Positions 1 through 64,000 of a stretch of 64,000 nucleotides of DNA are shown in pieces. The stretch lies in contig NZ_BKAU01000001.1 in the NCBI RefSeq assembly GCF_007992715.1, positions 1,364,001-1,428,000 on the forward strand, read 5' to 3'. Each line of letters opens with the position of its first letter. The stretch's first letter is position 1. The position numbers and the translations under genes are program-made. Origin of the DNA: Chitinophaga cymbidii. Its GTDB lineage: Bacteria > Bacteroidota > Bacteroidia > Chitinophagales > Chitinophagaceae. The notes under the pieces are model-generated. The model was given only the letters and a program-made list of their open reading frames with translations. It made no database searches and was not told the DNA's origin.

Positions 1-1
1 C

Positions 2-334
2 TCCTATACGCTGTATACGGTCGGCATCGCTACGCTGCTGCTGTCTGTCATGATCTACTTCATAGAGATCAGGAAGGCGCGCGCCGGTACCTATTTCTTT
101 GAAGTTTTCGGGAAGAACCCGCTGTTCATTTATGTGATGTCTGGCGTGGTAGTGAGGTTATACGGACTGATCATCATCAACGATCAGAATTTTTATGGAT
201 GGTTGTACACGCACGTGTTTCAGCCGGTGTTCGGGAATTATACGGGGTCGTTCCTGTTTGGCATCTTCCACGTGCTGTTGTTGTGGTTATTGGGTTGGTG
301 GATGGATAGAAAGAAGATATACATCCGGGTGTGA
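2..334 (+). CDS. C-terminal part of DUF5009/HGSNAT-like membrane acyltransferase (5' truncated by window)
   Basis: The reading frame is open from the first bases of the window to a TGA at 332-334, so only about the last 110 residues are present. They form hydrophobic segments around the sequence FGKNPLFIYVMSG and end with a membrane segment followed by a short basic tail (WWMDRKKIYIRV). A GKNPLFIY element with late transmembrane helices is typical of the C-terminus of the DUF5009 / heparan-alpha-glucosaminide N-acetyltransferase-like family, inner-membrane proteins thought to acetylate sugars using cytoplasmic acetyl-CoA. The catalytic part lies outside the window, so substrate and exact family stay inferred. 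It is convergent with rtcB, with only 7 bases between the stop codons and no hairpin there. Confidence 0.65.
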   Translation, partial: SYTLYTVGIATLLLSVMIYFIEIRKARAGTYFFEVFGKNPLFIYVMSGVVVRLYGLIIINDQNFYGWLYTHVFQPVFGNYTGSFLFGIFHVLLLWLLGWWMDRKKIYIRV

Positions 335-341
335 TTGACCA

Positions 342-1751
342 TCAATCTTCTCTCGGCCCGCCTTCCGCCATCCGCACGATCTTCGGGTGGAACTTGCCCA
401 CCACGTCCACCAGTGCGGTCTGTGCTTTCATCACGGTTTCGATGTCCTTGTAAGCGCCGGGGGCTTCGTCCAGCCCACCGCCGATGAGCTTCACTTTGTG
501 CTCCTGCAGGAGCTTGTTCAGCTCGTGCCCGGTAAAGGACTGTGTGGCTTTGGAACGGCTCATCTGCCTCCCGGCGCCATGTGACGCGGAATCCAGCGAT
601 GCCGCTTCACCACGGCCGCGCACAATGAAACCCGGTGCGGTCATAGACCCTGGTATCACACCGAGTACACCTTTGCCTGCCGGCGTAGCGCCCTTCCGGT
701 GTACCACCAGCTCTTCTCCGCCATGCGTTTCCTTCCAGGCGAAATTGTGGTGGTTCTCTACCCTCGCCAGCAGTTGTCCGCCTACGGCCCGGACCAGTCT
801 TTTATGGATCTGGTGGTGACAGGCAGAGGCGTAATCTCCGGCGAGGTTCATAGCCAGCCAGTATTCCTGTCCTGCTTCGCTGTCCAGTTCTAACCAGGCG
901 AGGTGCTGCACTTCCCGTGGCAGCGGCGTGATCTCGCGCGCCACTTTGGTATAATGCCCCGCGATCTGGGCGCCCAGGCCACGGGAACCGGAATGCGACA
1001 ACAAACCGATATACCGGCCGGGCGGCAGCGCCCATTCGTTGTCAGCATCGGTAATGTCCACCAGTCCCCATTCCACAAAGTGGTTACCGGAACCGGAGGT
1101 GCTCAGCTGCGCGGCCGCTTTCTGATGCAGGTGCTTCAGCAACCCGATCTCGCTGAAGGCAGGATGTTCCAGCACTTCGTCTTCCAGCCGGGGCTTCCAT
1201 TCAGCGCCGGCGCCGAACACCGTGCCGGCGATCAGCTCGCGCTTGAATACGGAGGCGTTCTTTTCCAGCTGTTCCTGCGGGATGTCCAGGATGCTCAGGC
1301 ACATCCGGCAGCCGATGTCAACACCTACGCCGTAGGGGATCACCGCATTCCTCACGGCGAGCACGCCGCCGATCGGCAGGCCATAACCCTGGTGGGCATC
1401 CGGCATCAATGCGCCGGCGGCGGTCACGGGCAGGCGCATGGCGTAATTCATCTGGCTGATAGCGCCTTCGTCTATAAATTCCTTTCCGTATACGGCATAG
1501 TCTGCCGGCGCTTCATTTAAGGCGATCTCCTTTGATTCTTCCACGATCAGCTTCTCCGCGATCTTTCCGAGGTGTTCGTCTTCACGGTAGGCTTCCGGTT
1601 CCTGCAGCACTTTCTGCAGCAGAGCCAGTGCATCGTTTTGTGAATGATGTTTATAGTGCTGCTCCATCACGGTGATGGCCACACTGATGACGGGGGATTC
1701 CGGGAACCCGATGTTCCGGAGGTCTTTACCCCGCAATTTTAACTTTGCCAT
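342..1751 (-). CDS. rtcB: RNA-splicing ligase RtcB
   Basis: 469 residues, full length. RtcB is a Mn- and GTP-dependent RNA ligase joining 2',3'-cyclic phosphate or 3'-phosphate ends to 5'-OH ends in RNA repair or tRNA splicing. Visible signatures are PDAHQGYG (about 117-124), the metal-binding GVDIGCRM (143-150) with its Cys, SGSGNHFVEWG (220-229), SHSGSRGLG (252-260), and HGAGRQMSR (391-399), whose His is the residue guanylylated in characterised RtcB proteins. No archease or rtcA lies nearby. The ATG at 1751 follows a stem-loop and a small ORF, so the gene may be translated from a structured leader (see 1765-2029). Confidence 0.95.
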   Translation of the reverse strand: MAKLKLRGKDLRNIGFPESPVISVAITVMEQHYKHHSQNDALALLQKVLQEPEAYREDEHLGKIAEKLIVEESKEIALNEAPADYAVYGKEFIDEGAISQMNYAMRLPVTAAGALMPDAHQGYGLPIGGVLAVRNAVIPYGVGVDIGCRMCLSILDIPQEQLEKNASVFKRELIAGTVFGAGAEWKPRLEDEVLEHPAFSEIGLLKHLHQKAAAQLSTSGSGNHFVEWGLVDITDADNEWALPPGRYIGLLSHSGSRGLGAQIAGHYTKVAREITPLPREVQHLAWLELDSEAGQEYWLAMNLAGDYASACHHQIHKRLVRAVGGQLLARVENHHNFAWKETHGGEELVVHRKGATPAGKGVLGVIPGSMTAPGFIVRGRGEAASLDSASHGAGRQMSRSKATQSFTGHELNKLLQEHKVKLIGGGLDEAPGAYKDIETVMKAQTALVDVVGKFHPKIVRMAEGGPRED

Positions 1752-1764
1752 GTTGTTGTTATCA

Positions 1765-1787
1765 AATGGCTGAACATGTCAGCCATT
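1765..1787 (-). promoter_or_regulatory. Perfect stem-loop between the small upstream ORF and rtcB
   Basis: AATGGCTGA (1765-1773) and TCAGCCATT (1779-1787) form a perfect 9-bp stem with a 5-base loop. On the minus strand it contains the stop codon of the 67-residue ORF (TGA, 1779-1781) and ends 13 bases before the rtcB ATG. No T-run follows, so it is not a normal intrinsic terminator. It could influence access to the rtcB start or mRNA processing; that role is inferred. Confidence 0.45.
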
Positions 1788-1982
1788 GTTCATCTTCAAA
1801 TTCTGTTCCTTTCTGTGCTGCTTACCTTTTTGCCGGTCCGCCCCATGAGGCAGGAGGGCCAGCAGCAATCTGCCGCCGTTGTCATCGTATTGCCCGTCGT
1901 ACCGCACGTGGTATATGTTGGATAATGCCGCGAGGCGGCCTTTGCGGGTATCGATATAGGCAGGTCTTTTTGTCCGTTTCAT
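1779..1982 (-). CDS. Small hypothetical protein upstream of rtcB (67 residues)
   Basis: I do not recognise a family. The product is basic and polar, with no signal peptide or membrane segment: it starts MKRTKRPAYIDTRKG, includes YHVRYDGQYDDNGGRLLLALL, and ends in a Lys/Arg/His/Gln-rich tail. The ATG at 1982 follows an A-rich stretch containing AACAG, a weak leader usual for this phylum. It precedes rtcB in the same direction by 27 bases and follows the DinB-gene terminator, so it probably shares a transcript with rtcB. Coding status is uncertain: it could be a regulatory leader ORF or chance reading frame in a structured leader. Confidence 0.4.
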   Translation of the reverse strand: MKRTKRPAYIDTRKGRLAALSNIYHVRYDGQYDDNGGRLLLALLPHGADRQKGKQHRKEQNLKMNNG

Positions 1983-2003
1983 CTGTTCTGTTTTTTTTGT
2001 GGT

Positions 2004-2029
2004 CAGATGGAACCTTACGGTGCCATCTG
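2004..2029 (-). promoter_or_regulatory. Stem-loop with GNRA-type tetraloop in the rtcB leader
   Basis: CAGATGG (2004-2010) pairs with CCATCTG (2023-2029), and after one mismatch ACC pairs with GGT. Read on the minus strand the loop is GUAA, a GNRA tetraloop. The element sits just downstream of the DinB terminator and 21 bases before the small ORF, as a 5' stabilising hairpin or a regulatory leader would. A TAAATTTTG-like minus-7 box overlaps the terminator immediately upstream. Function is inferred from structure only. Confidence 0.4.
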
Positions 2030-2040
2030 TTCAAAATTTA

Positions 2041-2067
2041 AAAGCCCGGCTTACACAGCCGGGCTTT
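2041..2067 (-). terminator. Intrinsic terminator after the DinB-like gene
   Basis: AAAGCCCGGC (2041-2050) and GCCGGGCTTT (2058-2067) form a perfect 10-bp stem with a 7-base loop. On the minus strand it is followed by TAAATTTT, and it lies 24 bases beyond the stop codon of the gene at 2092. Confidence 0.85.
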
Positions 2068-2091
2068 GCCTGTTTGTGTAATTGAATTGTT

Positions 2092-2658
2092 TTATATCAG
2101 CACTTCGCTGTCCTCAAACTGTTCGCGCAGCTCCAGCATCTGCGACTGGTGCCTGGCGATGTGGCGGGTAAGGAAGTAGATATATTGATAGATATCCAGC
2201 TTGCCAAGGTCGTTTACCGTCATCATCGTTTTCACCAGCCGGCCTTCGCCGTTCTTGAGCAGGCTCAGGTTATACATGCACTGCGCGAACTGCTGCTTGA
2301 GCAGGGCCCTCACTTCTTCCATATCCCTGATGCCGGTGGGTTCCAGGTGCTCGGGGTTCACCCATCCGAAAGACTTGCTGCTGACTGTTTCTATCTGCCT
2401 GAATTTTTCTTCATAGTCATGCGGCGCCATCAGGATGAGGCCATCCAGCTTACGCGCCAGCGCCCTGCGGGTGCCTTTATTGATAATGAGTAAGAGGAAG
2501 TAGTTGGTCAGGCTGATGTGTTCCAGTACCTCACGAATGTTCCATTGTTCCGGTGAAGGTTTGAAGTGCAGCAGATCCTCATCCAGCTGGAACCAGCGGT
2601 CCAGTTCCCGGAAGTTGTTTACCAGGGCCTCTCTTACGAATTGTACTACGTTTCTCAT
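2092..2658 (-). CDS. DinB-like four-helix-bundle protein
   Basis: About 188 residues from the ATG at 2658. The opening MRNVVQFVREALVNNFRELD followed by KPSPEQWNIREVLEHIS resembles the DinB/YfiT-like superfamily, in which a Trp-x-x-x-x-hydrophobic-x-H motif on helix 2 helps bind metal; EQWNIREVLEHI fits that helix, and a later HIARHQSQM could supply a C-terminal His. Such proteins include thiol S-transferases, but many are uncharacterised. The frame is open upstream to 2805, yet that extension runs through a terminator-like hairpin, so I chose the internal ATG; 2706 is another option. It stands alone between terminators. Confidence 0.65.
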   Translation of the reverse strand: MRNVVQFVREALVNNFRELDRWFQLDEDLLHFKPSPEQWNIREVLEHISLTNYFLLLIINKGTRRALARKLDGLILMAPHDYEEKFRQIETVSSKSFGWVNPEHLEPTGIRDMEEVRALLKQQFAQCMYNLSLLKNGEGRLVKTMMTVNDLGKLDIYQYIYFLTRHIARHQSQMLELREQFEDSEVLI

Positions 2659-2770
2659 TGCTCTTGTTTTTGGGGCAATCACTTTTTTCACAAAAGCGGT
2701 TACCATGTTTATATATAGATGTTCATATTGTTCATTTTCCACAGACCCTTTTACAGGCCAGGTTAAATAA

Positions 2771-2803
2771 AAAGCCCGGCGCGCTTTGCTTGCGGACCGG
2801 GCC
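2771..2803 (-). terminator. Terminator-like hairpin
   Basis: GCCCGG (2774-2779) pairs with CCGGGC (2797-2802), with further partial pairing inside. On the minus strand the stem is followed by TTTTTATTTA. It would end a minus-strand transcript coming from the small ORF at 2833-2940 or from readthrough of the 21-codon gene. Confidence 0.6.
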
Positions 2804-2832
2804 ATATAACGTTAACGTTCTTATCGTTTACA

Positions 2833-2940
2833 TCATAACATACCTTCTCCGCCGGGACTGTGCCACATACACTTTCCCCCTGGCGCTTTTGCCATGCATT
2901 GCTTCTCTACAGATACTATGTTTGTCAGTTCCTTCTTCAT
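2833..2940 (-). CDS. Candidate 35-residue ORF between two terminators
   Basis: An ATG at 2938-2940 opens a 35-codon frame ending TGA at 2833-2835. The peptide begins MKKELTNIVSVEKQCMAKAP and continues with a Gly-rich part holding a second Cys and a Trp (GGKCMWHSPGGEG). No family is recognised. It lies between hairpin terminators at 2960-2984 and 2771-2803. The Lys-rich start and two Cys are compatible with a small secreted or modified peptide, but no modifying enzyme or exporter is adjacent. The frame could be chance. Confidence 0.25.
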   Translation of the reverse strand: MKKELTNIVSVEKQCMAKAPGGKCMWHSPGGEGML

Positions 2941-2959
2941 TACATCACCAAAACAAAAA

Positions 2960-2984
2960 AGGCCCCGCATTTCCTGCGGGACCT
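2960..2984 (-). terminator. Intrinsic terminator of the 21-codon micro-gene
   Basis: AGGCCCCGCA (2960-2969) and TGCGGGACCT (2975-2984) form a 10-bp stem with one mismatch and a 5-base loop. On the minus strand it is followed by TTTTTTG, 24 bases beyond the stop of the micro-ORF at 3009. Confidence 0.8.
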
Positions 2985-3008
2985 CTGTTATATCTTAGAT
3001 AACTTCTG

Positions 3009-3074
3009 TTATTTCCAGTTATAACTGCCCGCAACCAGCCTCTTCGCGTGCTTCTGCATGCGTTTAGAGACCAT
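3009..3074 (-). CDS. Candidate 21-residue basic microprotein
   Basis: ATG at 3072-3074, TAA at 3009-3011. The peptide starts MVSKRMQKHAKRLVAG and ends SYNWK; about a third of the residues are Lys, Arg or His. It is too short for normal gene callers. Support comes from context: a TACTTTTG minus-7 box lies about 53 bases upstream on the same strand, a strong intrinsic terminator lies 24 bases downstream, and no other gene uses either. That gives a discrete transcript of roughly 150 bases. The composition suggests nucleic-acid or ribosome binding, as in tiny ribosomal proteins, but this is inference. A small regulatory RNA is the alternative. Confidence 0.45.
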   Translation of the reverse strand: MVSKRMQKHAKRLVAGSYNWK

Positions 3075-3126
3075 TACCTTATATGTACAATTGCGTGACA
3101 CTGCTTTCAGTTTTGTTTTACTAATG

Positions 3127-3134
3127 CAAAAGTA
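3127..3134 (-). promoter_or_regulatory. Promoter minus-7 box for the micro-gene
   Basis: Minus-strand TACTTTTG matches TAnnTTTG exactly, and an ATTG lies 21 bases upstream as a weak minus-33. The predicted start is near 3120, leaving a leader of about 45 bases before the ATG at 3074. Confidence 0.55.
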
Positions 3135-3256
3135 AAAAGTATTTTTCTCCTGTCACAATTTTTTTGGTTAAAAAATTGTTTCTTCTGCATTTTTTTTATA
3201 AACCGCATTCGTCATCCCGGATCATCGTATCCGGACCTTCAAACAGTGTTCGTCCT

Positions 3257-4339
3257 TTAAAACAATCTCAACTGGCTCTGCGGCCGCTGGAACAAGCTGG
3301 TATTGAACTCGAACCGCTCCTGGTTCAGCCCTGTCCGTTTCGCCTGTACCCTGAACTGCTGCCTGATTATTTCCGCGATATTGCCATCGCCGCGCATGCG
3401 CCGGCCGAAATCGCTGTCATTCACCTGCCCGCCATGCATGCTTTCTATCATATGCCATACTTTGTCCGCCCGGTCCGGGAAGTTCTTGTACAGCCAGTCG
3501 TTAAAGATGATCTTCACCGCATCATTGAGCCGCACCACCGTATAGCCGGCGAACTTCGCGCCCTGCTCCGCCGCCGCTTCCAGCAGCCGCGGTATTTCAT
3601 GATCGTTCAGGCCGGGGATGATCGGCGCCGTCATCACCCCCACGGGCACACCCAGCTCGCTCAGTTCCCGCAATATGCGCAAACGCTGTGTGGCGGTAGT
3701 TGTCCGTGGCTCCATCTTCTGCCGGAGATCTTCCTGCATGGTGGTCAGCGATACGAACACACACACCAGGTTATGCTCCGCCATCTTCTGCAGGATATAT
3801 TTATCGCGCAATACCAGCGCATTCTTCGTAATGATACCCACCGGCTGCTTATACTCCCAGGCCACTTCCAGCAATTGCCGCGTCAGCCACATCTTCCGCT
3901 CCAGCGGCTGATAACAGTCCGTGTTGCCGGAAAGCGAGATCGGCTTCGGCACCCATTTCTTGTTATCCAGGAACTTCCGCAGCAACTCCGGCGCATTGTG
4001 CTTTGCCACGATCTTCCGCTCGAAATCCAGCCCGGCGCTGAAGCCCCAGTACTGATGCGAATTGCGCGCATAACAATAAATGCATCCGTGCTCACAACCC
4101 TGGTAAGGGTTCATCGAATACCACATGCCTACATCGGGACTATCTACCTTATTAACCAGGGTCTTCGCACGTTCTTCAAAGATCTGCGTCGGCGTATCGG
4201 CCTGCCACCACTCGTCTATGCCTTCCACATGTTCCTGCGCGTATTCCTGCGCCAGGTACCTGTTCTTAGGATTAAGCTGCGCGCCTCTACCTTTATAGTA
4301 AGGGTTTTCCCGGGGTTCTTCGGAAAAAGGGATCGTCAT
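3257..4339 (-). CDS. PA0069/Rv2578c-family radical SAM protein
   Basis: About 360 residues from the ATG at 4339; the frame is open further upstream, but MTIPFSEEPRENPYYKGRGAQLNP is the natural family N-terminus. The cluster motif is in YQGCEHGCIYCYARNSHQYWG, a CxxxCxYC arrangement for a 4Fe-4S cluster and S-adenosylmethionine. The family is related to spore photoproduct lyase, but its reaction is unknown to me. TGNTDCYQPLERK and later basic segments agree with family members. An inverted repeat overlaps its promoter (4353-4370), suggesting a repressor. It is followed after more than 200 bases by the micro-gene region. Confidence 0.85.
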   Translation of the reverse strand: MTIPFSEEPRENPYYKGRGAQLNPKNRYLAQEYAQEHVEGIDEWWQADTPTQIFEERAKTLVNKVDSPDVGMWYSMNPYQGCEHGCIYCYARNSHQYWGFSAGLDFERKIVAKHNAPELLRKFLDNKKWVPKPISLSGNTDCYQPLERKMWLTRQLLEVAWEYKQPVGIITKNALVLRDKYILQKMAEHNLVCVFVSLTTMQEDLRQKMEPRTTTATQRLRILRELSELGVPVGVMTAPIIPGLNDHEIPRLLEAAAEQGAKFAGYTVVRLNDAVKIIFNDWLYKNFPDRADKVWHMIESMHGGQVNDSDFGRRMRGDGNIAEIIRQQFRVQAKRTGLNQERFEFNTSLFQRPQSQLRLF

Positions 4340-4352
4340 CTGCACTAATAAT

Positions 4353-4370
4353 TTTAGTAAAAATACTAAA
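4353..4370 (-). promoter_or_regulatory. Inverted repeat overlapping the radical SAM gene promoter
   Basis: TTTAGTA (4353-4359) and TACTAAA (4364-4370) are perfect inverted arms around AAAA. On the minus strand the right arm creates TATTTTTA, close to the minus-7 consensus, 14 bases before the ATG at 4339. Symmetry over a promoter suggests an operator; the regulator is unknown. Confidence 0.4.
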
Positions 4371-4389
4371 TAAATTAGCACAGCCCAAA

Positions 4390-6168
4390 TTAAATAATTT
4401 CCATTTGCTTCATCAGGAAAGTGGCGTTCTTGTTCCGCGCAATGCCGGGGCGCATGCGGTAATCGAAGTGCAGCTGCCCGTTATCCAGGCTGCTTTCAAA
4501 GCAGTAATTGCGGATCTGCTGCGGGTATTCCTGCTCCAGCCCGCCCAGCTCGAGGTCGTGCGTGGCGATCATACCAAGACAGCTGTAATGGAGGAAATGC
4601 CGGATCAGCTCACGCGAACCGGCCAGCTTGTCTTCCGAATTGGTGCCTTTCAATATTTCGTCGAGGATAATGAATACGGTCTGCCCGCTTTTCAACACTT
4701 TGATGATATGCTGCAACCGCTGCAGCTCGGCCTGGAAGTACGAGGTATGCCGGGCGATGGAATCGCGGATGCGCATGGAAGTCATGATCCGCAGGGGATA
4801 ACAGGAAAAACGGGAAGCACATACCGGCGCGCCGGTCATGGCCAGCAGCCAGTTCACGCCAACGCTTCGCAGGAAAGTGCTTTTGCCGGACATGTTGGAA
4901 CCGGTAATAATATGGAACTGCTCTCCCTGCCCGATGCTGCAATCATTCGCCACCCGTTCCCCCGCGGGGATCAGCGGATGACCAACAGCTGCGCCGTTTA
5001 CGCCGGGCTGCGCGCTGATCTCGGGGTACGTGTAGCCGGGATGGTTATACGCAAATGTCGCCAGGCTGTTCGCCGTTTCCATACGCGCGATCACATCAAA
5101 CCATTCTTCCACGTGGCCGCGGTAGGTGGATTTCCAGCGTTCCAGCCGGTAGGCGCAATGCAGGTCGTACAGGATGATCGAGTTCAGGAAGAAGCCGACC
5201 AGCAGGTTCAGGCGCTGGTCCAGCAAATTACTGATCCGCGCCAGCTGATGCAGTGCCTTGTCCGCCTCCGAAGCCGTGCGCTGCCGGGCTTCCAGCCAGG
5301 GAACGCCCTTCCAGTCCGCCTGCTTGATCATCAGCAACAAGGTCGCGAACTTCCGCAGCAGCTTCTCTTTGTTGGACAACAACATGTGCTGCGCATTCAC
5401 CTTTTTGACGTTCAATAATAATATAGACCAGTTGACGAGCAATAGCAGGATGATCGGAGCGTAATCGCCGCTGTAAGCATAGTACGCAATGGCCGCCAGC
5501 AGCAGCGCGGGAACCGTCCAGCACAGCACCAGCAACACGCGGCGGTGCAGGAATTCCATCGGCGCGTCCAGCCAGCGGCGGATGCCTTTCACATCGTCGC
5601 TGCCTTCGTTCGATAATTGGGCATGCGCCGTATAATGCTGGCGAAAATCGATCTGTTCTGATAGCTTTTTTACTGCGGCCTGCATCGCCCGGACCTCTTC
5701 CGCGTTCTGCAAAGGCTGCCGCAGCGCTCCCGCAAGATGCTGGCGGCCGGACCGCGTGCCGGTGCGGTTCAGGTGCTGGAAAAGCGAGGAGGGGCCGAAA
5801 ACATCCAGGTCGCCGGAAAAATCGTGCGCATCATCTATAAACTCTTCTCCATTGTCAAAGTCCGCTTCATGTTGCGTGACCACTTTCAACTCTTTCGCAT
5901 TCAGGTCCAGCAAAGCCTGCACAAGCGCCTGCCGGTCTTTCGCCCGCTGGTAAAACACCAGCGACGCCACAAATACGATGACCAGCGCCATGGCTATCAA
6001 TAGCCAGGTGAGCATAAACGAAGATGAAACATACTGGTAGCCGAAAAAAAGTACGCCGATAAAGCATACCAGCCTCGCCACGCTAAGGTTCCGGAGGTGC
6101 GCTTCAGTCTGCGCCAGTTGCTTTTTGAATACGCTGATGCGTTGTTGATAAGTTGATGCGGGTTGCAT
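4390..6168 (-). CDS. Membrane-anchored MutS-like ATPase
   Basis: 592 residues. The C-terminal third is a MutS-type ABC ATPase: Walker A GSNMSGKSTF (about 423-432), Walker B region FIILDEILKGTNSED (500-513) and ATHDLELG (534-541). The N-terminal mismatch-recognition domain of MutS1 is absent, and so is the Smr nuclease domain of MutS2. There is instead a hydrophobic pair near residues 33-73 and another near 208-255, predicting membrane attachment. Such MutS-like proteins are widespread in Bacteroidota, without a role known to me; calling it mismatch repair would be unsafe. It ends 50 bases before the radical SAM gene, and IcmF ends 12 bases upstream, so these three may be co-transcribed. Confidence 0.85.
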   Translation of the reverse strand: MQPASTYQQRISVFKKQLAQTEAHLRNLSVARLVCFIGVLFFGYQYVSSSFMLTWLLIAMALVIVFVASLVFYQRAKDRQALVQALLDLNAKELKVVTQHEADFDNGEEFIDDAHDFSGDLDVFGPSSLFQHLNRTGTRSGRQHLAGALRQPLQNAEEVRAMQAAVKKLSEQIDFRQHYTAHAQLSNEGSDDVKGIRRWLDAPMEFLHRRVLLVLCWTVPALLLAAIAYYAYSGDYAPIILLLLVNWSILLLNVKKVNAQHMLLSNKEKLLRKFATLLLMIKQADWKGVPWLEARQRTASEADKALHQLARISNLLDQRLNLLVGFFLNSIILYDLHCAYRLERWKSTYRGHVEEWFDVIARMETANSLATFAYNHPGYTYPEISAQPGVNGAAVGHPLIPAGERVANDCSIGQGEQFHIITGSNMSGKSTFLRSVGVNWLLAMTGAPVCASRFSCYPLRIMTSMRIRDSIARHTSYFQAELQRLQHIIKVLKSGQTVFIILDEILKGTNSEDKLAGSRELIRHFLHYSCLGMIATHDLELGGLEQEYPQQIRNYCFESSLDNGQLHFDYRMRPGIARNKNATFLMKQMEII

Positions 6169-6180
6169 GACCGAAAGATA

Positions 6181-9100
6181 CTACATATTCCTCCTATACT
6201 GTCCCCCCACCTCATACAACGCATGCGTGATCTGCCCCAGCGTACAATACTTCACCGTTTCCATCAGCTCTTCAAAAAGGTTCCCGTTCCGCACCGCTAC
6301 TTCCTGCAGGTGCTGCAGTTTTGCGGCGGACTGGTCCGCATGCCGCTGCTGGAAGGCTTGCAGGGTGTTGATCTGGAACTCTTTTTCTTCTTTCGTGGAG
6401 CGGATCACTTCCGCCGGGATGATGGTCGGGGAGCCGTTCTTGTTCAGGAAGGTGTTGACGCCGATGATCGGGAATTCCCCGGAGTGCTTGAGCGATTCAT
6501 AGTAGAGGCTTTCCTCCTGGATCTTGTTGCGCTGGTACATGCGTTCCATGGCGCCAAGCACACCGCCGCGTTCCGTGATGCGGTTGAATTCGGCGAGTAC
6601 GGCCTCTTCCACGAGGTCTGTCAGCTCTTCCACAAAGAAGCTGCCCTGGTTGGGATTTTCGTTCTTTGCTGTGCCCAGTTCACGGTTGATGATCAGCTGG
6701 ATGGCCATGGCGCGGCGCACGCTTTCTTCGGTGGGCGTGGTGATGGCTTCATCATAGGCATTCGTGTGCAGGGAATTGCAGTTGTCGTAGATCGCGTAGA
6801 GCGCCTGCAGCGTGGTGCGGATGTCGTTGAAGTCGATCTCCTGCGCATGCAGGCTGCGGCCGGAGGTCTGAATGTGATATTTCAGCTTTTGCGAGCGGTC
6901 GTTCCCCTTGTACTTGTATTTGATCGCTTTGGCCCAGATCCTGCGCGCAACGCGGCCGATCACCGCATATTCGGGGTCCATGCCGTTGCTGAAGAAAAAG
7001 GACAGGTTCGGGGCAAAGTCATCGATATGCATGCCGCGGCTCAGGTAATATTCCACATAGGTGAAACCGTTGGCCAGCGTAAAAGCAAGCTGGGTGATGG
7101 GATTGGCGCCGGCTTCCGCGATGTGGTAGCCGGAAATGCTGACGGAGTAAAAGTTCCGCACTTTCCGCCCGATGAAATATTCCTGCACGTCACCCATCAG
7201 CTTGAGGGCAAATTCCGTAGAGAAGATGCAGGTATTCTGCGCCTGGTCTTCCTTCAGGATGTCCGCCTGCACGGTGCCGCGCACGGTGCTGAGCGCATGG
7301 GCCTTTATCCTTTCATATACTTCCGGCTCCAGCACTTCGCTGCCGGAAATCCCGAGCAGGCGCAAGCCCAGGCCGTTGTTGCCATTGGGCAGACCACCGT
7401 TATAATGCGGCAAAGGATGATCGGAAAATTTTTTACGGATGATGGCGTCCACTTTTTCCGTGAGGCCCTGCTCCGCAATATATTTTTCACATTCCTGGTC
7501 GATGGCCGCATTCATGAAAAAGGCGAGCAGGATGGGCGCGGGACCGTTGATGGTCATGGACACGGAGGTTTTCGGATCACAGAGGTCGAAGCCGCTGTAG
7601 AGCTTTTTCGCATCGTCTACCGTGGCGATGCTCACGCCGGAGTTGCCGATCTTGCCGTAAATATCCGGACGGTAAGCCGGGTCCTCGCCATAGAGCGTCA
7701 CGCTGTCGAACGCCGTGGAGAGGCGCTTTGCGGGCTGGTCCAGCGACACATAGTGGAACCTTTTGTTGGTCCGCTCCGGCCCCCCTTCTCCCGCGAACAT
7801 CCGCGTGGGGTCTTCGCCTTCGCGCTTCAGCGGGAACACGCCCGCAGCGTAAGGAAATTCTCCCGGCAGGTTTTCGGTCAGCTGCCAGCGGAGGATGTCG
7901 CCCCAGTCCTGGTACTGCGGCAGCGATATCTTGGGAATGCGGGAATGGGAGAGGCTTTCCGAGTACAGCGGCAGCTTGATCACTTTATCCCGCACCCTGA
8001 ATTCATAATGGTCTGCGGTGTATTTTTCCTGTAACGCGGGCCATCCGGTGATGAGCGCCTGGCAGTCCGCATGCAGCTGGCTTTGCAGGTGCTGGCTGAT
8101 CTCCTGCAGGTCTTCCGGGTGTTTTAAGCCGGGGATCTTCAAGGCCCCTTCCACCTGGTACCATTGTGTGGCGATGGCGCACTGTTCATTCACCCATGCG
8201 CCGTACTCCTCAATGGTCGTGGTGATCTCCGCGAGGTAGCGGACGCGGGCCGGCGGGATGATCATGGATTTTGTGGTGGTGGCGGACACGGGTTTGTCCG
8301 GGTGATCCTCCCCGAAATGTACGCCGGTTTTCTCCACGATGCGGTGCATCAGGCGGTCGAACAGCTGGTTCACACCGGGGTCGTTGAATTGCGAAGCGAT
8401 GGTGCCTACTACGGGCAGTTCTTCTTCTTTCGCTTCCCAGAGGTTGTTGTTGCGTTTATATTGCTTGCGCACGTCGTGCAGTGCATCGAGCGCACCGGCT
8501 TTATCGAATTTATTAATGGCGATCACATCGGCGTAGTCCAGCATGTTGATCTTTTCCAGCTGCGATGCGGCGCCGTATTCGGGAGTCATTACGTACAGCG
8601 CGATGTCGCAATAATCCACAATGGCGGTATCGCTTTGCCCGATGCCGGAGGTTTCGAGGATGATGAAGTCGAATGCCGCGGCTTTGCAAATGTCGATCGC
8701 TTCCTGGATGTGGAGGCTGATGGCTTTGTCGCTTTCGCGGGTGGCGAGGGAGCGCATGTAGGCGCGGGGATGGTGGATGCTGTTCATCCGGATGCGGTCG
8801 CCAAGGAGGGCGCCGCCGGTTTTCTTTTTGGAGGGGTCTACCGATATCACGGCGATGGTCCGGTTATCGTATTCCCGGAGGAAGCGGCGCACCAGTTCGT
8901 CCGTCACGCTGCTTTTGCCTGCGCCGCCGGTGCCGGTGATGCCCAGTACGGGGGTTACTTTAGTGGTCTTTTTGATTCCCGCCAACTGGCCGTTCAGCGC
9001 GAAGTTTTCCGCGTAGGTAATGGCCTTTGCGATCTCCGGGGAAGCGTCTACCTGCAGGTTTTTCGCATCCAGCTTCCAGGCGCCTTCCTGCACGGTAGCG

Positions 9101-9522
9101 AAATCGCATTGCTTCACCACATCTTCTATCATCCCGCCAAGACCGAATTTGCGGCCGTCGTCCGGAGAATAAATACGGGTAATGCCGTATGCATGCAGCT
9201 CTTCGATCTCCGAAGGCAGAATGGTGCCGCCGCCGCCGCCGAAGATGCGGATATGGCCACAGCCTTTTTCTTTGAGGAGGTCGTACATATATTTAAAGAA
9301 CTCGATGTGGCCTCCCTGGTAAGAGGTTACCGCGATACCCTGTGCGTCTTCCTGGATGGCGCAGTCCACGATCTCGGCGGCGGAACGGTTGTGGCCGAGG
9401 TGGATCACCTCCGCGCCGGTGCTTTGCATAATGCGGCGCATAATGTTGATGGCAGCATCGTGACCATCGAATAGAGCGGCCGCCGTAACAATGCGGACCT
9501 TATGTTGTGGTGTATAAGACAT
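6181..9522 (-). CDS. icmF: Fused isobutyryl-CoA mutase IcmF (B12 domain, G-protein chaperone, mutase)
   Basis: 1113 residues in the order known for IcmF: an N-terminal cobalamin-binding domain with DGHDAA (19-24, His as lower axial ligand) and GGGGGTI (95-101); a MeaI-type GTPase chaperone with P-loop [12 protein letters not shown] (194-205) and INKFDKAG; then the large mutase domain from about 560. The stretch [17 protein letters not shown] and [24 protein letters not shown] match IcmF more than methylmalonyl-CoA mutase. It interconverts isobutyryl- and n-butyryl-CoA, or related short acyl-CoAs, using adenosylcobalamin, and the GTPase loads and protects the cofactor. No separate small subunit or MeaB is needed. 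No cobalamin riboswitch is apparent upstream; the ATG is preceded by TAACTTGC, a weak minus-7 box. Confidence 0.93.
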
Positions 9523-9610
9523 TCTCGCAAGTTACGAAAATAGCCGCTGTAGCATGATAAGAAGGGAATTTTTGATATTGTTCAACCGCAATCGGTTTAT
9601 AGATAGATAA

Positions 9611-9655
9611 AAACAAAAGAGGCTGACTTAAAAGGAAAATCCTTCTGCGTCAGCC
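9611..9655 (-). terminator. Terminator-like hairpin without an obvious gene upstream
   Basis: GGCTGAC (9621-9627) pairs with GTCAGCC (9649-9655), and inside it AAGGA pairs with TCCTT across AAA. On the minus strand it is followed by TCTTTTGTTTTT. No annotated minus-strand gene ends here, so it marks a probable small transcript. Confidence 0.55.
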
Positions 9656-9869
9656 CCGGAGAACAGGATCGTGATGAAATGGAAGCGGTCCTGTTAATTC
9701 ATAACGTGGAATCGATAAAATGCAAAACAAAAAATATGATGGTTGCCATCCGGTTCAAATAAATGGCGGTAAGTATGATCATTTAGAGTTTTCCCTGTCA
9801 AAAAAAGTTGAATTGTGCAATTTAGAATTGGTCTCTGGCTACAGTCAAAATATACCCCTGAAATGCTAG

Positions 9870-9886
9870 TGTGTATATCTTACACA
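9870..9886. promoter_or_regulatory. Inverted repeat TGTGTA-N5-TACACA
   Basis: Perfect 6-base arms around TATCT, shortly downstream of the AAAATATACCCC motif. The spacing suits a helix-turn-helix dimer. The Nudix-type regulator 255 bases away is one possible binder, but nothing in the sequence proves it. Confidence 0.35.
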
Positions 9887-10140
9887 ATCTTAATTAAAAT
9901 TTTGTTAAAAACCAATTTTTTTATGATCCTGATCAGAAATTCAGGTGGATGAAAAAAGTTAGGATTGAAAATCAACGGATTAACCGGCGGCCTGAAAAAA
10001 AGCCGCATCGTATAGCGCGGATTCGCCGCTATTACGAATCGGCGGCGCGGACAGGGCGTAGTAAATAAATTGCCGGGGATAAGATCGGGATAGCGCAGGT
10101 CGCAGGGGGTGATCTTCTCCATGTATTAAATGCAGGAAAT

Positions 10141-10845
10141 TTAAAACCCTAAACTTTTCTTTTGCCGCTGACTGTACTTCTCCTGGTTGAACTTGTAAAG
10201 CCTCGCGGGCCGGTGGGGCACTTCCTGTTCTTCTTCGTTCAGGTCTATCAGGTAGTCCATCGCAAAGAACTTCTTGCGGAAGTTACGGCGGTCCAGCTTC
10301 ACGTCCAGGATAGCTTCGTAAAGGTTCTGCAGTTCGCGCAGGGAGAACTTTTTGGGCAGGAGGTTGAAGCCGATGGGTTGCTCTATGACCTTATGCTGCA
10401 GACGCTGGTAGCAGGTGGCGAGTATTTCCTTGTGGTCGAACGCCATATGCCTGATATCTTTCACGGCATGCCAGTGCAGGTCGTTGTTATGCTTCTTCAG
10501 CTCTACATGGCCGATGTTCACGAGCGAATAAAAGGCGATGGAGATCACGCGGCCGGCAGGGTGGCGGTCGATGGCGCCGAAAGCCTGCACCTGCTCCATG
10601 TACACGTCCTCCAGGCCGGTACGTTCCTGCAATACGCGGTAGGCCGCTTCTTCCAGGTCTTCGTCCGGCCGGACGATATCTCCCAGCAACGACCATTTTC
10701 CTTTAAACTCATTCAGGTCCGATTCAATGAGCAATACCTTCAGTACATCTTCATCGAATCCGAAAATGACACAATCAATGGAAATAGCAGCCTTAAAATA
10801 ATCCCTGATCTCTGTAAGATGGGTATTAATGTTCTTGGTGTTCAT
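10141..10845 (-). CDS. Nudix-derived transcriptional regulator (NrtR/AraR type)
   Basis: 234 residues: an N-terminal Nudix fold (about 20-140) and a C-terminal winged-helix part (about 150-225; FSLRELQNLYEAILDVKLDRRNFRKKFF). The Nudix box region GDIVRPDEDLEEAAYRVLQERTGL, given here as 24 positions in two parts, GDIVRPDEDLEE and AAYRVLQERTGL, lacks the REUxEE glutamates needed for hydrolysis, as in NrtR-family sensors that bind a ligand instead of cleaving it. In Bacteroides the arabinose regulator AraR belongs to this type, so a sugar or ADP-ribose derivative is a plausible effector. It lies 52 bases downstream of the amidohydrolase gene on the same strand. The target is unknown. Confidence 0.82.
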   Translation of the reverse strand: MNTKNINTHLTEIRDYFKAAISIDCVIFGFDEDVLKVLLIESDLNEFKGKWSLLGDIVRPDEDLEEAAYRVLQERTGLEDVYMEQVQAFGAIDRHPAGRVISIAFYSLVNIGHVELKKHNNDLHWHAVKDIRHMAFDHKEILATCYQRLQHKVIEQPIGFNLLPKKFSLRELQNLYEAILDVKLDRRNFRKKFFAMDYLIDLNEEEQEVPHRPARLYKFNQEKYSQRQKKSLGF

Positions 10846-10897
10846 AACAGTGGAAAATCGTGGAACTGTAATAAATATAAAAATTATCTCGTGCTAA

Positions 10898-12535
10898 TCA
10901 TAACCTTGCGCCGGAAATAAATGTCCCCAGCACTTTTGTTTGCAATATCTGTTCTTCGGGAACCTGCATCAGGTCGCGGTCCGTCATAATGAAATCCGCG
11001 GCCTTCCCCGGCTCCAGGCTGCCTTTGATCTTTTCTTCAAAGGATGCGCGGGCGGGCCAGATGGTCATGCCGCGCAGGGTTTCTTCCCTGCCGAGCGCGT
11101 TTTCCGGCTGAAATCCCCCGGCCGGGTAACCACTGGTATCTTTCCTCGCCACCGCCGCATAAAAAGTACGAAGCGGATCGATGTGTTCCACCGGGAAGTC
11201 CGTTCCCAAAGGCATCCAGCCATTCTGCTTTAACAGCTGCCGGTAAGCGTAGGCATACCGGAGGCGCTGCCCGCCGAGCCGGTCTTTCGCCCAGTACATG
11301 TCTGACGTGGCATGCGTGGGCTGCACGGACGGCACGATGTTGTTCTCCCCGAAAAACCCGAAATCCGTGGAATCCACCACCTGCGCATGTTCTATCCGCC
11401 AGCGTTTGTCATTCTTCCCGTTCAGCACGGCAGCGTATATACGAAGTATGGCGCGGTTGGCAGAATCCCCGATAGCGTGGGTGCACATCTGTATTTCGGT
11501 TTTCGCGAGGATGGCCGCCTGCTCCGCGAAGTACTGCGCATCTTTCAGCATAAAGCCTTTCCATCCCGGCCTGTCCGCGTAATCGTGTAAAAGGCAGGCC
11601 CCGCGTGAACCGAGCGCGCCATCGCCATAAAACTTGATGCCCCGCACCTGGTAACGTTCTTTCACCACCGGCCCGCGCTTCACGAGGTAATCGATGTTCT
11701 CCCGGCTGTCGCTCAGCATGATGTTCAGCCGCAGGCGCAGCTTCCCTTCCTGGTACAGCCGGTCCAGGAACTGCACCTGCTGCAGGTCCAGCCCGCAATC
11801 CGTGATGCTGGTGATGCCCGCGGCCAGGCAGTTCTCCTGCGCTTCCATCAGCGCGGCTTCTGTTTCCGCGCCGGAGGGCTGCGGCACTTTTGCGGCGGCA
11901 AGGTCTACCGCATTATCGATCAGTATGCCTGTCAATCTGCCATTGCGCGTTTCGATGGTGCCGCCGGCAAGCGTTTGTCCTGCCTGCAGGCCAGCCGCCG
12001 CCAGCGCGGCGCCATTGGCGATAGCGGCATGACCGTCCACCCGTTCCAGCAATACCGGCGTATGCGGGAACAGGCTGTCCAGTTGCGCCCTGTCCGGGAA
12101 TGATTTATCCGGCCAGTCGTTCTGATCCCATCCCCCGCCCACGATCCATCCGCTCTCGTGCTCCGCTGCGAATGCTTTCGTTCGCTCCAGTACTTCGTTC
12201 CAGCTGGCGGTTCCGGTGAGGTCCACTTTCAAAAAAGACATGGCATATCCCCAGAAATGGGCATGGGCGTCATTAAAGCCGGGGTATATGATCGCGCCTT
12301 TGGCATCGGTGACGGAATCGGCCCGGAACTTTTTCAATATAAATTCGCTGGTGCCTGTGGCAATGACAATACCGTCCCGCACGGCCATGGCCTCCACCAC
12401 GGTAAAAGCGGAATCGGCCGTATAGATCTTCGCGTGATGAATGATCAGGTCCGCTTTCGGCGGCCGGACGCAGCTGATGAGCAGTATGAAAGCGAAGGAC
12501 GGGAGCAGATATTTCAATTTACAGGAGCGTTTCAT
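10898..12535 (-). CDS. YtcJ-like amidohydrolase, predicted lipoprotein
   Basis: 545 residues with a lipoprotein signal (MKRSCKLKYLLPSFAFILLISC; the lipobox Cys is residue 22), so it acts in the cell envelope. The mature part is an amidohydrolase_3 / YtcJ-like enzyme: AVRDGIVIATG, GFNDAHAHFWGY with the metal-binding HxH, GGGWDQNDWP, ERVDGHAAIANG, ITDCGLDLQQV, IKFYGDGALGSRGACLL, CTHAIGDSANRAIL, and RIEHAQVVDS. Family members hydrolyse amide or related bonds in cyclic or N-acyl compounds; the substrate cannot be read from sequence. It is divergent from ligA (55 bases between starts). Confidence 0.87.
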   Translation of the reverse strand: MKRSCKLKYLLPSFAFILLISCVRPPKADLIIHHAKIYTADSAFTVVEAMAVRDGIVIATGTSEFILKKFRADSVTDAKGAIIYPGFNDAHAHFWGYAMSFLKVDLTGTASWNEVLERTKAFAAEHESGWIVGGGWDQNDWPDKSFPDRAQLDSLFPHTPVLLERVDGHAAIANGAALAAAGLQAGQTLAGGTIETRNGRLTGILIDNAVDLAAAKVPQPSGAETEAALMEAQENCLAAGITSITDCGLDLQQVQFLDRLYQEGKLRLRLNIMLSDSRENIDYLVKRGPVVKERYQVRGIKFYGDGALGSRGACLLHDYADRPGWKGFMLKDAQYFAEQAAILAKTEIQMCTHAIGDSANRAILRIYAAVLNGKNDKRWRIEHAQVVDSTDFGFFGENNIVPSVQPTHATSDMYWAKDRLGGQRLRYAYAYRQLLKQNGWMPLGTDFPVEHIDPLRTFYAAVARKDTSGYPAGGFQPENALGREETLRGMTIWPARASFEEKIKGSLEPGKAADFIMTDRDLMQVPEEQILQTKVLGTFISGARL

Positions 12536-12590
12536 ATACTTGCGTTGAAGGAAAGACTAAATTTACGGCAGCGATCTCACATAGCAATTT

Positions 12591-14687
12591 ATGATGTACA
12601 CGAAGGAAACAGAAATCAAGCTGGCCCGCCTGGGTAAAACATTACTATCTACCCCCCCGAAGCAGCCTGCGGCCGACACGATCGATTCACTGCGGCAGGT
12701 GATCCGGCACAGCGACTGGCGGTATTATATACAGGACGATCCCATCCTCAGCGATGCGGAATACGACAAGCTGTTTGCCTGGCTCAAGGAGCTGGAAAAG
12801 GAAAACCCTGAGCTGGTAACGCCGGATTCCCCCACGCAGCGCGTAGCGCAGGGGCTCACGAAAGTGTTCCCCACGGTGCAGCACCTCGTGCCCATGCTGA
12901 GCCTGGAAAACTCTTACAATGCGGACGATCTGCTGGACTGGGACCGGAAGGCCCGCGAGGTCAGCGGGCTCCCCGAGATCGAGTATTGCATCGAACCGAA
13001 ATTCGACGGCGCCAGCATTTCGCTTATATATGAAGACGACCGCCTCGTGCGCGGCGCCACGCGCGGTGACGGCGTTCAGGGCGACGAGGTGACCGTGAAC
13101 ATCCGGCAGATCCGCTCCATTCCGCTGACCGCGGGCTTTTCCGCATACGGCGTACAACAGATAGAACTGCGCGGCGAAGTGCTCATCAACAAGAATACCT
13201 TTAAAAAGCTGAATGAACAACGCACGGCGGAAAACCTGCCGCCCCTGGCGAATCCGCGCAATGCGGCATCCGGCTCACTGCGCATCGTAGACCCGAATGA
13301 AGTGGCCAAACGCGGACTGGAAGCCTTTCTCTATAATATGAGCTATCACACGATGATAGACGATATACCGGAGCCGCCCGCCATCCAGTCGCACAGCGCT
13401 ACCCTGGAAATGCTGTCCCAACTGGGCTTCCGCAGCCCGGCCAAAGAAATGAAAGTAGTGCGCGGTATACAGGCCGTGATCGATTACTGTCTTGAATTTG
13501 AAGCCCGTCGCGATGACCTGCCTTATGAAATAGATGGCATGGTGATCAAAGTGAACAGCTATGATCTGCAGGACAAAATGGGCATGACCACGCATCATCC
13601 GCGCTGGGCCATCGCCTACAAATTCAAGGCCCGCCAGGGCACCAGCAAGCTGCGCGCCGTGGAGTTCCAGGTGGGGCGCACCGGTTCCATCACGCCGGTG
13701 GCGAAAATAGACCCTGTGCCCATCGGTGGCGTAACCGTAGGCTCCATCAGTCTTTTCAACGAAGATGTGATAAAGGAAAAAGACCTGAAGATCGGGGATA
13801 CCGTGTTGGTGGAAAGAGCGGGCGACGTGATCCCCTACATCGTAAAATCCATGGCGGACCTGCGGGACGGCAGCGAAAAGGATATCGTTTTCCCGAAGAC
13901 CTGCCCCGTTTGCAGCGATCCCCTTTTCAAGCCGGAAGGCGAAAGCGTGTGGCGCTGCGTGAACATCAACTGCGAAGCGCAGGTGGTGGAAAGGATGATC
14001 CATTTCGTGAGCAAGGACGCGATGGACATCCGCAGCCTCGGCGAAAGCAATGTGCGCAAGTTCTACTCCCTCGGGCTGCTGCAGGATGTGCCCGGCATTT
14101 ACACCCTCGATTTCGAGGCTATCGGGAAACTGGAAGGGTTCGGCCCGAAATCCATCAGCAACCTGCAATCCGCGATCGAGAAGTCCAGAACGCAACCGCT
14201 GCACCGCCTGATATTCGGGCTCGGCATAAGATACGTGGGCGAAACCACCGCCAAAACGCTCGCGCATGCGGTGCAGTATCTGCCGGACCTGGCGGGCTTT
14301 TCAGAAGAGCAGCTGCTGGCGCTGGAAGACATCGGGCCGAAGGTGGCCGGGTCTGTGAAACAGTTCTTCAGCAACGCGGATAACGTGGAGATGCTGCAAA
14401 GGCTGGAAACACTGGGACTAAACCTTCACAGCACCAAAGGAGCGCTGTCTGCCGAGGGCACGCTGAGCGGGCAAACGTTCCTGTTCACCGGCACGCTGCA
14501 CAAGCTGAAGCGCAGCGATGCGGAAGCGCTGGTGGAAGAGCATGGCGGCAAGATCGTGAGCGGGGTGAGCAGCAAGCTCAATTACCTGGTGGTGGGAGAA
14601 GATGCGGGCAGCAAGCTGGAAAAAGCGAAGAAGATCAACACGGTGAAGATATTATCGGAAGATGAATTTATAAAGATGGTGGAATGA
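12591..14687 (+). CDS. ligA: NAD-dependent DNA ligase LigA
   Basis: 698 residues with full domain order: Ia (WRYYIQDDPILSDAEYDKL, NAD binding, 43-61), adenylation domain with the nucleophile Lys in EPKFDGAS (Lys137), RGATRGDG, ELRGEVLI, OB fold, a four-Cys zinc finger (CPVCSDP...WRCVNINC, about 437-460), helix-hairpin-helix repeats, and a C-terminal BRCT domain (about 615-698; LFTGTLHKLKRSDAEALVEEHGGK). It seals nicks in replication and repair. The first of two adjacent ATGs is used here. A TAAATTTA minus-7-like box sits at 12558-12565. The stop overlaps the tadA start. Confidence 0.97.
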   Translation: MMYTKETEIKLARLGKTLLSTPPKQPAADTIDSLRQVIRHSDWRYYIQDDPILSDAEYDKLFAWLKELEKENPELVTPDSPTQRVAQGLTKVFPTVQHLVPMLSLENSYNADDLLDWDRKAREVSGLPEIEYCIEPKFDGASISLIYEDDRLVRGATRGDGVQGDEVTVNIRQIRSIPLTAGFSAYGVQQIELRGEVLINKNTFKKLNEQRTAENLPPLANPRNAASGSLRIVDPNEVAKRGLEAFLYNMSYHTMIDDIPEPPAIQSHSATLEMLSQLGFRSPAKEMKVVRGIQAVIDYCLEFEARRDDLPYEIDGMVIKVNSYDLQDKMGMTTHHPRWAIAYKFKARQGTSKLRAVEFQVGRTGSITPVAKIDPVPIGGVTVGSISLFNEDVIKEKDLKIGDTVLVERAGDVIPYIVKSMADLRDGSEKDIVFPKTCPVCSDPLFKPEGESVWRCVNINCEAQVVERMIHFVSKDAMDIRSLGESNVRKFYSLGLLQDVPGIYTLDFEAIGKLEGFGPKSISNLQSAIEKSRTQPLHRLIFGLGIRYVGETTAKTLAHAVQYLPDLAGFSEEQLLALEDIGPKVAGSVKQFFSNADNVEMLQRLETLGLNLHSTKGALSAEGTLSGQTFLFTGTLHKLKRSDAEALVEEHGGKIVSGVSSKLNYLVVGEDAGSKLEKAKKINTVKILSEDEFIKMVE

Positions 14688-15136
14688 TGAACATGATGAA
14701 CGACGAACATTTCATGCGGCAGGCGCTGCAGGAGGCGCGCAAGGCGCTGGAAAAAGACGAGGTGCCCATTGGCGCGGTGGTGGTCATGGACGGGCAGATC
14801 ATCGGGCGGGGCTTCAACCAGGTGGAAATGCTGACGGACTGCACCGCGCATGCGGAAATGATCGCGCTGACAGCGGCTTTCAACTACCTCGGCAGCAAAT
14901 ACCTGATGGACGCTACGCTGTACGTGACGCTGGAGCCCTGCGTGATGTGCGCCGGCGCGTTGTACTGGAGCAAGATCGGGCGTATCGTATATGCCGCGCC
15001 CGATGAAAAGAACGGCTACCGGCGGGTGACAGGCGACAAATCTCCCTTTCATCCGAAAACAAAGGTGGAAACCGGGCTTTGCGGGGAGGAGAGCCTTCAG
15101 CTGGTAAAAGGTTTTTTCTCCGGGAAGAGAAAATAG
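14684..15136 (+). CDS. tadA: tRNA adenosine(34) deaminase TadA-like
   Basis: 150 residues with the cytidine/deoxycytidylate deaminase zinc signature: HAE (His56, Glu58) and PCVMC (Cys86, Cys89). The GAVVVMDGQIIGRGFNQ start and the tail after YAAPDEKNG fit TadA, which converts A34 to inosine in a tRNA-Arg anticodon; other nucleoside deaminases of the fold cannot be fully excluded. The start ATG overlaps the ligA stop (ATGA arrangement), implying translational coupling. A stem-loop at 15146-15164 (GGTGAAGC/GCTTCACC) follows the stop but lacks a T-run. Confidence 0.9.
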   Translation: MMNMMNDEHFMRQALQEARKALEKDEVPIGAVVVMDGQIIGRGFNQVEMLTDCTAHAEMIALTAAFNYLGSKYLMDATLYVTLEPCVMCAGALYWSKIGRIVYAAPDEKNGYRRVTGDKSPFHPKTKVETGLCGEESLQLVKGFFSGKRK

Positions 15137-15261
15137 TGCAGTCCGGGTGAAGCGTGGCTTCACCGGGGGCCGGGCAGTAAAACGGGTTTCCAAATGATGG
15201 ATGCAAGACCGGAAAAAAACGTGGCGTTTATAGGGCAACAAACAACGAATGAACGTTGTCG

Positions 15262-15471
15262 TTATATTTTCTGGCATCGCCGGAGATAGATGAACACATC
15301 ATCCAGCTCAATCTGCTTTAACTGATAGGCAAGCTGGGTCTTCAGGTCCACCGTTTCTTCCTTGATTTTTTTATATTGATCTTTTAATGCCTGATACCTG
15401 GCCACTATTTCTTCGGACGTGGCGGATTGATCCAAAGCCAGTATATCATAAGCCTTTTCTTCGGTTATCAT
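15262..15471 (-). CDS. Small J-domain-like protein lacking HPD (69 residues)
   Basis: The N-terminal half, EKAYDILALDQSATSEEIVARYQALKDQY (split as EKAYDILALDQSAT and SEEIVARYQALKDQY), matches helices I and II of a J-domain (compare YDILGL.SAT.EEIK.AYR). The HPD tripeptide that stimulates Hsp70 is missing; in its place is KIKEET, followed by an amphipathic helix DLKTQLAYQLKQIELDDVFIYLRR. It resembles degenerate J-like proteins of the Pam16 type, which bind partners but do not activate Hsp70. No partner is adjacent. Its upstream region holds a structured leader and a 24-base palindrome. Alternatively it is a lineage-specific coiled small protein. Confidence 0.6.
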   Translation of the reverse strand: MITEEKAYDILALDQSATSEEIVARYQALKDQYKKIKEETVDLKTQLAYQLKQIELDDVFIYLRRCQKI

Positions 15472-15505
15472 AGTGATAAGTATTACCTCAAAAACTATCC
15501 AAATG

Positions 15506-15544
15506 AACTCCGTGTCTAATTCAGGCTACTAAATTAGTGGAGTT
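15506..15544 (-). promoter_or_regulatory. Structured leader of the J-like gene
   Basis: AACTCC (15506-15511) pairs with GGAGTT (15539-15544), and inside it CTAATT (15516-15521) pairs with AATTAG (15532-15537), forming a two-step hairpin 35 bases before the start codon. It is not followed by a T-run on either strand. A leader RNA element is the likely reading. Confidence 0.4.
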
Positions 15545-15555
15545 TGACTCGCCGG

Positions 15556-15598
15556 AAAATACCCAAGCTTGGGTATTTTTCCCGCTCCCAAAATACCC
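15556..15598. promoter_or_regulatory. 24-base perfect palindrome plus third half-site
   Basis: AAAATACCCAAG (15556-15567) is followed immediately by its exact reverse complement (15568-15579), with no loop. A third AAAATACCC occurs at 15590-15598. The lack of a loop argues for a protein operator and against a terminator. It is 85 bases upstream of the J-like gene and downstream of the PAS-LuxR regulator gene, which is one candidate binder. Confidence 0.55.
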
Positions 15599-15709
15599 CT
15601 GAGATGTGCGCCCCTAGCCGTTATAAATTAAAATTGGAAATATGTAAACTGATTATCAATAGTGAAAATTGTTAATCTGATCGAAGTTGCTAATTTGTTT
15701 GCTGAATTT

Positions 15710-16411
15710 TCACTGTACCCCGATCTGCCTGGCCAGGGCGACCAGTTCAGGTGTATTGCGCACCTTTAATTTGAGGCGGATATTCTTCCGGTGGGTTTCG
15801 ATGGTATATCTGCTGAGGTTCAGTTTTTCGGCGATCTCCTTGTTATTGTGGCCGCGCGCGGCAAGCATGAAAATATCTTTTTCCCTCGCGGTGAGCTTGT
15901 TCAGCACATCCTCATTACGGCGGCGCAGCAGCTCCCGCAGCGCTTCGCTGATCTGGCTGCCGGTATCAATGGCGTAAGAAAAATCCAGGAATACGCAGAT
16001 CACATCTTCCACATTTCCTTCGCGGTCGAACGTAAAAGGCATGCCCAGGCCCACCAGCCATACCCATTCGCTTTGCCCGCGCTTGCGAACGCGGAGCAGG
16101 CCGCCGAACATGCTTTTTTTGTCTTTGAAGGACTGCTGTGAAATATCAAGGATAGGCGCATCATCCGGATGGGTGATGGCTTTAAAGAAGTCTGTGCCGA
16201 GTGAAAGTATCTCTTCCAGTGAATAGCCAATTGTTTCCGATAACTGCCGGTTACACCAATTGACAGCTTTTTTGGAGTTGTTGGACGTATACAGCATGGC
16301 TGGCATTTGATGTACGATTGCCTCCAGATGTTCAAGCCGGCTCCGCAATTGCGCATTCTCCGATATCAGCGCATCCAGAGAATCGCGTGGTTCTGTGCCC
16401 ATGTCCTGCAT
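15710..16411 (-). CDS. PAS domain LuxR-family transcriptional regulator
   Basis: 233 residues: a short coiled start (about 10-30), one PAS domain (about 30-150; MPAMLYTSNNSKKAVNWCNRQL, ITHPDDAP, MPFTFDREGNVEDVICVFLDFS), and a C-terminal LuxR/GerE HTH (about 170-230; LTAREKDIFMLAARGHNNKEIAEKL, NLSRYTIETHRKNIRLKLKVRN). No receiver or kinase domain, so it probably senses a small ligand or redox state through the PAS fold. A perfect 7-1-7 inverted repeat lies 3 bases upstream of the start codon, suggesting autoregulation. The ligand is unknown. Confidence 0.9.
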   Translation of the reverse strand: MQDMGTEPRDSLDALISENAQLRSRLEHLEAIVHQMPAMLYTSNNSKKAVNWCNRQLSETIGYSLEEILSLGTDFFKAITHPDDAPILDISQQSFKDKKSMFGGLLRVRKRGQSEWVWLVGLGMPFTFDREGNVEDVICVFLDFSYAIDTGSQISEALRELLRRRNEDVLNKLTAREKDIFMLAARGHNNKEIAEKLNLSRYTIETHRKNIRLKLKVRNTPELVALARQIGVQ

Positions 16412-16414
16412 ATA

Positions 16415-16429
16415 TTTGTTTTAAACAAA
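16415..16429. promoter_or_regulatory. Inverted repeat abutting the luxR-type start codon
   Basis: TTTGTTT (16415-16421) and AAACAAA (16423-16429) are perfect arms around one base, ending 3 bases upstream of the ATG (16411) of the PAS-LuxR gene. The size and position suit an autoregulatory operator. Confidence 0.45.
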
Positions 16430-16579
16430 CAATAGTGAAAACTAACGATGAATACTATACGAATATAATTAAATGCTGACTATCCGTTATAACACCTTTA
16501 TGTAAATATAAAAGAATTACCAATATATCCAAACGGCGTTAACATGCGAACCCCTTCCTGGAAAAGGTTTTCATAAAGG

Positions 16580-16611
16580 TTTGACAATTCCCTCATTAGG
16601 CAGTATTTTTG
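16580..16611 (+). promoter_or_regulatory. sodA promoter
   Basis: TTTG (16580-16583), a 20-base spacer and TATTTTTG (16604-16611) match the Bacteroidota promoter consensus at both boxes and in spacing. The predicted start is near 16618, giving a 40-base leader before sodA. Confidence 0.8.
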
Positions 16612-16658
16612 ACATCCAAAGAAAAAGTCAATTCTTTAACCCATAAAAAAATTGGATT

Positions 16659-17252
16659 ATGGCATTTACACTTCCTGCTTTGCCGTACGCGAGCGATGCG
16701 CTGGAGCCGCATTTCGACAAGCAAACGATGGAAATCCATCACGGCAAGCATCACCAGGCTTATGTAGACAACCTGAACAAGGCTATCGCTGGCACCGAGA
16801 ACGAAAATAAATCACTGGAAGAGCTGGTGGCGAAAGCCGGCAGCATCAGCCCCGCAGTCAGGAACAACGGCGGCGGCCACTGGAATCACAGCTTCTTCTG
16901 GGAAAGCCTCGCTCCCAATGCAGGCGGCGCGCCCACCGGCAAACTGGCCGATGCGATCAACAGCGCTTTCGGCTCTTTTGATGCATTCAAGGAAAAATTC
17001 AACGCAGCAGGCGCAACCCGCTTTGGTTCGGGCTGGGCATGGCTGATCGAAAAAGACGGCAAGCTGGAAATCACTTCCACGCCTAACCAGGACAATCCCC
17101 TGATGGACGTTGCGGAAGTGAAAGGCAAACCCATCCTGGGCGTGGACGTGTGGGAACATGCGTACTACCTGAAATACCAGAACCGCAGGCCCGAGTACCT
17201 GGCGGCTTTCTGGAACGTAGTGAACTGGGACGCTGTCAGCAAACGTTTCTAG
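16659..17252 (+). CDS. sodA: Superoxide dismutase, Mn/Fe family (Mn-like)
   Basis: 197 residues, full length, no signal peptide, so cytoplasmic. Metal ligands are His27 (MEIHHGKHH), His77 ([10 protein letters not shown]), Asp163 and His167 (DVWEHAYY). The outer-sphere Gln lies in TPNQDNPLM (Gln144) and residue 73 is Gly, the arrangement usual for Mn enzymes; in Fe enzymes the Gln comes from the earlier position. Cambialistic use is possible. It has its own near-consensus promoter (16580-16611) and a strong terminator (17271-17303), so it is monocistronic. Confidence 0.96.
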
Positions 17253-17270
17253 TCCGTAAAACATTCCAAT

Positions 17271-17303
17271 AAAAAAGGTAAGCCGATGTGGCTTACCTTT
17301 TTT
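17271..17303. terminator. Bidirectional terminator between sodA and the DUF1080 gene
   Basis: AAAAAAGGTAAGCC (17271-17284) and GGCTTACCTTTTTT (17290-17303) form a perfect 14-bp stem with a 5-base loop and T-runs in both directions, serving the two convergent genes. Confidence 0.93.
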
Positions 17304-17320
17304 TATCGGTCAAACTGCTA

Positions 17321-18094
17321 CTACAGTTCCCTGATCTTGAAATTCTTGAACCAGATCTCACTGCCATGGTCCTGCACGCAGATATGGCCTTTCTTTGCCA
17401 CGCCATACCCTTTGTAATCTTTCCATTTACCGGTGGTTTTGTTCTTCTGCCATTCGTCCGTCCACATTTCGGTATCCACCACTTTTTCGCCGTTCAGCCA
17501 GTGTTCCACATGGCCTTTGTTCACCACGATCTTTGTATGGTTCCATTCGCCAACGGGCTTTGCCGCGAGTTTGGACGGCGGGTTCATAGCGTAGTTGGCG
17601 CCTGATTTCTGCCAGTCTTCCAGCTTCTCGGGGAAGTTCTCATCGTCTATCAGCTGGTATTCGGGGCCGCTCATGTAAGACGCTTCGAACTCTTCGGTAA
17701 CCAGGTAAAGGATACCGCTGTTGCCCTGCGGCGCGATCTTCCAGTCCGCTTCCAGCTCGAAATTCTCATACTGGTCGTTGGTGATCAGGTCGCCGCGCAT
17801 ATCGCTTTTATCGGTGCTGCTGCCGGTGCAGTGCAGCGTACCGTCCACCACGCCCCAGGTGTTGGATTCCTTTCCTTTAAAGATGCGCCAGCCGTCGAGG
17901 TTGCTGCCGTTGAACAGGAGTTTCCATCCTGCTGTTTTTTCCGCTTCGGTGAGCGTGTTGGCTGCTGGTTCCATAGCTGCTTTATTTTCACTGCCGATGG
18001 CAGTATCCGCTTCAGAAGTTTGTTTGCCTGCGTTGTTGCAGGATGTTACCGCTATTGTGAGGGCGCATGCCGCGGGGAACAATATTCGTTTCAT
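17321..18094 (-). CDS. DUF1080 lipoprotein (3-keto-disaccharide hydrolase-like)
   Basis: 257 residues. The signal MKRILFPAACALTIAVTSC has its lipobox Cys at residue 19. The mature part has the DUF1080 fold: GWKLLFNGSNLDGWRIFKG, WGVVDGTLHCTG, DLITNDQYENFELEADWKI, GNSGILYLV, GPEYQLIDDENF, GEWNHTKIVVNKGHVEHWLNGEKV and GHICVQDHGSEIWFKNFKIREL. This concanavalin-like family includes 3-keto-glycoside hydrolases. It lies 12 bases downstream of a Tat-exported Gfo/Idh/MocA oxidoreductase, the enzyme type that makes 3-keto sugars, so both probably act in one envelope pathway. Confidence 0.88.
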   Translation of the reverse strand: MKRILFPAACALTIAVTSCNNAGKQTSEADTAIGSENKAAMEPAANTLTEAEKTAGWKLLFNGSNLDGWRIFKGKESNTWGVVDGTLHCTGSSTDKSDMRGDLITNDQYENFELEADWKIAPQGNSGILYLVTEEFEASYMSGPEYQLIDDENFPEKLEDWQKSGANYAMNPPSKLAAKPVGEWNHTKIVVNKGHVEHWLNGEKVVDTEMWTDEWQKNKTTGKWKDYKGYGVAKKGHICVQDHGSEIWFKNFKIREL

Positions 18095-18106
18095 AAGATG
18101 GATCGT

Positions 18107-19495
18107 TTATTTGTTTACGGTTTTCAGATTTTTCGGGTCCCAGTACATGATCTTGTTCTGGAAATAGCTGTCGTTGCAAAGCAGGGCGGGCGCGGCGGCA
18201 CGGAAACCGAACAGGGCGTCTTCATTCACTTTGCCTTTCGTGCGCATGGCGTTGAAAAGGTTGTAGAAGTGATCGAAATGCGCGCCTTTATATCCTTCTT
18301 CCGCCACATATTCCAGCTTGTCCGGCGGCAGCATGTCTTTCCGCTCGTACACGTATTGCTTGCCGTTATCTTTCTGCTGTTTGGTCTGCAACAGGGGATC
18401 GTCGGTAGCGGCGTAAGCCTTGTTGCGGTAGAGGGTTACTTTGTCCCACTCTACGGTCATGGAACCTTCGCTGCCTACCATGCGCAGGTAGTTGGTGCCG
18501 CCGGTGCCGTCCACGAAATTCACGCGGAGGGACAGGTTGAAGGCGGGATGGATGTTCGTTTCGGGATAATCGAACATGCCGAGCATCACGTCCGGCACTT
18601 CGCGGCCGTCTTTCCAGTAGCGCAGGCCGCCGGTGGCCATGATCTTGTCCGGACCGATAGAGCCTGTCACGAGGTGAAGGCTGGAGAACAGGTGTACGAA
18701 CAGGTCGCCGGAAACGCCGGTACCGTAATCCCGGTAGTTCCTCCAGCGGAAGAAACGCAGCGGATCGAAGGGGCGTTTTTTATTGTTGGCAAGGAAGGCG
18801 TCCCATCCTACGGTAGCGGGAGAAGCGTCCGCCGGGATCGGGTATTGCCATGCGCCGAATGGCGACATACGCGCCCAGAAGCCTTCCGCATAGTTCAGCT
18901 GCCCGATGGCGCCGTCTTTCAGCAGTTCGCGGGCTTTCTCGTTGCCGAGGGAGCTAACGCCCTGGCTGCCTACTTCAAATACAACGCCTTTGTTCCGGTT
19001 CTGCGCGTCCACAACGGCAGCGCCTTCGGTGATATCGTGCACCATCGGTTTTTCGCAGTACACGCTTTTGCCTTTATTCATGGCGGCTACGGAGATATCC
19101 TTGTGCCAGCTGTCCGGCGTGGCGATGATCACCGCATCCACATCCTTTCTTTCCAGAATTTCCTTGTAATCACGTGTGGTATAAATGTCGCTGCCCCATT
19201 TCTTTTTGGCGTCTGCGAGACGGCCATCGTACAGGTCGCAGGCGGCCACCAGCTTTACGCCGGGCACCTGGATGGCGGTGGAAGCATCGGCGGTGCCCAT
19301 GCCGCCGGCACCGATCAGTGCGATCTGGATCTGGTCGTTCGCGCTATAGTGGTCTTTCTGACGGCGAAGCTGCTCGAGGCTTCTTTTCCGGTCTGCTGCT
19401 GTAATAATGTTGGGAAGCAAGGACGCACCCACTACTCCTTTGGCCAGTTTGGTAATAAAGCCGCGGCGTGAGTTACCTTTTGAATTTTCTGTCAT
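18107..19495 (-). CDS. Tat-exported Gfo/Idh/MocA-family oxidoreductase
   Basis: About 462 residues from the ATG at 19495; a further 9 codons upstream look untranslated. The N-terminus SRRGFITKLAKGVVGASLLPNI (split: SRRGFITKLAK, GVVGASLLPNI) is a twin-arginine signal, so the enzyme folds with NAD(P) in the cytoplasm and is exported. The Rossmann motif is LIGAGGMGTADA, followed by ATPDSWHK and SVYCEKPM, the EKP lysine motif of the family. The C-terminal domain begins near residue 200. TatC is encoded at 57.1 kb. A TATCTTTA box (19524-19531) precedes it. Likely an oxidoreductase on sugar 3-hydroxyls, with the DUF1080 partner downstream; substrate unknown. Confidence 0.88.
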   Translation of the reverse strand: MTENSKGNSRRGFITKLAKGVVGASLLPNIITAADRKRSLEQLRRQKDHYSANDQIQIALIGAGGMGTADASTAIQVPGVKLVAACDLYDGRLADAKKKWGSDIYTTRDYKEILERKDVDAVIIATPDSWHKDISVAAMNKGKSVYCEKPMVHDITEGAAVVDAQNRNKGVVFEVGSQGVSSLGNEKARELLKDGAIGQLNYAEGFWARMSPFGAWQYPIPADASPATVGWDAFLANNKKRPFDPLRFFRWRNYRDYGTGVSGDLFVHLFSSLHLVTGSIGPDKIMATGGLRYWKDGREVPDVMLGMFDYPETNIHPAFNLSLRVNFVDGTGGTNYLRMVGSEGSMTVEWDKVTLYRNKAYAATDDPLLQTKQQKDNGKQYVYERKDMLPPDKLEYVAEEGYKGAHFDHFYNLFNAMRTKGKVNEDALFGFRAAAPALLCNDSYFQNKIMYWDPKNLKTVNK

Positions 19496-19614
19496 GTTGT
19501 TTGCTTTTATAGTACAAAACAATTAAAGATAGCAGGTATAAAAAAACGAAAAACAATTTAACCGTGCAAAGTAAAACACGGATAAATTGTTATTTCGATG
19601 ATATCGGGCGTTGT

Positions 19615-21273
19615 TTAGTTCTTTTTCCCCAGCAGCTGCTGGTATCTTTCGGGCTGGTGCAGCAGCGCAACGGCCGAATCCACATCCCTGTCCCACGAAA
19701 GCCCTTTCTCGATCCTTCCCTGCTGCGGATAGTAGCGGTTCATGATCTCTTCTTCCAGCAGGTGTTTGATTTCGGTCTTGTTACGCAGGAGGTCCTGTTT
19801 TTTGTCGTGCTTCATTTTGGCCTGCAGCGCTTCAAATTCTTTGGAGAGGCCGTCGTAGTACTTCTCGCGCTCCGCCACGCTGCGGAAGCCTTCGAGGGCT
19901 TCTTCGCTGCGGGTCTTGTAGCTGTAGTCTTTCCCTTCGAGAAATTCCTCGAAATCCCCGAACTCGGCTTCCGTTAAAGTGAATTCGGAGGCGGGTTTCA
20001 CGGTGGGATGCGCGTAATAGTAGCGGGTGGCGTAATCGAAGATGTACTGTTTGCGGAGCAGGGTGATGGCTACCTGGCTGAGCAGGGTGCTTTCCACTTT
20101 GGCGTCGGGCTCAATGCCGCCGCCGTCTTTCACGGGCCGGCCGCCCGCGGTGGTAAAGGAGCGGCGGAGGGAATCGGGTACGTAGTCCGCTTCACCATCT
20201 TCATTACGGGTGGAATAGTCGATGGCCTGTATGCAGCGGCCGCTTGGCGTGTAATACCGTGCTGTGGTCACTTTCAGCTTGGCGTTATAGGGCAGCGGGC
20301 GCGTGGTCTGCACCAGGCCCTTGCCATAGGAGCGCTGGCCCACTACCAGTCCGCGGTCCAGGTCCTGCACGGCGCCCGCCACGATCTCGGAGGCGGAGGC
20401 GGAGGAGCGGCTGGTGAGCACTACCAGCGGGATGTTCATGTCTACCGCGGGTTGCATGGTCTTGTATTCGCGGTCCCAGCTTTTCACTTTGCCTTTGGTG
20501 CTTACGATGAGCTGGTTTTTGTCGATGAAGATGTTGGACAGGGTGACGGCTTCTTCGAGGAGGCCGCCGGGGTTGCCGCGGAGGTCCAGCACAACGCCTT
20601 TCAGGTCCGGGTTGCTGCGCTTCAGGCCCTCGAAGGCTTCCTGCACGAGCTGGCCGCTGTTTTCCGTGAATTGCGTCATTTTGATATAGCCGATGTCTTC
20701 CCGGATAATGCCGGCAAAGCTGACGGGTTTTACGTTGATGTCTTCCCGTATGATCTTGCGGGGCGTTTCCTGGCCGGTGATGGGGTGTCTTAACACCATG
20801 TTGAGCGTGGTGCCGGGATTGCCTTTCAGGATGCTGCTGATATCCTCCTGCTGCATGCCTTTGGCGTTTTTGCCGTTCAGCGATACGATGATATCGCCGG
20901 GTTTCACGCCGGCTTTGAACATCGGGCTGCCTTCATACACGTCTGTGATGGCCGTCCAGTCGCCATCCGTATAAATGGAAGCTCCTACGCCGCCATATTT
21001 GCCGGTGGCCATAAAACGCAGCTCGTCCAGGTTCTCTTCCGGCACGAAGTCCGTATAGGGGTCCGTTTCTTCCAGCATGGCCTCTATGCCTTTGTGCATG
21101 AGCTTTTCGGGCGGGAGGTCTTCCACGTAATAGGTATTCAGCTCGCGGTAGAACGCGGCGAAAATATCCAGGTTCTTGGCGATCAGGAAGTACTTGTCGC
21201 TGTTGCGGAACGCGGTGAAGACCAGGCAGAGGCCCAGCAGCGAGAACAGTACGAACTTTTTGGATATGCGCAT
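19615..21273 (-). CDS. ctpA: C-terminal processing protease, S41 family
   Basis: 552 residues with an N-terminal membrane anchor or signal (FVLFSLLGLCLVFTAF, 7-22). A PDZ domain follows (about 90-165; GVGASIYTDGDW, AGVKPGDIIVSLNG), then the S41 core with DLRGNPGGLLEEAV (230-243), the catalytic Ser within SASASE (291-296) and Lys318 in QRSYGKGLVQ. The C-terminal 140 residues are charged and probably helical. Such proteases trim or degrade envelope proteins from the C-terminus. The gene is 29 bases downstream of yidD and probably belongs to the rpmH-rnpA-yidD transcript. Confidence 0.93.
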   Translation of the reverse strand: MRISKKFVLFSLLGLCLVFTAFRNSDKYFLIAKNLDIFAAFYRELNTYYVEDLPPEKLMHKGIEAMLEETDPYTDFVPEENLDELRFMATGKYGGVGASIYTDGDWTAITDVYEGSPMFKAGVKPGDIIVSLNGKNAKGMQQEDISSILKGNPGTTLNMVLRHPITGQETPRKIIREDINVKPVSFAGIIREDIGYIKMTQFTENSGQLVQEAFEGLKRSNPDLKGVVLDLRGNPGGLLEEAVTLSNIFIDKNQLIVSTKGKVKSWDREYKTMQPAVDMNIPLVVLTSRSSASASEIVAGAVQDLDRGLVVGQRSYGKGLVQTTRPLPYNAKLKVTTARYYTPSGRCIQAIDYSTRNEDGEADYVPDSLRRSFTTAGGRPVKDGGGIEPDAKVESTLLSQVAITLLRKQYIFDYATRYYYAHPTVKPASEFTLTEAEFGDFEEFLEGKDYSYKTRSEEALEGFRSVAEREKYYDGLSKEFEALQAKMKHDKKQDLLRNKTEIKHLLEEEIMNRYYPQQGRIEKGLSWDRDVDSAVALLHQPERYQQLLGKKN

Positions 21274-21302
21274 GTTAACGATTTAATGTTTGAAAATACC
21301 CG

Positions 21303-21533
21303 TCAGGGCACCGGATCATGGCCGTGGCCGCCCCAGGGATGGCATCGCAGGATTCTCCTTACGGTGAGCCATCCACCCCGGAAAAGCCCGTGCTTTCTGA
21401 ATGCTTCCAGTCCATATTGAGAGCAGGTGGGCGTGAAACGGCAGCTGGCTCCCAGGAACGGGCTCAGGCACCATTGATATATTTTGATCAGAAAAATAAA
21501 CGGGAAGCTTAATATTACCGCTAACTTCTTCAT
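21303..21533 (-). CDS. yidD: Membrane protein insertion efficiency factor YidD
   Basis: 76 residues, matching YidD: a hydrophobic amphipathic start ([28 protein letters not shown]), then [44 protein letters not shown], with the three conserved Cys and the HPWGG element. It associates with the inner membrane and assists YidC-dependent insertion. Its ATG overlaps the rnpA stop by 4 bases, so translation is coupled. The usual downstream neighbour yidC is absent and replaced by ctpA. Confidence 0.95.
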
Positions 21534-21946
21534 GCTTTACCCACACTCTTTTGCATTTTATTTTCTTTGACCAGTCTCTTTAAAATTACCGAAAATTTAT
21601 CGCGGAGGGTGGGGAAATCGGGGATTTTTTTATCGGTATAGATAAAAAACACGGCGAGTTGTGTGGGATCTGCCTGCAATGCTTCGTACAGCTGATGTTT
21701 TTGCAGGCGGTAGCATTCGCGGCCGAGGCGTTTGATGCGGTTACGGTCTACGGCACGGGGGAATTTGCGGGATGATACGCTGAATCCGGCCTGAACAGGG
21801 TATTTGTTGGTTGTGAGCCTGGCCGGCATATAGATCACCCGGTAGGGGAAAACAGAAAACGCTTTTCCGTCCCGAAAAAGCGTTTCAATCATTTTCCTGC
21901 TTTTTAACTTCTCTTCCTTGTTAAAAGAATAAGTTTTTATGGCAAT
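21530..21946 (-). CDS. rnpA: Ribonuclease P protein component, probable ATT start
   Basis: The RNR motif region [18 protein letters not shown] identifies RnpA, the protein that binds P RNA to mature tRNA 5' ends. The first in-frame ATG (21892) would give 120 residues but cut off the conserved N-terminus. The frame is open further upstream and encodes [17 protein letters not shown] joined to MIETLFRDG, the normal family start (F..EEKLKS...LF..G). Between the in-frame stop and that ATG there is no ATG, GTG or TTG; the candidates are ATT at 21944-21946 or ATA two codons later. I chose ATT (138 residues), which begins 16 bases after the rpmH stop. A sequencing error is the main alternative. Confidence 0.8.
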
Positions 21947-21962
21947 ATGCGTTTATTGCGGA

Positions 21963-22118
21963 TTATTTCAGCTTGCGTTCGTCAGATACGGTCAGTTTCT
22001 TTCTGCCTTTCGCTCTGCGGGATGCCAATACTTTACGGCCGTTGGCAGTTTCCATTCTCTTTCTGAAACCGTGTACGCTCTTTCTGCGTCTGTTATGCGG
22101 TTGAAAAGTACGTTTCAT
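21963..22118 (-). CDS. rpmH: 50S ribosomal protein bL34
   Basis: 51 residues, beginning [20 protein letters not shown] and continuing [19 protein letters not shown], the classic L34 sequence. It opens the rpmH-rnpA-yidD-ctpA series. A TACCTTTG promoter box lies at 22237-22244, leaving a leader of about 110 bases. Its position suggests that the chromosomal dnaA region could be elsewhere, because no origin features are visible here. Confidence 0.97.
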
Positions 22119-22236
22119 CTTTAATATTAATTTTGCTGTTGTCTGATGGGCTTCGCAAGCTCGGCCGCATCGTTTTTGTAATACCTGTCCCGTTCTCAGC
22201 GGGCGGACGATGATCTGCCCCGTTTAAAACGGAAGG

Positions 22237-22244
22237 CAAAGGTA
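22237..22244 (-). promoter_or_regulatory. rpmH operon promoter minus-7 box
   Basis: Minus-strand TACCTTTG matches TAnnTTTG exactly, with a TTTT about 20 bases upstream in an AT-rich tract in place of the minus-33 box. It is 119 bases upstream of the rpmH start. Confidence 0.6.
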
Positions 22245-22340
22245 GGGAAAAATATTAAAAGTAAAAATGAAAATTGAAAAAAGCGGCGGGAACGGCCTGG
22301 ATGCGGGAAATGGCGCGTAAACCGCGGATTATCAATGCAT

Positions 22341-22368
22341 AAAAAAAGCAGGCCACATCGCGGCCTGC
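22341..22368 (-). terminator. Terminator of the uppS-bamA-skp-skp operon
   Basis: GCAGGCC (22348-22354) and GGCCTGC (22362-22368) form a 7-bp GC-rich stem. On the minus strand it is followed by TTTTTTT, 28 bases beyond the last skp-type gene. Confidence 0.88.
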
Positions 22369-22395
22369 CTTCCTATAATGTTTTTTCTGCCTTTC

Positions 22396-22914
22396 TTATT
22401 GAACACCCAGCTTGGTTTTCACAGCGGCCAGGATGTCGTCGCCGGCGGGAGTTACGAGCAGCCAGCCTTCAGAGCTGTCTATCACATAATTATATCCCTT
22501 CTCCTTTGCTACGTCTTCGATCGCTTTGCGGGCTTTGTCGTATACCGGTTTCAGCAGTTCGTTCTGCTTGGTCTGGATCTTCTCGCGGGCGATGGTTTCG
22601 TAGTCCTGGATGCGTTTCTGTGCTTCCTGGATCTCTTTCACTTTCACTTCTTTCATTGTTTCGCTCATGGCGGGAGTAGCCTGTGAAGCTTTATCGAACT
22701 CCTGCATCTTCTTGTTATATTCATCGATCAGGGTCTTGCTTTCCTTCTCCAGTCCCTGTGCGAAAGTTTCGATATCCGTTTGTGCTTTTTTTGTTTCAGG
22801 CATAGCCTGGATCAGTGCCTGGGCATTGATGTGTGCGATTTTGGATTGTGCACTTGCCTTTGCGCTGAATAAACCGGTGAATGCAACAAGTGCAATAACT
22901 ACGTACTTCTTCAT
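22396..22914 (-). CDS. OmpH/Skp-family periplasmic chaperone (second copy)
   Basis: 172 residues. Signal peptide MKKYVVIALVAFTGLFSAKASAQ, then the OmpH pattern: KIAHINAQALIQAMPETKKAQTD at the start of the body, a long charged coiled coil (about 45-125; LEKESKTLIDEYNKKMQEF, KVKEIQEAQKRIQDYE), and a C-terminal strand KGYNYVIDSSEGWLLVTPAGDDI. Skp trimers hold unfolded outer-membrane proteins in their tentacles on the way to the Bam complex. It is the last gene of the uppS-bamA-skp-skp series, 59 bases after the first copy. Confidence 0.92.
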   Translation of the reverse strand: MKKYVVIALVAFTGLFSAKASAQSKIAHINAQALIQAMPETKKAQTDIETFAQGLEKESKTLIDEYNKKMQEFDKASQATPAMSETMKEVKVKEIQEAQKRIQDYETIAREKIQTKQNELLKPVYDKARKAIEDVAKEKGYNYVIDSSEGWLLVTPAGDDILAAVKTKLGVQ

Positions 22915-22973
22915 GATGATGTTGTCTTGTGTTTAAAAGAAATTTAAAACGTTATAGGCCAATATTTAGGGGG

Positions 22974-23489
22974 TTATTTTTTCACCCCGAGGGATTTGAG
23001 AATGTCTTCGCTTTTGTCCAGCTTCGGATCGGAGAAGATCACGGTGATGCCCTGGGACTTGTCCAGCACAAAGTCGTACATCCTGCTGGCGGCCAGCTTC
23101 TGCACGGCATTGTAGATCTTGTCCTGTATGGGTTTCACCAGTTCCTCGCGTTTTTTGAACAGGTCGCCTTCATAGCCGAAACGTTGTTTCTGCAGGTCTT
23201 TTGCTTCTTTTTCCTTCGCTATTATTTCATCTTCCCGCTTGCGTTTGAGGGCGTCCGTCAGCATCACGGACTCTGCCTGGTAAGATTTATACATCTTGTC
23301 TACTTCCTGGAATTGCGCGTCGATCTCTTTCTGCCACTGTTCTGCAATTGCGTCGATCTTCTTCTGCGCTTCCTTGTAGTCGGGGATGCTTTCCAGTATG
23401 TACTTCGTGTCTATCACACAATACCGCTGCGCGAGGGCGCCGAAAACAGTTCCTAATACAAGGGCGGCAGTGATAAAAAATCTTTTCAT
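22974..23489 (-). CDS. OmpH/Skp-family periplasmic chaperone (first copy)
   Basis: 171 residues. Signal peptide MKRFFITAALVLGTVFGALAQ, then RYCVIDTKYILESIPDYKEAQKKIDAIAE, a coiled-coil region rich in Lys and Glu (about 50-120), and YDFVLDKSQGITVIFSDPKLDKSEDIL. Same fold and role as the neighbouring copy but only distantly similar in sequence, so the two may serve different client sets. It lies 49 bases downstream of bamA, matching the tandem Skp arrangement usual in this phylum. Confidence 0.92.
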   Translation of the reverse strand: MKRFFITAALVLGTVFGALAQRYCVIDTKYILESIPDYKEAQKKIDAIAEQWQKEIDAQFQEVDKMYKSYQAESVMLTDALKRKREDEIIAKEKEAKDLQKQRFGYEGDLFKKREELVKPIQDKIYNAVQKLAASRMYDFVLDKSQGITVIFSDPKLDKSEDILKSLGVKK

Positions 23490-23538
23490 GAGATAAAATT
23501 TTTAGTATTACGCGGCTACGCAATATATAATAAATATT

Positions 23539-26283
23539 TTATTCCGGTTCAAAGCCGAGCATGAAGGTAAATTTAGCGGCGTCCTTCATACCATTCCCCG
23601 GCCTTAACCTATCCAATCCTATGCCATAGTCAAAACCAAGGAGACCGAACATCGGCAGATAGAAGCGCGCACCCACGCCCACAGAGCGTCTCAGGCGGAA
23701 CGGATCATATTCCTTGAAGTCGCGGTAACCGTTGGCGGCTTCCATGAACATCAGGCCGAAAATGGTCGAGCTCGGGTTAAGACTGAAGGGATAGCGCAGT
23801 TCCACCACATATTTATTGAACATCGAGAACCCTGAATAACCGGCGGGCGGCGCGGTGCTTTCCGGGTTCAGCTTCGGGTTCGAAGTATAATATACCGGGT
23901 AACCGCGCTGGGAGATGATATCACGGTCATACACCGCGAAGTTGCTCAGACCGTCGCCACCCAGCTCGAAGCGGCCGAAAGGCGACAGCGTGGTACGATC
24001 GTTATATCTTCCCACGTAACCGAACTTGGCGGCCACTTTCAGTACCAGCTGCTTGTTGTCCGCACCACGGGCACGGCTCAACGGAACATACCATTCCGCG
24101 TTCATGCGGTATTTCTGGTATTCGATGAATTTGAACTGGTCCTTGATGGGTTCCTTGGCGTAATCACGGTCCGGGTTGAAAACGGAATACGGAGGTGTAA
24201 ATTGTCCGAACAGCATGAAGCTGGAGCCGCTGCGCGGGAAGATCTGCTGATCCACGGAAGAGCGGGCGAGCGTCAGGCGCAAGCTAAGGTTGTTGGATAC
24301 GCCGTTATCAAAGCCTTCGAGGCCGAAGTAGTTGAAATCCCGCAGCTGGTAGCGCTGATAGTTGATGGAATACATCAGCGAGAACCAGTCATCCGGCCAG
24401 CGCAGCTGCTTGCCGAGTGATACGGAGCCGCCGAGCACGCGGAAGTACGCGCCGGGATTGCTGACGGGCTGGTTATAATATTCCGCGAAAGCGTTCGGGT
24501 TCTGGTAAGTGCTGTAGAAGCTCACGGAGAACGGATTCCTTTTCTTGCCGCCGAGCCAGGGCTCGGTGAAAGAGAAGTTATAGGAGCGGTACGCTTTACC
24601 GTTGGAGGAGATACGCACGCTCAGTTTCTGGCCGTCGCCGCTGGGCAGCGGGTCCCAGGTTTCTTTCCGGAAAATATTACGGAGGGAGAAGTTGTTGAAG
24701 GTCACGCCGAGCGTACCGGTGAGGCCGATATAACCGCCCCATCCCGCGGAAAGCTCGAGCTGGTCGTTCGCTCTTTCTTCCACTTTATAGTCGATATCCA
24801 CTGTACCGTCCGCCACATTGGGCACGGGGTTGATACCGATGGTTTCAGGGTTGAAGAAGCCGAGCTGTGATATTTCGCGTTGTGAACGGATAAGGTTCTG
24901 ACGGCTGAACTTGTCGCCGGGCAGGGTACGCAGCTCGCGGCGGATCACGTGCTCATTCGTTTTTTCGTTACCGGCGATGCGGATATCCTTGATGGTGGCC
25001 TGCGGGCCTTCCTGTATGCGGATCTCGTAATCGATCGTGTCTTCCCGGATGCCTATTTCCACAGGGTCTACCTGGAAGAACAGGTAACCGTCATCCATGT
25101 AGAGGCTGCCGAGGTCGCCGCCTTCGGGGCCGGGAGGGTTGCCGAGGCGTTTGCTCAGCAGTTCCAGGTTGTAGATATCGCCTTTCTTGATGCCGAGCAC
25201 CTTGGAAAGAATGGTATCGTTGTATACGGTGTTGCCTCTCCAGGTGATGTTACCAAAGTAATATTTTTTTCCTTCCTCGATCATCATCTCGATGTTGAGA
25301 TTGCCTTTGAGGGAGGGATAGGTGGTGTCTTTTACGATCTGTGCGTCCCTGAAGCCGCGGGAGTTGTAGAAGGCGATGATCTTTTCCTTGTCTTCTTCGT
25401 ATTTGGTGTCGTTGAACTTGGCGGAGGAAAAGAGTTTGAAGCGGAAGTAAGGGTCCAGGGCCTCGAGGGTTTTGGTGGCGGACAGCCAGCCGAGGTCTTT
25501 CCAGTAGTTACCGGCGAAGTCTGTGCTGTCTGGCCATGCGTTGGCATTGTCCGGATAAAGGGTGAAACGGCTGGTTTCCTTGGTGCCCTTCATTTTTTTC
25601 TTGACGGCCTTGTCGCGGATATCATCATTTCCAACGATGTGGATGTCGTTGGTGCGCACCTTGTTGCCTTTGTTGACGTGAAAGATAACGGTGGCGGAGT
25701 TGATGGCGGGTGGCGGATCTTTCTTTTCTTCCATGCGGACGGTCACATTGCGGAAACCTTTTTCCGCATAGTACTTGCGGGCCACGGAAACGGTGTTCTG
25801 GGCGAGGGCTTCGGTCACCACGCTGCCTTTACGCAGGGCGGCCTTGGTGGTCAGCTCGTCGGCTTCCGTTTTCTTGATGCCTTTGAAAGCGAAGCTGGAC
25901 ATCCTGGGTTTTTCCACCAGTTCAATTTCCAGCCAGATCTTCTGTCCTTCTATTTTAGTGATGTAGATAGCGATATTGGAGAACAGGCGCTGGCCCCAGA
26001 GGCTCTGGATGGCTTTGGCGAAATGGTCGCCGGGGAGCACCACCTTGTCTCCTACAGCGAGACCTGAAAGGGACAGCAGCAGGGACTTATCAAGGAATTC
26101 AGTGCCGGTAACGGCAATGTCGGCAATTTCATACTGCTGCGGACTGGCCATACTGAAAGGGCTGATATCCGCCGGACGGTTTTCCGGGGCGGGAACAGTA
26201 TCCCTTTGCTGGGCACGCGCAGTCAATCCCGCGCTGCAACATAAAACTACGGCCAGTAGGCTTTTAGGAAACAATTTCTTCAT
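23539..26283 (-). CDS. bamA: Outer membrane assembly factor BamA
   Basis: 914 residues. Signal peptide MKKLFPKSLLAVVLCCSAGLTARAQ, then a polar segment, several POTRA domains (about 50-480; for example IADIAVTGTEFLD, IKKTEADELTT, GNITWRGNTVYNDTILSKVLG, IKDIRIAGNEKTNEHVIRREL), and a 16-strand type barrel from about 510 with the VRGF-like loop replaced by ISQRGYPVYY. The last residues MLGFEPE end the barrel strand. It inserts beta-barrel proteins in the outer membrane. The start overlaps the end of uppS by 20 bases, and two skp-type chaperones follow. Confidence 0.95.
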   Translation of the reverse strand: MKKLFPKSLLAVVLCCSAGLTARAQQRDTVPAPENRPADISPFSMASPQQYEIADIAVTGTEFLDKSLLLSLSGLAVGDKVVLPGDHFAKAIQSLWGQRLFSNIAIYITKIEGQKIWLEIELVEKPRMSSFAFKGIKKTEADELTTKAALRKGSVVTEALAQNTVSVARKYYAEKGFRNVTVRMEEKKDPPPAINSATVIFHVNKGNKVRTNDIHIVGNDDIRDKAVKKKMKGTKETSRFTLYPDNANAWPDSTDFAGNYWKDLGWLSATKTLEALDPYFRFKLFSSAKFNDTKYEEDKEKIIAFYNSRGFRDAQIVKDTTYPSLKGNLNIEMMIEEGKKYYFGNITWRGNTVYNDTILSKVLGIKKGDIYNLELLSKRLGNPPGPEGGDLGSLYMDDGYLFFQVDPVEIGIREDTIDYEIRIQEGPQATIKDIRIAGNEKTNEHVIRRELRTLPGDKFSRQNLIRSQREISQLGFFNPETIGINPVPNVADGTVDIDYKVEERANDQLELSAGWGGYIGLTGTLGVTFNNFSLRNIFRKETWDPLPSGDGQKLSVRISSNGKAYRSYNFSFTEPWLGGKKRNPFSVSFYSTYQNPNAFAEYYNQPVSNPGAYFRVLGGSVSLGKQLRWPDDWFSLMYSINYQRYQLRDFNYFGLEGFDNGVSNNLSLRLTLARSSVDQQIFPRSGSSFMLFGQFTPPYSVFNPDRDYAKEPIKDQFKFIEYQKYRMNAEWYVPLSRARGADNKQLVLKVAAKFGYVGRYNDRTTLSPFGRFELGGDGLSNFAVYDRDIISQRGYPVYYTSNPKLNPESTAPPAGYSGFSMFNKYVVELRYPFSLNPSSTIFGLMFMEAANGYRDFKEYDPFRLRRSVGVGARFYLPMFGLLGFDYGIGLDRLRPGNGMKDAAKFTFMLGFEPE

Positions 26284-27025
26284 TCTGCTGTATTTGTTCG
26301 CTTGTTTTGCCGAATCGACGTTCTCTGGTTTGATAATTCAAGATGGCTTCGTACAGGTTCTCTTTGCGGAAATCAGGCCAGCGGGTGTTGGTAAAGTAAA
26401 GCTCCGCGTAGGCCAGTTGATACAATAAGAAGTTGCTTATACGGTGTTCGCCGCTGGTACGGATCATCAGTTCCGGGTCAGGCAGACCAGCGGTGCATAG
26501 GTATTTCTCCCATATTTCGGATGTCACTTCGTCCGGGTTCAGCTTGCCGGCCTGCGCATCTTTAGCGATGTTGCGGGCGGCCTGCAAGATCTCCCAGCGC
26601 GCGCTGTAGCTCAGCGCCATCACGAGGTTGAGCCCTGTGTTCGGAGCCGTGATGTCCATTGCTTCCTTCAGCTCCCGGAGGCAGTTTTCAGGCAGCATGG
26701 TCATATCACCGATCACGTGCAGGCGTATATTATTTTTATTGAGTGTACTTACCTCCTTGCGGATGGTTGTTACCAGCAGCTCCATGATCCCGTTCACTTC
26801 GTACACCGGCCGATCCCAGTTCTCCGTAGAAAATGCGTATAAGGTAAGGTATCCAATGCCCAGTTCGGCACAACCCTCCACGATATCCCGCACACTTTCT
26901 ACTCCCTGATGATGCCCGTAAAGCCGATCCTGCCCTCTTTCCTTGGCCCACCGTCCATTACCGTCCATGATAATAGCGATGTGGCTGGGCAGTCGTTGCA
27001 GGTCTAATTGATCCTTCAAACTCAT
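26264..27025 (-). CDS. uppS: Isoprenyl transferase (undecaprenyl diphosphate synthase)
   Basis: 253 residues of the cis-prenyltransferase family: IAIIMDGNGRWAKERG (17-32) with the catalytic Asp21, GHHQGVESVRDIVEGC, YLTLYAFSTENWDRP, ALSYSARWEI, and LPDPELMIRTSGEHRISNFLLYQLAYAELYF (read in parts). It elongates farnesyl diphosphate to the C55 carrier used for peptidoglycan and surface polysaccharide. A TATCTTTG promoter box is at 27066-27073. The 3' end overlaps bamA by 20 bases, coupling carrier-lipid synthesis with outer-membrane assembly. It might also supply farnesyl-type pools competing with the terpene synthase at 37 kb; that is conjecture. Confidence 0.96.
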   Translation of the reverse strand: MSLKDQLDLQRLPSHIAIIMDGNGRWAKERGQDRLYGHHQGVESVRDIVEGCAELGIGYLTLYAFSTENWDRPVYEVNGIMELLVTTIRKEVSTLNKNNIRLHVIGDMTMLPENCLRELKEAMDITAPNTGLNLVMALSYSARWEILQAARNIAKDAQAGKLNPDEVTSEIWEKYLCTAGLPDPELMIRTSGEHRISNFLLYQLAYAELYFTNTRWPDFRKENLYEAILNYQTRERRFGKTSEQIQQNEEIVS

Positions 27026-27065
27026 GACTATTCAGGCGCGTTAAAACAGATTTACTAAAAGTGTG

Positions 27066-27073
27066 CAAAGATA
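27066..27073 (-). promoter_or_regulatory. uppS operon promoter minus-7 box
   Basis: Minus-strand TATCTTTG followed by CACAC fits the consensus exactly. The predicted start is about 33 bases before the uppS ATG. No clear TTTG at the ideal spacing. Confidence 0.65.
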
Positions 27074-27174
27074 CAAAAATAACTTTATGCCCTTTCCGGC
27101 AAAGGGTATCAGGTGGTTTTAACGTAGTTTTAACGGGAAGGGTTGCTGGCAGCGGCTTACAAGGCGCGCCGGGC

Positions 27175-28038
27175 CTAGAATTTACAGCGGTAGGAGGTGA
27201 ACAGGATGCCGAGGGTCAGCTCGATGGTGGCAAACTGGTCCTTATCCCGGCTGTTCCCGCGCTGGCGGCCCTGCACCCCGATGGGCGCGCCGGTGACATT
27301 GGAGCGGTCCTGCAGGATGGCCGCCAGAGTGGCGCTGCCGTCCGCTTTGGTGGGAAAGGCGCTGATACCGGCATAGGTGGTGCTCACATCGTCCAGGTAA
27401 TCGGTCTGCGTGAAGCGGAAAAGCACTTCCAGCCCCAGGTTCACCCGCCTGCTCAGGCTGTATTTCATGCCTCCGCCCATCAGCCAGGCGTAGGAAAACA
27501 GGGAATAAGGCTTGCGGTCCGGGTACGCCGAAGTGCCCTGCCCCTCCGTATGCATGGGCTGCAGGAAATATTTATTACCGTTGTAGTAAGCGTATGGATT
27601 GAAATGGAATGCGGAAATGCCGAGGGTGAGATAGGGGGAAAAGCGGTAATCGTAGCTGCCGGGCTCAAAGCGGAAGAAATTGAAATCCCCCTGCAGGGCC
27701 AGCTCGAAGACATCGGAATTGAAGCTGAGGTTGCGGCGGCGCTGGAATTCGTTGGTATTGTACACGTCGGAATACCCCAGCTGCATGAAGCGGAAGTGCG
27801 CCCGCGCGCCTACATAATCATTGAAATATTTACGGTAAAAGATGCCCACCGTGGGTTTTACGGCCCGGAGCCCCGTGGTGGTGTTGATGTCCCCGAAATA
27901 ATGCGCGCCGCCAGCGGTGAAGCCAAGTTCGCCGATATAGCTCATTTCCTGCTGCGCGGTGGCTTTTTGGGCAAGGGGACCGGCCAGCAGGACCGTCATC
28001 ATCCATAAAATCCTGAAATGAATATGCTGCATAAACAT
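27175..28038 (-). CDS. DUF6089-family outer-membrane protein
   Basis: About 287 residues from the ATG at 28038 (28032 is also possible); the frame is open to 28128, but the signal peptide begins here (MFMQHIHFRILWMMTVLLAG...ATAQQ). The mature part has alternating aromatic and polar residues typical of an 8-strand-type barrel: EMSYIGELGFTAGGAHYFGDINT, FRFMQLGYSDVYN, YRFSPYLTLGISAFHFNPYAYY, WLMGGGMKYSLSRRVNLGLEVLFRF, and it ends ATIELTLGILFTSYRCKF. This Bacteroidota family usually sits between nadK and uppS/bamA, as here, so a role in envelope assembly is likely but unproven. Confidence 0.85.
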   Translation of the reverse strand: MFMQHIHFRILWMMTVLLAGPLAQKATAQQEMSYIGELGFTAGGAHYFGDINTTTGLRAVKPTVGIFYRKYFNDYVGARAHFRFMQLGYSDVYNTNEFQRRRNLSFNSDVFELALQGDFNFFRFEPGSYDYRFSPYLTLGISAFHFNPYAYYNGNKYFLQPMHTEGQGTSAYPDRKPYSLFSYAWLMGGGMKYSLSRRVNLGLEVLFRFTQTDYLDDVSTTYAGISAFPTKADGSATLAAILQDRSNVTGAPIGVQGRQRGNSRDKDQFATIELTLGILFTSYRCKF

Positions 28039-28091
28039 CTGTAAGAACGCAAAATAAGGCTTTTTCGTATGGTGAAAAAGGGTAATGGCAG

Positions 28092-28982
28092 TTACTTTCT
28101 GCCGGCATTGCGGGTATCGATGCCCCATAACAGCTTGTTACGCAGCGTGTGCAGGAAGTTCCCTTCATTCAACCGCAGCAGGCTCACGGAAAAATCTTCC
28201 TTTTTCACGGCCAGCTGCACCCGGTTGTCGATCACCTCCATGCGGGAGTCGAGCGTACAGAGGAACTGATCGCTGCGGCCTTCCACTTCAAAGGAAATAA
28301 CGTTGTCGTCCGGCACAATGATGGGGCGCACGTTCAGGTTGTGCGGGGATACGGGCGTGATCACGAAGCTGGCGGCATCCGGAAATACGATGGGGCCGCC
28401 GCAGCTGAGCGAATAGCCGGTAGAGCCGGTGGGCGTGGCCACGATGAGCCCGTCCGCCCAGTAAGTATTGAGAAATTCGCCGTTCAGGTAAGTGTGGATC
28501 TTTACCATGGCGGAGGTATCTTTTTTGTGGATGGTGAATTCGTTGAGCGCGTAGGGCACGTCGCCGAACAGGGGGATGCTGGCGTCCAGGTGCACGAGGC
28601 TTCTTCTATCCACCACGTAGCTGCGGCTGACGAGCGCATCCACCAGCTGATGGATCTCTTCCCGACCGATGCCGGCCAGGAACCCCAGCCGCCCGAAGTT
28701 CACGCCCATCACGGGAATGTTCTTGTCCCGGATGAAGCTCACCGTGTCCAGCAGGGTGCCGTCTCCACCCAGACTGATCAGGAACTCAATTCTGCCGTCG
28801 AGGTCTTCCGCGCGGGAGAAAGTATCCGCGTCGGCGGACAGCTGCACGTGCGGCCGCAGCTCCCTGTAAAAAGGCTCGTATACTACCGGTGTGATCTCCT
28901 GGCGCTTCAGTTCATCCAGCAACAATTGTATATCTTCCAGGTCTTCCCTGACAAAACCGCGGCTGTAAAGGGCTACGTGCAT
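28092..28982 (-). CDS. nadK: NAD kinase
   Basis: 296 residues, with the defining GGDGT (72-76), VNFGRLGFLA, the NE/D-type YALNEFTIHK, and TPTGSTGYSLSCGGPI in the C-terminal beta domain. It phosphorylates NAD to NADP using ATP or inorganic polyphosphate. It is 20 bases downstream of the TamA-like gene and 53 bases upstream of the DUF6089 gene, the standard order of this envelope cluster. Confidence 0.96.
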   Translation of the reverse strand: MHVALYSRGFVREDLEDIQLLLDELKRQEITPVVYEPFYRELRPHVQLSADADTFSRAEDLDGRIEFLISLGGDGTLLDTVSFIRDKNIPVMGVNFGRLGFLAGIGREEIHQLVDALVSRSYVVDRRSLVHLDASIPLFGDVPYALNEFTIHKKDTSAMVKIHTYLNGEFLNTYWADGLIVATPTGSTGYSLSCGGPIVFPDAASFVITPVSPHNLNVRPIIVPDDNVISFEVEGRSDQFLCTLDSRMEVIDNRVQLAVKKEDFSVSLLRLNEGNFLHTLRNKLLWGIDTRNAGRK

Positions 28983-29002
28983 GTTGAATTTTGTGGTTCG
29001 TG

Positions 29003-30412
29003 TTACATATCCAGCTTAGCGTGCAAAAATAAACCTTTTTCTCCCAATTGATTGATGCTGTATTCAAAGCGGATGCAGGTGTCGTAGAAAGACACTACGT
29101 CCAGCCCGATGCCGCCCGTGTACAACATCCTGTTATTCAGTATGCCGTTGCGGGTGAGCTTCGAATAGGCATAACCCATGTCACCGTATGCTTTCGCCAG
29201 CACGCGGATGGGCAGGCTGCTGAATTTTTTCGGAACGATGGGCAGGTTGATCCTGAAGTTCAGCAGTTCGCGGCGGAGGGTGGATTTGAAAATGAAAAAG
29301 CTCGTGCCGTCTACCACGTAATATTCCAGGCCGCGCAGGTAATCATCCCCATAACCCATCGCCCGCACGCCGATATAAGGCTGCTTATCGGAAAATTTTG
29401 CCTGCCCGATCACGCCCAGGGCGCCGTAGGTTTTCCGCGCCAGCTCCCAGTATTTAACGGCCCTCACGCGGAACTTAACGAAGTCCAGCCCGCTGAGCGG
29501 ACCAATGCCGGCTTTCGACACCTCGCCCTGGAGCATGGCGCCCTTCAGTGGATACTGCCAGCTGTCTGCCCGGATGTAATTCACCCGGTACGCCAGTTCC
29601 AGGTAGCCGATGTCTTTCCGGCCGTTCCCGAGGTAATCGGGGTTCAGGATCACCACGGAGTCGTTCACGGATTCGGTGTTGTACGTGAGGGACACCTGGT
29701 GGCGGGTGTTGATCGCTTTGCGGTAAGAATAGGTGAGGCCGAGCTGGAACTGCCGCCGCAGGAAATCATCCTGCCGGAAAAATTGCTGCTTGTTGGCGTC
29801 CGACACATAGTTGATCTCACGGTTCCGGCTATACGACACCACAAAGCCCAGGCCGTGCCGGAAACGTTTGTCGATATAAGGCAGGTTATAGCCCAGCAGG
29901 AACTTCTGCGTATAGCCGACGGTAACATCCGCATACACATCGTCGTTCCGGCCGGTAAGATTGTCCTGGAAAGCTTTTACGCCCACATTCACTCTTTTGA
30001 GGCTCCTGTTCTGCTCCACCCACCACTGGTTGAAGTTGCGGTCCGCCAGCTTGAAGATGGGAAAAGCAAAGAGGTACCATCGTTCCCACACTTCAAATAC
30101 GGCATCCGCTTCCCGGCCTTCCCAGTTCTTGACATTGGCGGTGGCGTTGAGGAACAGCGAGGTGTTGAGCAGCTGCTTGCGGGCGCTTTCCAGCGTTTCG
30201 CCGAGTGAATGAAGATAGATCGTATCACCGGGCTTTACGGGCAGTTCGCGGAGGATGATGGAGGTGCGTGTTTTTTTATTTCCCTGCACGATCACCTGGC
30301 GCACCACAAGATAGTTCGTATCCTGCGCCGGAGGGCCTTCCACCTGCGCCAGCACGGGTAAAGCAAACAGCAGGCATAGCCATATGCCGGAAATGTAGAG
30401 AACAGAGCGCAT
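29003..30412 (-). CDS. BamA/TamA-like outer-membrane protein with one POTRA domain
   Basis: 469 residues. Signal peptide ends near residue 22 (LLFALPVLAQ). One POTRA domain follows (about 34-115; VVRQVIVQGNKKTRTSIILRELPVKPGD), then a barrel predicted from repeated amphipathic strands (for example YTQKFLLGYNLPYIDKRFRHGLGFVVSY, RHQVSLTYNTES, NRMLYTGGIGLDVVSFYDTCIRFEYS, read in parts). It is shorter than BamA, fits the bacterial surface-antigen group and is not the essential BamA at 23.5 kb. It may insert a subset of clients or lipids. Located 44 bases downstream of the CBS-domain gene. Confidence 0.85.
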   Translation of the reverse strand: MRSVLYISGIWLCLLFALPVLAQVEGPPAQDTNYLVVRQVIVQGNKKTRTSIILRELPVKPGDTIYLHSLGETLESARKQLLNTSLFLNATANVKNWEGREADAVFEVWERWYLFAFPIFKLADRNFNQWWVEQNRSLKRVNVGVKAFQDNLTGRNDDVYADVTVGYTQKFLLGYNLPYIDKRFRHGLGFVVSYSRNREINYVSDANKQQFFRQDDFLRRQFQLGLTYSYRKAINTRHQVSLTYNTESVNDSVVILNPDYLGNGRKDIGYLELAYRVNYIRADSWQYPLKGAMLQGEVSKAGIGPLSGLDFVKFRVRAVKYWELARKTYGALGVIGQAKFSDKQPYIGVRAMGYGDDYLRGLEYYVVDGTSFFIFKSTLRRELLNFRINLPIVPKKFSSLPIRVLAKAYGDMGYAYSKLTRNGILNNRMLYTGGIGLDVVSFYDTCIRFEYSINQLGEKGLFLHAKLDM

Positions 30413-30456
30413 GCAGGATTGTAGGTTCTTCTTTAAAAATAAGGTATTTGGGGAAA

Positions 30457-31119
30457 TTACATGCTGATGTAGTTCATGAGCAGATCGTAGTTCTTTTTGA
30501 GCAGATCTTCTTCCAGCTCTTCGCTGAACATGTATTTAATGCTATAGTTGAAGCGTTCGAAGGTAGCCACGAGGCCCTGCAGTTCCTGGCGGTTGGTCTT
30601 CAGCAGCACTTCCAGCTTCGCGGTGTTCGGGTTGGTAATAGTGTTTACGCTCAGCAGGGTAACATCGTTGCTTTCGGCGATGCGCGCGATCTCGCTGAGG
30701 CTGTAATCCCGCGGTTCCACTTCGAGCACCAGCAGGCCGCCGGCTTCTTTCACGCCGTTGAGCTGCGCGAGGATGGCGAGCAGGTTATCTTTTGTAATGA
30801 GCCCGAGGTATTCGTTATCTTTTGAAACAACGGGCAGTACGGACAATTTATGATCGTAAAACAGCTTGAGGGCTTCGAAGAAGTGGGCGCCTTCCATAAT
30901 GGCCGGCTTGAAAGCGTTGTTGGGCGCGGTTTCCAGCAGCTGGTCCGGGTCTTCCCAATCCATCACGTCTTCTTCCTCCACCAGCGCCAGGTATTTGTTA
31001 TCCACCACTACCGGCAATTGCGTAAGATGATATTCATTCATCAGGCGTAATGCTTTAGCGCCGGTATCCATCGGATGCAAAACCGGCACAATGGTAGATA
31101 TGAGTTCCTGTGCCAACAT
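30457..31119 (-). CDS. CBS-domain protein with C-terminal ACT-like region
   Basis: 220 residues. Two CBS motifs occupy about 1-125 (LISTIVPVLHPMDTGAKALRLMNEYHLTQLPVVVDN and MEGAHFFEALKLFYDHKLSVLPVVSKDNEYLGLITKDN, read in parts), the usual adenosyl-nucleotide-binding pair. Residues about 130-205 (GLLVLEVEPRDYSLSEIARIAES, VTLLSVNTITNP, KLEVLLKTN) look like an ACT-type ligand domain. No catalytic domain is present, so it is probably a sensor or regulator. It is conserved upstream of nadK and the bam block in this phylum. Ligand unknown. Confidence 0.88.
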   Translation of the reverse strand: MLAQELISTIVPVLHPMDTGAKALRLMNEYHLTQLPVVVDNKYLALVEEEDVMDWEDPDQLLETAPNNAFKPAIMEGAHFFEALKLFYDHKLSVLPVVSKDNEYLGLITKDNLLAILAQLNGVKEAGGLLVLEVEPRDYSLSEIARIAESNDVTLLSVNTITNPNTAKLEVLLKTNRQELQGLVATFERFNYSIKYMFSEELEEDLLKKNYDLLMNYISM

Positions 31120-31231
31120 AATTAATCGTGTTTCTGCTACAATAATAGCAAAGAATATTCCAATACCCTGACACTTACGTGTTAAAAATTACGGGAACAC
31201 GGAGCAATGGCGCTGCAGCAGGGATGAACGG

Positions 31232-32017
31232 TCAGCCGGCATTGGCGCCAACGGCCTTGCTGTTAAGCCTTTTGAGGAAATCGTGCATGATCCTGTTGAA
31301 TTCATCCGGCACTTCCATCATGGGGGCGTGGCCGCATTTGTCGATGAAATGCAGTTCCGAGTTGGGAATGAGTTTATGGAACTCTTCACCCACCATGGGC
31401 GGGGTGATCGTATCGTTATTGCCCCAGATGAGCAGTGTAGGCGCTTCAATCGTCCGCAGTTCTTCGCCGAGATTATGACGGATGGCGGATTTGGCCAGGG
31501 TGATGATCTTGATGACTTTCAGGCGGTTGCTGGTGATCTCGAACACTTCATCTACCAGCTCTTTGGTAGCCATGGCGGGATCGTAGAAGGTCAGTTCCGT
31601 TTTTTTCTGAATGTATTCGTAATTGCCGCGCTTGGGGTATGTTTCGCCCATACCGTTCTCAAACAGGCCGGAACTGCCGGTAAGGATGAGGGATTTCACT
31701 CTTTCCGGGTGTTTCAGGATGTACACGAGGGCCACGTGGCCGCCGAGGGAGTTTCCCATCAGGTGATAGTTCGTGTAGCCGCGGGTTTCAATGAATTTGT
31801 GCACGTATTTGGCCAGGCCGCCTACGGAGGTTTCCAGGATATTCAGATCAAACAGGGGCAGCATGGGAATCACCACTTTATTGTAGGCTTTGAAGTATTC
31901 CAGCAGACCGCTGAAGTTACTCAGGGCGCCGAATAATCCATGCAGCAGAATCACCGGCTCTCCTTCTCCTTCTTCAATGAACCTGAATTTGCCCTGTGTT
32001 TTGATTTCGTAATTCAT
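31232..32017 (-). CDS. Alpha/beta-hydrolase fold protein
   Basis: 261 residues. The oxyanion region is LLHGLFGALSNFSG, the nucleophile elbow GNSLGGH (Ser about 106), and the terminal His in KCGHAPMMEVPDEF; the Asp is likely in WGNNDTITPP. There is no signal peptide. The sequence fits esterase-like or meta-cleavage-type hydrolases, but the substrate is undefined. It lies 59 bases downstream of cvpA in the same direction. Confidence 0.85.
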   Translation of the reverse strand: MNYEIKTQGKFRFIEEGEGEPVILLHGLFGALSNFSGLLEYFKAYNKVVIPMLPLFDLNILETSVGGLAKYVHKFIETRGYTNYHLMGNSLGGHVALVYILKHPERVKSLILTGSSGLFENGMGETYPKRGNYEYIQKKTELTFYDPAMATKELVDEVFEITSNRLKVIKIITLAKSAIRHNLGEELRTIEAPTLLIWGNNDTITPPMVGEEFHKLIPNSELHFIDKCGHAPMMEVPDEFNRIMHDFLKRLNSKAVGANAG

Positions 32018-32076
32018 TACCTATGCTTGAAGTCAATTTTGCGCTAAAATAATTCTTTTTCTTAATTCAAATAATC

Positions 32077-32628
32077 TCAAAGATGAGGGGGTTGAGCAGG
32101 TAATTCTTTTGCGGCATGTTCAAAAAAGCTTTCCAGTTCGCTGAACACGTCGCGGAAAACAGGGAGCACCTTTCCGATATTCTCCATGACCTTCGGGCCG
32201 ACCGGCTCAATCCACGGATACACAACGGATTGCAGCTTGATTTCGGGGCTGAGCCAGTACAGCTGGTTCGCCAGCCAGAGCATGACGCTGAACACAACCG
32301 TGTATACGGCTCCGTAGAGCAATATCCCGCCGAGGCGGTTCAGCCATCCGAGCATGGACCATTGTATGATCTTTTCCAGGAAAGCCGCGCCGAGCCTTAC
32401 AATGATCACTACGGTCAGGAAAATTGCGATAAAACAAAGAACGGGCCACCAACGGCCATGCATACCCGATTGTTCCAGCCAGGAGGCCAGTACAGCGGAG
32501 AGCTTCAGCGCCGCCGCCAGCCCCAGGATGAATGCCACAAGGGAGAACACCCCCACGATCAGGCCGCGGGAGAATCCTTTGTAGACCGCAAAGGCCAGGA
32601 TGATGGCAAACAGAACGTCAATGGCCAC
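32077..32628 (-). CDS. CvpA-family inner-membrane protein
   Basis: 183 residues with four predicted transmembrane helices: VLFAIILAFAVYKGFSRGLIVGVFSLVAFILGLAAAL (two segments, read in parts), WPVLCFIAIFLTVVIIVRL, and LLYGAVYTVVFSVMLWLANQLYWL. The early G-x-x-K/R-G turn (YKGFSRGLIVG) is the family signature. CvpA is needed for colicin V production in E. coli and contributes to envelope stress tolerance in other bacteria. The start codon is GTG (32628), 7 bases after the upstream GatB/YqeY-type gene. Confidence 0.88.
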   Translation of the reverse strand: MAIDVLFAIILAFAVYKGFSRGLIVGVFSLVAFILGLAAALKLSAVLASWLEQSGMHGRWWPVLCFIAIFLTVVIIVRLGAAFLEKIIQWSMLGWLNRLGGILLYGAVYTVVFSVMLWLANQLYWLSPEIKLQSVVYPWIEPVGPKVMENIGKVLPVFRDVFSELESFFEHAAKELPAQPPHL

Positions 32629-32635
32629 GTGCCGG

Positions 32636-33088
32636 TTATTTGGTCAGTAATTCCTTCACCAGCGCGGAAATGGTCTTCCCATCCGCTTTGCCGGCGAGCT
32701 GTTTGGTGGCCGCACCCATCACCTTGCCCATATCCGCCGGGGAAGATGCGCCGGTAGCGGCAATAATATCTGTCAATGCCGCGCGGATCTCCGCTTCGTC
32801 CATCTGCTTCGGCAGATAGCGTTCGATCACGGCCAGCTCTTCTTCTTCTTTCTTTGCGAGGTCTTCCCGGTTCTGCTGACGGAAGATCTCCAGGGAATCC
32901 TTGCGCTGCTTGGCGAGCTTTTGCAGGAGCTTCTGCTCGTCCGCTTCCGTCAGTTCCCCGCTGCCGCCTTCTGATGTTTTTACCAGCAATACGGCCGCCT
33001 TGATCGCGCGGAGCGCCCGCAATTCTGCTTCTGCTTTCGCCAGCATGGCGGTTTTAATAGCGTCGTTGATATTCTTTTCTAATGACAT
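32636..33088 (-). CDS. GatB/YqeY-domain protein
   Basis: 150 residues beginning MSLEKNINDAIKTAMLAKAEAELRALRAIKAAV (read in parts) and ending MGKVMGAATKQLAGKADGKTISALVKELL, the YqeY family. The C-terminal part is similar to the tail domain of GatB, which contacts tRNA in amidotransferases; free YqeY proteins have no clear function. It overlaps neither neighbour but is packed within 11 bases of gldC and 7 of cvpA, implying one transcript. Confidence 0.93.
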   Translation of the reverse strand: MSLEKNINDAIKTAMLAKAEAELRALRAIKAAVLLVKTSEGGSGELTEADEQKLLQKLAKQRKDSLEIFRQQNREDLAKKEEEELAVIERYLPKQMDEAEIRAALTDIIAATGASSPADMGKVMGAATKQLAGKADGKTISALVKELLTK

Positions 33089-33099
33089 ATGGTTTTGTT

Positions 33100-33447
33100 T
33101 TACTGGTCCTGGTTCTTCAGTTTTTCTTCGAATTTCTTGTAAAAGTCCGTTGCAAAGGCGCGCATGTCGTTGGCGAGGTCTGTGTACGGCGTGGCGCGCT
33201 GGTAAGTGTCCGCCATGGTCATCATGGTCTGGTAAAAGAAATCCGCCATTTCATCCACCATCATTTCTTTTGTCCACAGATCTATCCGCAAAGCGGTTTT
33301 ATCCGCTCCGTCCCAGAAAGCCACCATCATGGCCTTTGCCTTGTTCATGCGGTCCGCGGTACTGTCGGACGCTGTCCATTCGATGCTTTCGGGTACCTTG
33401 TTCTCATCCAGTGCTACCTGTATCTGTATGGAAGATTTCTTTATCAT
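33100..33447 (-). CDS. gldC: Gliding motility protein GldC
   Basis: 115 residues matching GldC: SSIQIQVALDENKVPESIEWTASD, KAMMVAFWDGADKTALRIDLWTKEMMVDEMADFFYQT (read in parts) and FKKFEEKLKNQ-like tail. In Flavobacterium GldC assists gliding motility without being strictly essential. It is cytoplasmic with no signal. A TATTTTTG promoter box (33468-33475) lies 21 bases upstream, and it leads the gldC-yqeY-cvpA series. No other gld or spr genes are in the window. Confidence 0.93.
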   Translation of the reverse strand: MIKKSSIQIQVALDENKVPESIEWTASDSTADRMNKAKAMMVAFWDGADKTALRIDLWTKEMMVDEMADFFYQTMMTMADTYQRATPYTDLANDMRAFATDFYKKFEEKLKNQDQ

Positions 33448-33467
33448 GTATGTTTAATTTGAAAACG

Positions 33468-33475
33468 CAAAAATA
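33468..33475 (-). promoter_or_regulatory. gldC promoter minus-7 box
   Basis: Minus-strand TATTTTTG fits the consensus exactly. The predicted start lies about 14 bases before the gldC ATG. Confidence 0.55.
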
Positions 33476-33492
33476 CGGTTTTGTCCGCTTGT

Positions 33493-34563
33493 TCAGGATG
33501 TGATGGTCCGGCCCAGCATAACGGCGGCATCGTCCCAGCTCGGGATATGCGGAATATGGGCCAGCAGGCGGCTTCGCAGCATCTCGTCCTTATACAGCGC
33601 GCCCATTTTTTCCGAAAGGTCGGTAATATCTCCCGCAACGGCATTCAGCGCGGCATCACCGCCGGCTTCGGTGGCGGCGCCGGCATAGATCACCACGGCG
33701 GGCACCTGGCAGCGCAATGCGGCATATACCGGCACGGCCAGCCCGTCAGCCCCGCCGGTGAACACCACGGCGTAAGCACCGGCCGTCAGCCGCGCCAGGA
33801 TAGGCTCATCCGGCTTCTGCAGCCACACTACATCGTCCCGGAACTTATAGGTTTGCATCGCTTCCGCAATGTCTTCTCCATCGATCGTCAACCTGCCCGT
33901 GAGCACCAGCTTCATGCTGGAACGCAGCCGTTTTTTCAGAAGAGAAAAGGCTTTGAGGAGGGGAATGATGTTATTGTCCGGGTGAATACTGCCTACGGCG
34001 ATGAAATATTCCATGCCGGCGGCGTACTCCCGTTTCACTTCTTCCCTTTCTTCCCAGTTGAGCGGCATATAGGCTTCGGAAACGCCCGGCGGCAGGAACT
34101 CTATTTTGTTATCCAGCCCCCCGAACCGCTTGTTCACCTGCTCCCGCATGAACTCCGAAAACACGGATATCCTGCTGAACCGGCGGATGAACTGCGATGC
34201 GGTGGCAGTGTCCAGCACGACGGCGTTCCGTGTAAGTACGAGGAATGCGGGCATATCATCCGGCACGGGCAATATTGCATCTATGCACAGCAGCCGGTCC
34301 ACCTTGTGTTTCTTCAGCGCGCGCGGCCATTGACGGCGGCGCCAGATATACCGGCCGAGGCTGTTGTTCAGGTAAGGCTTCAGCTCCACCAGCCGCGCAT
34401 TGGCGGGCAGGGGGCGGGGATGCGCGCCCGGCCCTTCCGCGATCAGGATGAATTCAGTTTCAGGATGCAGATTGCACAGGCGGAACAACATTTCACTGGC
34501 CACATTCCCGGTGTCCGCAGGCGTATCCTGCAGCAAGGGGGAAGCATTAACGGCTATACGCAT
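33493..34563 (-). CDS. GT4-like glycosyltransferase with degenerate active-site motif
   Basis: 356 residues. GT-B fold: MRIAVNASPLLQDTPADTGNVASEM, then the C-terminal nucleotide-sugar half with YFIAVGSIHPDNNIIPLLKAF and KLVLTGRL. The usual E-x7-E motif is altered: where family 4 has EGFGLPxxEA, this protein has GADGLAVPVYAAL, without either Glu. Either the enzyme uses another mechanism or it is non-catalytic. It is a single gene between gldC (tail to promoter) and a divergent VOC gene, with no polysaccharide cluster nearby. Acceptor unknown. Confidence 0.8.
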   Translation of the reverse strand: MRIAVNASPLLQDTPADTGNVASEMLFRLCNLHPETEFILIAEGPGAHPRPLPANARLVELKPYLNNSLGRYIWRRRQWPRALKKHKVDRLLCIDAILPVPDDMPAFLVLTRNAVVLDTATASQFIRRFSRISVFSEFMREQVNKRFGGLDNKIEFLPPGVSEAYMPLNWEEREEVKREYAAGMEYFIAVGSIHPDNNIIPLLKAFSLLKKRLRSSMKLVLTGRLTIDGEDIAEAMQTYKFRDDVVWLQKPDEPILARLTAGAYAVVFTGGADGLAVPVYAALRCQVPAVVIYAGAATEAGGDAALNAVAGDITDLSEKMGALYKDEMLRSRLLAHIPHIPSWDDAAVMLGRTITS

Positions 34564-34618
34564 GGTCTTGTCTTTCTTTTCAGCAGCTACAAACCTAGGG
34601 AAAAGGAGCTGAATATTT

Positions 34619-34626
34619 TACCTTTG
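34619..34626 (+). promoter_or_regulatory. VOC-protein promoter minus-7 box
   Basis: TACCTTTG matches TAnnTTTG exactly, 15 bases before the ATG at 34642, so the leader is about 9 bases. Confidence 0.5.
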
Positions 34627-34641
34627 AAATAAACACATTTT

Positions 34642-35010
34642 ATGGCGCTCACCGGATTAAGACCCATGCTTTACACCGAAAAAATAGCAGAAACCATTGC
34701 TTTCTACACTTCGAAACTGGGCTTCACGCTGACACATGCCGCCCCGGGCTGGGCGACGCTCCGCCGGGACCAGGTGGAATTCCTGTTCTGCCTGCCGAAC
34801 GCGCACCGCCCTTTTCAAAAACCGGACTGTACCGGGTCTTTTTACATCAATACGGATGATGTGGACGGGCTTTGGGAAACGTTAAAGGAGCAGACGGATG
34901 TAGTGTACGGTATTGAAAACTTTGCATACGGCATGCGGGAATTTGCTGTTTATGACAACAACGGGTATGTTCTTCAGTTCGGGCAGCCGGTGTGTGTGGC
35001 GGCGCAATGA
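34642..35010 (+). CDS. VOC-family (glyoxalase/bleomycin-resistance fold) protein
   Basis: 122 residues forming the paired beta-alpha-beta-beta-beta modules of the vicinal oxygen chelate superfamily: RPMLYTEKIAETIAFYTSKLGFTL, WATLRRDQVEFLFCLPN, SFYINTDDVDGLWETLKEQ, and MREFAVYDNNGYVLQFGQP. Family members bind metals in a cup-shaped site and act as lyases, epimerases, dioxygenases or drug-binding proteins. The Glu in VEFLF and in MREFAVYD are possible metal ligands. No specific reaction can be assigned. It is monocistronic. Confidence 0.85.
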   Translation: MALTGLRPMLYTEKIAETIAFYTSKLGFTLTHAAPGWATLRRDQVEFLFCLPNAHRPFQKPDCTGSFYINTDDVDGLWETLKEQTDVVYGIENFAYGMREFAVYDNNGYVLQFGQPVCVAAQ

Positions 35011-35113
35011 GCTGGTTTGATCGCGGATGCCGTAAAGTGTTTTTGCCGCGAATCTGCTGCCGGATTCCCTGAAGCACTTCATTGCCGCGAACCTGCCGGC
35101 AGAGCGCCTTATC

Positions 35114-35551
35114 CTAAGGCACTTTATTCATCACCCCAAAGCGGAACGTTTTCGTATTACTTGGTTTTGTTTTCGATGTAACAGTAACAACGATCTTCGC
35201 GACCTGAAGGCTCGGGAGGTTGATCAGCGTTACGTTTGTGCTGCCGGTGTTGCCGGTTGCCACGGCGTTTTGCGCGATCACTTCGCCCGCGGGGTCCGTG
35301 GCCGTGATGGTGATGGTATAGCCTTCCGGTGGCAGCGGCGTGGAGGTGATGTTGAGCGTGAGTTCCAGCGTGGCGCCCTGAGCGGCGTTGTTATCCTGGT
35401 TCAGGTTGATGTTGGGGATGGTGACCGCCAGCTCGGCTTCCTGTGCGGGGGGCGTGACCGGGGTGGGATCATCCTTCTTCTTTTTCTTGCAACCGCCGGC
35501 CAGTACGGCCAGCGCGCAGCATATTATGAGGAAAAATTTCTTGTAGGGCAT
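35114..35551 (-). CDS. Hypothetical lipoprotein (145 residues)
   Basis: The N-terminus MPYKKFFLIICCALAVLAGGC is a lipoprotein signal (lipobox Cys at residue 21), followed by KKKKKDDPTPVTPP, a linker rich in Lys and Pro. The body is a Thr/Asn-rich beta sandwich-like sequence (LAVTIPNINLNQDNN, LELTLNITSTPLPPEGYTITITATDPAGEV, VTLINLPSLQVAKIVVTVTS). It looks like a surface or periplasmic immunoglobulin-like lipoprotein of unknown role. There is no SusC/D partner nearby. The 100 bases before it contain repeats of GCCGCGAA but no clear terminator. Confidence 0.7.
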   Translation of the reverse strand: MPYKKFFLIICCALAVLAGGCKKKKKDDPTPVTPPAQEAELAVTIPNINLNQDNNAAQGATLELTLNITSTPLPPEGYTITITATDPAGEVIAQNAVATGNTGSTNVTLINLPSLQVAKIVVTVTSKTKPSNTKTFRFGVMNKVP

Positions 35552-35627
35552 GATAAAGTTATGGTTGAAAACTTCATAAAATTAGAAAAAATAATAATGC
35601 TAATCAAGAGGCCGGCAAAAATAGGGG

Positions 35628-36770
35628 TCAGACACGTCCTTTTACGTCCATCGCGTCGCGGAGGCCGTTGCCGAGGAGATTGAAAGCCAGCACCAGCAGC
35701 ATGATGGCGATGCCGGGCGCCAGGGCCAGGAGGGGGTTATGGGTGATGATGAAATTGTAGTTTTCCTTGATCATCAGGCCCCAGGAGGGTTGTGGCGGCT
35801 GCACGCCCACTCCCAAAAAGCTCAGCCCCGCCTCCACCACGATCGCCGAGGCGAAATTACTCGCGGCCACCACCATCACAGGCCCCAGGATATTCGGAAG
35901 AATATGCCGCAGCACGGTACGGGCGTGCCCGTAACCCAGCGCCCGCGTAGCCTCCACGAACTGCAGCTCGCGCAGGCTCAGCACCTGCCCGCGGATAATG
36001 CGGGCCACGTTCACCCACATCGTGAGCCCCACCGCAATGAACACCTGCCAGAAACCTTTGCCCAGCGCCAGCGTGATCGCAAAAACAAGCAGCAGCGTGG
36101 GCACGCTCCAGATCACATTGATGAACCACATGACGGCCTCATCCACCGCTCCCCGGAAATACCCGGCGGCCGCGCCAAGGAAAATACCGATCGTCAGTGA
36201 AATGACCACGGCAATGCATCCTACCCCAAGGCTCACCCGCGTACCCACCAGCAGGCGGCTGAGAATGTCCCGCCCGAACTTGTCCGTGCCCAGGCGGAAA
36301 CGGCGCACCGCAATATGCTTTTCTTCCACTTCCCGCTGTAATGCAGCGGTATCCTTCACCGGCATGTTCTTCCCGTACACGACCCGCGTCAGCGCATACG
36401 CTTCTTCGAGGGTAGTTCCCTCATCCACATACCGCTCCACGATAACGGAATCTCCTTTGAACCGGTGCGACACCAGCGGAACGAGTATCGCATCGGCTTC
36501 CTTCCCGTACAACAGGTGATGGAACCAGCTGCGCTCCGGTGGCAGCGGCGACCGCCGCAGGGCCAGCATGCTGATCCGGAAGCCCGGCTTCTGCCCGCTG
36601 ACCTCCAGCACCATGCGGTTCGCATAAGGCGTCTGGTCCGGCGCCAGGAAATATGCGAAGATACCCGCCAGCAAAGCCAGCATGATCACAATAAGCCCGG
36701 CCATAGCGCCTTTATTGCGCCGCAGCCGTTTCCAGGCTTGTTGGGAAAAAGATGATGCAGAACGGGCCAT
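35628..36770 (-). CDS. OppC/DppC-type ABC transporter permease
   Basis: About 380 residues from the ATG at 36770 (the frame also has a TTG three codons earlier). N-terminal helix near residues 23-42, then an extracytoplasmic insert of about 115 residues before FRLGTDKFGRDILSRL; standard OppC proteins have about 40. Four or five helices follow, with the permease EAA loop EATRALGYGHARTVLRHILPN. The family moves peptides or other small solutes with two ATPases and a binding protein, none of which are adjacent. The insert is seen in Bacteroidota permeases. Substrate unknown. Confidence 0.88.
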   Translation of the reverse strand: MARSASSFSQQAWKRLRRNKGAMAGLIVIMLALLAGIFAYFLAPDQTPYANRMVLEVSGQKPGFRISMLALRRSPLPPERSWFHHLLYGKEADAILVPLVSHRFKGDSVIVERYVDEGTTLEEAYALTRVVYGKNMPVKDTAALQREVEEKHIAVRRFRLGTDKFGRDILSRLLVGTRVSLGVGCIAVVISLTIGIFLGAAAGYFRGAVDEAVMWFINVIWSVPTLLLVFAITLALGKGFWQVFIAVGLTMWVNVARIIRGQVLSLRELQFVEATRALGYGHARTVLRHILPNILGPVMVVAASNFASAIVVEAGLSFLGVGVQPPQPSWGLMIKENYNFIITHNPLLALAPGIAIMLLVLAFNLLGNGLRDAMDVKGRV

Positions 36771-36890
36771 GGCAACCAAGTTAAAGCAAAGACGGGATTA
36801 TTTCTTCATTTATCCGTGAACGTTATAGCCGCAAATTTTTATGCCGTCCCTCAAAATGCGTTTTATTATCCTCTTAAAATAGCTTAACTT

Positions 36891-36933
36891 TTTAGCAGAC
36901 ACAGATATACTTATGAACATTTAGCGACACAGA
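36891..36933. repeat. Direct repeats upstream of the terpene synthase gene
   Basis: TTTAGCAGACACAGA (36891-36905) and TTTAGCGACACAGA (36920-36933) differ by one inserted A and start 29 bases apart, about three helical turns. They lie 88-130 bases before the terpene synthase ATG, suitable for an activator binding to one face of DNA. No minus-7 consensus is exact in this spacer. Confidence 0.4.
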
Positions 36934-37020
36934 CAAATTACCATCATTCATTAGCCGTTTACACCACCCTCGGACAAGTTTGGACGTAACCATTTTATAT
37001 TAACCATTAAACATTTATTT

Positions 37021-38013
37021 ATGCTTAAGACCAAAATCCCGCAGATTTTCTGCCCCTTCCCTTCTATGCTCAATCCCTTTGCCAAAGAAGCTGAACAGCA
37101 CACTGCAGAGTGGGTGCATCATTTCGAGCTGGTACGTTCTGACAAAGCGCGCGAGCGCTTTCGCAGAGCGCGCTTTGCCATGTTATCTTCCCGTGCCTTT
37201 CCTGCCGCCGGCCGCTTCAAGCTTTGCATTGCCGCGGAATTCAACACCTGGCTTTTTCTGCTGGACGACAAGAACGACGAATCCCGCTTCGGTAAACGGG
37301 ACTTCCTGGAAATGGTGCATTCCTTCGTTACCATGATCCTGCAAAACAACCAGGTGGTAGCGCCCGAAGAAGGCATGCCCCTCGCCAACAGTTTTGCTGA
37401 CCTGTGGAAACGGCTGCGAAAGATCAGCAGCCCCGCCTGGCAGCAGCGCTTTCAGAAAAGCATGACCGATTATCTCGATGCATGCCTCTGGGAAGTGGAC
37501 AACCGCATCCGCCACGAAGCGCCGTCCGTCAGCGATTACATTGAGAAAAGACCCTATACCGGCGCGTTGTATGCCGATATAGAGCTGATCGAAGTGCTGG
37601 AAAGCATTTACCTGCCCGATGAGGTGCGCCTGCATGAAACGGTGCAGCAGCTGGCCCTTGCCTGCAACAACGTGGTGTGCTGGGCGAACGATCTCTTTTC
37701 GTTCGACAAGGAACGGCGGCAGGGCGATGTGCACAATCTGGTAGTGGTATTGAAGGAAGAACGGGAGCTGGACCTGGAAGAGGCGCTGGCGGAAACCGCA
37801 CGCATGCATGATGCGGAAGTGCGGCGTTTTATTAGTCTGGCCGACAACCTTCCTTCTTTCGGCAAGGAAGTGAACGAAGAGCTGGAACGTTATGTGGGCG
37901 TGCTGAAGGCATGGATGCGGGCGAACCTGGACTGGAGCTTCCAGGACACGGCGCGCTACCGCATGAACATTACCGAAACGGCGAATGGCAACTGGATGAT
38001 CTCGCAGCACTAA
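37021..38013 (+). CDS. Class I terpene synthase (probable sesquiterpene cyclase)
   Basis: 330 residues. The start contains the family element FCPFPSMLNPFA (10-21). The aspartate-rich metal motif is LLDDKNDE (80-87, DDxxDE form). The NSE triad is NDLFSFDKE (223-231). The pyrophosphate-sensing Arg is R177 in EKRPYTGALY, exactly 46 residues before the NSE Asn as in characterised bacterial cyclases, and the C-terminal RY pair is R312-Y313. So every catalytic element is present. Substrate is likely farnesyl diphosphate, though some related Chitinophaga enzymes take geranylgeranyl diphosphate. No P450, prenyltransferase or other tailoring gene is adjacent. The product is unknown. Confidence 0.93.
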   Translation: MLKTKIPQIFCPFPSMLNPFAKEAEQHTAEWVHHFELVRSDKARERFRRARFAMLSSRAFPAAGRFKLCIAAEFNTWLFLLDDKNDESRFGKRDFLEMVHSFVTMILQNNQVVAPEEGMPLANSFADLWKRLRKISSPAWQQRFQKSMTDYLDACLWEVDNRIRHEAPSVSDYIEKRPYTGALYADIELIEVLESIYLPDEVRLHETVQQLALACNNVVCWANDLFSFDKERRQGDVHNLVVVLKEERELDLEEALAETARMHDAEVRRFISLADNLPSFGKEVNEELERYVGVLKAWMRANLDWSFQDTARYRMNITETANGNWMISQH

Positions 38014-38028
38014 ACCTGCGAAGGGGCG

Positions 38029-39174
38029 CTATTTCACCTGGCGCCCCTTCCATTCATAGCTGCCGAACTTACCCAGCCATCCGGCCACTACTACGTAGAT
38101 GATATGAAAAGGCTGTCCCGGAATGAACCAGGGCAGCAGGGAACGCTTTTGGAAAAATGCGGCCACCGGCGCTAGGAAAACCAGCTCGATCACGATCTTG
38201 TACACGAGCATGCCCAGCAGCCACAGCCGCACGTCCGGGCGGAAAATAGCCATCACGCCCAGCAACAGCAGGATCACATTCCACACGTACACCAGCACCA
38301 GCACACGGGTGATCCTTTTGTCCTCATACTTGTCCGCCTTGGAAGACCAGCGGATGCGCTGATGCATGAAAGCGGACAGGTTGTCCACCGGCAGCGTGCG
38401 CACCACGGCGTCGCGGCTTTTGAGGTACATCACCCCGTCAGGATATGCATGATAGATCTTGTACATCAGCAGCATGTCGTCGCCTGAGGCGATCATGTCG
38501 ATCCCCATGAATCCGCCTACTTCCTCAAAAGCGCTCTTCTCATAGGCGAGGTTGGCCCCGTTGCACATGGTGCCGGTTTGCAGGTAGGCCACAGATCCGG
38601 TGATGCCCTGCATGGTCATGAAGTCGAGGGACTGCAGTTTCCGGAAAAAGCTGTTTTCGCGGTAGTAAGCCACCGGCGCGGCAATGAAGCGCGGATGATA
38701 GGTTTCGTAAAACTTCACGATCGTTTCCAGCCAGCGGGGGCCCATCACGCAGTCCGCGTCCGTCGTCACAATGAGATGGCCGGTGGCTTCGGCGATAGCC
38801 AGCTCGATCGCTTTTTTCTTGTAGGAATTGAGGCGCTGCGTTGCGTCCAGGTGATCGCGCATGCGGATAAGGCGGATATTTGAAGCGGGAAAATATTTCA
38901 CCACATCGGCCGTGCCGTCTTCTGAAAAATCATCCACCACGATCACTTCGAACAGGTTGGCGGGATAGCTCTGCTGCTGCAGGGCTTCCAGCAATGCCGG
39001 AAGGTTCTTTTCCTCATCGCGGGCGGGGATAATAACGGATACCTTCGTATTGAACGTATAGGCGTGACGGTTAGGCACGAATAGCTTCAGCCGCCTCCAG
39101 CCATAAGTGTAGGAGACCATCAATATACCGTATAGAAATGCCAGGCCAAGGGTGATAATCAATAAGGCATACAT
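38029..39174 (-). CDS. GT2-family glycosyltransferase with C-terminal membrane helices
   Basis: 381 residues. An N-terminal helix (2-20) precedes a GT-A domain: VSVIIPARDEEKNLPALLEAL, VIVVDDFSEDGT, LIVTTDADCVMG (DxD), GDDML and FMHQRIRW (QxxRW-like), the motifs of membrane-bound, often processive, transferases. Two or three helices close the protein (VLVLVYVWNVILLLLGVMAIF and later). It probably adds sugars to a lipid or envelope polymer. It is 5 bases from the upstream alpha/beta-hydrolase gene, so these two form a unit; convergent with the terpene gene. Confidence 0.88.
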   Translation of the reverse strand: MYALLIITLGLAFLYGILMVSYTYGWRRLKLFVPNRHAYTFNTKVSVIIPARDEEKNLPALLEALQQQSYPANLFEVIVVDDFSEDGTADVVKYFPASNIRLIRMRDHLDATQRLNSYKKKAIELAIAEATGHLIVTTDADCVMGPRWLETIVKFYETYHPRFIAAPVAYYRENSFFRKLQSLDFMTMQGITGSVAYLQTGTMCNGANLAYEKSAFEEVGGFMGIDMIASGDDMLLMYKIYHAYPDGVMYLKSRDAVVRTLPVDNLSAFMHQRIRWSSKADKYEDKRITRVLVLVYVWNVILLLLGVMAIFRPDVRLWLLGMLVYKIVIELVFLAPVAAFFQKRSLLPWFIPGQPFHIIYVVVAGWLGKFGSYEWKGRQVK

Positions 39175-39179
39175 GCTTA

Positions 39180-39986
39180 CTAGTTCCTTAAATTTTTTCT
39201 GATGATAAATCCTGCTGATTCAGTCAGCAACTGATGTCCTGTATCCAGTATCACTATTTTGCAGGGAAAGCTCCCGTCAGCAAAACGCTCGCCGAGCACC
39301 GGCGGAATAATGCGGTCGAAACGCCCGAAAAGCATAACCGTATCAACATCGTAACGCGCCATCATTTTTTTACACCGCCGCCGGGACGGCATCATTTTAC
39401 GCATATTGGTCCATACATCATATACAAGCCGGCGCTTCTTCAGGCTGTCCATCCGGTGCAGCGCAAATTTATACACACTTTCGTTCAGCAGTTTCCATTT
39501 TCGCCCGATGGAGAGCAAGCGGAAAAACAGGGCCGGGCGGTGCGTGTTGTACAGGAATACACGGTTACCGAGCCTCGTTTGCGTGGCGATCATATGCCAG
39601 GGATTGTCCTTCAGTCCGTCCGGTGCCAGCAGCACCACATGGTTGATCAGGGCGGCCATCCGTTCCACGATGCACATCACCAGCCTGCCACCCATACTAT
39701 AACCCATTAGAGAGAATCTTTGTTTGCCAAACCGCTCCAATATTTTTTTTATCAGCGCTTCCAGGTCTTCCCGCTCCACATCCCGCCCCTCGTTCCAGGT
39801 AGTATGACCATGAAAGGGCATATCTAACGCTACGATAGTGAATATATTGCCCAAAGCCGGTTCCATGCAGGTAAAACGGGATGCGCTTTCACCGAAACCG
39901 TGAAAACAGATGAGCAATTCATCGCCGGAACCGGCAATAACACCGGAAAATTCACTTTGCAGGTATGGCAGGTTTAACGCAGGCAT
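39180..39986 (-). CDS. Alpha/beta-hydrolase fold protein
   Basis: 268 residues. ELLICFHGFGESASRFTCMEPAL holds the oxyanion region, LMGYSMGGRL the nucleophile elbow (Ser about 96), and DTGHQLLTE the terminal His; FGRFDRIIPP likely holds the Asp. A basic stretch SRRRCKKMM follows the cap. No signal peptide. It is just upstream of the GT2 gene (5-base gap), so a lipid-related substrate is plausible but unproven. Divergent from the acyl-CoA dehydrogenase gene. Confidence 0.84.
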   Translation of the reverse strand: MPALNLPYLQSEFSGVIAGSGDELLICFHGFGESASRFTCMEPALGNIFTIVALDMPFHGHTTWNEGRDVEREDLEALIKKILERFGKQRFSLMGYSMGGRLVMCIVERMAALINHVVLLAPDGLKDNPWHMIATQTRLGNRVFLYNTHRPALFFRLLSIGRKWKLLNESVYKFALHRMDSLKKRRLVYDVWTNMRKMMPSRRRCKKMMARYDVDTVMLFGRFDRIIPPVLGERFADGSFPCKIVILDTGHQLLTESAGFIIRKNLRN

Positions 39987-40014
39987 TGTTAACGAACGGC
40001 AATTTTAATCAACT

Positions 40015-40045
40015 TTTGCCAATTGGTATAATTCCGGTAAATTAG
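40015..40045 (+). promoter_or_regulatory. Acyl-CoA dehydrogenase promoter
   Basis: TTTG (40015-40018), a 19-base spacer and TAAATTAG (40038-40045) fit the phylum consensus with two mismatches in the minus-7 box. The predicted leader is about 15 bases. Confidence 0.5.
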
Positions 40046-40067
40046 AAGCAGACTAAAATTTAGCAAG

Positions 40068-41861
40068 ATGGATACCGCGGTTACCAGCAAAACAGCCCTG
40101 AAAGGCGCTGAATTCCTCGTCAAGGAAACAACTCCCTCCGAAATATTCATTCCAGAAGATTTTTCAGAAGAACAACGGATGATCCGTGAAATGGCGGAAC
40201 AGTTCGTGGCGAAGGAAGTAACGCCGTTGCTGGACCGGCTGGATAAACTGGAGGAAGGGCTCATGCCTTCCCTGCTGGACAAAGCGGGGGAACAGGGCCT
40301 GCTCGGCGCGGCTTTCCCGGAAGCATACGGCGGGCTGGGTAAAGATTTCATCACCGCTACGCTGATCAATGAATCCCTCGGCGCAGGGCACTCCTTTTCC
40401 GTGGCAATGGCCGCCCATAACGGTATCGGCTCGCTGCCCATCCTCTATTTCGGCACGGAAGAACAAAAGCAGAAATATATCCCGAAACTGGCATCCGGCG
40501 AAATGAAAGGCGCTTACGCCCTCACAGAGCCCAATTCCGGTTCGGACGCACTCAGCGCAAAGACCACCGCAAAGCTCAGCGCGGACGGCAAACACTACAT
40601 CCTCAACGGTCAGAAATGCTGGATCACCAACTCCGGCTTCGCCGACGTGTTCACCGTATTCGCAAAGATCGACGGCGACAAGTTCACCGCTTTCATCGTG
40701 GAGAAAGGCACACCGGGATTCACGCTGGGCGCGGAAGAACATAAAATGGGCATCAAAGGCTCGTCTACCCGCCAGATCTATTTCCAGGACGCGCAGGTGC
40801 CGGTGGAAAATGTGCTTGGCGAGATCGGCAAAGGCCACCTCATCGCTTTCAACATCCTGAACATCGGCCGGCTGAAACTCTGCGCCGCGGCGCTCGGCGG
40901 CGCCAAGGGCAGCCTCGATATTTCCATCCGGTACGCCAATACCCGCGAACAGTTTGCGCAACCCATTGCCAACTTCGGCGCCATCAAGCACAAGCTCGCT
41001 GAAATGGCTACCCGCATCTGGGTCTGCGAATCCGCGCTGTACCGCACCGCGCAGCTCATCGATCAAAAAGAACACCAGCTGCTGGCAGACGGCAAAGCCT
41101 TCAATGAAGCGCTGCTCGGCGCCGCGGAAGAATATGCCGTGGAATGCGCCATGCTGAAAGTGACCGGCTCCGAGGTGCTGGACTTTGTAGTGGACGAAGG
41201 TGTGCAGATACACGGCGGCAACGGTTTCAGCGATGAATACGTGATCTCCAAGGCTTACCGCGATTCCCGCATCAACCGCATCTTTGAAGGCACCAACGAG
41301 ATCAACCGCCTCCTCACGCTGGACATGACGCTGAAGCGCGCCATGAAAGGCAAGCTGGACCTCATGACGCCGGCCATGAACGTAATGAAGGAACTGATGA
41401 GCATCCCCGATTTCGGCAACGGCGAAGAAAGCGCCTTTGCCAAAGAAACAAAACTCATCGCCAATATGAAAAAGGCCATTCTGATGACCGCCGGCGCGGC
41501 CGCGCAAAAGCTGATGATGAAGCTGGAATCGGAACAGGAAATACTGATGAACATTGCGGACATGGCCATTGAAACATTCAACTGCGAAAGCGCGCTCCTG
41601 CGCCTGATAAAGCTCACAGAGCAGCGCGGCGCCGAGGCCGTGGCCCTGCAGGCGGACATGGTGCGCAACTATCTCACCGACGCGGCGGACCGCGTGAACA
41701 AATCCGGTAAAGACGCCATCAACGGCTTCGCGGAAGGAGATGAACAGCGGATGATGCTGCTCGGCCTGAAACGCTTTACCAAAGCCGAACCGTTCAATAC
41801 CAAGGAAGCGCGCCGGCGTATTGCGGACAAGCTGATCGCGGACAATAAATATACTTTCTGA
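40068..41861 (+). CDS. Acyl-CoA dehydrogenase (long form)
   Basis: 597 residues: N-terminal helical domain (about 30-150), flavin-contact loop YALTEPNSGSDALSAKTTA (about 148-166) and WITNSGFADVFTVFAKI, C-terminal helical domain with FEGTNEINRLL at about 405-415, whose Glu is in the position of the catalytic base, and an extra C-terminal extension of about 160 residues as in very-long-chain-type enzymes. It oxidises acyl-CoA to enoyl-CoA with FAD and passes electrons to ETF. It is monocistronic with a strong terminator at 41881-41917. Chain-length preference cannot be read. Confidence 0.94.
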   Translation: MDTAVTSKTALKGAEFLVKETTPSEIFIPEDFSEEQRMIREMAEQFVAKEVTPLLDRLDKLEEGLMPSLLDKAGEQGLLGAAFPEAYGGLGKDFITATLINESLGAGHSFSVAMAAHNGIGSLPILYFGTEEQKQKYIPKLASGEMKGAYALTEPNSGSDALSAKTTAKLSADGKHYILNGQKCWITNSGFADVFTVFAKIDGDKFTAFIVEKGTPGFTLGAEEHKMGIKGSSTRQIYFQDAQVPVENVLGEIGKGHLIAFNILNIGRLKLCAAALGGAKGSLDISIRYANTREQFAQPIANFGAIKHKLAEMATRIWVCESALYRTAQLIDQKEHQLLADGKAFNEALLGAAEEYAVECAMLKVTGSEVLDFVVDEGVQIHGGNGFSDEYVISKAYRDSRINRIFEGTNEINRLLTLDMTLKRAMKGKLDLMTPAMNVMKELMSIPDFGNGEESAFAKETKLIANMKKAILMTAGAAAQKLMMKLESEQEILMNIADMAIETFNCESALLRLIKLTEQRGAEAVALQADMVRNYLTDAADRVNKSGKDAINGFAEGDEQRMMLLGLKRFTKAEPFNTKEARRRIADKLIADNKYTF

Positions 41862-41880
41862 TATTCCCGTAACGATTTGC

Positions 41881-41917
41881 AGAAGGAACCTGAATGACAG
41901 GTTCCTTCTTTTTTTTG
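41881..41917 (+). terminator. Terminator of the acyl-CoA dehydrogenase gene
   Basis: AGAAGGAACCTG (41881-41892) and CAGGTTCCTTCT (41898-41909) form a perfect 12-bp stem with a 5-base loop followed by eight T. Confidence 0.95.
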
Positions 41918-41974
41918 CACGGATATCCAACCCCTTTACCAGATGATTGTTATAAAGATTAATTTTATGCAGTT

Positions 41975-43729
41975 ATGAACAAATGGTCAGGAGGAATCAT
42001 GCTGCTGGCGGTTATGCTGGCAACACCATCGCTCGCGCAGGATAAAAGTTTTATCCGCCTTACACAACCCGGAAGACAGAACAGCTCGGTCACCACCGCC
42101 CGCCAGTTCCTCGTGGGCAGCACCTGCAAAGGCTGCAGCCTGTATGTGAATGATGAATTGCAGAAAGTGTATCCTACCGGCGCTTTTGCCATTGAGGTGG
42201 AGCTGGACGAAGGCAACAATCCTTTTGAGATCAAATCCCTCGGCCCCGGCGGCGATTCCTCATCGCGGACCGTGAGCTTCAGCTATCACCCGCCGCAGGA
42301 GCCGGTGCCGGTGACCTCCGTCAATATCGCTTACATTCAGACTTTCCCCGAAGGCAATCTCACCGTGGCCCCGGGGGACCTCATCAAATTCAGGGTGAAA
42401 GCCATTCCCGGCGGCACCATCACGGTCGGGCATCACTTCAAACTAACGGAACTGCCCGTCAGCGGCAGCCAGACGATGCCCGGCATTTACCAGGGCACCT
42501 ACACCGTGCAGTGCAGCGACCCGATGATCACCGGCGGCGCTTTGCCCGTAGTGCTGCAAAGCGGCGATCAACAGATACGCAGAAACACCACCTACAGCTT
42601 CACCCTCACCGATCCGCAGGCACAGCCCGTCATTGGTAAAACCACCGGCGACGCGCCTTTTCTTAAATACGGCCTCGGGGAAGACCGGCTTGGCGGCGCG
42701 AAGATCGGTTACCTGGACACGGCCGTGCTCCTCAACATCACCGGCAAAGTAGGTACGGACTACCGGGTGAAGCTGGCCAAAAACCTCAACGCCTACATCC
42801 CCCAGGACCAGGTGAAGCTCCTCCCGCCCGGCAATTTCGCCCCCTCGTCATTAAGCAACTCCTGGCGCGTTTGGGGCGACGAACGGTTCGATTACGTGAC
42901 CATCAGCTTCGCGCAAAAGCTACCCTACCGCACCACACAGGAAATAGCACCGGCCCGCATCGTACTGGATGTTTTCGGCGCCACGGCCAATACCAACTGG
43001 GTCACCCAGCTGGAAAACGCGAAGGAAATAAAGAACGTTTACTATGAACAGGTGGAAGATGATGTGTTGCGCGTGCACATAGAGCTGAAACATGCGCAGC
43101 ACTGGGGTTACCAGGTGTACTACAGCGGCAGTGCGCTCACCGTGAAAGTAAAACGCCCGCCCGCAAAACCCGGTCTTGCCAAACTCACCATTGCCGTAGA
43201 CGCCGGGCATGGCGGCAGCAACTCCGGCGCGCGCGGGCCTACCGGCGTATATGAAAAGGAAATGACGCTGGCCGTAGCCATCCAGCTGCAGAAAGCCCTG
43301 CTGGCGGAAGGCGCGAAAGTGCTCATGACAAGAGTGAACGATTCTTACGTGGATAATAACTACCGCATCGTTTCATACCGCGACAAAGATCCCGACCTCC
43401 TCGTCAGCATCCACCTTAACTCCGCCGGCGATCCCATCCGCGTAAAAGGCACCAGCACCTTCTACAAACATATCGGCTTCCGCCCGCTGAGCCAGCATAT
43501 CTACAAACACCTGCTGGACCTCGGCCTGAAAGAATACGGTAACATCGGCAGCTTCAATTTTGCGCTGAACAGTCCCACCGAATACCCCAACGTACTCGTG
43601 GAAACCCTTTTCCTCAGCAACCCGGAAGACGAAATGCTGATCCTGGACCCCGGCTTCCGCAAACAGCTGGCGGACAAGATCGTGCTCGGCCTGAAAGATT
43701 TTGTGGCTGCGGGCGTGGCGATGCAATAA
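41975..43729 (+). CDS. N-acetylmuramoyl-L-alanine amidase, exported
   Basis: 584 residues. Signal peptide MNKWSGGIMLLAVMLATPSLAQ. The N-terminal two thirds (about 25-385) have beta-rich modules: an Ig-like start (STCKGCSLYVNDELQKVYPTG), an SH3-like stretch (about 215-275) and an AMIN-like region (DYVTISFAQKLPY, about 305-385). The amidase_3 catalytic domain is 405-580: VDAGHGGSNSGARG (Zn His), YEKEMTL (Zn Glu), LVSIHLNSAG (Zn His), and catalytic Glu in NVLVETLFLSNPEDE. It cleaves the lactyl-peptide bond of peptidoglycan, likely for cell separation. Single gene. Confidence 0.93.
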   Translation: MNKWSGGIMLLAVMLATPSLAQDKSFIRLTQPGRQNSSVTTARQFLVGSTCKGCSLYVNDELQKVYPTGAFAIEVELDEGNNPFEIKSLGPGGDSSSRTVSFSYHPPQEPVPVTSVNIAYIQTFPEGNLTVAPGDLIKFRVKAIPGGTITVGHHFKLTELPVSGSQTMPGIYQGTYTVQCSDPMITGGALPVVLQSGDQQIRRNTTYSFTLTDPQAQPVIGKTTGDAPFLKYGLGEDRLGGAKIGYLDTAVLLNITGKVGTDYRVKLAKNLNAYIPQDQVKLLPPGNFAPSSLSNSWRVWGDERFDYVTISFAQKLPYRTTQEIAPARIVLDVFGATANTNWVTQLENAKEIKNVYYEQVEDDVLRVHIELKHAQHWGYQVYYSGSALTVKVKRPPAKPGLAKLTIAVDAGHGGSNSGARGPTGVYEKEMTLAVAIQLQKALLAEGAKVLMTRVNDSYVDNNYRIVSYRDKDPDLLVSIHLNSAGDPIRVKGTSTFYKHIGFRPLSQHIYKHLLDLGLKEYGNIGSFNFALNSPTEYPNVLVETLFLSNPEDEMLILDPGFRKQLADKIVLGLKDFVAAGVAMQ

Positions 43730-44026
43730 AGCCTCTTGCAGGTTTTCCCGAACGGCGGGATGCCTGACCTGCGGCAATAAAAAGGCCCCCGCAAAGGAGG
43801 CCTTGTAAATAACCGCAACAGTTTACCCGTTTGCGGCATTCCATATCCAGAACAAACCTGTTTTCAACAACCAGCTATCTGCACCCGCCGGTGGCGAACC
43901 GCGGATGCCCCGTAAAAGTGCCCATTCCCTTCAAGCAGGGCAATACTCATTTGTAGGTATTTTCAAAGGATTGACAGATTTGTGTCACGCCGTCCGATTA
44001 TCCTACCATATTAGTAGATTAATAAG

Positions 44027-44034
44027 TATCTTTG
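44027..44034 (+). promoter_or_regulatory. korB distal promoter minus-7 box
   Basis: TATCTTTG followed by CACGC is an exact consensus box; the predicted start is about 120 bases before korB. No good minus-33 at the normal distance. Confidence 0.5.
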
Positions 44035-44129
44035 CACGCGTTTATTTCGTAACTTTACCGTTATCATTTGATAAACACGCATTTATACCCGCCGGTACTT
44101 TGGAATATGGGGAAGCGCGGGTGAATTCG

Positions 44130-44137
44130 TAACTTTG
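44130..44137 (+). promoter_or_regulatory. korB proximal promoter minus-7 box
   Basis: TAACTTTG is an exact consensus box 23 bases before the ATG. The nearest TTTG upstream (44099-44102) is 27 bases away, longer than ideal. Confidence 0.45.
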
Positions 44138-44160
44138 AATCTTCAAACTATCCATAAACA

Positions 44161-45195
44161 ATGTCAACTACAGCCATCCCTCCGCAGCCATTAACGGCCA
44201 AGGACTTTGCGACGGACCAGGAAGTACGCTGGTGCCCGGGTTGCGGGGATTATTCCATATTGAAACAGGTTCAGACTATCATGCCGGGGTTAGGCATACC
44301 CCGTGAAAATATTGTGATCGTATCCGGTATCGGTTGTTCATCCCGCTTCCCGTACTACATGAACACGTACGGCATGCACTCGATCCACGGCCGTGCAACA
44401 GCCATTGCTTCCGGCCTCAAGGCTACCCGCCCGGAGCTGAGCGTATGGATCGTAACAGGTGACGGGGACGGACTCTCCATCGGCGGTAACCACACCATCC
44501 ACCTGCTGCGCCGTAACTTCGACGTGAACATCATGCTGTTCAACAACCAGATCTACGGTCTCACAAAAGGACAATATTCACCTACTTCCGAAACGAACAA
44601 GGTCACCAAAAGCACGCCCTTCGGCAGTATCGACCATCCCTTCAATCCCATGGCCCTGGCAATGGGAGCGGACGCCACATTTATCGCCCGCAGTATGGAC
44701 CGCGACCCGAAGCACCTGCAGGAAATGCTGAAACGCAGCCACGCCCACAAAGGCGCATCGTTCCTGGAGATCTATCAGAACTGTAACATCTTCAACGATG
44801 GCGCTTTTGAAGTATTCACCGAAAAATCCAGCAAGCCGGAAGAAGCCATCTTCGTGGAACACGGCCAGCCGCTGGTATTCGGCGCACAGAAGAACAAAGG
44901 CGTCCGCCTGGACGGCCACCGCCCTGTAGTGGTGAACCTGGACGAAGGCTTCAGCACCAGCGATCTCTGGATTCACGATGAGCAGGATTTCGGCAAGGCG
45001 CAGATACTCACCCGCATGTTCGACGATCCCCGCATTGAAGGCCACCTGCCGCGGCCGTTCGGTGTGTTTTACCAGATATTCCGGCCGACCTATGATGATA
45101 TCATGGAAAGCCAGCTGCAGGAAGCTGCCGCCAAACGTGGGCCGGGTAACCTGGACAAGCTGCTGGCCGGCAACGAAACCTGGACGATCCGGTAA
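44161..45195 (+). CDS. korB: 2-oxoacid:ferredoxin oxidoreductase, beta subunit
   Basis: 344 residues. The thiamine-diphosphate half: WCPGCGDYSILKQVQ near the start, SGIGCSSRFPYYMNTYGMHSIHGRA, WIVTGDGDGLSIGGNH and NNQIYGLTKGQYSPTSE, all typical of KorB. With KorA and ferredoxin it converts 2-oxoglutarate (or related 2-oxoacids) to acyl-CoA and CO2. The korA gene, normally just upstream in this phylum, is not here: the upstream neighbour is the amidase, 430 bases away, and korB has its own promoters. The partner must be elsewhere in the genome. Confidence 0.92.
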   Translation: MSTTAIPPQPLTAKDFATDQEVRWCPGCGDYSILKQVQTIMPGLGIPRENIVIVSGIGCSSRFPYYMNTYGMHSIHGRATAIASGLKATRPELSVWIVTGDGDGLSIGGNHTIHLLRRNFDVNIMLFNNQIYGLTKGQYSPTSETNKVTKSTPFGSIDHPFNPMALAMGADATFIARSMDRDPKHLQEMLKRSHAHKGASFLEIYQNCNIFNDGAFEVFTEKSSKPEEAIFVEHGQPLVFGAQKNKGVRLDGHRPVVVNLDEGFSTSDLWIHDEQDFGKAQILTRMFDDPRIEGHLPRPFGVFYQIFRPTYDDIMESQLQEAAAKRGPGNLDKLLAGNETWTIR

Positions 45196-45256
45196 GCCAG
45201 CACCGCACCAAACGCAAGGGTCATCCAGCTAACAAGCACATTACACATCAGCATAA

Positions 45257-45287
45257 AAAAAGAGAAAGCATTCCGCTTTCTCTTTTT
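45257..45287. terminator. Bidirectional terminator between korB and lysE-type gene
   Basis: AAAAAGAGAAAGC (45257-45269) and GCTTTCTCTTTTT (45275-45287) form a perfect 13-bp stem with a 5-base loop, with T-rich flanks both ways for two convergent genes. Confidence 0.92.
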
Positions 45288-45317
45288 GCATTTTATACGG
45301 TCACTCCGGTTAAATAT

Positions 45318-45956
45318 TCAATGGGTAAAATTACCGTCACCAAACAGCACCTGGTACAGCAATACCAGCCCAAAGATGATCATGCACACGCCCGCCACGC
45401 GGTTGAGCCAGATCACGTTCGTCAGCGTCAGCTTGTGACGGATCTTGTCGGAAACGAATACTTTGAGGATATCAGCCGCCAGCACGAAAAGCAGGCAAAC
45501 GCTGTACATGGTCACGCGGTGGCTCACGGAAGTGGGGGCATTCGCTACGCAAACGCCTAACCAGAAGATGATTACACCCGGGTTCAGCGAATTCATCAGC
45601 CAGCCGCCGAGCCAGATCTTGGCATAATCGCGGGTGCTGAACATTTCGGGCTTTTCATCGCCGGTAGTGATCTTTACTTTTTTGAAGAGAAGGCCGTAAA
45701 CGCCCATGCCTATCAGCAGAATGCCGCCGCTGATGCCGATAATATTGGTGTAGGCGCCGAGGTTGCTGATAAAGGAAGTAGCGAGATTGCCCAGCAGCAC
45801 AAACATGATATCGCTCGCGGAAACACCCAGGGCGAAGCTGATCCCGGCGCGGAAGCCATTGCTGATGCTATATTTGATAATAGCAAAGATGACTGGGCCA
45901 ACTGATACAGATAAAAACATCCCCAATCCTAATCCGGCTATGATGGCGGCTATCAT
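45318..45956 (-). CDS. LysE-family translocator
   Basis: 212 residues with about six transmembrane helices and the LysE start: IAGLGLGMFLSVSVGPVIFAIIKYSISNGFRAGISFALGVSASDIMF (read in parts), in which the conserved GP and G..AG elements lie. Members export amino acids or similar small metabolites. It is 15 bases downstream of the GH3-family gene, so they may be co-transcribed. The substrate is unknown; a link to the acyl-amino-acid chemistry of GH3 enzymes is an inference. Confidence 0.86.
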   Translation of the reverse strand: MIAAIIAGLGLGMFLSVSVGPVIFAIIKYSISNGFRAGISFALGVSASDIMFVLLGNLATSFISNLGAYTNIIGISGGILLIGMGVYGLLFKKVKITTGDEKPEMFSTRDYAKIWLGGWLMNSLNPGVIIFWLGVCVANAPTSVSHRVTMYSVCLLFVLAADILKVFVSDKIRHKLTLTNVIWLNRVAGVCMIIFGLVLLYQVLFGDGNFTH

Positions 45957-45971
45957 GTTTTCAAAAAACGG

Positions 45972-47513
45972 TTATGCTTTCACACCTGCTTTAGTAGTTA
46001 GAAATTGCTCCCAGTCGGTCAGCTTCGCTCCTTTCATCACCCTCGGGAACTTGTTCATGGCGCCTTCTTTTCCCTTGCAGCGCAGATAATCCAGGAACAC
46101 CTGGTTGGGCAGTATCTCCACAAATATCTCTTTCAGCGCGGATGTTCTTTCCACGGCATAGTCGTCATTCACTTCGCATAACGTCTGATCGATGATCTCG
46201 CGCACGCGGGCGGCATCTACACCGGCAGCGTCCGTACCAATGTACCAGCGGTGCGCGAACAGGTTTTCATAACCGAAGCCTGCCACGGTGAACTCACGGA
46301 TGGTGATCCCCAGCTTCTTCTGCACGTTGTCGATCGCCTTGTTCATGTTATCGATGCTCATATGCTCCCCGGCAAGACTAAGGAACTGTTTGGTACGGCC
46401 AACGATGGTGATCTCATGCTCCTTCACGGAAGTGAACTTCACCACGTCCCCGATCAGGTAGCGCCAGGCGCCTGCGCAGGTAGACAGCATCACGGCGTAC
46501 TCCACATCTTCCACCACTTCGTGGAGCATGTAAGATTTCGGGTTGGGCCGTACTTCGCCGTCCGCGTCGAAGTTTTCTTCATTGAAGGGAATGAATTCGT
46601 AGAAGATGCCGGCGTTCAGCACCAGTTTGATGCCCCGCACGCCCGGCCTCGCCTGGAAGCCGAAGGAACCTTCGGAGGCCATGTAGGTCTCAATGAAGGT
46701 GATGGGCTTGCCAAGCAGCTTCTGAAAGCTGTCCCGGTAAGGCTCAAAGCTCACGCCACCGTGAATGTAGATGGCGAGGTTGGGCCATATCTCGTGTATA
46801 TGCTTGACGTTATGGTATTTAATGATCTCTTCCAGCACGATCTGTACCCAGGCGGGTACGCCGCAAACAGTGCCTACGTCCCACTGGGGCGCTTTCCTGA
46901 CGATCAGCTTGATGCGCTGCTCCCAGTTGGGTTTGCGGGAAATGCTGCCGCCGGGCTTGTAAAAACGGCGGAACCATTTGGGGATGTTCTTGGCCTGGAT
47001 GCCGCTCATATCGCCCTCGTAGTAATCGCCTTTCTCGAAGAGGGAAGTGGTGCCGCCCAGCATCAGGATGCCTTTCTCGAACGATTTGGGGGGAACGTTG
47101 AAGTTCACCATGGAGTACAGCTGCTTCACGCCCACTTTTTTCACGTTCCGGAGCATGTCCCGCGTAACGGGGATGTGCTTGCTGGCGGATTCGGAAGTAC
47201 CGGAGCTAAGGGCAAAGTACTTGATCTTTTCGGGCCAGCTTACGTTCGCCACCCCGTCCAGGCACTTGTACCACCACTCCGCGTGCATCTTGTTGTAGTT
47301 ATGCACCGGTACTTTCTGCCGGAACTGGCTTACCCAGTTAGGGCTGTTCAACATCTGCTCGTATCCATAATGCGCGCCAAACTGGGTATGTTTGGCTTTC
47401 TCCATTAACCGCCGCAAAACCTGCAACTGGTATTGCCGTGGCGTCCCTAACTTGAACGTGAATTGCTTTCTTATCCGCAGGGATCTGGAAATTAGACTAC
47501 CAATGATGGCCAT
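45972..47513 (-). CDS. GH3-family acyl-adenylating enzyme
   Basis: 513 residues of the GH3 superfamily: LMEKAKHTQFGAHYGYEQML, ALSSGTSESASKHIPVTRDML (ATP-binding serine-rich loop), LGGTTSLFE, WPNLAIYIHGGVSFEPYR, TYMASEGSFGFQ, and IVGRTKQFLSLAGEHMS. Plant GH3 proteins adenylate jasmonate or auxin and conjugate amino acids; bacterial members are little studied but keep the adenylation sites. It has its own exact minus-7 box (47539-47546), and precedes the LysE-type exporter gene. Substrate unknown. Confidence 0.9.
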   Translation of the reverse strand: MAIIGSLISRSLRIRKQFTFKLGTPRQYQLQVLRRLMEKAKHTQFGAHYGYEQMLNSPNWVSQFRQKVPVHNYNKMHAEWWYKCLDGVANVSWPEKIKYFALSSGTSESASKHIPVTRDMLRNVKKVGVKQLYSMVNFNVPPKSFEKGILMLGGTTSLFEKGDYYEGDMSGIQAKNIPKWFRRFYKPGGSISRKPNWEQRIKLIVRKAPQWDVGTVCGVPAWVQIVLEEIIKYHNVKHIHEIWPNLAIYIHGGVSFEPYRDSFQKLLGKPITFIETYMASEGSFGFQARPGVRGIKLVLNAGIFYEFIPFNEENFDADGEVRPNPKSYMLHEVVEDVEYAVMLSTCAGAWRYLIGDVVKFTSVKEHEITIVGRTKQFLSLAGEHMSIDNMNKAIDNVQKKLGITIREFTVAGFGYENLFAHRWYIGTDAAGVDAARVREIIDQTLCEVNDDYAVERTSALKEIFVEILPNQVFLDYLRCKGKEGAMNKFPRVMKGAKLTDWEQFLTTKAGVKA

Positions 47514-47538
47514 TAACTGCGATTCTTGTTTTAAAATG

Positions 47539-47546
47539 CAAAAATA
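47539..47546 (-). promoter_or_regulatory. GH3-family gene promoter minus-7 box
   Basis: Minus-strand TATTTTTG is an exact consensus match, giving a leader of about 20 bases before the GH3 ATG at 47513. Confidence 0.55.
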
Positions 47547-47600
47547 GCTAATTCGTATGTAATTAAACGGGAAGTTACCGAAGCTTCGTAACTTAGCGCC

Positions 47601-48371
47601 ATGCTAAAATCAACGTTACTCAAAGCTACACAAGCCGGTGCAAAAGTTTTACAGGAATATTTTAACGGTACTTTCACAATTTCCCACAAAGATACCATCA
47701 ACAACCTGGTGACCGAAGCCGATAAAAAAGCCGAAGAAGCGATTATAGCCGCCATCAGGGAAGACTACCCCGACCATTATATCCTCAGCGAGGAAATCGG
47801 CGAGCTCCGCCAGGATTCTACCATCAAATGGATCATAGACCCGATCGACGGCACGGTGAATTTCGCGCATGGCATTCCCCTTTGCTGCGTGAGCATAGGC
47901 GTGGAGCAGGATGGCGAAATGATCCTCGGAGCGGTCTACAACCCCCTGATGAACGAGCTGTTCTTTGCCCAGAAAGGCTTTGGCGCAACGTTGAACGACA
48001 AGCGCATCAGTGTTTCCGCGAAAACGAGCATGTCCAACGCCTGCCTGGTGACCGGCTTCCCTTACAACTGGGAAGAAACGGCCAATAACCCGCTCAACGT
48101 CTTTGAGCGCTTTATCCGCCAGGGGCTGCCGGTGCGCCGCCTCGGCTCCGCGGCGATCGACCTCTGCTGGGTGGCCTGCGGCCGCTTCGACGGGTTCTGG
48201 GAACATCACCTCAACCCCTGGGATTCCGCAGCCGGCTACCTCATTGTGCAGGAAGCGGGCGGCCGGGTAACCGACTTCAGCGGCAACGCCTACTCCCCTT
48301 ACCAGAAAAAGATCCTGGCCACCAACGGCCATATTCACGCAGACCTGCTGAAAGAGATCAACAGTATTTAA
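47601..48371 (+). CDS. suhB: Inositol monophosphatase family protein
   Basis: 256 residues. The metal and phosphate motifs are all present: EEIGELRQDS (first Glu pair), WIIDPIDGTVNFAHG (Asp-Pro-Ile-Asp-Gly-Thr) and HHLNPWDSAAGYLIVQEAGG (Trp-Asp-Ser-Ala-Ala-Gly). It is a Mg-dependent, Li-sensitive phosphatase acting on inositol phosphate or a similar sugar phosphate, and SuhB also has RNA-related roles in enterobacteria; only the fold is certain here. The ATG follows TAACTTAG by 4 bases, so the mRNA may be nearly leaderless. thiL starts 6 bases downstream. Confidence 0.9.
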   Translation: MLKSTLLKATQAGAKVLQEYFNGTFTISHKDTINNLVTEADKKAEEAIIAAIREDYPDHYILSEEIGELRQDSTIKWIIDPIDGTVNFAHGIPLCCVSIGVEQDGEMILGAVYNPLMNELFFAQKGFGATLNDKRISVSAKTSMSNACLVTGFPYNWEETANNPLNVFERFIRQGLPVRRLGSAAIDLCWVACGRFDGFWEHHLNPWDSAAGYLIVQEAGGRVTDFSGNAYSPYQKKILATNGHIHADLLKEINSI

Positions 48372-48377
48372 ACGACC

Positions 48378-49406
48378 ATGGAAGAAAGAACAGAAATCAA
48401 CGACCTCGGGGAATTCGGCCTCATCGAATACCTGACCCGCAATATCGAGATCAACAACGCCGGCACCATTCTCGGTGTAGGCGACGATGCCGCCGTGATC
48501 GACCACTTCGGCAAGCAAACCGTCGTTTCAACGGACATGCTGGTGGAAGGCATTCACTTCGACCTGATGTATACGCCGCTGAAACATCTCGGTTACAAAG
48601 CAGTGGTCGTGAACCTCTCCGATATTTATGCGATGAACGCCACGCCTACGCACATCACGCTCAGCCTGGCTTTCTCCAACCGCTTTTCGCTCGAAGCCCT
48701 CTCCGAATTTTACGAAGGCGTATATGCCGCCTGCGATAAATATAAAGTGGACCTCATCGGCGGCGACACCACCACTTCCCAGAAAGGCTTCGTGATCAGC
48801 GTAACAGCACTGGGAGAAGTGGCGCCGGACAAGTTCGTGAAGCGCTCCACCGCCGGGAAAGGTGACCTGCTCTGCGTTTCCGGCGATCTTGGCGCGGCCT
48901 ACCTCGGCCTTACCATCCTCGAAAGAGAAAAACAGATCTTCCTCGAAAACCCGAACATCCAGCCGGACCTGGAAAACGAAACCTACTGCATCGGCCGGCA
49001 GCTCAAACCGGAAGCCCGCCACGATATCATTTCCTTCCTCGCCGGCAAGGAGATTATGCCTACCGCCATGATGGATGTCAGCGACGGCCTCAGCTCCGAG
49101 ATACTGCACATCTGCAAGCAAAGCGAAGTGGGCTGCGTGCTGTATGAAGAGAAGATCCCCGTGCATGATGACAGCCGCCAGCTGGCGATGAAACTGGGCC
49201 TCGACCCTACCGCCTGCGCACTGAGCGGCGGCGAGGATTACGAATTGCTGTTCACCTTAAAGCAGGAGGATTACGACAAGATCACGCTGAACGAAGAGAT
49301 CGCCGTGATCGGGTACATCACGGACGCCAGCGAAGGAGCGCACATCATTACCAGGGGCAATAACAAACACCAGATCACCGCGCAGGGCTGGAATGCGTTT
49401 AAATAA
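48378..49406 (+). CDS. thiL: Thiamine-monophosphate kinase ThiL
   Basis: 342 residues of the AIR-synthase-related fold: EFGLIEYLTRNIE, TILGVGDDAAVID (the GDDAA metal motif), VVSTDMLVEGIHFDL, GYKAVVVNLSDIYAMNATPTHITLSL (read in parts), GGDTTTS, MDVSDGLSSEIL and SGGEDYELLFT. It makes thiamine diphosphate, the cofactor of KorB and others, from thiamine monophosphate and ATP. It follows the inositol-phosphatase family gene by 6 bases. Its TAA touches the stop codon of the convergent GT39 gene with no base between. Confidence 0.96.
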   Translation: MEERTEINDLGEFGLIEYLTRNIEINNAGTILGVGDDAAVIDHFGKQTVVSTDMLVEGIHFDLMYTPLKHLGYKAVVVNLSDIYAMNATPTHITLSLAFSNRFSLEALSEFYEGVYAACDKYKVDLIGGDTTTSQKGFVISVTALGEVAPDKFVKRSTAGKGDLLCVSGDLGAAYLGLTILEREKQIFLENPNIQPDLENETYCIGRQLKPEARHDIISFLAGKEIMPTAMMDVSDGLSSEILHICKQSEVGCVLYEEKIPVHDDSRQLAMKLGLDPTACALSGGEDYELLFTLKQEDYDKITLNEEIAVIGYITDASEGAHIITRGNNKHQITAQGWNAFK

Positions 49407-51071
49407 TCATTCAACGGTCAGCTTCAAACCCTGGCTGTTATGCGTTGGAGGCAGTTCCGGCAGCGCAAACACCGAAACTTTCAGCGTATAGGTCCCTTTT
49501 TCCTGCGGCGCCGTTATTTTCAGCACCACGCTGTCCTGCTTCAGCGCATCCGCCAGCAGCAGGTCGCCCTGCTCCGTGAAATTCCATTCTTCGCCTTTTC
49601 TCAAAGCATATCCCACCCGCGCATCATTCAGCAATACAGGCGCGGTATATCCGTTTTGTACGCCCAGCTTCAGTTGCAGCGTTTCTCCCGGCGCGGCGTG
49701 AAAGTCTTTTTCTGCCGGCGCAAATTGTATGAGGGAATAGGAGAAGTAAGGGGAAGCGGTTTTCAGGTACAGCTTGCCCTGGGGACTGACCACGCTGTCC
49801 GTATACGCAAAAGCGCCGGGATGATTGGATACCAGCAACACATCTTTCCCCCACAACGATTCCTCGGTGTTCCAGTAGTTGTACTGGCTACGGCGGGAAA
49901 ATGCACTGTTAAGGCTATACGAAACGCCGCCTGCGTAATACCTGTATTTGGAAGGCAGCTGGTAGCTGTTGAGAAACACTACGGGACGGCCCTCCGCCCT
50001 GGCCGCCACATCGGCCGTCCATTCCCGGTTGTTGTGGATCTCCGGCCGCACATGCACGCCGGGCATGAAATCCCATACCAGGTACACTCTTACGATCAGC
50101 ACCAGTATCAGCGACGGCCAGAAAGTGACCTTCAATATCTTCAGCGAAAGCTCCTGCCGTACGATCGTCTGGTGAGCCAGGATCATCAGCGGCGCAAACA
50201 CCATCACCGTCCAGTTAGCCTCCACACGCCCTTTGAACGTACTGAAAAGAAAGAACGCCAGTACACCCACCAGGCTGTACTTCAGCGCCCGCGCGAAGTT
50301 ATTGCTCTGCACCTGCGAGCGGAAAGCGTAGTACAGCAGCAGCCAGCCGATAAGCGGACCGAAAAGCAATACCTGTCCGAGTACATAATCCAGCGTATAG
50401 CTGATGTCGTAGGAAGATGCATTTCTTTCTACAAGATGATATTGCAGCGAAGGAAAATCATGGGTATACTGCCAGTAAAGGTGCGGGAAGAACAGCACCG
50501 TGGTGATGAGCACCGCAATGTAATACCGGTATGCCCGCAGCAGGTGAAGATTGGCGATCAGCGTGAAGAACACCAGCAAGATGCCGTGGTACTTGCTGTA
50601 GAACATCAGCGCCATGCTCAGGCCGAGCAGGAAAGTATTTTTCCAGCTCTGGGATTCCAGGAAGTTGCGGTAGATATAGAAATAGAGGGTGGCGAAGAAG
50701 ATGAGGGGAATGTCCGGCACGGCCAGCATCCCGCCTACCTGCATGGCGCCCATGCCCGCGAGGATCAAATAAAATACCCGGTAGTTCTTGTGCGGGATCA
50801 GCCTGTCTACCAATACCAGCGTGAGGATGTTCATCACGATCATGGCTGCACGAATGCCCAGCTCATTGTGAAAAAGCGCGAACCCCGCCTTGATCAGCAG
50901 CGCGATCATGGGCGGATGATCGAAATACCCCCAGTCGAGGTGACCGGAGTAGACCCAGTAATAGGCTTCATCGTCCATCAGCTCCGTGAAGGAAGCCTGG
51001 AGAATGGCCAGAACGGCCCAAACCAACCATACAAGGTTCTTATACTGGTCTTTGGTAAAAAAGCGGATCAT
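49407..51071 (-). CDS. GT39-type membrane glycosyltransferase (ArnT-like)
   Basis: 554 residues. About ten transmembrane helices in the first 360 residues and an extracytoplasmic C-terminal beta-rich domain (about 370-554). The catalytic loop is ELMDDEAYYWVYSGHLDWGYFDHPPMIALL (read in parts), with the DDEAYYW acidic pair and the HPP element of dolichyl/undecaprenyl-phosphate-mannose or ArnT-type transferases. It uses a lipid-linked sugar to modify lipid A, proteins or another envelope target; which is unknown. Single gene with a very short leader. Convergent with thiL. Confidence 0.87.
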   Translation of the reverse strand: MIRFFTKDQYKNLVWLVWAVLAILQASFTELMDDEAYYWVYSGHLDWGYFDHPPMIALLIKAGFALFHNELGIRAAMIVMNILTLVLVDRLIPHKNYRVFYLILAGMGAMQVGGMLAVPDIPLIFFATLYFYIYRNFLESQSWKNTFLLGLSMALMFYSKYHGILLVFFTLIANLHLLRAYRYYIAVLITTVLFFPHLYWQYTHDFPSLQYHLVERNASSYDISYTLDYVLGQVLLFGPLIGWLLLYYAFRSQVQSNNFARALKYSLVGVLAFFLFSTFKGRVEANWTVMVFAPLMILAHQTIVRQELSLKILKVTFWPSLILVLIVRVYLVWDFMPGVHVRPEIHNNREWTADVAARAEGRPVVFLNSYQLPSKYRYYAGGVSYSLNSAFSRRSQYNYWNTEESLWGKDVLLVSNHPGAFAYTDSVVSPQGKLYLKTASPYFSYSLIQFAPAEKDFHAAPGETLQLKLGVQNGYTAPVLLNDARVGYALRKGEEWNFTEQGDLLLADALKQDSVVLKITAPQEKGTYTLKVSVFALPELPPTHNSQGLKLTVE

Positions 51072-51230
51072 AGTGCCGCGAAGTTAGGCAAAGTTCAGCG
51101 GGAATTCAGAGGCAGACGCTATTGAAATGCGATCATGGGAGGCAACAGGTCAACTCCGGCGCAAGCCCTTCAACCAGGCAGCCATTTTTGTCTTCAGGAT
51201 ATCAAAGCCCGTACCTGTTAAGGCGCTCGC

Positions 51231-52022
51231 TTACAGGATCATGAACTGGTCCGCATCCCGCATAAACGGGAACTTCGTCCGCAGCTCATCCAGGTGGGCA
51301 CGGGAAAGGGTATAGGTAAACACATCCTCGTCATGCGCCTTGTGGTAGATGATCTCCCCGATGGGGTCTATCAGGCTGCTGTCTCCGCTGTGGTAAATAT
51401 TGTTCCCGTCATTTCCCACACGGTTCACACCGATCACATAGCTTTGGTTCTCTATGGCGCGGGCCTGCAACAGCGCGCGCCAGGGCGTGCTGCGGCGTTC
51501 GGGCCAGTTAGCCACGTTGATGAGCACATCGTAGGCGGGCGCACCATTGTCCTGCAAGGTATTGCGTGCCCATACGGGGAAGCGGAGGTCGTAGCAGACG
51601 GTCAGGCAGATCTTCCAGCCTTTCACCTGCGCGATCAGGCGTTTGTCGCCTGCTTTATAATGATTATGTTCGTCTGCAAAAGCAAAAAGATGCCGTTTGT
51701 TGTAGATGCCATACGTGCCGTTGGGCAACATCCAGATCATGCGGTTGTAGTATTCGCCGTTCTCTTCAATGATCAGGCTGCCGGTGATGATCACGTTCTT
51801 TTCCTTCGCTTTTTTCTTCATCCACTGCACGGCGCTTCCATCCATCGTTTCAGCCAGCTTTGAAGACTGCATGCTGAAGCCGGTGCTGAACATTTCAGGC
51901 AGCACGATCACTTCCGTTCTTTCCTTAATGGAATCGATCTTTTGATCAAACATGGCCAGATTGGCCGGAACATCTTCCCAATGAAGGTTTGCTTGTATCA
52001 GCGAGACTGTTAAATCAGACAT
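51231..52022 (-). CDS. Omega-amidase/nitrilase-family protein (YafV-like)
   Basis: 263 residues of the carbon-nitrogen hydrolase family with the Glu-Lys-Cys triad: VLPEMFSTGF (Glu about 43), NKRHLFAFADEHNHY (Lys about 110) and VCYDLRFPVWARN (Cys about 143). The YDLRFP and SLIDPIGEIIYHK segments fit omega-amidase-like enzymes (YafV/Nit2), which hydrolyse 2-oxoglutaramate or 2-oxosuccinamate from transamination side reactions. An exact minus-7 box TAATTTTG lies at 52048-52055. It is a single gene. Confidence 0.88.
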   Translation of the reverse strand: MSDLTVSLIQANLHWEDVPANLAMFDQKIDSIKERTEVIVLPEMFSTGFSMQSSKLAETMDGSAVQWMKKKAKEKNVIITGSLIIEENGEYYNRMIWMLPNGTYGIYNKRHLFAFADEHNHYKAGDKRLIAQVKGWKICLTVCYDLRFPVWARNTLQDNGAPAYDVLINVANWPERRSTPWRALLQARAIENQSYVIGVNRVGNDGNNIYHSGDSSLIDPIGEIIYHKAHDEDVFTYTLSRAHLDELRTKFPFMRDADQFMIL

Positions 52023-52047
52023 ATCTTTAATTACTACAAAACGACAC

Positions 52048-52055
52048 CAAAATTA
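52048..52055 (-). promoter_or_regulatory. YafV-like gene promoter minus-7 box
   Basis: Minus-strand TAATTTTG fits TAnnTTTG exactly; the predicted leader is about 20 bases. Confidence 0.5.
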
Positions 52056-52093
52056 CGATCCCGGCCATTAGAAAGTTTTGAATAATTGCGCCT

Positions 52094-52552
52094 TTATTCT
52101 TCTTTTTTTGCGATTTGTTCAATGGCTTCGCGCGCCAGTTCCTGTTCAAAGCCCCTTTGCAGGAGGAATTGCAGGGTTTTGTACTGCCTTTTCAGGTATT
52201 GTTCTGACCGTAAAAGATCGTATTTCTTCGTGGCGAGCGTGAGCAGGGTGTTCCAGTAATCTTCCGGAGGTATGGCCGCCAGGGCTTTTTTGATGCAGTA
52301 GGCAGAGATCTGCTTTTGCTTCAGGGCCATGGTGATCTTCTTTTTCCCCCATTGCTGCATTCTGAACTTGCCGCCCGCATAAGCAATGGCAAAGCGCTCT
52401 TCGTTCAGGAAATTTTCTTCCACCAGGTGCGCGATGGCATTTTCCAGCTCGTCGCCACGGAGGCCCAGCTGCCGGGCTTTTTCCCGTACTTCTGCATGGC
52501 AGCGCTCCTGGTATGCACAATAATGGCGGAGTTTGAGGACCTCTGTCTGCAT
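52094..52552 (-). CDS. recX: Regulatory protein RecX
   Basis: 152 residues, helical repeats typical of RecX: LRHYCAYQERCHAEVREKARQLG, LVEENFLNEERFAIAYAGGKFRMQQWGKKKITMALKQKQIS (read in parts), and tail repeats. RecX binds RecA filaments and limits recombination. It follows the UvrD-type helicase by 3 bases, so both are in one transcript, linking two factors that act on RecA. Start ATG at 52552. Confidence 0.92.
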   Translation of the reverse strand: MQTEVLKLRHYCAYQERCHAEVREKARQLGLRGDELENAIAHLVEENFLNEERFAIAYAGGKFRMQQWGKKKITMALKQKQISAYCIKKALAAIPPEDYWNTLLTLATKKYDLLRSEQYLKRQYKTLQFLLQRGFEQELAREAIEQIAKKEE

Positions 52553-52555
52553 AAT

Positions 52556-54880
52556 CTACCCGCTGTTCCGCACGATCATCAGCTTCGCATAGTTCAGCAT
52601 GATCTTCTTTTCACCGCCGCCTTTGGGGAATACCACCGTGGCAATGCGGTTGTTCGGCGCGCCCTCGAGGCTCATGATCTTTCCAAAACCGAATTTCTGA
52701 TGTTCCACGTCCATGCCGGCTTCCATCTGCGCCGGATCATCCGCCGCGAAGTTGGGGCTGGGCGTGTGATTGCTGGCGGCGCCGGAAGAAACGGGCTTGC
52801 TCACTGTTCTGGTAACGGGGGTGGACTGCTGGGCAGGTGTTTTCCGCTTGTCGAACATACCGCCCCAGGAAACACCGCCACCGCCAAAGTTGCCGGCGTT
52901 GCGCATGCCGCCGGCATAGCTCCTGTCGATATACTGGTCCGGCATTTCATCGATGAAACGGCTCGGCTCGTTCTGCTGCAGCTGCCCGAAACGGTAGCGG
53001 CTGTTCGCGTAGGTGAGGAACAGGCGGGACTTTGCGCGGGTAACGGCTACATAGAACAAGCGGCGTTCTTCTTCCAGTTCTTCGCGGGAGTTGATGGACA
53101 TGCCGCTCGGGAAAAGACTTTCTTCCAGGCCCACGGTGAATACCACCGGGAACTCCAGCCCTTTGGCAGCGTGGATCGTCATCAGCTTTACCACATCACT
53201 GTCCTGGTCATTACCCTGGTCAGCGTCCGTCAGCAGGGTGATCTGCTGCAGGTAGCTGCCGAGGCTTTTGTCCAGCAGCTCGCCATCTTCCGTAGGCGTT
53301 TCGGTAAATTCCTTGATGGAGTTCAGCAACTCCTGGATGTTCTCGTACCGGGCAAGCCCTTCGGTGGTTTTATCGTTAAACAATTCCTTGACGATATTAG
53401 TGGATTTACCTACCTGCACGGCTACATCGTAGGCATTCTGCTTTTCCAGCTGCACCCGGAAGCTGTGCATCATCGTTACAAAATTCTCTATCGCTTCCAG
53501 CGTACCGCCTTTGAAGCCGAACTCGCGTGCGTTTTCCAGCACCTGCCAGAATGTGATGTTCTGCTCGTTGCTGTAGATGGTTATTTTCTCGATGGTGGTT
53601 TTGCCGATGCCGCGCACGGGATAGTTGATGATCCTTTTGATGCTTTCCTCATCGCGGGTGTTGATGATCACGCGGAGGTACGCCAGGAAGTCCTTGATCT
53701 CTTTCCTTTGGTAGAAGGAGATGCCGCCGTAGATGCGGTAAGGGATGGCCATGCGGCGAAGGCTTTCCTCGAAGGAACGGCTTTGCGCGTTGGTGCGGTA
53801 CAGGATGGCGAAATCGCGGTTTGCATAGTGATTGCGCAGCTTCTGCTCCGCAATGGTGTCCGACACGAATTTGCCTTCGTCATTGTCCGTATTCGTGCGT
53901 ATCAGCTTGATCTTGTCGCCTTCCGTATTGTCCGTCCACAGGTTCTTTTCGATCTGCCCTTTGTTCTTTGCGATCACTTCGTTCGCCACGTTGAGGATGG
54001 ACTTGGTGCTGCGGTAATTCTGTTCCAGCTTTACCACTTTCACATCGTCATAATCCTTTTCAAACTGCAGGATGTTCTGGATGGTGGCGCCGCGGAAAGA
54101 GTAGATGCTCTGCGCGTCGTCGCCCACCACGCAGATGTTTTCGTGCACGGCGCCGAGCAGCTTTACGATCTCGTACTGCGCGGGGTTGGTATCCTGGTAC
54201 TCATCGATCATGATGTACTTGAATTTGTGCTGGTATTTGGCCAGCACTTCCGGGAAGCCTTTCAGCAGCACGTACATCTTGTAGAGCAGGTCATCAAAAT
54301 CCATCGCGCCGTTCTTGAAGCAGCGCTTGGCGTACATCTCGTATATTTTGCCAACAAGTGGACGGTTTGCGCGCTGGTCTTCCTGCTGCACGTAGTAGTC
54401 GTGCTGATATTCTTCCGGGCTCATCAGGCTGTTCTTGGCAGCGGAGATGCGGTTGTATACCAGGTTGGGCTTGTAATGTTTATCGTCCAGGTTCAGTTCG
54501 TTCACGATGGTCTTCACCACGCTCTTGGCATCGTCCGCATCATAGATGGTGAAGTCGCTCGGGTAGCCGAGCTTGGGCGCATCGCTGCGCAACAGCCGGG
54601 CGAATACGGAGTGGAAGGTGCCGATGTAAAGATTGCGGGCTTCGTTGCCGCCGAGTATCTTTTCCACCCTTTCCTTCATTTCCTTCGCCGCCTTGTTGGT
54701 AAAGGTAAGTGCCAGTATATTGAAAGCGTCCACGCCGTTACGCATCAGGTGGGCGATCCTTGTGGTCAGTACTTTGGTTTTGCCCGAACCGGCGCCTGCA
54801 ATGATCATCAGGGGCCCTTTCAGGGTGGTCACCGCTTCACGCTGCCGCTCGTTCAGATCGTCTAGGTAGTTTGCATTCAT
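52556..54880 (-). CDS. UvrD/PcrA-type DNA helicase
   Basis: 774 residues from the ATG at 54880 (a TTG directly before is less likely). Superfamily 1 motifs: NERQREAV, AGAGSGKTKVL (motif I, about 29-39), TFTNKAAKEM (Ia), MIDEYQDTN (II), GDDAQSIYSFRGA (III), LEQNYRST (IV), VMTIHAAKGLEFPVVF-type motif V seen as LMTIHAAKGLEFPVVF, and VAVTRAKSRL (VI). The last 120 residues are a linker and a C-terminal small domain ending MDVEHQKFGFGKI...MLNYAKL, as in PcrA/UvrD that bind RNA polymerase. Works in repair and replication. recX follows. Confidence 0.94.
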   Translation of the reverse strand: MNANYLDDLNERQREAVTTLKGPLMIIAGAGSGKTKVLTTRIAHLMRNGVDAFNILALTFTNKAAKEMKERVEKILGGNEARNLYIGTFHSVFARLLRSDAPKLGYPSDFTIYDADDAKSVVKTIVNELNLDDKHYKPNLVYNRISAAKNSLMSPEEYQHDYYVQQEDQRANRPLVGKIYEMYAKRCFKNGAMDFDDLLYKMYVLLKGFPEVLAKYQHKFKYIMIDEYQDTNPAQYEIVKLLGAVHENICVVGDDAQSIYSFRGATIQNILQFEKDYDDVKVVKLEQNYRSTKSILNVANEVIAKNKGQIEKNLWTDNTEGDKIKLIRTNTDNDEGKFVSDTIAEQKLRNHYANRDFAILYRTNAQSRSFEESLRRMAIPYRIYGGISFYQRKEIKDFLAYLRVIINTRDEESIKRIINYPVRGIGKTTIEKITIYSNEQNITFWQVLENAREFGFKGGTLEAIENFVTMMHSFRVQLEKQNAYDVAVQVGKSTNIVKELFNDKTTEGLARYENIQELLNSIKEFTETPTEDGELLDKSLGSYLQQITLLTDADQGNDQDSDVVKLMTIHAAKGLEFPVVFTVGLEESLFPSGMSINSREELEEERRLFYVAVTRAKSRLFLTYANSRYRFGQLQQNEPSRFIDEMPDQYIDRSYAGGMRNAGNFGGGGVSWGGMFDKRKTPAQQSTPVTRTVSKPVSSGAASNHTPSPNFAADDPAQMEAGMDVEHQKFGFGKIMSLEGAPNNRIATVVFPKGGGEKKIMLNYAKLMIVRNSG

Positions 54881-54978
54881 CAATCAGAAAATTTCAGGCG
54901 TAAAAATACGATTTGAGGGGCGGATCACGAAACGGAATAAAAAAAGGCGGCATCGCCTGTGCAATGCCGCCGCTGTTT

Positions 54979-56532
54979 TTATCTTTCATTCCGGTCTACC
55001 TTCAGCCGGTCTTCCCGGTTCGCTATTTCCCAGGCGGTGTGAAACACCAGCCGGGCGCGCTTTTCCAGCAGTCCGTAGCTGATCTTGTCCGGCGTATCGC
55101 CGGCGCCGTGATAGTCCGGATGCACACCATTGAAGTAGAAGATGATGGGAATTTTATGCTGCGCGAACATGTAATGGTCGGAGCGGTAGTAGAAACGGTT
55201 GGGATCGTCCGGATCGTTGTACTTGTAATCCAGCGTCAGGCCCACGTTCTGATTGGCGGCTTCGCTGATGGGCCGGAGATCGGAGCTGAGCTTGTTGTCA
55301 CCGATGATGTACACGTAATTGCTGTCGCTTTCATGTTCCTTGTCGATCCGCCCGATCATGTCTATGTTCAGGTCCGCCACGGTATTGGCAAGCGGGTAAA
55401 CGGGATGCTCGGTGTAATACCGGGAGCCGAGCAATCCTTTTTCTTCGCCGCTCACCGTCATGAACACAATGCTGCGGCGCGGGCCTTTACCGGCTTTCTT
55501 TGCTTTCATGAAAGCTTCCGCCATGGCGATGACGGCCACGGTGCCGGAGCCGTCGTCATCCGCGCCGGGGTGTATCTTGCCGTTGATGATGCCGATGTGG
55601 TCATAGTGCGCCGTGATGAAAAGGTATTCGTCTTTTTTGTCCGTTCCCGGCAGGATGCCCATGACGTTGCTGGACTTTACTTCCAGCGTTCCTTTTTTGA
55701 ATTCAAGGCTGCTGATGGCGCCGGTTGCGGCGGGTGTTGCGCTGCCTGCTTTTTTCAGTTCCGCGTCCAGCGTTGTGAACGGCTTTCCGAGAATGGCGGC
55801 CGCCATGTCCGGCGAAATGAAATAGGAATTGGGGATGTATTCCATGGTGGTCATCTCCTGGAAATACAGGCCCGTTCTGCGAACGCGGTTACCCGCACGG
55901 GCGATCTGCGCGGCATTGGAAGATACGATGAACACTGCTTTCGCGCCTTTGCCGCCGGCAGTGCGCAGCTTGTCCCGCAGCGCGGAAAGCGTTGTCTGCC
56001 CTTCTGTGCGCGGGAACAGTGGTTTCCCTTCCGCATTCCGCGGCTCGCCTTCCGCCAGCAGCACGATCTTGTCCGTCACATCCAGCCCCTTGTAGCTGTC
56101 GTACTGTTCATTGCTGATGCCGTATCCGGCAAACACTACGGCTGTCTGTGCGAAGGACTGGCTCTTGTTATCACGCAGACTGTTGTAATAATCCTGGCCG
56201 AACGTAAAAGACTTACCGCCTGCCTGGATGGTGCCGGAGGTGATAGTATCCTGGAACAGGCTGAAAGGCTGCTCCCACTTCCCGTCAGCGGCGGGTTGCA
56301 GGCCGGCGCGTTCGAATTTGCCGATGATGAACTTTGCGGCTTTGTATTGTCCGGGTGTACCTGTTTCGCGGCCTTCCATGTCGTTGCCGGCCACGATGTA
56401 CAGGTTCTTTTTGAGGTCAGGGGCAGTGATGCCGGCGGCAAAGGGTACGGCGGCGGTGTTCGGCGCTGCAAGCTGCGCGCAGGCCGTTACGGTGCCGGCC
56501 AGCAGGCCCGCCAGGAGTGTAATACTTTTCAT
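54979..56532 (-). CDS. M28-family metallopeptidase, exported
   Basis: 517 residues. Signal peptide MKSITLLAGLLAGTVTACA (a possible lipobox Cys at 18; a standard signal is also possible). A protease-associated insertion occupies about 130-290. Metal ligands: TAHYDHIG, GADDDGSGT, VSGEEKGLLGS (Glu base and ligand), NIDMIGR, and DHYMF (His). It is a dizinc aminopeptidase or carboxypeptidase of the M28 kind, acting in the periplasm or on the surface. Single gene between uvrD and rpiB. Confidence 0.9.
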   Translation of the reverse strand: MKSITLLAGLLAGTVTACAQLAAPNTAAVPFAAGITAPDLKKNLYIVAGNDMEGRETGTPGQYKAAKFIIGKFERAGLQPAADGKWEQPFSLFQDTITSGTIQAGGKSFTFGQDYYNSLRDNKSQSFAQTAVVFAGYGISNEQYDSYKGLDVTDKIVLLAEGEPRNAEGKPLFPRTEGQTTLSALRDKLRTAGGKGAKAVFIVSSNAAQIARAGNRVRRTGLYFQEMTTMEYIPNSYFISPDMAAAILGKPFTTLDAELKKAGSATPAATGAISSLEFKKGTLEVKSSNVMGILPGTDKKDEYLFITAHYDHIGIINGKIHPGADDDGSGTVAVIAMAEAFMKAKKAGKGPRRSIVFMTVSGEEKGLLGSRYYTEHPVYPLANTVADLNIDMIGRIDKEHESDSNYVYIIGDNKLSSDLRPISEAANQNVGLTLDYKYNDPDDPNRFYYRSDHYMFAQHKIPIIFYFNGVHPDYHGAGDTPDKISYGLLEKRARLVFHTAWEIANREDRLKVDRNER

Positions 56533-56612
56533 TGGCTGGATGTTTGGTTAAATTTAAGAAAAAAGGCAAACCGTTGATGTGGTTTGCCTTTCTATTATAA
56601 GTTGCTATCCGC

Positions 56613-57071
56613 TTACATGCAGGCGATCTTCTTCACCCTGTTTTCATGGCGGCCGCCTTCGAAGGGCGTTTCTATAAAGATGTCCACCATTTCGCGGGCA
56701 GTGGCGGTGTCTACAAAGCGCGCCGGGATGCAAAGCACATTGGCGTCGTTGTGACTGCGGGCCAGCCGCGCCAGTTCATCGCCCCAGCAGATGGAAGCGC
56801 GGATGTGCTGATGTTTGTTCGCAGTAATGGCCACTCCGTTCCCGCTTCCGCAGATCAGGATGCCAAAAGCATAATCACCGGATTCCACGGCCCCGGCTAC
56901 GGGGTGCGCAAAGTCGGGGTAGTCCACAGATTCAGCGGAATGTGCGCCGAAGTCTTTTACCTGCACGCCTTTTCCTTCCAGGTAAGAGATCACCTCTTCC
57001 TTATATTCATACCCTGCATGATCTGATCCGATAGCCACCGGCAGCGCAAGATTAAAAGTTGTCTGTTCCAT
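56613..57071 (-). CDS. rpiB: Ribose 5-phosphate isomerase B
   Basis: 152 residues with the RpiB/LacAB signature: VAIGSDHAGYEYKEEVISYLE, DFGAHSAESVDYPDFAHPVA, ILICGSGNGVAITANKHQHIRA, and SHNDANVLCIPARFVD. It interconverts ribose 5-phosphate and ribulose 5-phosphate. The Cys in ICGSGNG is the catalytic base in family members. It lies 35 bases downstream of tatC... in transcription order it is downstream of tatC on the minus strand and probably shares its transcript. Confidence 0.96.
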   Translation of the reverse strand: MEQTTFNLALPVAIGSDHAGYEYKEEVISYLEGKGVQVKDFGAHSAESVDYPDFAHPVAGAVESGDYAFGILICGSGNGVAITANKHQHIRASICWGDELARLARSHNDANVLCIPARFVDTATAREMVDIFIETPFEGGRHENRVKKIACM

Positions 57072-57106
57072 ACCCTAATATTTTAAGTTGTTATTTTTTA
57101 ATATCA

Positions 57107-57952
57107 TCAGGACCATTCCTCCGCTTCCTGTTTTTCTTTCTCCCTGTACACTTTTGCCGATATAAAGATACTGATCTCGTACAACAGGTATAACGGTGCG
57201 AACACTAAAATCTGGTCTATCACGTCCGGCGGAGTGATCACCGCGGCGAGAATGAGGATCACCACAATGGCGTGACGGCGGTAGTTGCGCATGAAAGACG
57301 GTGTGAGCAGGCCGAGCTTGGTGAGGAAATACACCAGGATCGGCATTTCGAACAGCACGCCCATCCCCAGGATGATCTGCGACATCAGGCTGAAATAGTC
57401 ATCAATGAAGAATTCGTTCTTGATCACTTCAGACACGGTATAGCTGGCGAGGAAGTTGATCATGAACGGCGCGATCAGCAGATAGCTGAAAGCGATGCCC
57501 ATCAGGAACTGCAGGCTGATCCAGAAGATGATGCCTTTGGAGCCTTTTGCTTCGTTCTCTTTCAGCGCGGGGCGGATGAAGCGCCAGAACTCGTAGCAGA
57601 TGTAGGGGAATGCGCCCACCAGCCCGAGAATGAAGGCCGTCTTGAACTGCAGCATGATCTGCCCGGCCATTTTGTAGTTCTGGAAATTGATCTCCGGCGG
57701 AACGATGCACAGTTTGTCCCCCAGGCCCACTGCATGGCTGAACTTGCACATCCAGATGTAAGTCGGGAAGTCCGGGCGGGTAGGCCCGAAAACAACATTG
57801 GTCAATATCCAGTCGGTAAACACAAAGCCGAGAATGGCGACCACAGCTATTGCGATAGCGGATCTTACAATATGCCAGCGCAGCTCTTCCAGATGGTCAA
57901 AAAACGACATCTCTGCCTTGTCCTCGTTATTCGAGAAGATCTTCTTTAACAT
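57107..57952 (-). CDS. tatC: Twin-arginine translocase subunit TatC
   Basis: 281 residues with six transmembrane helices. Family motifs: MSFFDHLEELRWHIVRSAIAI (cytoplasmic FxxHLxELR box), PYICYEFWRFIRPALKENE (F..E..P), and FGMG/LFEMPILVYFLTKLGLL. It binds twin-arginine signals with TatA and moves folded proteins across the membrane; the Gfo/Idh oxidoreductase at 18.1-19.5 kb is a client candidate in this window. TatA is not here. rpiB follows. Confidence 0.95.
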   Translation of the reverse strand: MLKKIFSNNEDKAEMSFFDHLEELRWHIVRSAIAIAVVAILGFVFTDWILTNVVFGPTRPDFPTYIWMCKFSHAVGLGDKLCIVPPEINFQNYKMAGQIMLQFKTAFILGLVGAFPYICYEFWRFIRPALKENEAKGSKGIIFWISLQFLMGIAFSYLLIAPFMINFLASYTVSEVIKNEFFIDDYFSLMSQIILGMGVLFEMPILVYFLTKLGLLTPSFMRNYRRHAIVVILILAAVITPPDVIDQILVFAPLYLLYEISIFISAKVYREKEKQEAEEWS

Positions 57953-58249
57953 GCTATATATACGTAGATAATCAGGATCACAAATATAGTGTGCGCCCGG
58001 TGAATAGTGGTTCTAAAAAACGATGTAAGGTAAAATAAAAAGAGGAGGAAATGGAGAAGGGTTGGTACAAAAAAAAGAGCCAGCCCGAGAAGAATCAAGA
58101 GCCGGCCTTTCATCCATTGTTTGTTAACCCCAAAAAAGTTGAATTCGAGAATGTCTTTATCGCTACTGCTATTGTTATAACTTTTATCCTTTAATGGCAA
58201 GCTATTAGATAAGTGTTACGACTGTCACAGAGCTTTTAAATTTCTAAAA

Positions 58250-58257
58250 CAAAAATA
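58250..58257 (-). promoter_or_regulatory. Promoter minus-7 box upstream of tatC
   Basis: Minus-strand TATTTTTG is an exact match. Transcription would start near 58243 and read toward tatC through about 290 bases of leader. Confidence 0.45.
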
Positions 58258-58379
58258 GAAAGAAATATCGTATTATCAATGTTACAACAAAGTTTTTTAC
58301 AACCTTTTAACAAAAATCAAATTATAGTGTTACGGATCAGGCACTATGGTAATTCAATTCGTGTTAATTTACTACTACT

Positions 58380-58446
58380 GCCCCTTCAAAAACGATTTAG
58401 CACCTTATCTATTGTCCTAAGCCCTGTTTGAAAGGGGCCATTTTTT
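58380..58446 (+). terminator. Long-loop terminator-like element on the plus strand
   Basis: GCCCCTTCAAA (58380-58390) pairs with TTTGAAAGGGGC (58427-58438) with one bulged A and a 36-base loop, followed by CATTTTTT. No plus-strand gene lies upstream, so it may end a small RNA. Confidence 0.5.
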
Positions 58447-58559
58447 AAGCCTTTGTATTCCAGCCGCTAAAGATAGTAAAGAACTGATTAAATGCGCTAA
58501 AATTTCAGTTTTTTCTGCAATTTGTCTTGATTCTACTACAATTTTCGCGCCGGAAACCG

Positions 58560-59828
58560 CTAATTCAGGATTTTCAGCTTCACCATTTCGATCCTGGTAT
58601 CGGTTACGTTGAGTATATCGAACTCGTAATCGTCGATGATAATGCGTTCTTTCAGCCGCGGGATGGTTTCGTAATGGGAGATAATGTAGCCGGAGAGGGT
58701 TTCGCTCTCATCTTCCGGGAAATCGAAGCCGTAACGCTCGTTGAGATAGTCCAGCTCCAGCCTTCCGGAGAAGATATATTCCTTTTCCGCGATCTGTTTC
58801 TCCACGAACTCCTCCACATCGTGCTCATCCTTGATATCACCGAAAATCTCTTCGAGCACATCTTCTATGGTCACAATGCCGGCCGTTCCGCCGAATTCGT
58901 CCACTACCCATGCAATGCTGCGGCGTTCCTTATTGAACTTGCCGAGCAGGTCGATCGCGCTCATGGTTTCGGGCACGGCGAGGATGGGGTGGATCACGGA
59001 GCGGATGTCCGACGGGTTCTTGAACATGTCCAGCTGATGCACATAACCGAGGATATTATCGATGTTATGCTCGTATATGATGATCTTTGACAGTTTTGTA
59101 TCGATGAATTTGCGGTGGGCCTGCTCCATGGTGCTGCCGATGTCCAGCGCTTCAATTTCCTTGCGGGGGATGAGGCATCCGCGGATCTTTACGTGCACGA
59201 GGCTCAGTGCGTTCTCGAACAGCTCGGTGTTCAGCTCCTGGCCTTCGCCCATGTGCTGCTGGCTCTGGCGGATGAAATATTCCACGTCCACGCGCCCGAA
59301 GGAGGTCTTGTTCTCGGCGATGCGCACATTGAAAAGATATTTCAGTATCCATTCGGAAATGGATTCGAGCAGGCTGCCGAGGATATACAGGGGTTTGGAC
59401 AATACGGAAATGGGAAGGGCGAAAAAGCCGAGCAGGGCTTCGGGCCGTGAGCGGAAAATGCTGCGCGGGATGAAAAAACCGAAGAACAGCACCAGCAGCG
59501 TTGCCACAGCGATTTCGAGGAACAGGGACACCGCAACGAACTGCGCCATTTCTGTTGCCGTCCAGATCAACGCCCACAGTGAATCCAGCCAGCCCGCCAC
59601 CAGCATGCTGTAGATCACGATGGCGATGGTAAGGCCGATGAGGCTGGTAGCGAGGAAGCGGGCGGGATGCTCGTTAAAACCGGCCAGGATCTTGCCGGTA
59701 GCGCGCCCCTGCTTCTTCTTCAATTCTATACTTAGCCTGTTCACATTGGCAAAAGCAGTTTCCATCCCCGCAAAGAAGCCGGCAACAAGCACTACTATGA
59801 CCAGTAAAACAATCGTATAAATATCCAT
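58560..59828 (-). CDS. CNNM/CorC-family (hemolysin-like) membrane protein
   Basis: 422 residues: a DUF21/CNNM transmembrane domain (about 1-185; VVLVAGFFAGMETAFANVNRLSIELKK, read in parts), a CBS pair (about 205-325; VKIRGCLIPRKEIEALDIG, AWVVDEFGGTAGIVTIEDVLEEIFGDI) and a C-terminal CorC_HlyC domain (about 340-420; PEDESETLSGYIISHYETIP). The group is linked to Mg or Co efflux and metal tolerance; hemolysin is an old label. An exact TATCTTTG box (59834-59841) sits so close that transcription may begin at the start codon. Confidence 0.9.
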   Translation of the reverse strand: MDIYTIVLLVIVVLVAGFFAGMETAFANVNRLSIELKKKQGRATGKILAGFNEHPARFLATSLIGLTIAIVIYSMLVAGWLDSLWALIWTATEMAQFVAVSLFLEIAVATLLVLFFGFFIPRSIFRSRPEALLGFFALPISVLSKPLYILGSLLESISEWILKYLFNVRIAENKTSFGRVDVEYFIRQSQQHMGEGQELNTELFENALSLVHVKIRGCLIPRKEIEALDIGSTMEQAHRKFIDTKLSKIIIYEHNIDNILGYVHQLDMFKNPSDIRSVIHPILAVPETMSAIDLLGKFNKERRSIAWVVDEFGGTAGIVTIEDVLEEIFGDIKDEHDVEEFVEKQIAEKEYIFSGRLELDYLNERYGFDFPEDESETLSGYIISHYETIPRLKERIIIDDYEFDILNVTDTRIEMVKLKILN

Positions 59829-59833
59829 CTAAA

Positions 59834-59841
59834 CAAAGATA
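59834..59841 (-). promoter_or_regulatory. CorC-family gene promoter, leaderless geometry
   Basis: Minus-strand TATCTTTG is an exact minus-7 box with an ATTG (3 of 4 bases of TTTG) about 19 bases upstream. Its end is 5 bases before the ATG at 59828, so the start site falls at or next to the initiation codon. Confidence 0.55.
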
Positions 59842-59953
59842 TGAAATTAGCTGACACGGCAATGGGCTACCAGTTATAACCATTCCGGCGGCGGAAAAGT
59901 TCATTGCCGGAAGTGGGCCGGCCGTTCATGCTGGCGATCGTCCGGGTTGCGTG

Positions 59954-60526
59954 TCAGGGCTGCGCCAGGAAATCTTCCACCAGGGTTTTTACTTCGGTGT
60001 AAGCCACGTCCAGCACCTCGTTCACCACAATGTGATCGAACTCTTCCGAAAAAGACAGCTCATAGCGGGCTTTGCCGAGCCTTTCGTCCAGCGACGCCTG
60101 CGTTTCCGTGCCGCGCTCGCTGAGGCGTACGCGCAGCGCTTCCAGCGACGGGGGTTGTATGAAGATGGTGAGCGCCTGGCCGTGGTATTTTTCCTGTATG
60201 GACAAGGCGCCTTTCACGTCAATGTCCACCAAAGGATATTGACCATTCGCCCAGATGCGTTCCAGCTCGCTTTTCAGGGTGCCGTAATATTTGCCGGCGT
60301 ATACCATTTCGTATTCCGCGAAGGCGTTCTCGTCTATCTTACGGTGAAATTCATCGGTAGAAAGAAAATAATAATCCCTGCCATGCACTTCATTTTCACG
60401 TGCGGCGCGGGTGGCGGCGGAAATGGAGAATGCCAGCTCCGGCATTTCGCCGAGCAGCTTTTTTACAATGGTCGTTTTCCCGGCCCCGGAAGGCGCGGTG
60501 ATGATAATGATCTTGTGAGAAGCCAT
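59954..60526 (-). CDS. gmk: Guanylate kinase
   Basis: 190 residues: P-loop IITAPSGAGKTTIVKKLL (6-23), SAATRAARENEVHGRDYYFLS (GMP-binding), YAGKYYGTLKSELERI, and VDIDVKGALSIQEKY. It phosphorylates GMP to GDP. The start ATG is directly after the murA stop (zero-base spacing), so translation is coupled; the pair gmk after murA is the usual order in this phylum. Confidence 0.96.
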   Translation of the reverse strand: MASHKIIIITAPSGAGKTTIVKKLLGEMPELAFSISAATRAARENEVHGRDYYFLSTDEFHRKIDENAFAEYEMVYAGKYYGTLKSELERIWANGQYPLVDIDVKGALSIQEKYHGQALTIFIQPPSLEALRVRLSERGTETQASLDERLGKARYELSFSEEFDHIVVNEVLDVAYTEVKTLVEDFLAQP

Positions 60527-61837
60527 TTACACGCGCTTGATGTCTGCTCCCAGGTTGCGCAGGCGCTGATCGATATACTGGTACCCGCGGTCAATCTGGT
60601 CAATGTTATGGATGGTGCTTTTCCCTTCGGCGCTCAGTGCAGCGATCAGCAGGGCTACGCCGGCGCGGATATCTGGACTGCTCATGGTGATGCCCCTGAG
60701 CTTGTGCTGCCTGCCGAGCCCTATCACCGCGGCGCGGTGCGGGTCGCAGAGGATGATCTGCGCGCCCATGTCTATCAGCTTGTCCACAAAGAACAGGCGG
60801 CTTTCAAACATTTTCTGGTGGATGAGCACGCTTCCTTTGGCCTGTGTGGCCACTACCAGCACGATGCTCAGCAGGTCCGGCGTGAAGCCGGGCCAGGGAT
60901 GATCGTAGATGGTGAGGATGGAACCGTCGATAAAAGTCTGTATCTCGTAGCTGTCCTGCTGCGGGATGTAAATATCATCGCCCCTGATCTCGAGCTGGAT
61001 GCCCAGCTGGCGGAACTTGTCGGGTATCACGCCGAGGTGCTGCACACCGGCGTTACGGATGGTGATCTCGCTTTGGGTCATGGCGGCCAGGCCAATGAAG
61101 GAGCCGATCTCGATCATGTCCGGCAGCATGGCGTGGCTGCATCCTTTGAGGCTTGACACGCCTTCAATGATGAGCATGTTGGAGCCAACGCCGCTGATCT
61201 TTGCGCCCATGCTGTTCAGCATTTTGCAAAGCTGCTGCAGGTAAGGTTCGCAGGCTGCGTTGTAGATGGTGGTGGTGCCCTGCGCGAGCACGGCGGCCAT
61301 CACGATATTGGCCGTACCGGTTACGGAAGGCTCGTCCAGCAGCATGAAAGCGCCTTTGAGACCGCCGTTCGATTCGAGCCGGAAGTAGTTGTCGTCATTA
61401 TCATAAGCGAAAGCCGCACCCAGTTTTTCGAAGCCGATCACGTGGGTGTCCAGCCGGCGGCGGCCGATCTTGTCGCCTCCCGGCTTGGGGATGTAAGCTT
61501 TGCCGAAGCGGGCCAGGAGCGGGCCGGCCATCATCACGGAGCCGCGCAGGCGGCCGGATTTTTTCTTGAACTCGGCGCTTTCCAGATATGCGGAGTCGAT
61601 GTTGTCTGCCTGAAATTCACAGGTGGCGCGGTCTTTCCGGTTGATCTTCACGCCGGCGTCGCCAAGGAGCTCTATCAGCAGGTTCACGTCCAGGATGTCC
61701 GGAATATTGCTGATCACGACCTTTTCAGGTGTTAATAGTACCGCGCTGATGATCTGTAATGCTTCGTTCTTTGCTCCCTGCGGTATAATATCTCCTTTCA
61801 GACGGTTTCCACCTCTTACTTCGAAAACGCTGCTCAC
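60527..61837 (-). CDS. murA: UDP-GlcNAc 1-carboxyvinyltransferase MurA, Asp active-site variant
   Basis: 436 residues. Two-domain EPSP-synthase-like fold: GGNRLKGDIIPQGAKNEALQI at the start, RGSVMMAGPLLARFGKAYIPKPGGDKIGRRRLDTH (read in parts), then TTIYNAACEPYLQQLCKMLNSMGAKI. It makes the first committed peptidoglycan precursor from phosphoenolpyruvate and UDP-GlcNAc. The catalytic Cys of E. coli MurA (Cys115, in PGGC) is Asp here (Asp122, codon at 61472-61474), which is the substitution known to cause fosfomycin insensitivity. The start is GTG and overlaps the DUF4290 stop by 4 bases. Confidence 0.96.
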   Translation of the reverse strand: MSSVFEVRGGNRLKGDIIPQGAKNEALQIISAVLLTPEKVVISNIPDILDVNLLIELLGDAGVKINRKDRATCEFQADNIDSAYLESAEFKKKSGRLRGSVMMAGPLLARFGKAYIPKPGGDKIGRRRLDTHVIGFEKLGAAFAYDNDDNYFRLESNGGLKGAFMLLDEPSVTGTANIVMAAVLAQGTTTIYNAACEPYLQQLCKMLNSMGAKISGVGSNMLIIEGVSSLKGCSHAMLPDMIEIGSFIGLAAMTQSEITIRNAGVQHLGVIPDKFRQLGIQLEIRGDDIYIPQQDSYEIQTFIDGSILTIYDHPWPGFTPDLLSIVLVVATQAKGSVLIHQKMFESRLFFVDKLIDMGAQIILCDPHRAAVIGLGRQHKLRGITMSSPDIRAGVALLIAALSAEGKSTIHNIDQIDRGYQYIDQRLRNLGADIKRV

Positions 61838-62541
61838 TTGTTCCTGTTTTTGTATTTGTTGTGTTTGTTGCTTTTCCCGGTATTGCTTTTGAACTTGTTC
61901 TGCTGGAAGGATTTGCGCTTGGCGCTTCCGGAGCTGCCGCCGGAGGAACGGAACTGCTGCTGGTCCACACCCGGTACATTGTAAGAGATGTTAGGGCCTG
62001 CGCTCACTGCGCCGCCGCCTGCGCCCGGCTGGTATTGCAGCGCGCCCTGCGAGATAATGGCCAGTTCGGATTTGATGGCGTCGTCGTGCACGCTTTCTTT
62101 ATGCCAGTTGGAGTAGGCGAGCTTCATGTAGTTGCCGATCACTTGCGTGAAGCCTTCCTTTTTCTCCGGATTTTCTTCTTTAATCGCCTTGTCCATCACC
62201 ATTTCCAGGTTCTTGCCGAAGTGACGGTTGCGGGGATATTTTTTCGGGTACGGCAGGCGTTCGGGTTTTGACTTCAACGTTTCGCGCGTAGGGATGGGAT
62301 AGGGTGAATCCACATCCAGCTTGAAGTCGGACACCAGGAAAAGGTGGTCCCACAGCTTGTGCCGGAAGTCTTCCACATTACGTAAATGCGGTTGCAGGGT
62401 GCCCATCAGCTCGATCACTGCCATCACTTGCTGCTGGCGGTGCTCCCGGTCTTTCAGGGTGAGTATATATTCGATCATGCGCTGGATATTTCTTCCATAC
62501 TCGCGCATGATGAGGTGGTTGCGAGCGGTATTATATTCCAT
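61834..62541 (-). CDS. DUF4290-family protein
   Basis: 235 residues. Body: MEYNTARNHLIMREYGRNIQRM, LIMREYGRNIQ motifs, HLRNVEDFRHKLWDHLFLVSDF, ERLPYPKKYPRNRHFGKNLEMVMD, typical of the DUF4290 family that precedes murA in Bacteroidota. The last 55 residues are low-complexity: Gly/Ser/Gln then Lys/Asn-rich (KRKSFQQNKFKSNTGKSNKHN), a disordered basic tail like those of RNA-binding proteins. Function unknown; the conserved linkage suggests a role in cell-wall or RNA biology. murA overlaps its 3' end by 4 bases. Confidence 0.88.
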   Translation of the reverse strand: MEYNTARNHLIMREYGRNIQRMIEYILTLKDREHRQQQVMAVIELMGTLQPHLRNVEDFRHKLWDHLFLVSDFKLDVDSPYPIPTRETLKSKPERLPYPKKYPRNRHFGKNLEMVMDKAIKEENPEKKEGFTQVIGNYMKLAYSNWHKESVHDDAIKSELAIISQGALQYQPGAGGGAVSAGPNISYNVPGVDQQQFRSSGGSSGSAKRKSFQQNKFKSNTGKSNKHNKYKNRNK

Positions 62542-62660
62542 TTGTGTATTTTAAAAAATTCCGTAAAGTCATTGATTAACAGCCATGTGCCTTGGTGCGG
62601 AACGGCCTTAGGTGCAGTTAAGCTTCCTGCAAACCTAACGAAAAATATTACATTTACGCC

Positions 62661-63446
62661 ATGAAACTGTCATTAGCCGGAAAAACCGCCGTGGTATGCG
62701 GTGGATCGCAGGGGTTGGGGTTCGCGTCCGCCAAGGAGCTGGCCTTTCTGGGTGCTTCCTGCATCCTGCTCGCCAGGAACGAGGCAACGCTGAAGGAAGC
62801 CGTGGGCCAGCTGGACGTAAGCCAGGGGCAGCGGCACGATTACTATATCGTGGACTTCCAGTACCCCGACAAGGTGCAACAGACCATCCGCGCTATTACC
62901 AATGAACAGGTAGTGCATGTGCTCGTGAACAACAGCGGCGGGCCTTCCGGCGGACCAATCGTGGCGGCCGAAGGCGGCGCCTTCCTGAAAGCATTCGAAA
63001 TGCACGTGGTATGCAACCAGTTGCTGGCACAGGCAGTGATCCCCGGCATGAAAGCCAGCGGCTATGGCCGTATCATACAGATCATATCCACCTCTGTAAA
63101 AACGCCGCTCAAGAACCTGGGCGTTTCCAATACCATCCGCGCTGCGGTGGCCAGCTGGGCGAAGACGATGGCCAATGAGCTGGCGCCTTTCGGCATTACC
63201 GTCAATAACGTGCTGCCCGGCTCCATGACCACAGACCGGCTCCGCAGCCTGTTCAAATCTTCAGCGGAAGCCCGTGGCGTAACGGAACAGGTGGTTTCCG
63301 AGGAATGGCGGAACGAAATACCGATGCAGCGTTTCGGCGATCCCGCGGAGTTTGGCGCCGCGGTGGCTTTCCTCGCATCGCCGGCGGCATCGTATATTAC
63401 CGGCATCAACCTGCCGGTAGACGGTGGAAAAACGCCGAGCTTGTAA
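62661..63446 (+). CDS. Short-chain dehydrogenase/reductase (SDR)
   Basis: 261 residues. NAD(P)-binding TAVVCGGSQGLGFASAKEL (9-27), NNSGGPSGG (in place of NNAG), the catalytic Ser in IIQIISTSVKTPLKN (about 143). In the position of the usual YxxxK there is NTIRAAVASWAKTMANELAPFG, so the Tyr is replaced (Ile-Arg), while the Lys-region sequence remains; the 3-oxoacyl-ACP reductase-like group with this change is common, but activity is uncertain. IPMQRFGDPAEFGAAVAFLASPAASYITGINLPVDGG closes the fold (read in parts). TACATTTA (62649-62656) is a minus-7-like box close to the ATG. Divergent from DUF4290. Confidence 0.85.
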   Translation: MKLSLAGKTAVVCGGSQGLGFASAKELAFLGASCILLARNEATLKEAVGQLDVSQGQRHDYYIVDFQYPDKVQQTIRAITNEQVVHVLVNNSGGPSGGPIVAAEGGAFLKAFEMHVVCNQLLAQAVIPGMKASGYGRIIQIISTSVKTPLKNLGVSNTIRAAVASWAKTMANELAPFGITVNNVLPGSMTTDRLRSLFKSSAEARGVTEQVVSEEWRNEIPMQRFGDPAEFGAAVAFLASPAASYITGINLPVDGGKTPSL

Positions 63447-63522
63447 GCGATCAATATTGCAGCGCGCTTCCGGAGTTTGCAAGCGCCGGGCGCGCGCAAC
63501 GCGAAATCCTTGCTTGTTTTCT

Positions 63523-63530
63523 TACTTTTG
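63523..63530 (+). promoter_or_regulatory. Tryptophan 2,3-dioxygenase gene promoter minus-7 box
   Basis: TACTTTTG is an exact minus-7 match, with no clear minus-33. The predicted start is near 63537, 10 bases before a 12-codon leader frame (63547-63585, MNIWKNIIKSPT) and about 113 bases before the dioxygenase ATG. Confidence 0.45.
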
Positions 63531-63649
63531 CCGAAATCCTCCTTCCATGAACATCTGGAAAAACATCATTAAAAGTCCTACCTGACCCCTTTCCGGGCCT
63601 CCAGGGCCAGCATCTACATATTATACCAACCCTCTTAACCAATCGCTGT

Positions 63650-64000
63650 ATGGACAGAAAAGACGTGAATTATGGTGAATATCTGCACCTTGATCAGATA
63701 CTGCATGCGCAATTCCCGGAAAGTGACCGGCTGAATATGCCCGCGCATGATGAAATGCTTTTTATTGTGATCCACCAGGCCTATGAGCTGTGGTTCAAAC
63801 AATTGTTATACGAAGTGGAATCCGTGGCCGGCATTATGAAAAAGCCGGCGGTGAACGATAATTCCCCCGAGCTGCAAACCGTGGTGCACCGCCTTTCCCG
63901 CACGGTCACCATCCTGAAAGTGCTCGTGCATCAGATCGACATCATGGAAACCATGACGCCGATGGACTTCCTCGATTTCCGCGACATGCTGCGGCCGGCA
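63650..64000 (+). CDS. kynA: Tryptophan 2,3-dioxygenase (3' truncated by window)
   Basis: The first 117 residues are present. MDRKDVNYGEYLHLDQILHAQF, MLFIVIHQAYELWFKQLLYEVESV (read in parts) and LVHQIDIMETMTPMDFLDFRDML match tryptophan 2,3-dioxygenase, the haem enzyme that opens the indole ring to N-formylkynurenine. The His in IHQAYELW is the substrate-contacting residue known from Xanthomonas TDO. It starts at the ATG at 63650; the distal haem-ligand His lies beyond the window. It is preceded by a leader with a short Trp-containing ORF (see findings). Confidence 0.95.
   Translation, partial: MDRKDVNYGEYLHLDQILHAQFPESDRLNMPAHDEMLFIVIHQAYELWFKQLLYEVESVAGIMKKPAVNDNSPELQTVVHRLSRTVTILKVLVHQIDIMETMTPMDFLDFRDMLRPA

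Follow-up and report, generated by a model that had tools for sequence, protein, structure and literature searches.

The window (the whole stretch of 64,000 nt analysed here) carries on its minus strand a gene for a DinB_2-family protein, followed by a gene for the RNA ligase RtcB (Table 1). The DinB gene is preceded by a leader of around 440 nt, which consists of two units with the layout of attenuators. The first of these units had been described in a first-pass annotation as a discrete transcription unit for a microprotein of 21 residues, with signals that nothing else uses.

Table 1. Genes and leader features of the DinB locus (positions refer to the window)
Feature	Position	Strand	Basis
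Promoter box TACTTTTG	3127..3134	-	TAnnTTTG box before ORF1 start in 79/79 genus genomes
ORF1, leader peptide VSRNCTYKVMVSKRMQKHAKRLVAGSYNWK, GTG start, 30 aa	3009..3101	-	Frame conserved among relatives
Region 1 (GUC.CGCAAUU), ORF1 codons 1-5, putative partner of region 2	3089..3099	-	MFE; swap test
Hairpin CGCAUGC-AGAA-GCACGCG inside ORF1	3045..3062	-	Fold and alignment
Region 2 (GGUUGCGGGC), putative partner of region 1 or region 3	3027..3036	-	Folds, alignment
Region 3 (GGUCCCGCA), terminator 1 5' arm and putative antiterminator partner of region 2	2975..2983	-	Swap test, folds
Terminator 1 (regions 3:4 and T-run)	2955..2986	-	Preferred in full-length fold, 79/79
ORF2, second leader peptide MKKELTNIVSVEKQCMAKAPGGKCMWHSPGGEGML, 35 aa	2833..2940	-	An ORF2 in 79/79
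Region 2' (GCGGAgaaGGU), ORF2 end, putative partner of terminator 2 5' arm	2842..2852	-	Swap test
Terminator 2 (GGCCCGGUCCGC..GCGCGCCGGGC and T-run)	2765..2803	-	Fold and genus scan
DinB_2-family protein, 188 aa, gene taken as regulated	2092..2658	-	Pfam DinB_2 2e-11
RtcB RNA ligase	1751..342	-	DinB neighbour in window

The signals named in that annotation are present: the exact promoter box TACTTTTG at 3134-3127 (minus strand), presumably a Bacteroidota box of the TAnnTTTG type, from which transcription would start around 3121; the 21-codon ORF (MVSKRMQKHAKRLVAGSYNWK, 3074-3009, minus strand); and a strong intrinsic terminator, the hairpin of which (2986-2958) comprises 12 pairs, 7 of them GC, and is followed by a T-run. 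The proposed ATG start could not be upheld. The 21-aa ORF is the in-frame 3' part of ORF1, the frame of which is open upstream to the GTG at 3101, and the start conserved among relatives is an ATG or GTG nine codons upstream of the earlier ATG, a position (codon 10) that is occupied by ATG in 3 of 79 genomes. When both strands of the 64 kb were scanned for a box, an ORF of at least 20 codons and a terminator, one such unit was found; the same scan on ten first-order Markov shuffles yielded none in nine of them and one in the other. The RNA of unit 1 folds better than its shuffles (z -5.54, 0/200 as good), and the hairpin inside ORF1 takes the form CCUGC..GCAGG in other clades, as judged by fold and alignment. 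Concerning initiation, the A-content over positions -15 to -1 before ORF1 is 61%, which fits translation initiation in Bacteroidetes (PMC6847099); the stretch before ORF2 is not A-rich (32%). Ahead of the box by around 34-48 nt, the stretch GAAACAATTTTTTAA (3182-3168 in the window) is highly conserved in the window and in 17 close copies, and in the window's clade it is possibly an upstream promoter element or a binding site.

Concerning the second unit, an ORF2 (32-64 aa as called) is situated between terminator 1 and DinB in all 79 Chitinophaga genomes that were compared, and over these stretches the other two frames hold 319 and 143 stops, as against the 79 terminal stops in frame. Terminator 2 was placed by scan in 76 of the 79, at 18-35 nt past the ORF2 stop and with a mean energy of -18.5 kcal/mol; in the remaining three, its hairpin was recognised by eye and the T-run is interrupted. 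In the window, unit 2 alone folds moderately better than shuffles (z -1.90, 9/200 as good). The notion that nothing else uses the signals of unit 1 is thus contradicted twice, by a second ORF and terminator that come after the unit and by the DinB-family gene, upstream of which the unit lies in 79/79 genomes. At many genus loci outside the window's clade (e.g., L073-L074 and L080-L085), inspection by eye suggested a third hairpin (GUUAUGUGC ... GUGCAUAAC or a variant of it) that would lie past terminator 2 and ahead of the DinB start; it might tune translation.

A DinB homologue is present in all 79 genus genomes. The Pfam match above cut-off, together with three histidines that match the metal-binding set (47, 166 and 170; conserved in 67/67 aligned sequences, the other 26 of 93 being cut short and left out), places the protein in the DinB/YfiT superfamily. 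Its confidently predicted structure (pLDDT 89.7) is closest among PDB entries to the mycothiol S-transferase 8f5v and to YfiT 1rxq (Foldseek probability 1.00), and since these matches have E values of 0.02-0.03 and an rmsd of 8-10 A, the likeness is one of fold level only. No PDB match to the model was obtained at E<=0.001, and the protein sequence gave no PDB and no NCBIfam match.

The neighbourhood of DinB was counted at 30 of the 79 genus loci and at 23 loci outside the genus. Within around 1.5 kb downstream of DinB, RtcB is found at 13/30 and 11/23 of them, respectively, and an AAA ATPase at 15/30 and 5/23, with both genes present at 2/30 genus loci. The loci with the ATPase include L058, L060 (Pfam AAA 3.4e-10), L073, L144 and L146; in the window, no match to it was obtained. 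There, a hairpin resembling a terminator (2067-2041) lies between DinB and RtcB. The loci with RtcB as a neighbour include L142, L143 and L148; in g93 and g105 it follows directly after DinB, and since RtcB takes this place in genera without the leader, leader and RtcB are not tied to each other. From this context, a link of the DinB locus to RNA damage or translation stress can be guessed at. Upstream of DinB in g93/g105, a slipin/SPFH-like gene was seen by eye. Furthermore, among 36 loci scanned, the DinB homologue is followed on the same strand, after around 0.1-0.4 kb, by tRNA genes at L149, L150 and L178 (g107; arrays of 10, 10 and 7) and at L144 (g48; two tRNAs), and L141 has a single tRNA upstream of it.

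Conservation of the leader and constraint on ORF1

The order of box, ORF1, terminator 1, ORF2 and DinB was found in 79/79 genus genomes (upstream region of all 79, i.e., 30 + 49 loci), such that in each of them the gene is preceded by a short ORF with a promoter box on one side and an intrinsic terminator on the other; the script for this layout was written after examples had been seen, and the count is to be read as presence, not as surprise. The first base of the box lies 14-42 nt upstream of the ORF1 start in all of these genomes, the ORF1 stop ends 26-42 nt upstream of the terminator-1 core, and from this core to the DinB start there are 295-547 nt. ORF1 begins with ATG in 42, GTG in 36 and TTG in one genome and is 27-35 aa long, most often 30 aa (47/79). 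Over codons 2-26, its frame is open in every genome; the two alternative frames are open in 45 and 17 genomes, respectively. The first-pass annotation had named the loss of the frame at loci that keep the signals as an observation that would speak against its reading; since the frame is kept alongside the signals in 79/79, this objection does not apply.

The peptide itself is under weak constraint. The comparison covers those 59 of the 79 genomes in which no indel precedes region 2; 48 of them are distinct over codons 2-20, with 47 nearest-neighbour pairs. Nearest-neighbour pN/pS amounts to 0.56 over codons 2-20 (0.75 in the part up to codon 11 and 0.48 from codon 12 on) and to 0.92 over codons 21-29. 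In the C-terminal part, a conserved stretch (UGCGGGCA..GUUAUAAC) is read in another frame in some relatives. Codon 7 encodes Tyr (49) or His (7) in 56/59 of the indel-free rows, a position that is compatible, as a position only, with drug-dependent arrest in the first ten or so codons. Weak peptide constraint fits a leader ORF, and judged from the sequences this is a leader-ORF pattern, in which frame and position would matter and the peptide little, with a possible exception for the early codons, at which a pause of the ribosome would be required.

These data bear directly on the reading of ORF1 as a functional cationic microprotein, e.g., a ribosome-associated one, with an incidental position before DinB. 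Such a protein would agree with the universally kept frame, with the composition of codons 2-20 (23% basic and 1.5% acidic residues) and with the partial constraint on these codons, but it would explain neither the pN/pS of 0.92 in the last codons and the frame shifts over conserved RNA nor the different peptides that other genera have at the same position, and ORF1 is succeeded by a further ORF of like logic. The resemblance to ribosome-associated microproteins noted in the first-pass annotation is one of composition only (pI 11.2): no PDB sequence match and no Pfam match to the ORF1 peptide were obtained, and with its weak constraint there is nothing that assigns it to the small ribosomal or ribosome-associated proteins. 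We regard this reading as very improbable. Of the discrete microprotein unit, what stands is a conserved short frame with its own box and terminator; the frame belongs to a leader ORF and not to an independent gene. In the search with the 21-aa peptide proposed along with it, matches with E values up to 10 were obtained in 8/59 genomes; of the seven that were inspected (all but L005), four are real (the own copy, G033, G006 and G003) and three looked like chance.

At the nucleotide level, a pattern built from the ORF1 start was found in 17/79 genus genomes (reversed control pattern: 1/79), and a DinB-family gene starts 421-538 nt downstream of it in all 17 close copies. Several wobble positions of ORF1 are invariant or nearly so in these copies, which, like the strong fold of unit 1, would be expected if the terminated leader RNA of around 165 nt acted chiefly in trans as a small RNA, with the ORF being incidental or a second function. 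This possibility is likewise given very little weight, because the frame is conserved and DinB lies downstream in 79/79, because the sequence diverges between clades while the layout stays, and because a second attenuator unit follows.

G033, which stands nearest to the window in DinB and radical-SAM identity, has a DinB gene that appears frameshifted (L052/L072; tblastn splits it in two near residue 147), with ORF1 and both terminators of the leader looking intact. A second DinB paralogue in G155 (L138) has no leader in the 520 nt upstream of it.

With a DinB homologue from another genus as query, 33/394 genomes of the family matched, 10 of them within the genus. Tandem ORF/terminator units precede the DinB homologue (within 900 nt) at 6 of 23 out-of-genus loci, three of which belong to genus g31 and one each to g48, g77 and g107. 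Their 2:3 energies range from -12.1 to -17.7 kcal/mol, their sequences differ, and their leader peptides are by eye unlike those of Chitinophaga. Since the layout is thus kept with different sequences, it either predates them or has arisen repeatedly. No tandem leader was found at the other 17 of the 23 loci, two of which (L178 and L191) exhibit just one ORF/terminator and a candidate pairing. A covariance model spanning the stretch from the hairpin to terminator 1 (R1) was abandoned as a leader finder: RNAalifold kept the terminator stem only, so R1 largely finds terminators, and with E values up to 0.1 it had matches in 165/195 genomes of the family. This draw included four genus genomes, and each of them had one strong match (E of 5e-15 or below), located at the DinB leader; outside the genus, the lowest E value was 1.0e-6, and of the 15 out-of-genus R1 loci inspected by eye, none possesses the leader layout.

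Alternative pairings in the two units

In the first unit, the motif UGCGGGC near the end of ORF1 (region 2) has two possible partners, CCCGCA of region 3 and the codons at the ORF1 start (region 1). The letters of the 1:2 pairing change between clades, with GUC.CGCA and UGCGGGC in the clade of the window, GUGCAAC and GUUGCAC in a second and CGCAAUCC and GGUUGCG in a third one. Compensations are also found in unit 2, e.g., AUACGGAC with GUCCGUA vs UAAUGGGC with GCCCAUU. When the partners were permuted between genomes, a procedure that ignores phylogeny, the own partners were better than permuted ones for 1:2 (mean -11.24 vs -10.38; 9/5000 as low), by a small gain for 2:3 (-11.69 vs -11.55; 6/5000) and for the ORF2 end with the terminator-2 arm (-13.37 vs -11.45 kcal/mol; 0/5000), and in the negative control, 1:3, 4675/5000 permutations were as low. 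Both units accordingly contain an ORF end that can pair with a terminator arm through co-varying partners, as in an antiterminator, phylogeny being ignored. Comparison between genomes shows the layout, the frames and coordinated partners for a putative antiterminator in both units.

The folds, i.e., antiterminator and terminator, are predicted. If the RNA is cut after region 3 and the initial 33 nt of ORF1 are hidden, the 2:3 pairing has P>0.5 in 74/79 genomes, and with nothing hidden it is preferred in 70/79. Before region 3 is made, the putative protecting pairing, 1:2, has P>0.5 in 69/79 (10/79 are without a confident 1:2), yet at equilibrium it does not prevail over 2:3. In unit 2, the ORF2 end pairs with over half of the terminator arm in 69/76. 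Once the full terminator 1 is present, it wins over the antiterminator in 79/79 genomes in each of three scenarios, also at equilibrium with the ribosome-covered stretch removed; antitermination would therefore need to be kinetic. The thermodynamics allow such a kinetic switch and do not prove it. Against shuffled upstream sequences, region 3 finds some partner in 248/395 cases (real sequences: 79/79), such that pairing propensity alone is weak evidence and the co-variation the stronger one.

Conserved alternative pairings and terminators would also be expected of a riboswitch that senses a metabolite or a protein and controls both terminators, with translation of the ORFs not being part of the switch, and the lack of a visible regulatory codon run would suit it. 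Two ORFs, each with its stop shortly before a terminator, are not what such a switch predicts, however, and no common aptamer-like core was seen by eye between the units or the genera. A search of positions 2750-3260 of the window against Rfam gave 11 matches, all below gathering score, among them Leu_leader with 23 bits (cut-off 50) and Trp_leader with 22.1 bits (cut-off 41); the 13 matches at eight related loci are all tRNAs. We consider a riboswitch of this kind improbable.

Proposed mechanism

The most probable reading, which we hold with considerable though not full confidence, is that the 5' leader of the DinB-fold gene constitutes a tandem transcription attenuator under the control of the ribosome, with the ORF1 unit as its first half. 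Transcription would begin near 3121. If ORF1 is read without delay, the ribosome at the stop would cover region 2, the 3:4 hairpin of terminator 1 would form, and a short leader RNA would be released. In the case that no ribosome is present, region 1, i.e., the first codons, would pair with region 2, and terminator 1 would form too. A ribosome slowed in the first ten or so codons of ORF1 would hide region 1 and leave region 2 free; region 2 could then capture region 3, terminator 1 would fail and the polymerase would continue. Unit 2 would follow the same logic, with region 2' acting against the 5' arm of terminator 2, such that DinB would be made only when both units have been passed. Translation of the ORFs, early stalling as the signal, the series (AND) logic and the type of stress are what we infer from this arrangement.

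As the signal, translational stress is most likely, e.g., by ribosome-targeting antibiotics or by shortage of tRNAs. Since no run of one regulatory codon, as expected of an amino-acid attenuator, is visible in ORF1 or ORF2, an antibiotic or tRNA shortage is likelier than a single amino acid. Lysine is present in both ORFs in 79/79 genomes. The sensing of cysteine, tempting before a thiol-transferase-like gene, is unsupported, though conceivable: Cys is found in ORF1 in 78/79 and in ORF2 in 74/79 genomes, and as the other frames of ORF2 hold as much of it (5.1% and 4.2%, vs 3.4% in frame), it looks compositional there. In ORF1, the coding frame has a Cys share of 5.2%, vs 3.2% and 0.7% in the other two.

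A wider reading is tentative, and we think it rather unlikely to hold as a whole: the two leader-ORF attenuators would form an AND-gate through which a DinB-fold, thiol-transferase-like enzyme, often with RtcB or an AAA ATPase as a neighbour, is made only when translation is impaired so strongly that ribosomes stall in both ORFs one after the other, and which serves as a sensor of translation damage at a new locus for RNA repair or detoxification in Bacteroidota.

Relation to known leaders

The leaders of trp, leu, his and ilv contain a leader ORF, mutually exclusive 1:2, 2:3 and 3:4 pairings and an intrinsic terminator before the gene. The Chitinophaga leader resembles these attenuators of amino-acid operons in its leader ORF, in the three predicted pairings and in the terminator before the gene, whereas it differs from them in the missing codon run, in having a DinB-fold gene in place of a biosynthetic operon and in its two ORF/terminator units in series. 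The erm leaders, vmlR and yxjB of B. subtilis and topAI-yjhQ of E. coli are attenuators with uORFs that sense antibiotics; in contrast to these, the unit of Chitinophaga is doubled and the gene DinB-like, and the likeness is one of principle, with no relation in sequence being claimed. Tandem riboswitches, in which two switches lie in series before one gene, differ in that each Chitinophaga unit holds an ORF, and no known RNA family reaches the gathering score here.

In the antibiotic-sensing uORF systems, as in the reading proposed here, a short ORF senses translation stress and controls a downstream gene (cf. PMC12121999, PMC9226507 and PMC6851288). In the same phylum, PMC9723704 finds strong indications of attenuation by leader peptides before operons for amino-acid biosynthesis of Flavobacterium psychrophilum; the genes are different ones there. 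Among the matches listed for literature on Chitinophaga, on DinB leaders and on leader-peptide attenuation, subscription papers excepted, no description of the leader was found. A series of two such attenuators ahead of a DinB-fold gene thus appears to be undescribed, and its principle is that of the trp and leu leaders and of the antibiotic-sensing uORFs.

A conserved short ORF between a promoter and a terminator calls for a check of the downstream gene before it is taken for a microprotein. What had been supposed to be an orphan microprotein is, on the reading preferred here, a regulatory device that the whole genus keeps and that recurs in several further genera under other sequences, in a phylum for which little was found on leader-peptide attenuation. 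The leader would offer a natural two-stage attenuator for the study of transcription-translation coupling where initiation proceeds without Shine-Dalgarno sequences, and it may serve as a cheap and direct handle on what the DinB-fold proteins of Bacteroidota respond to.
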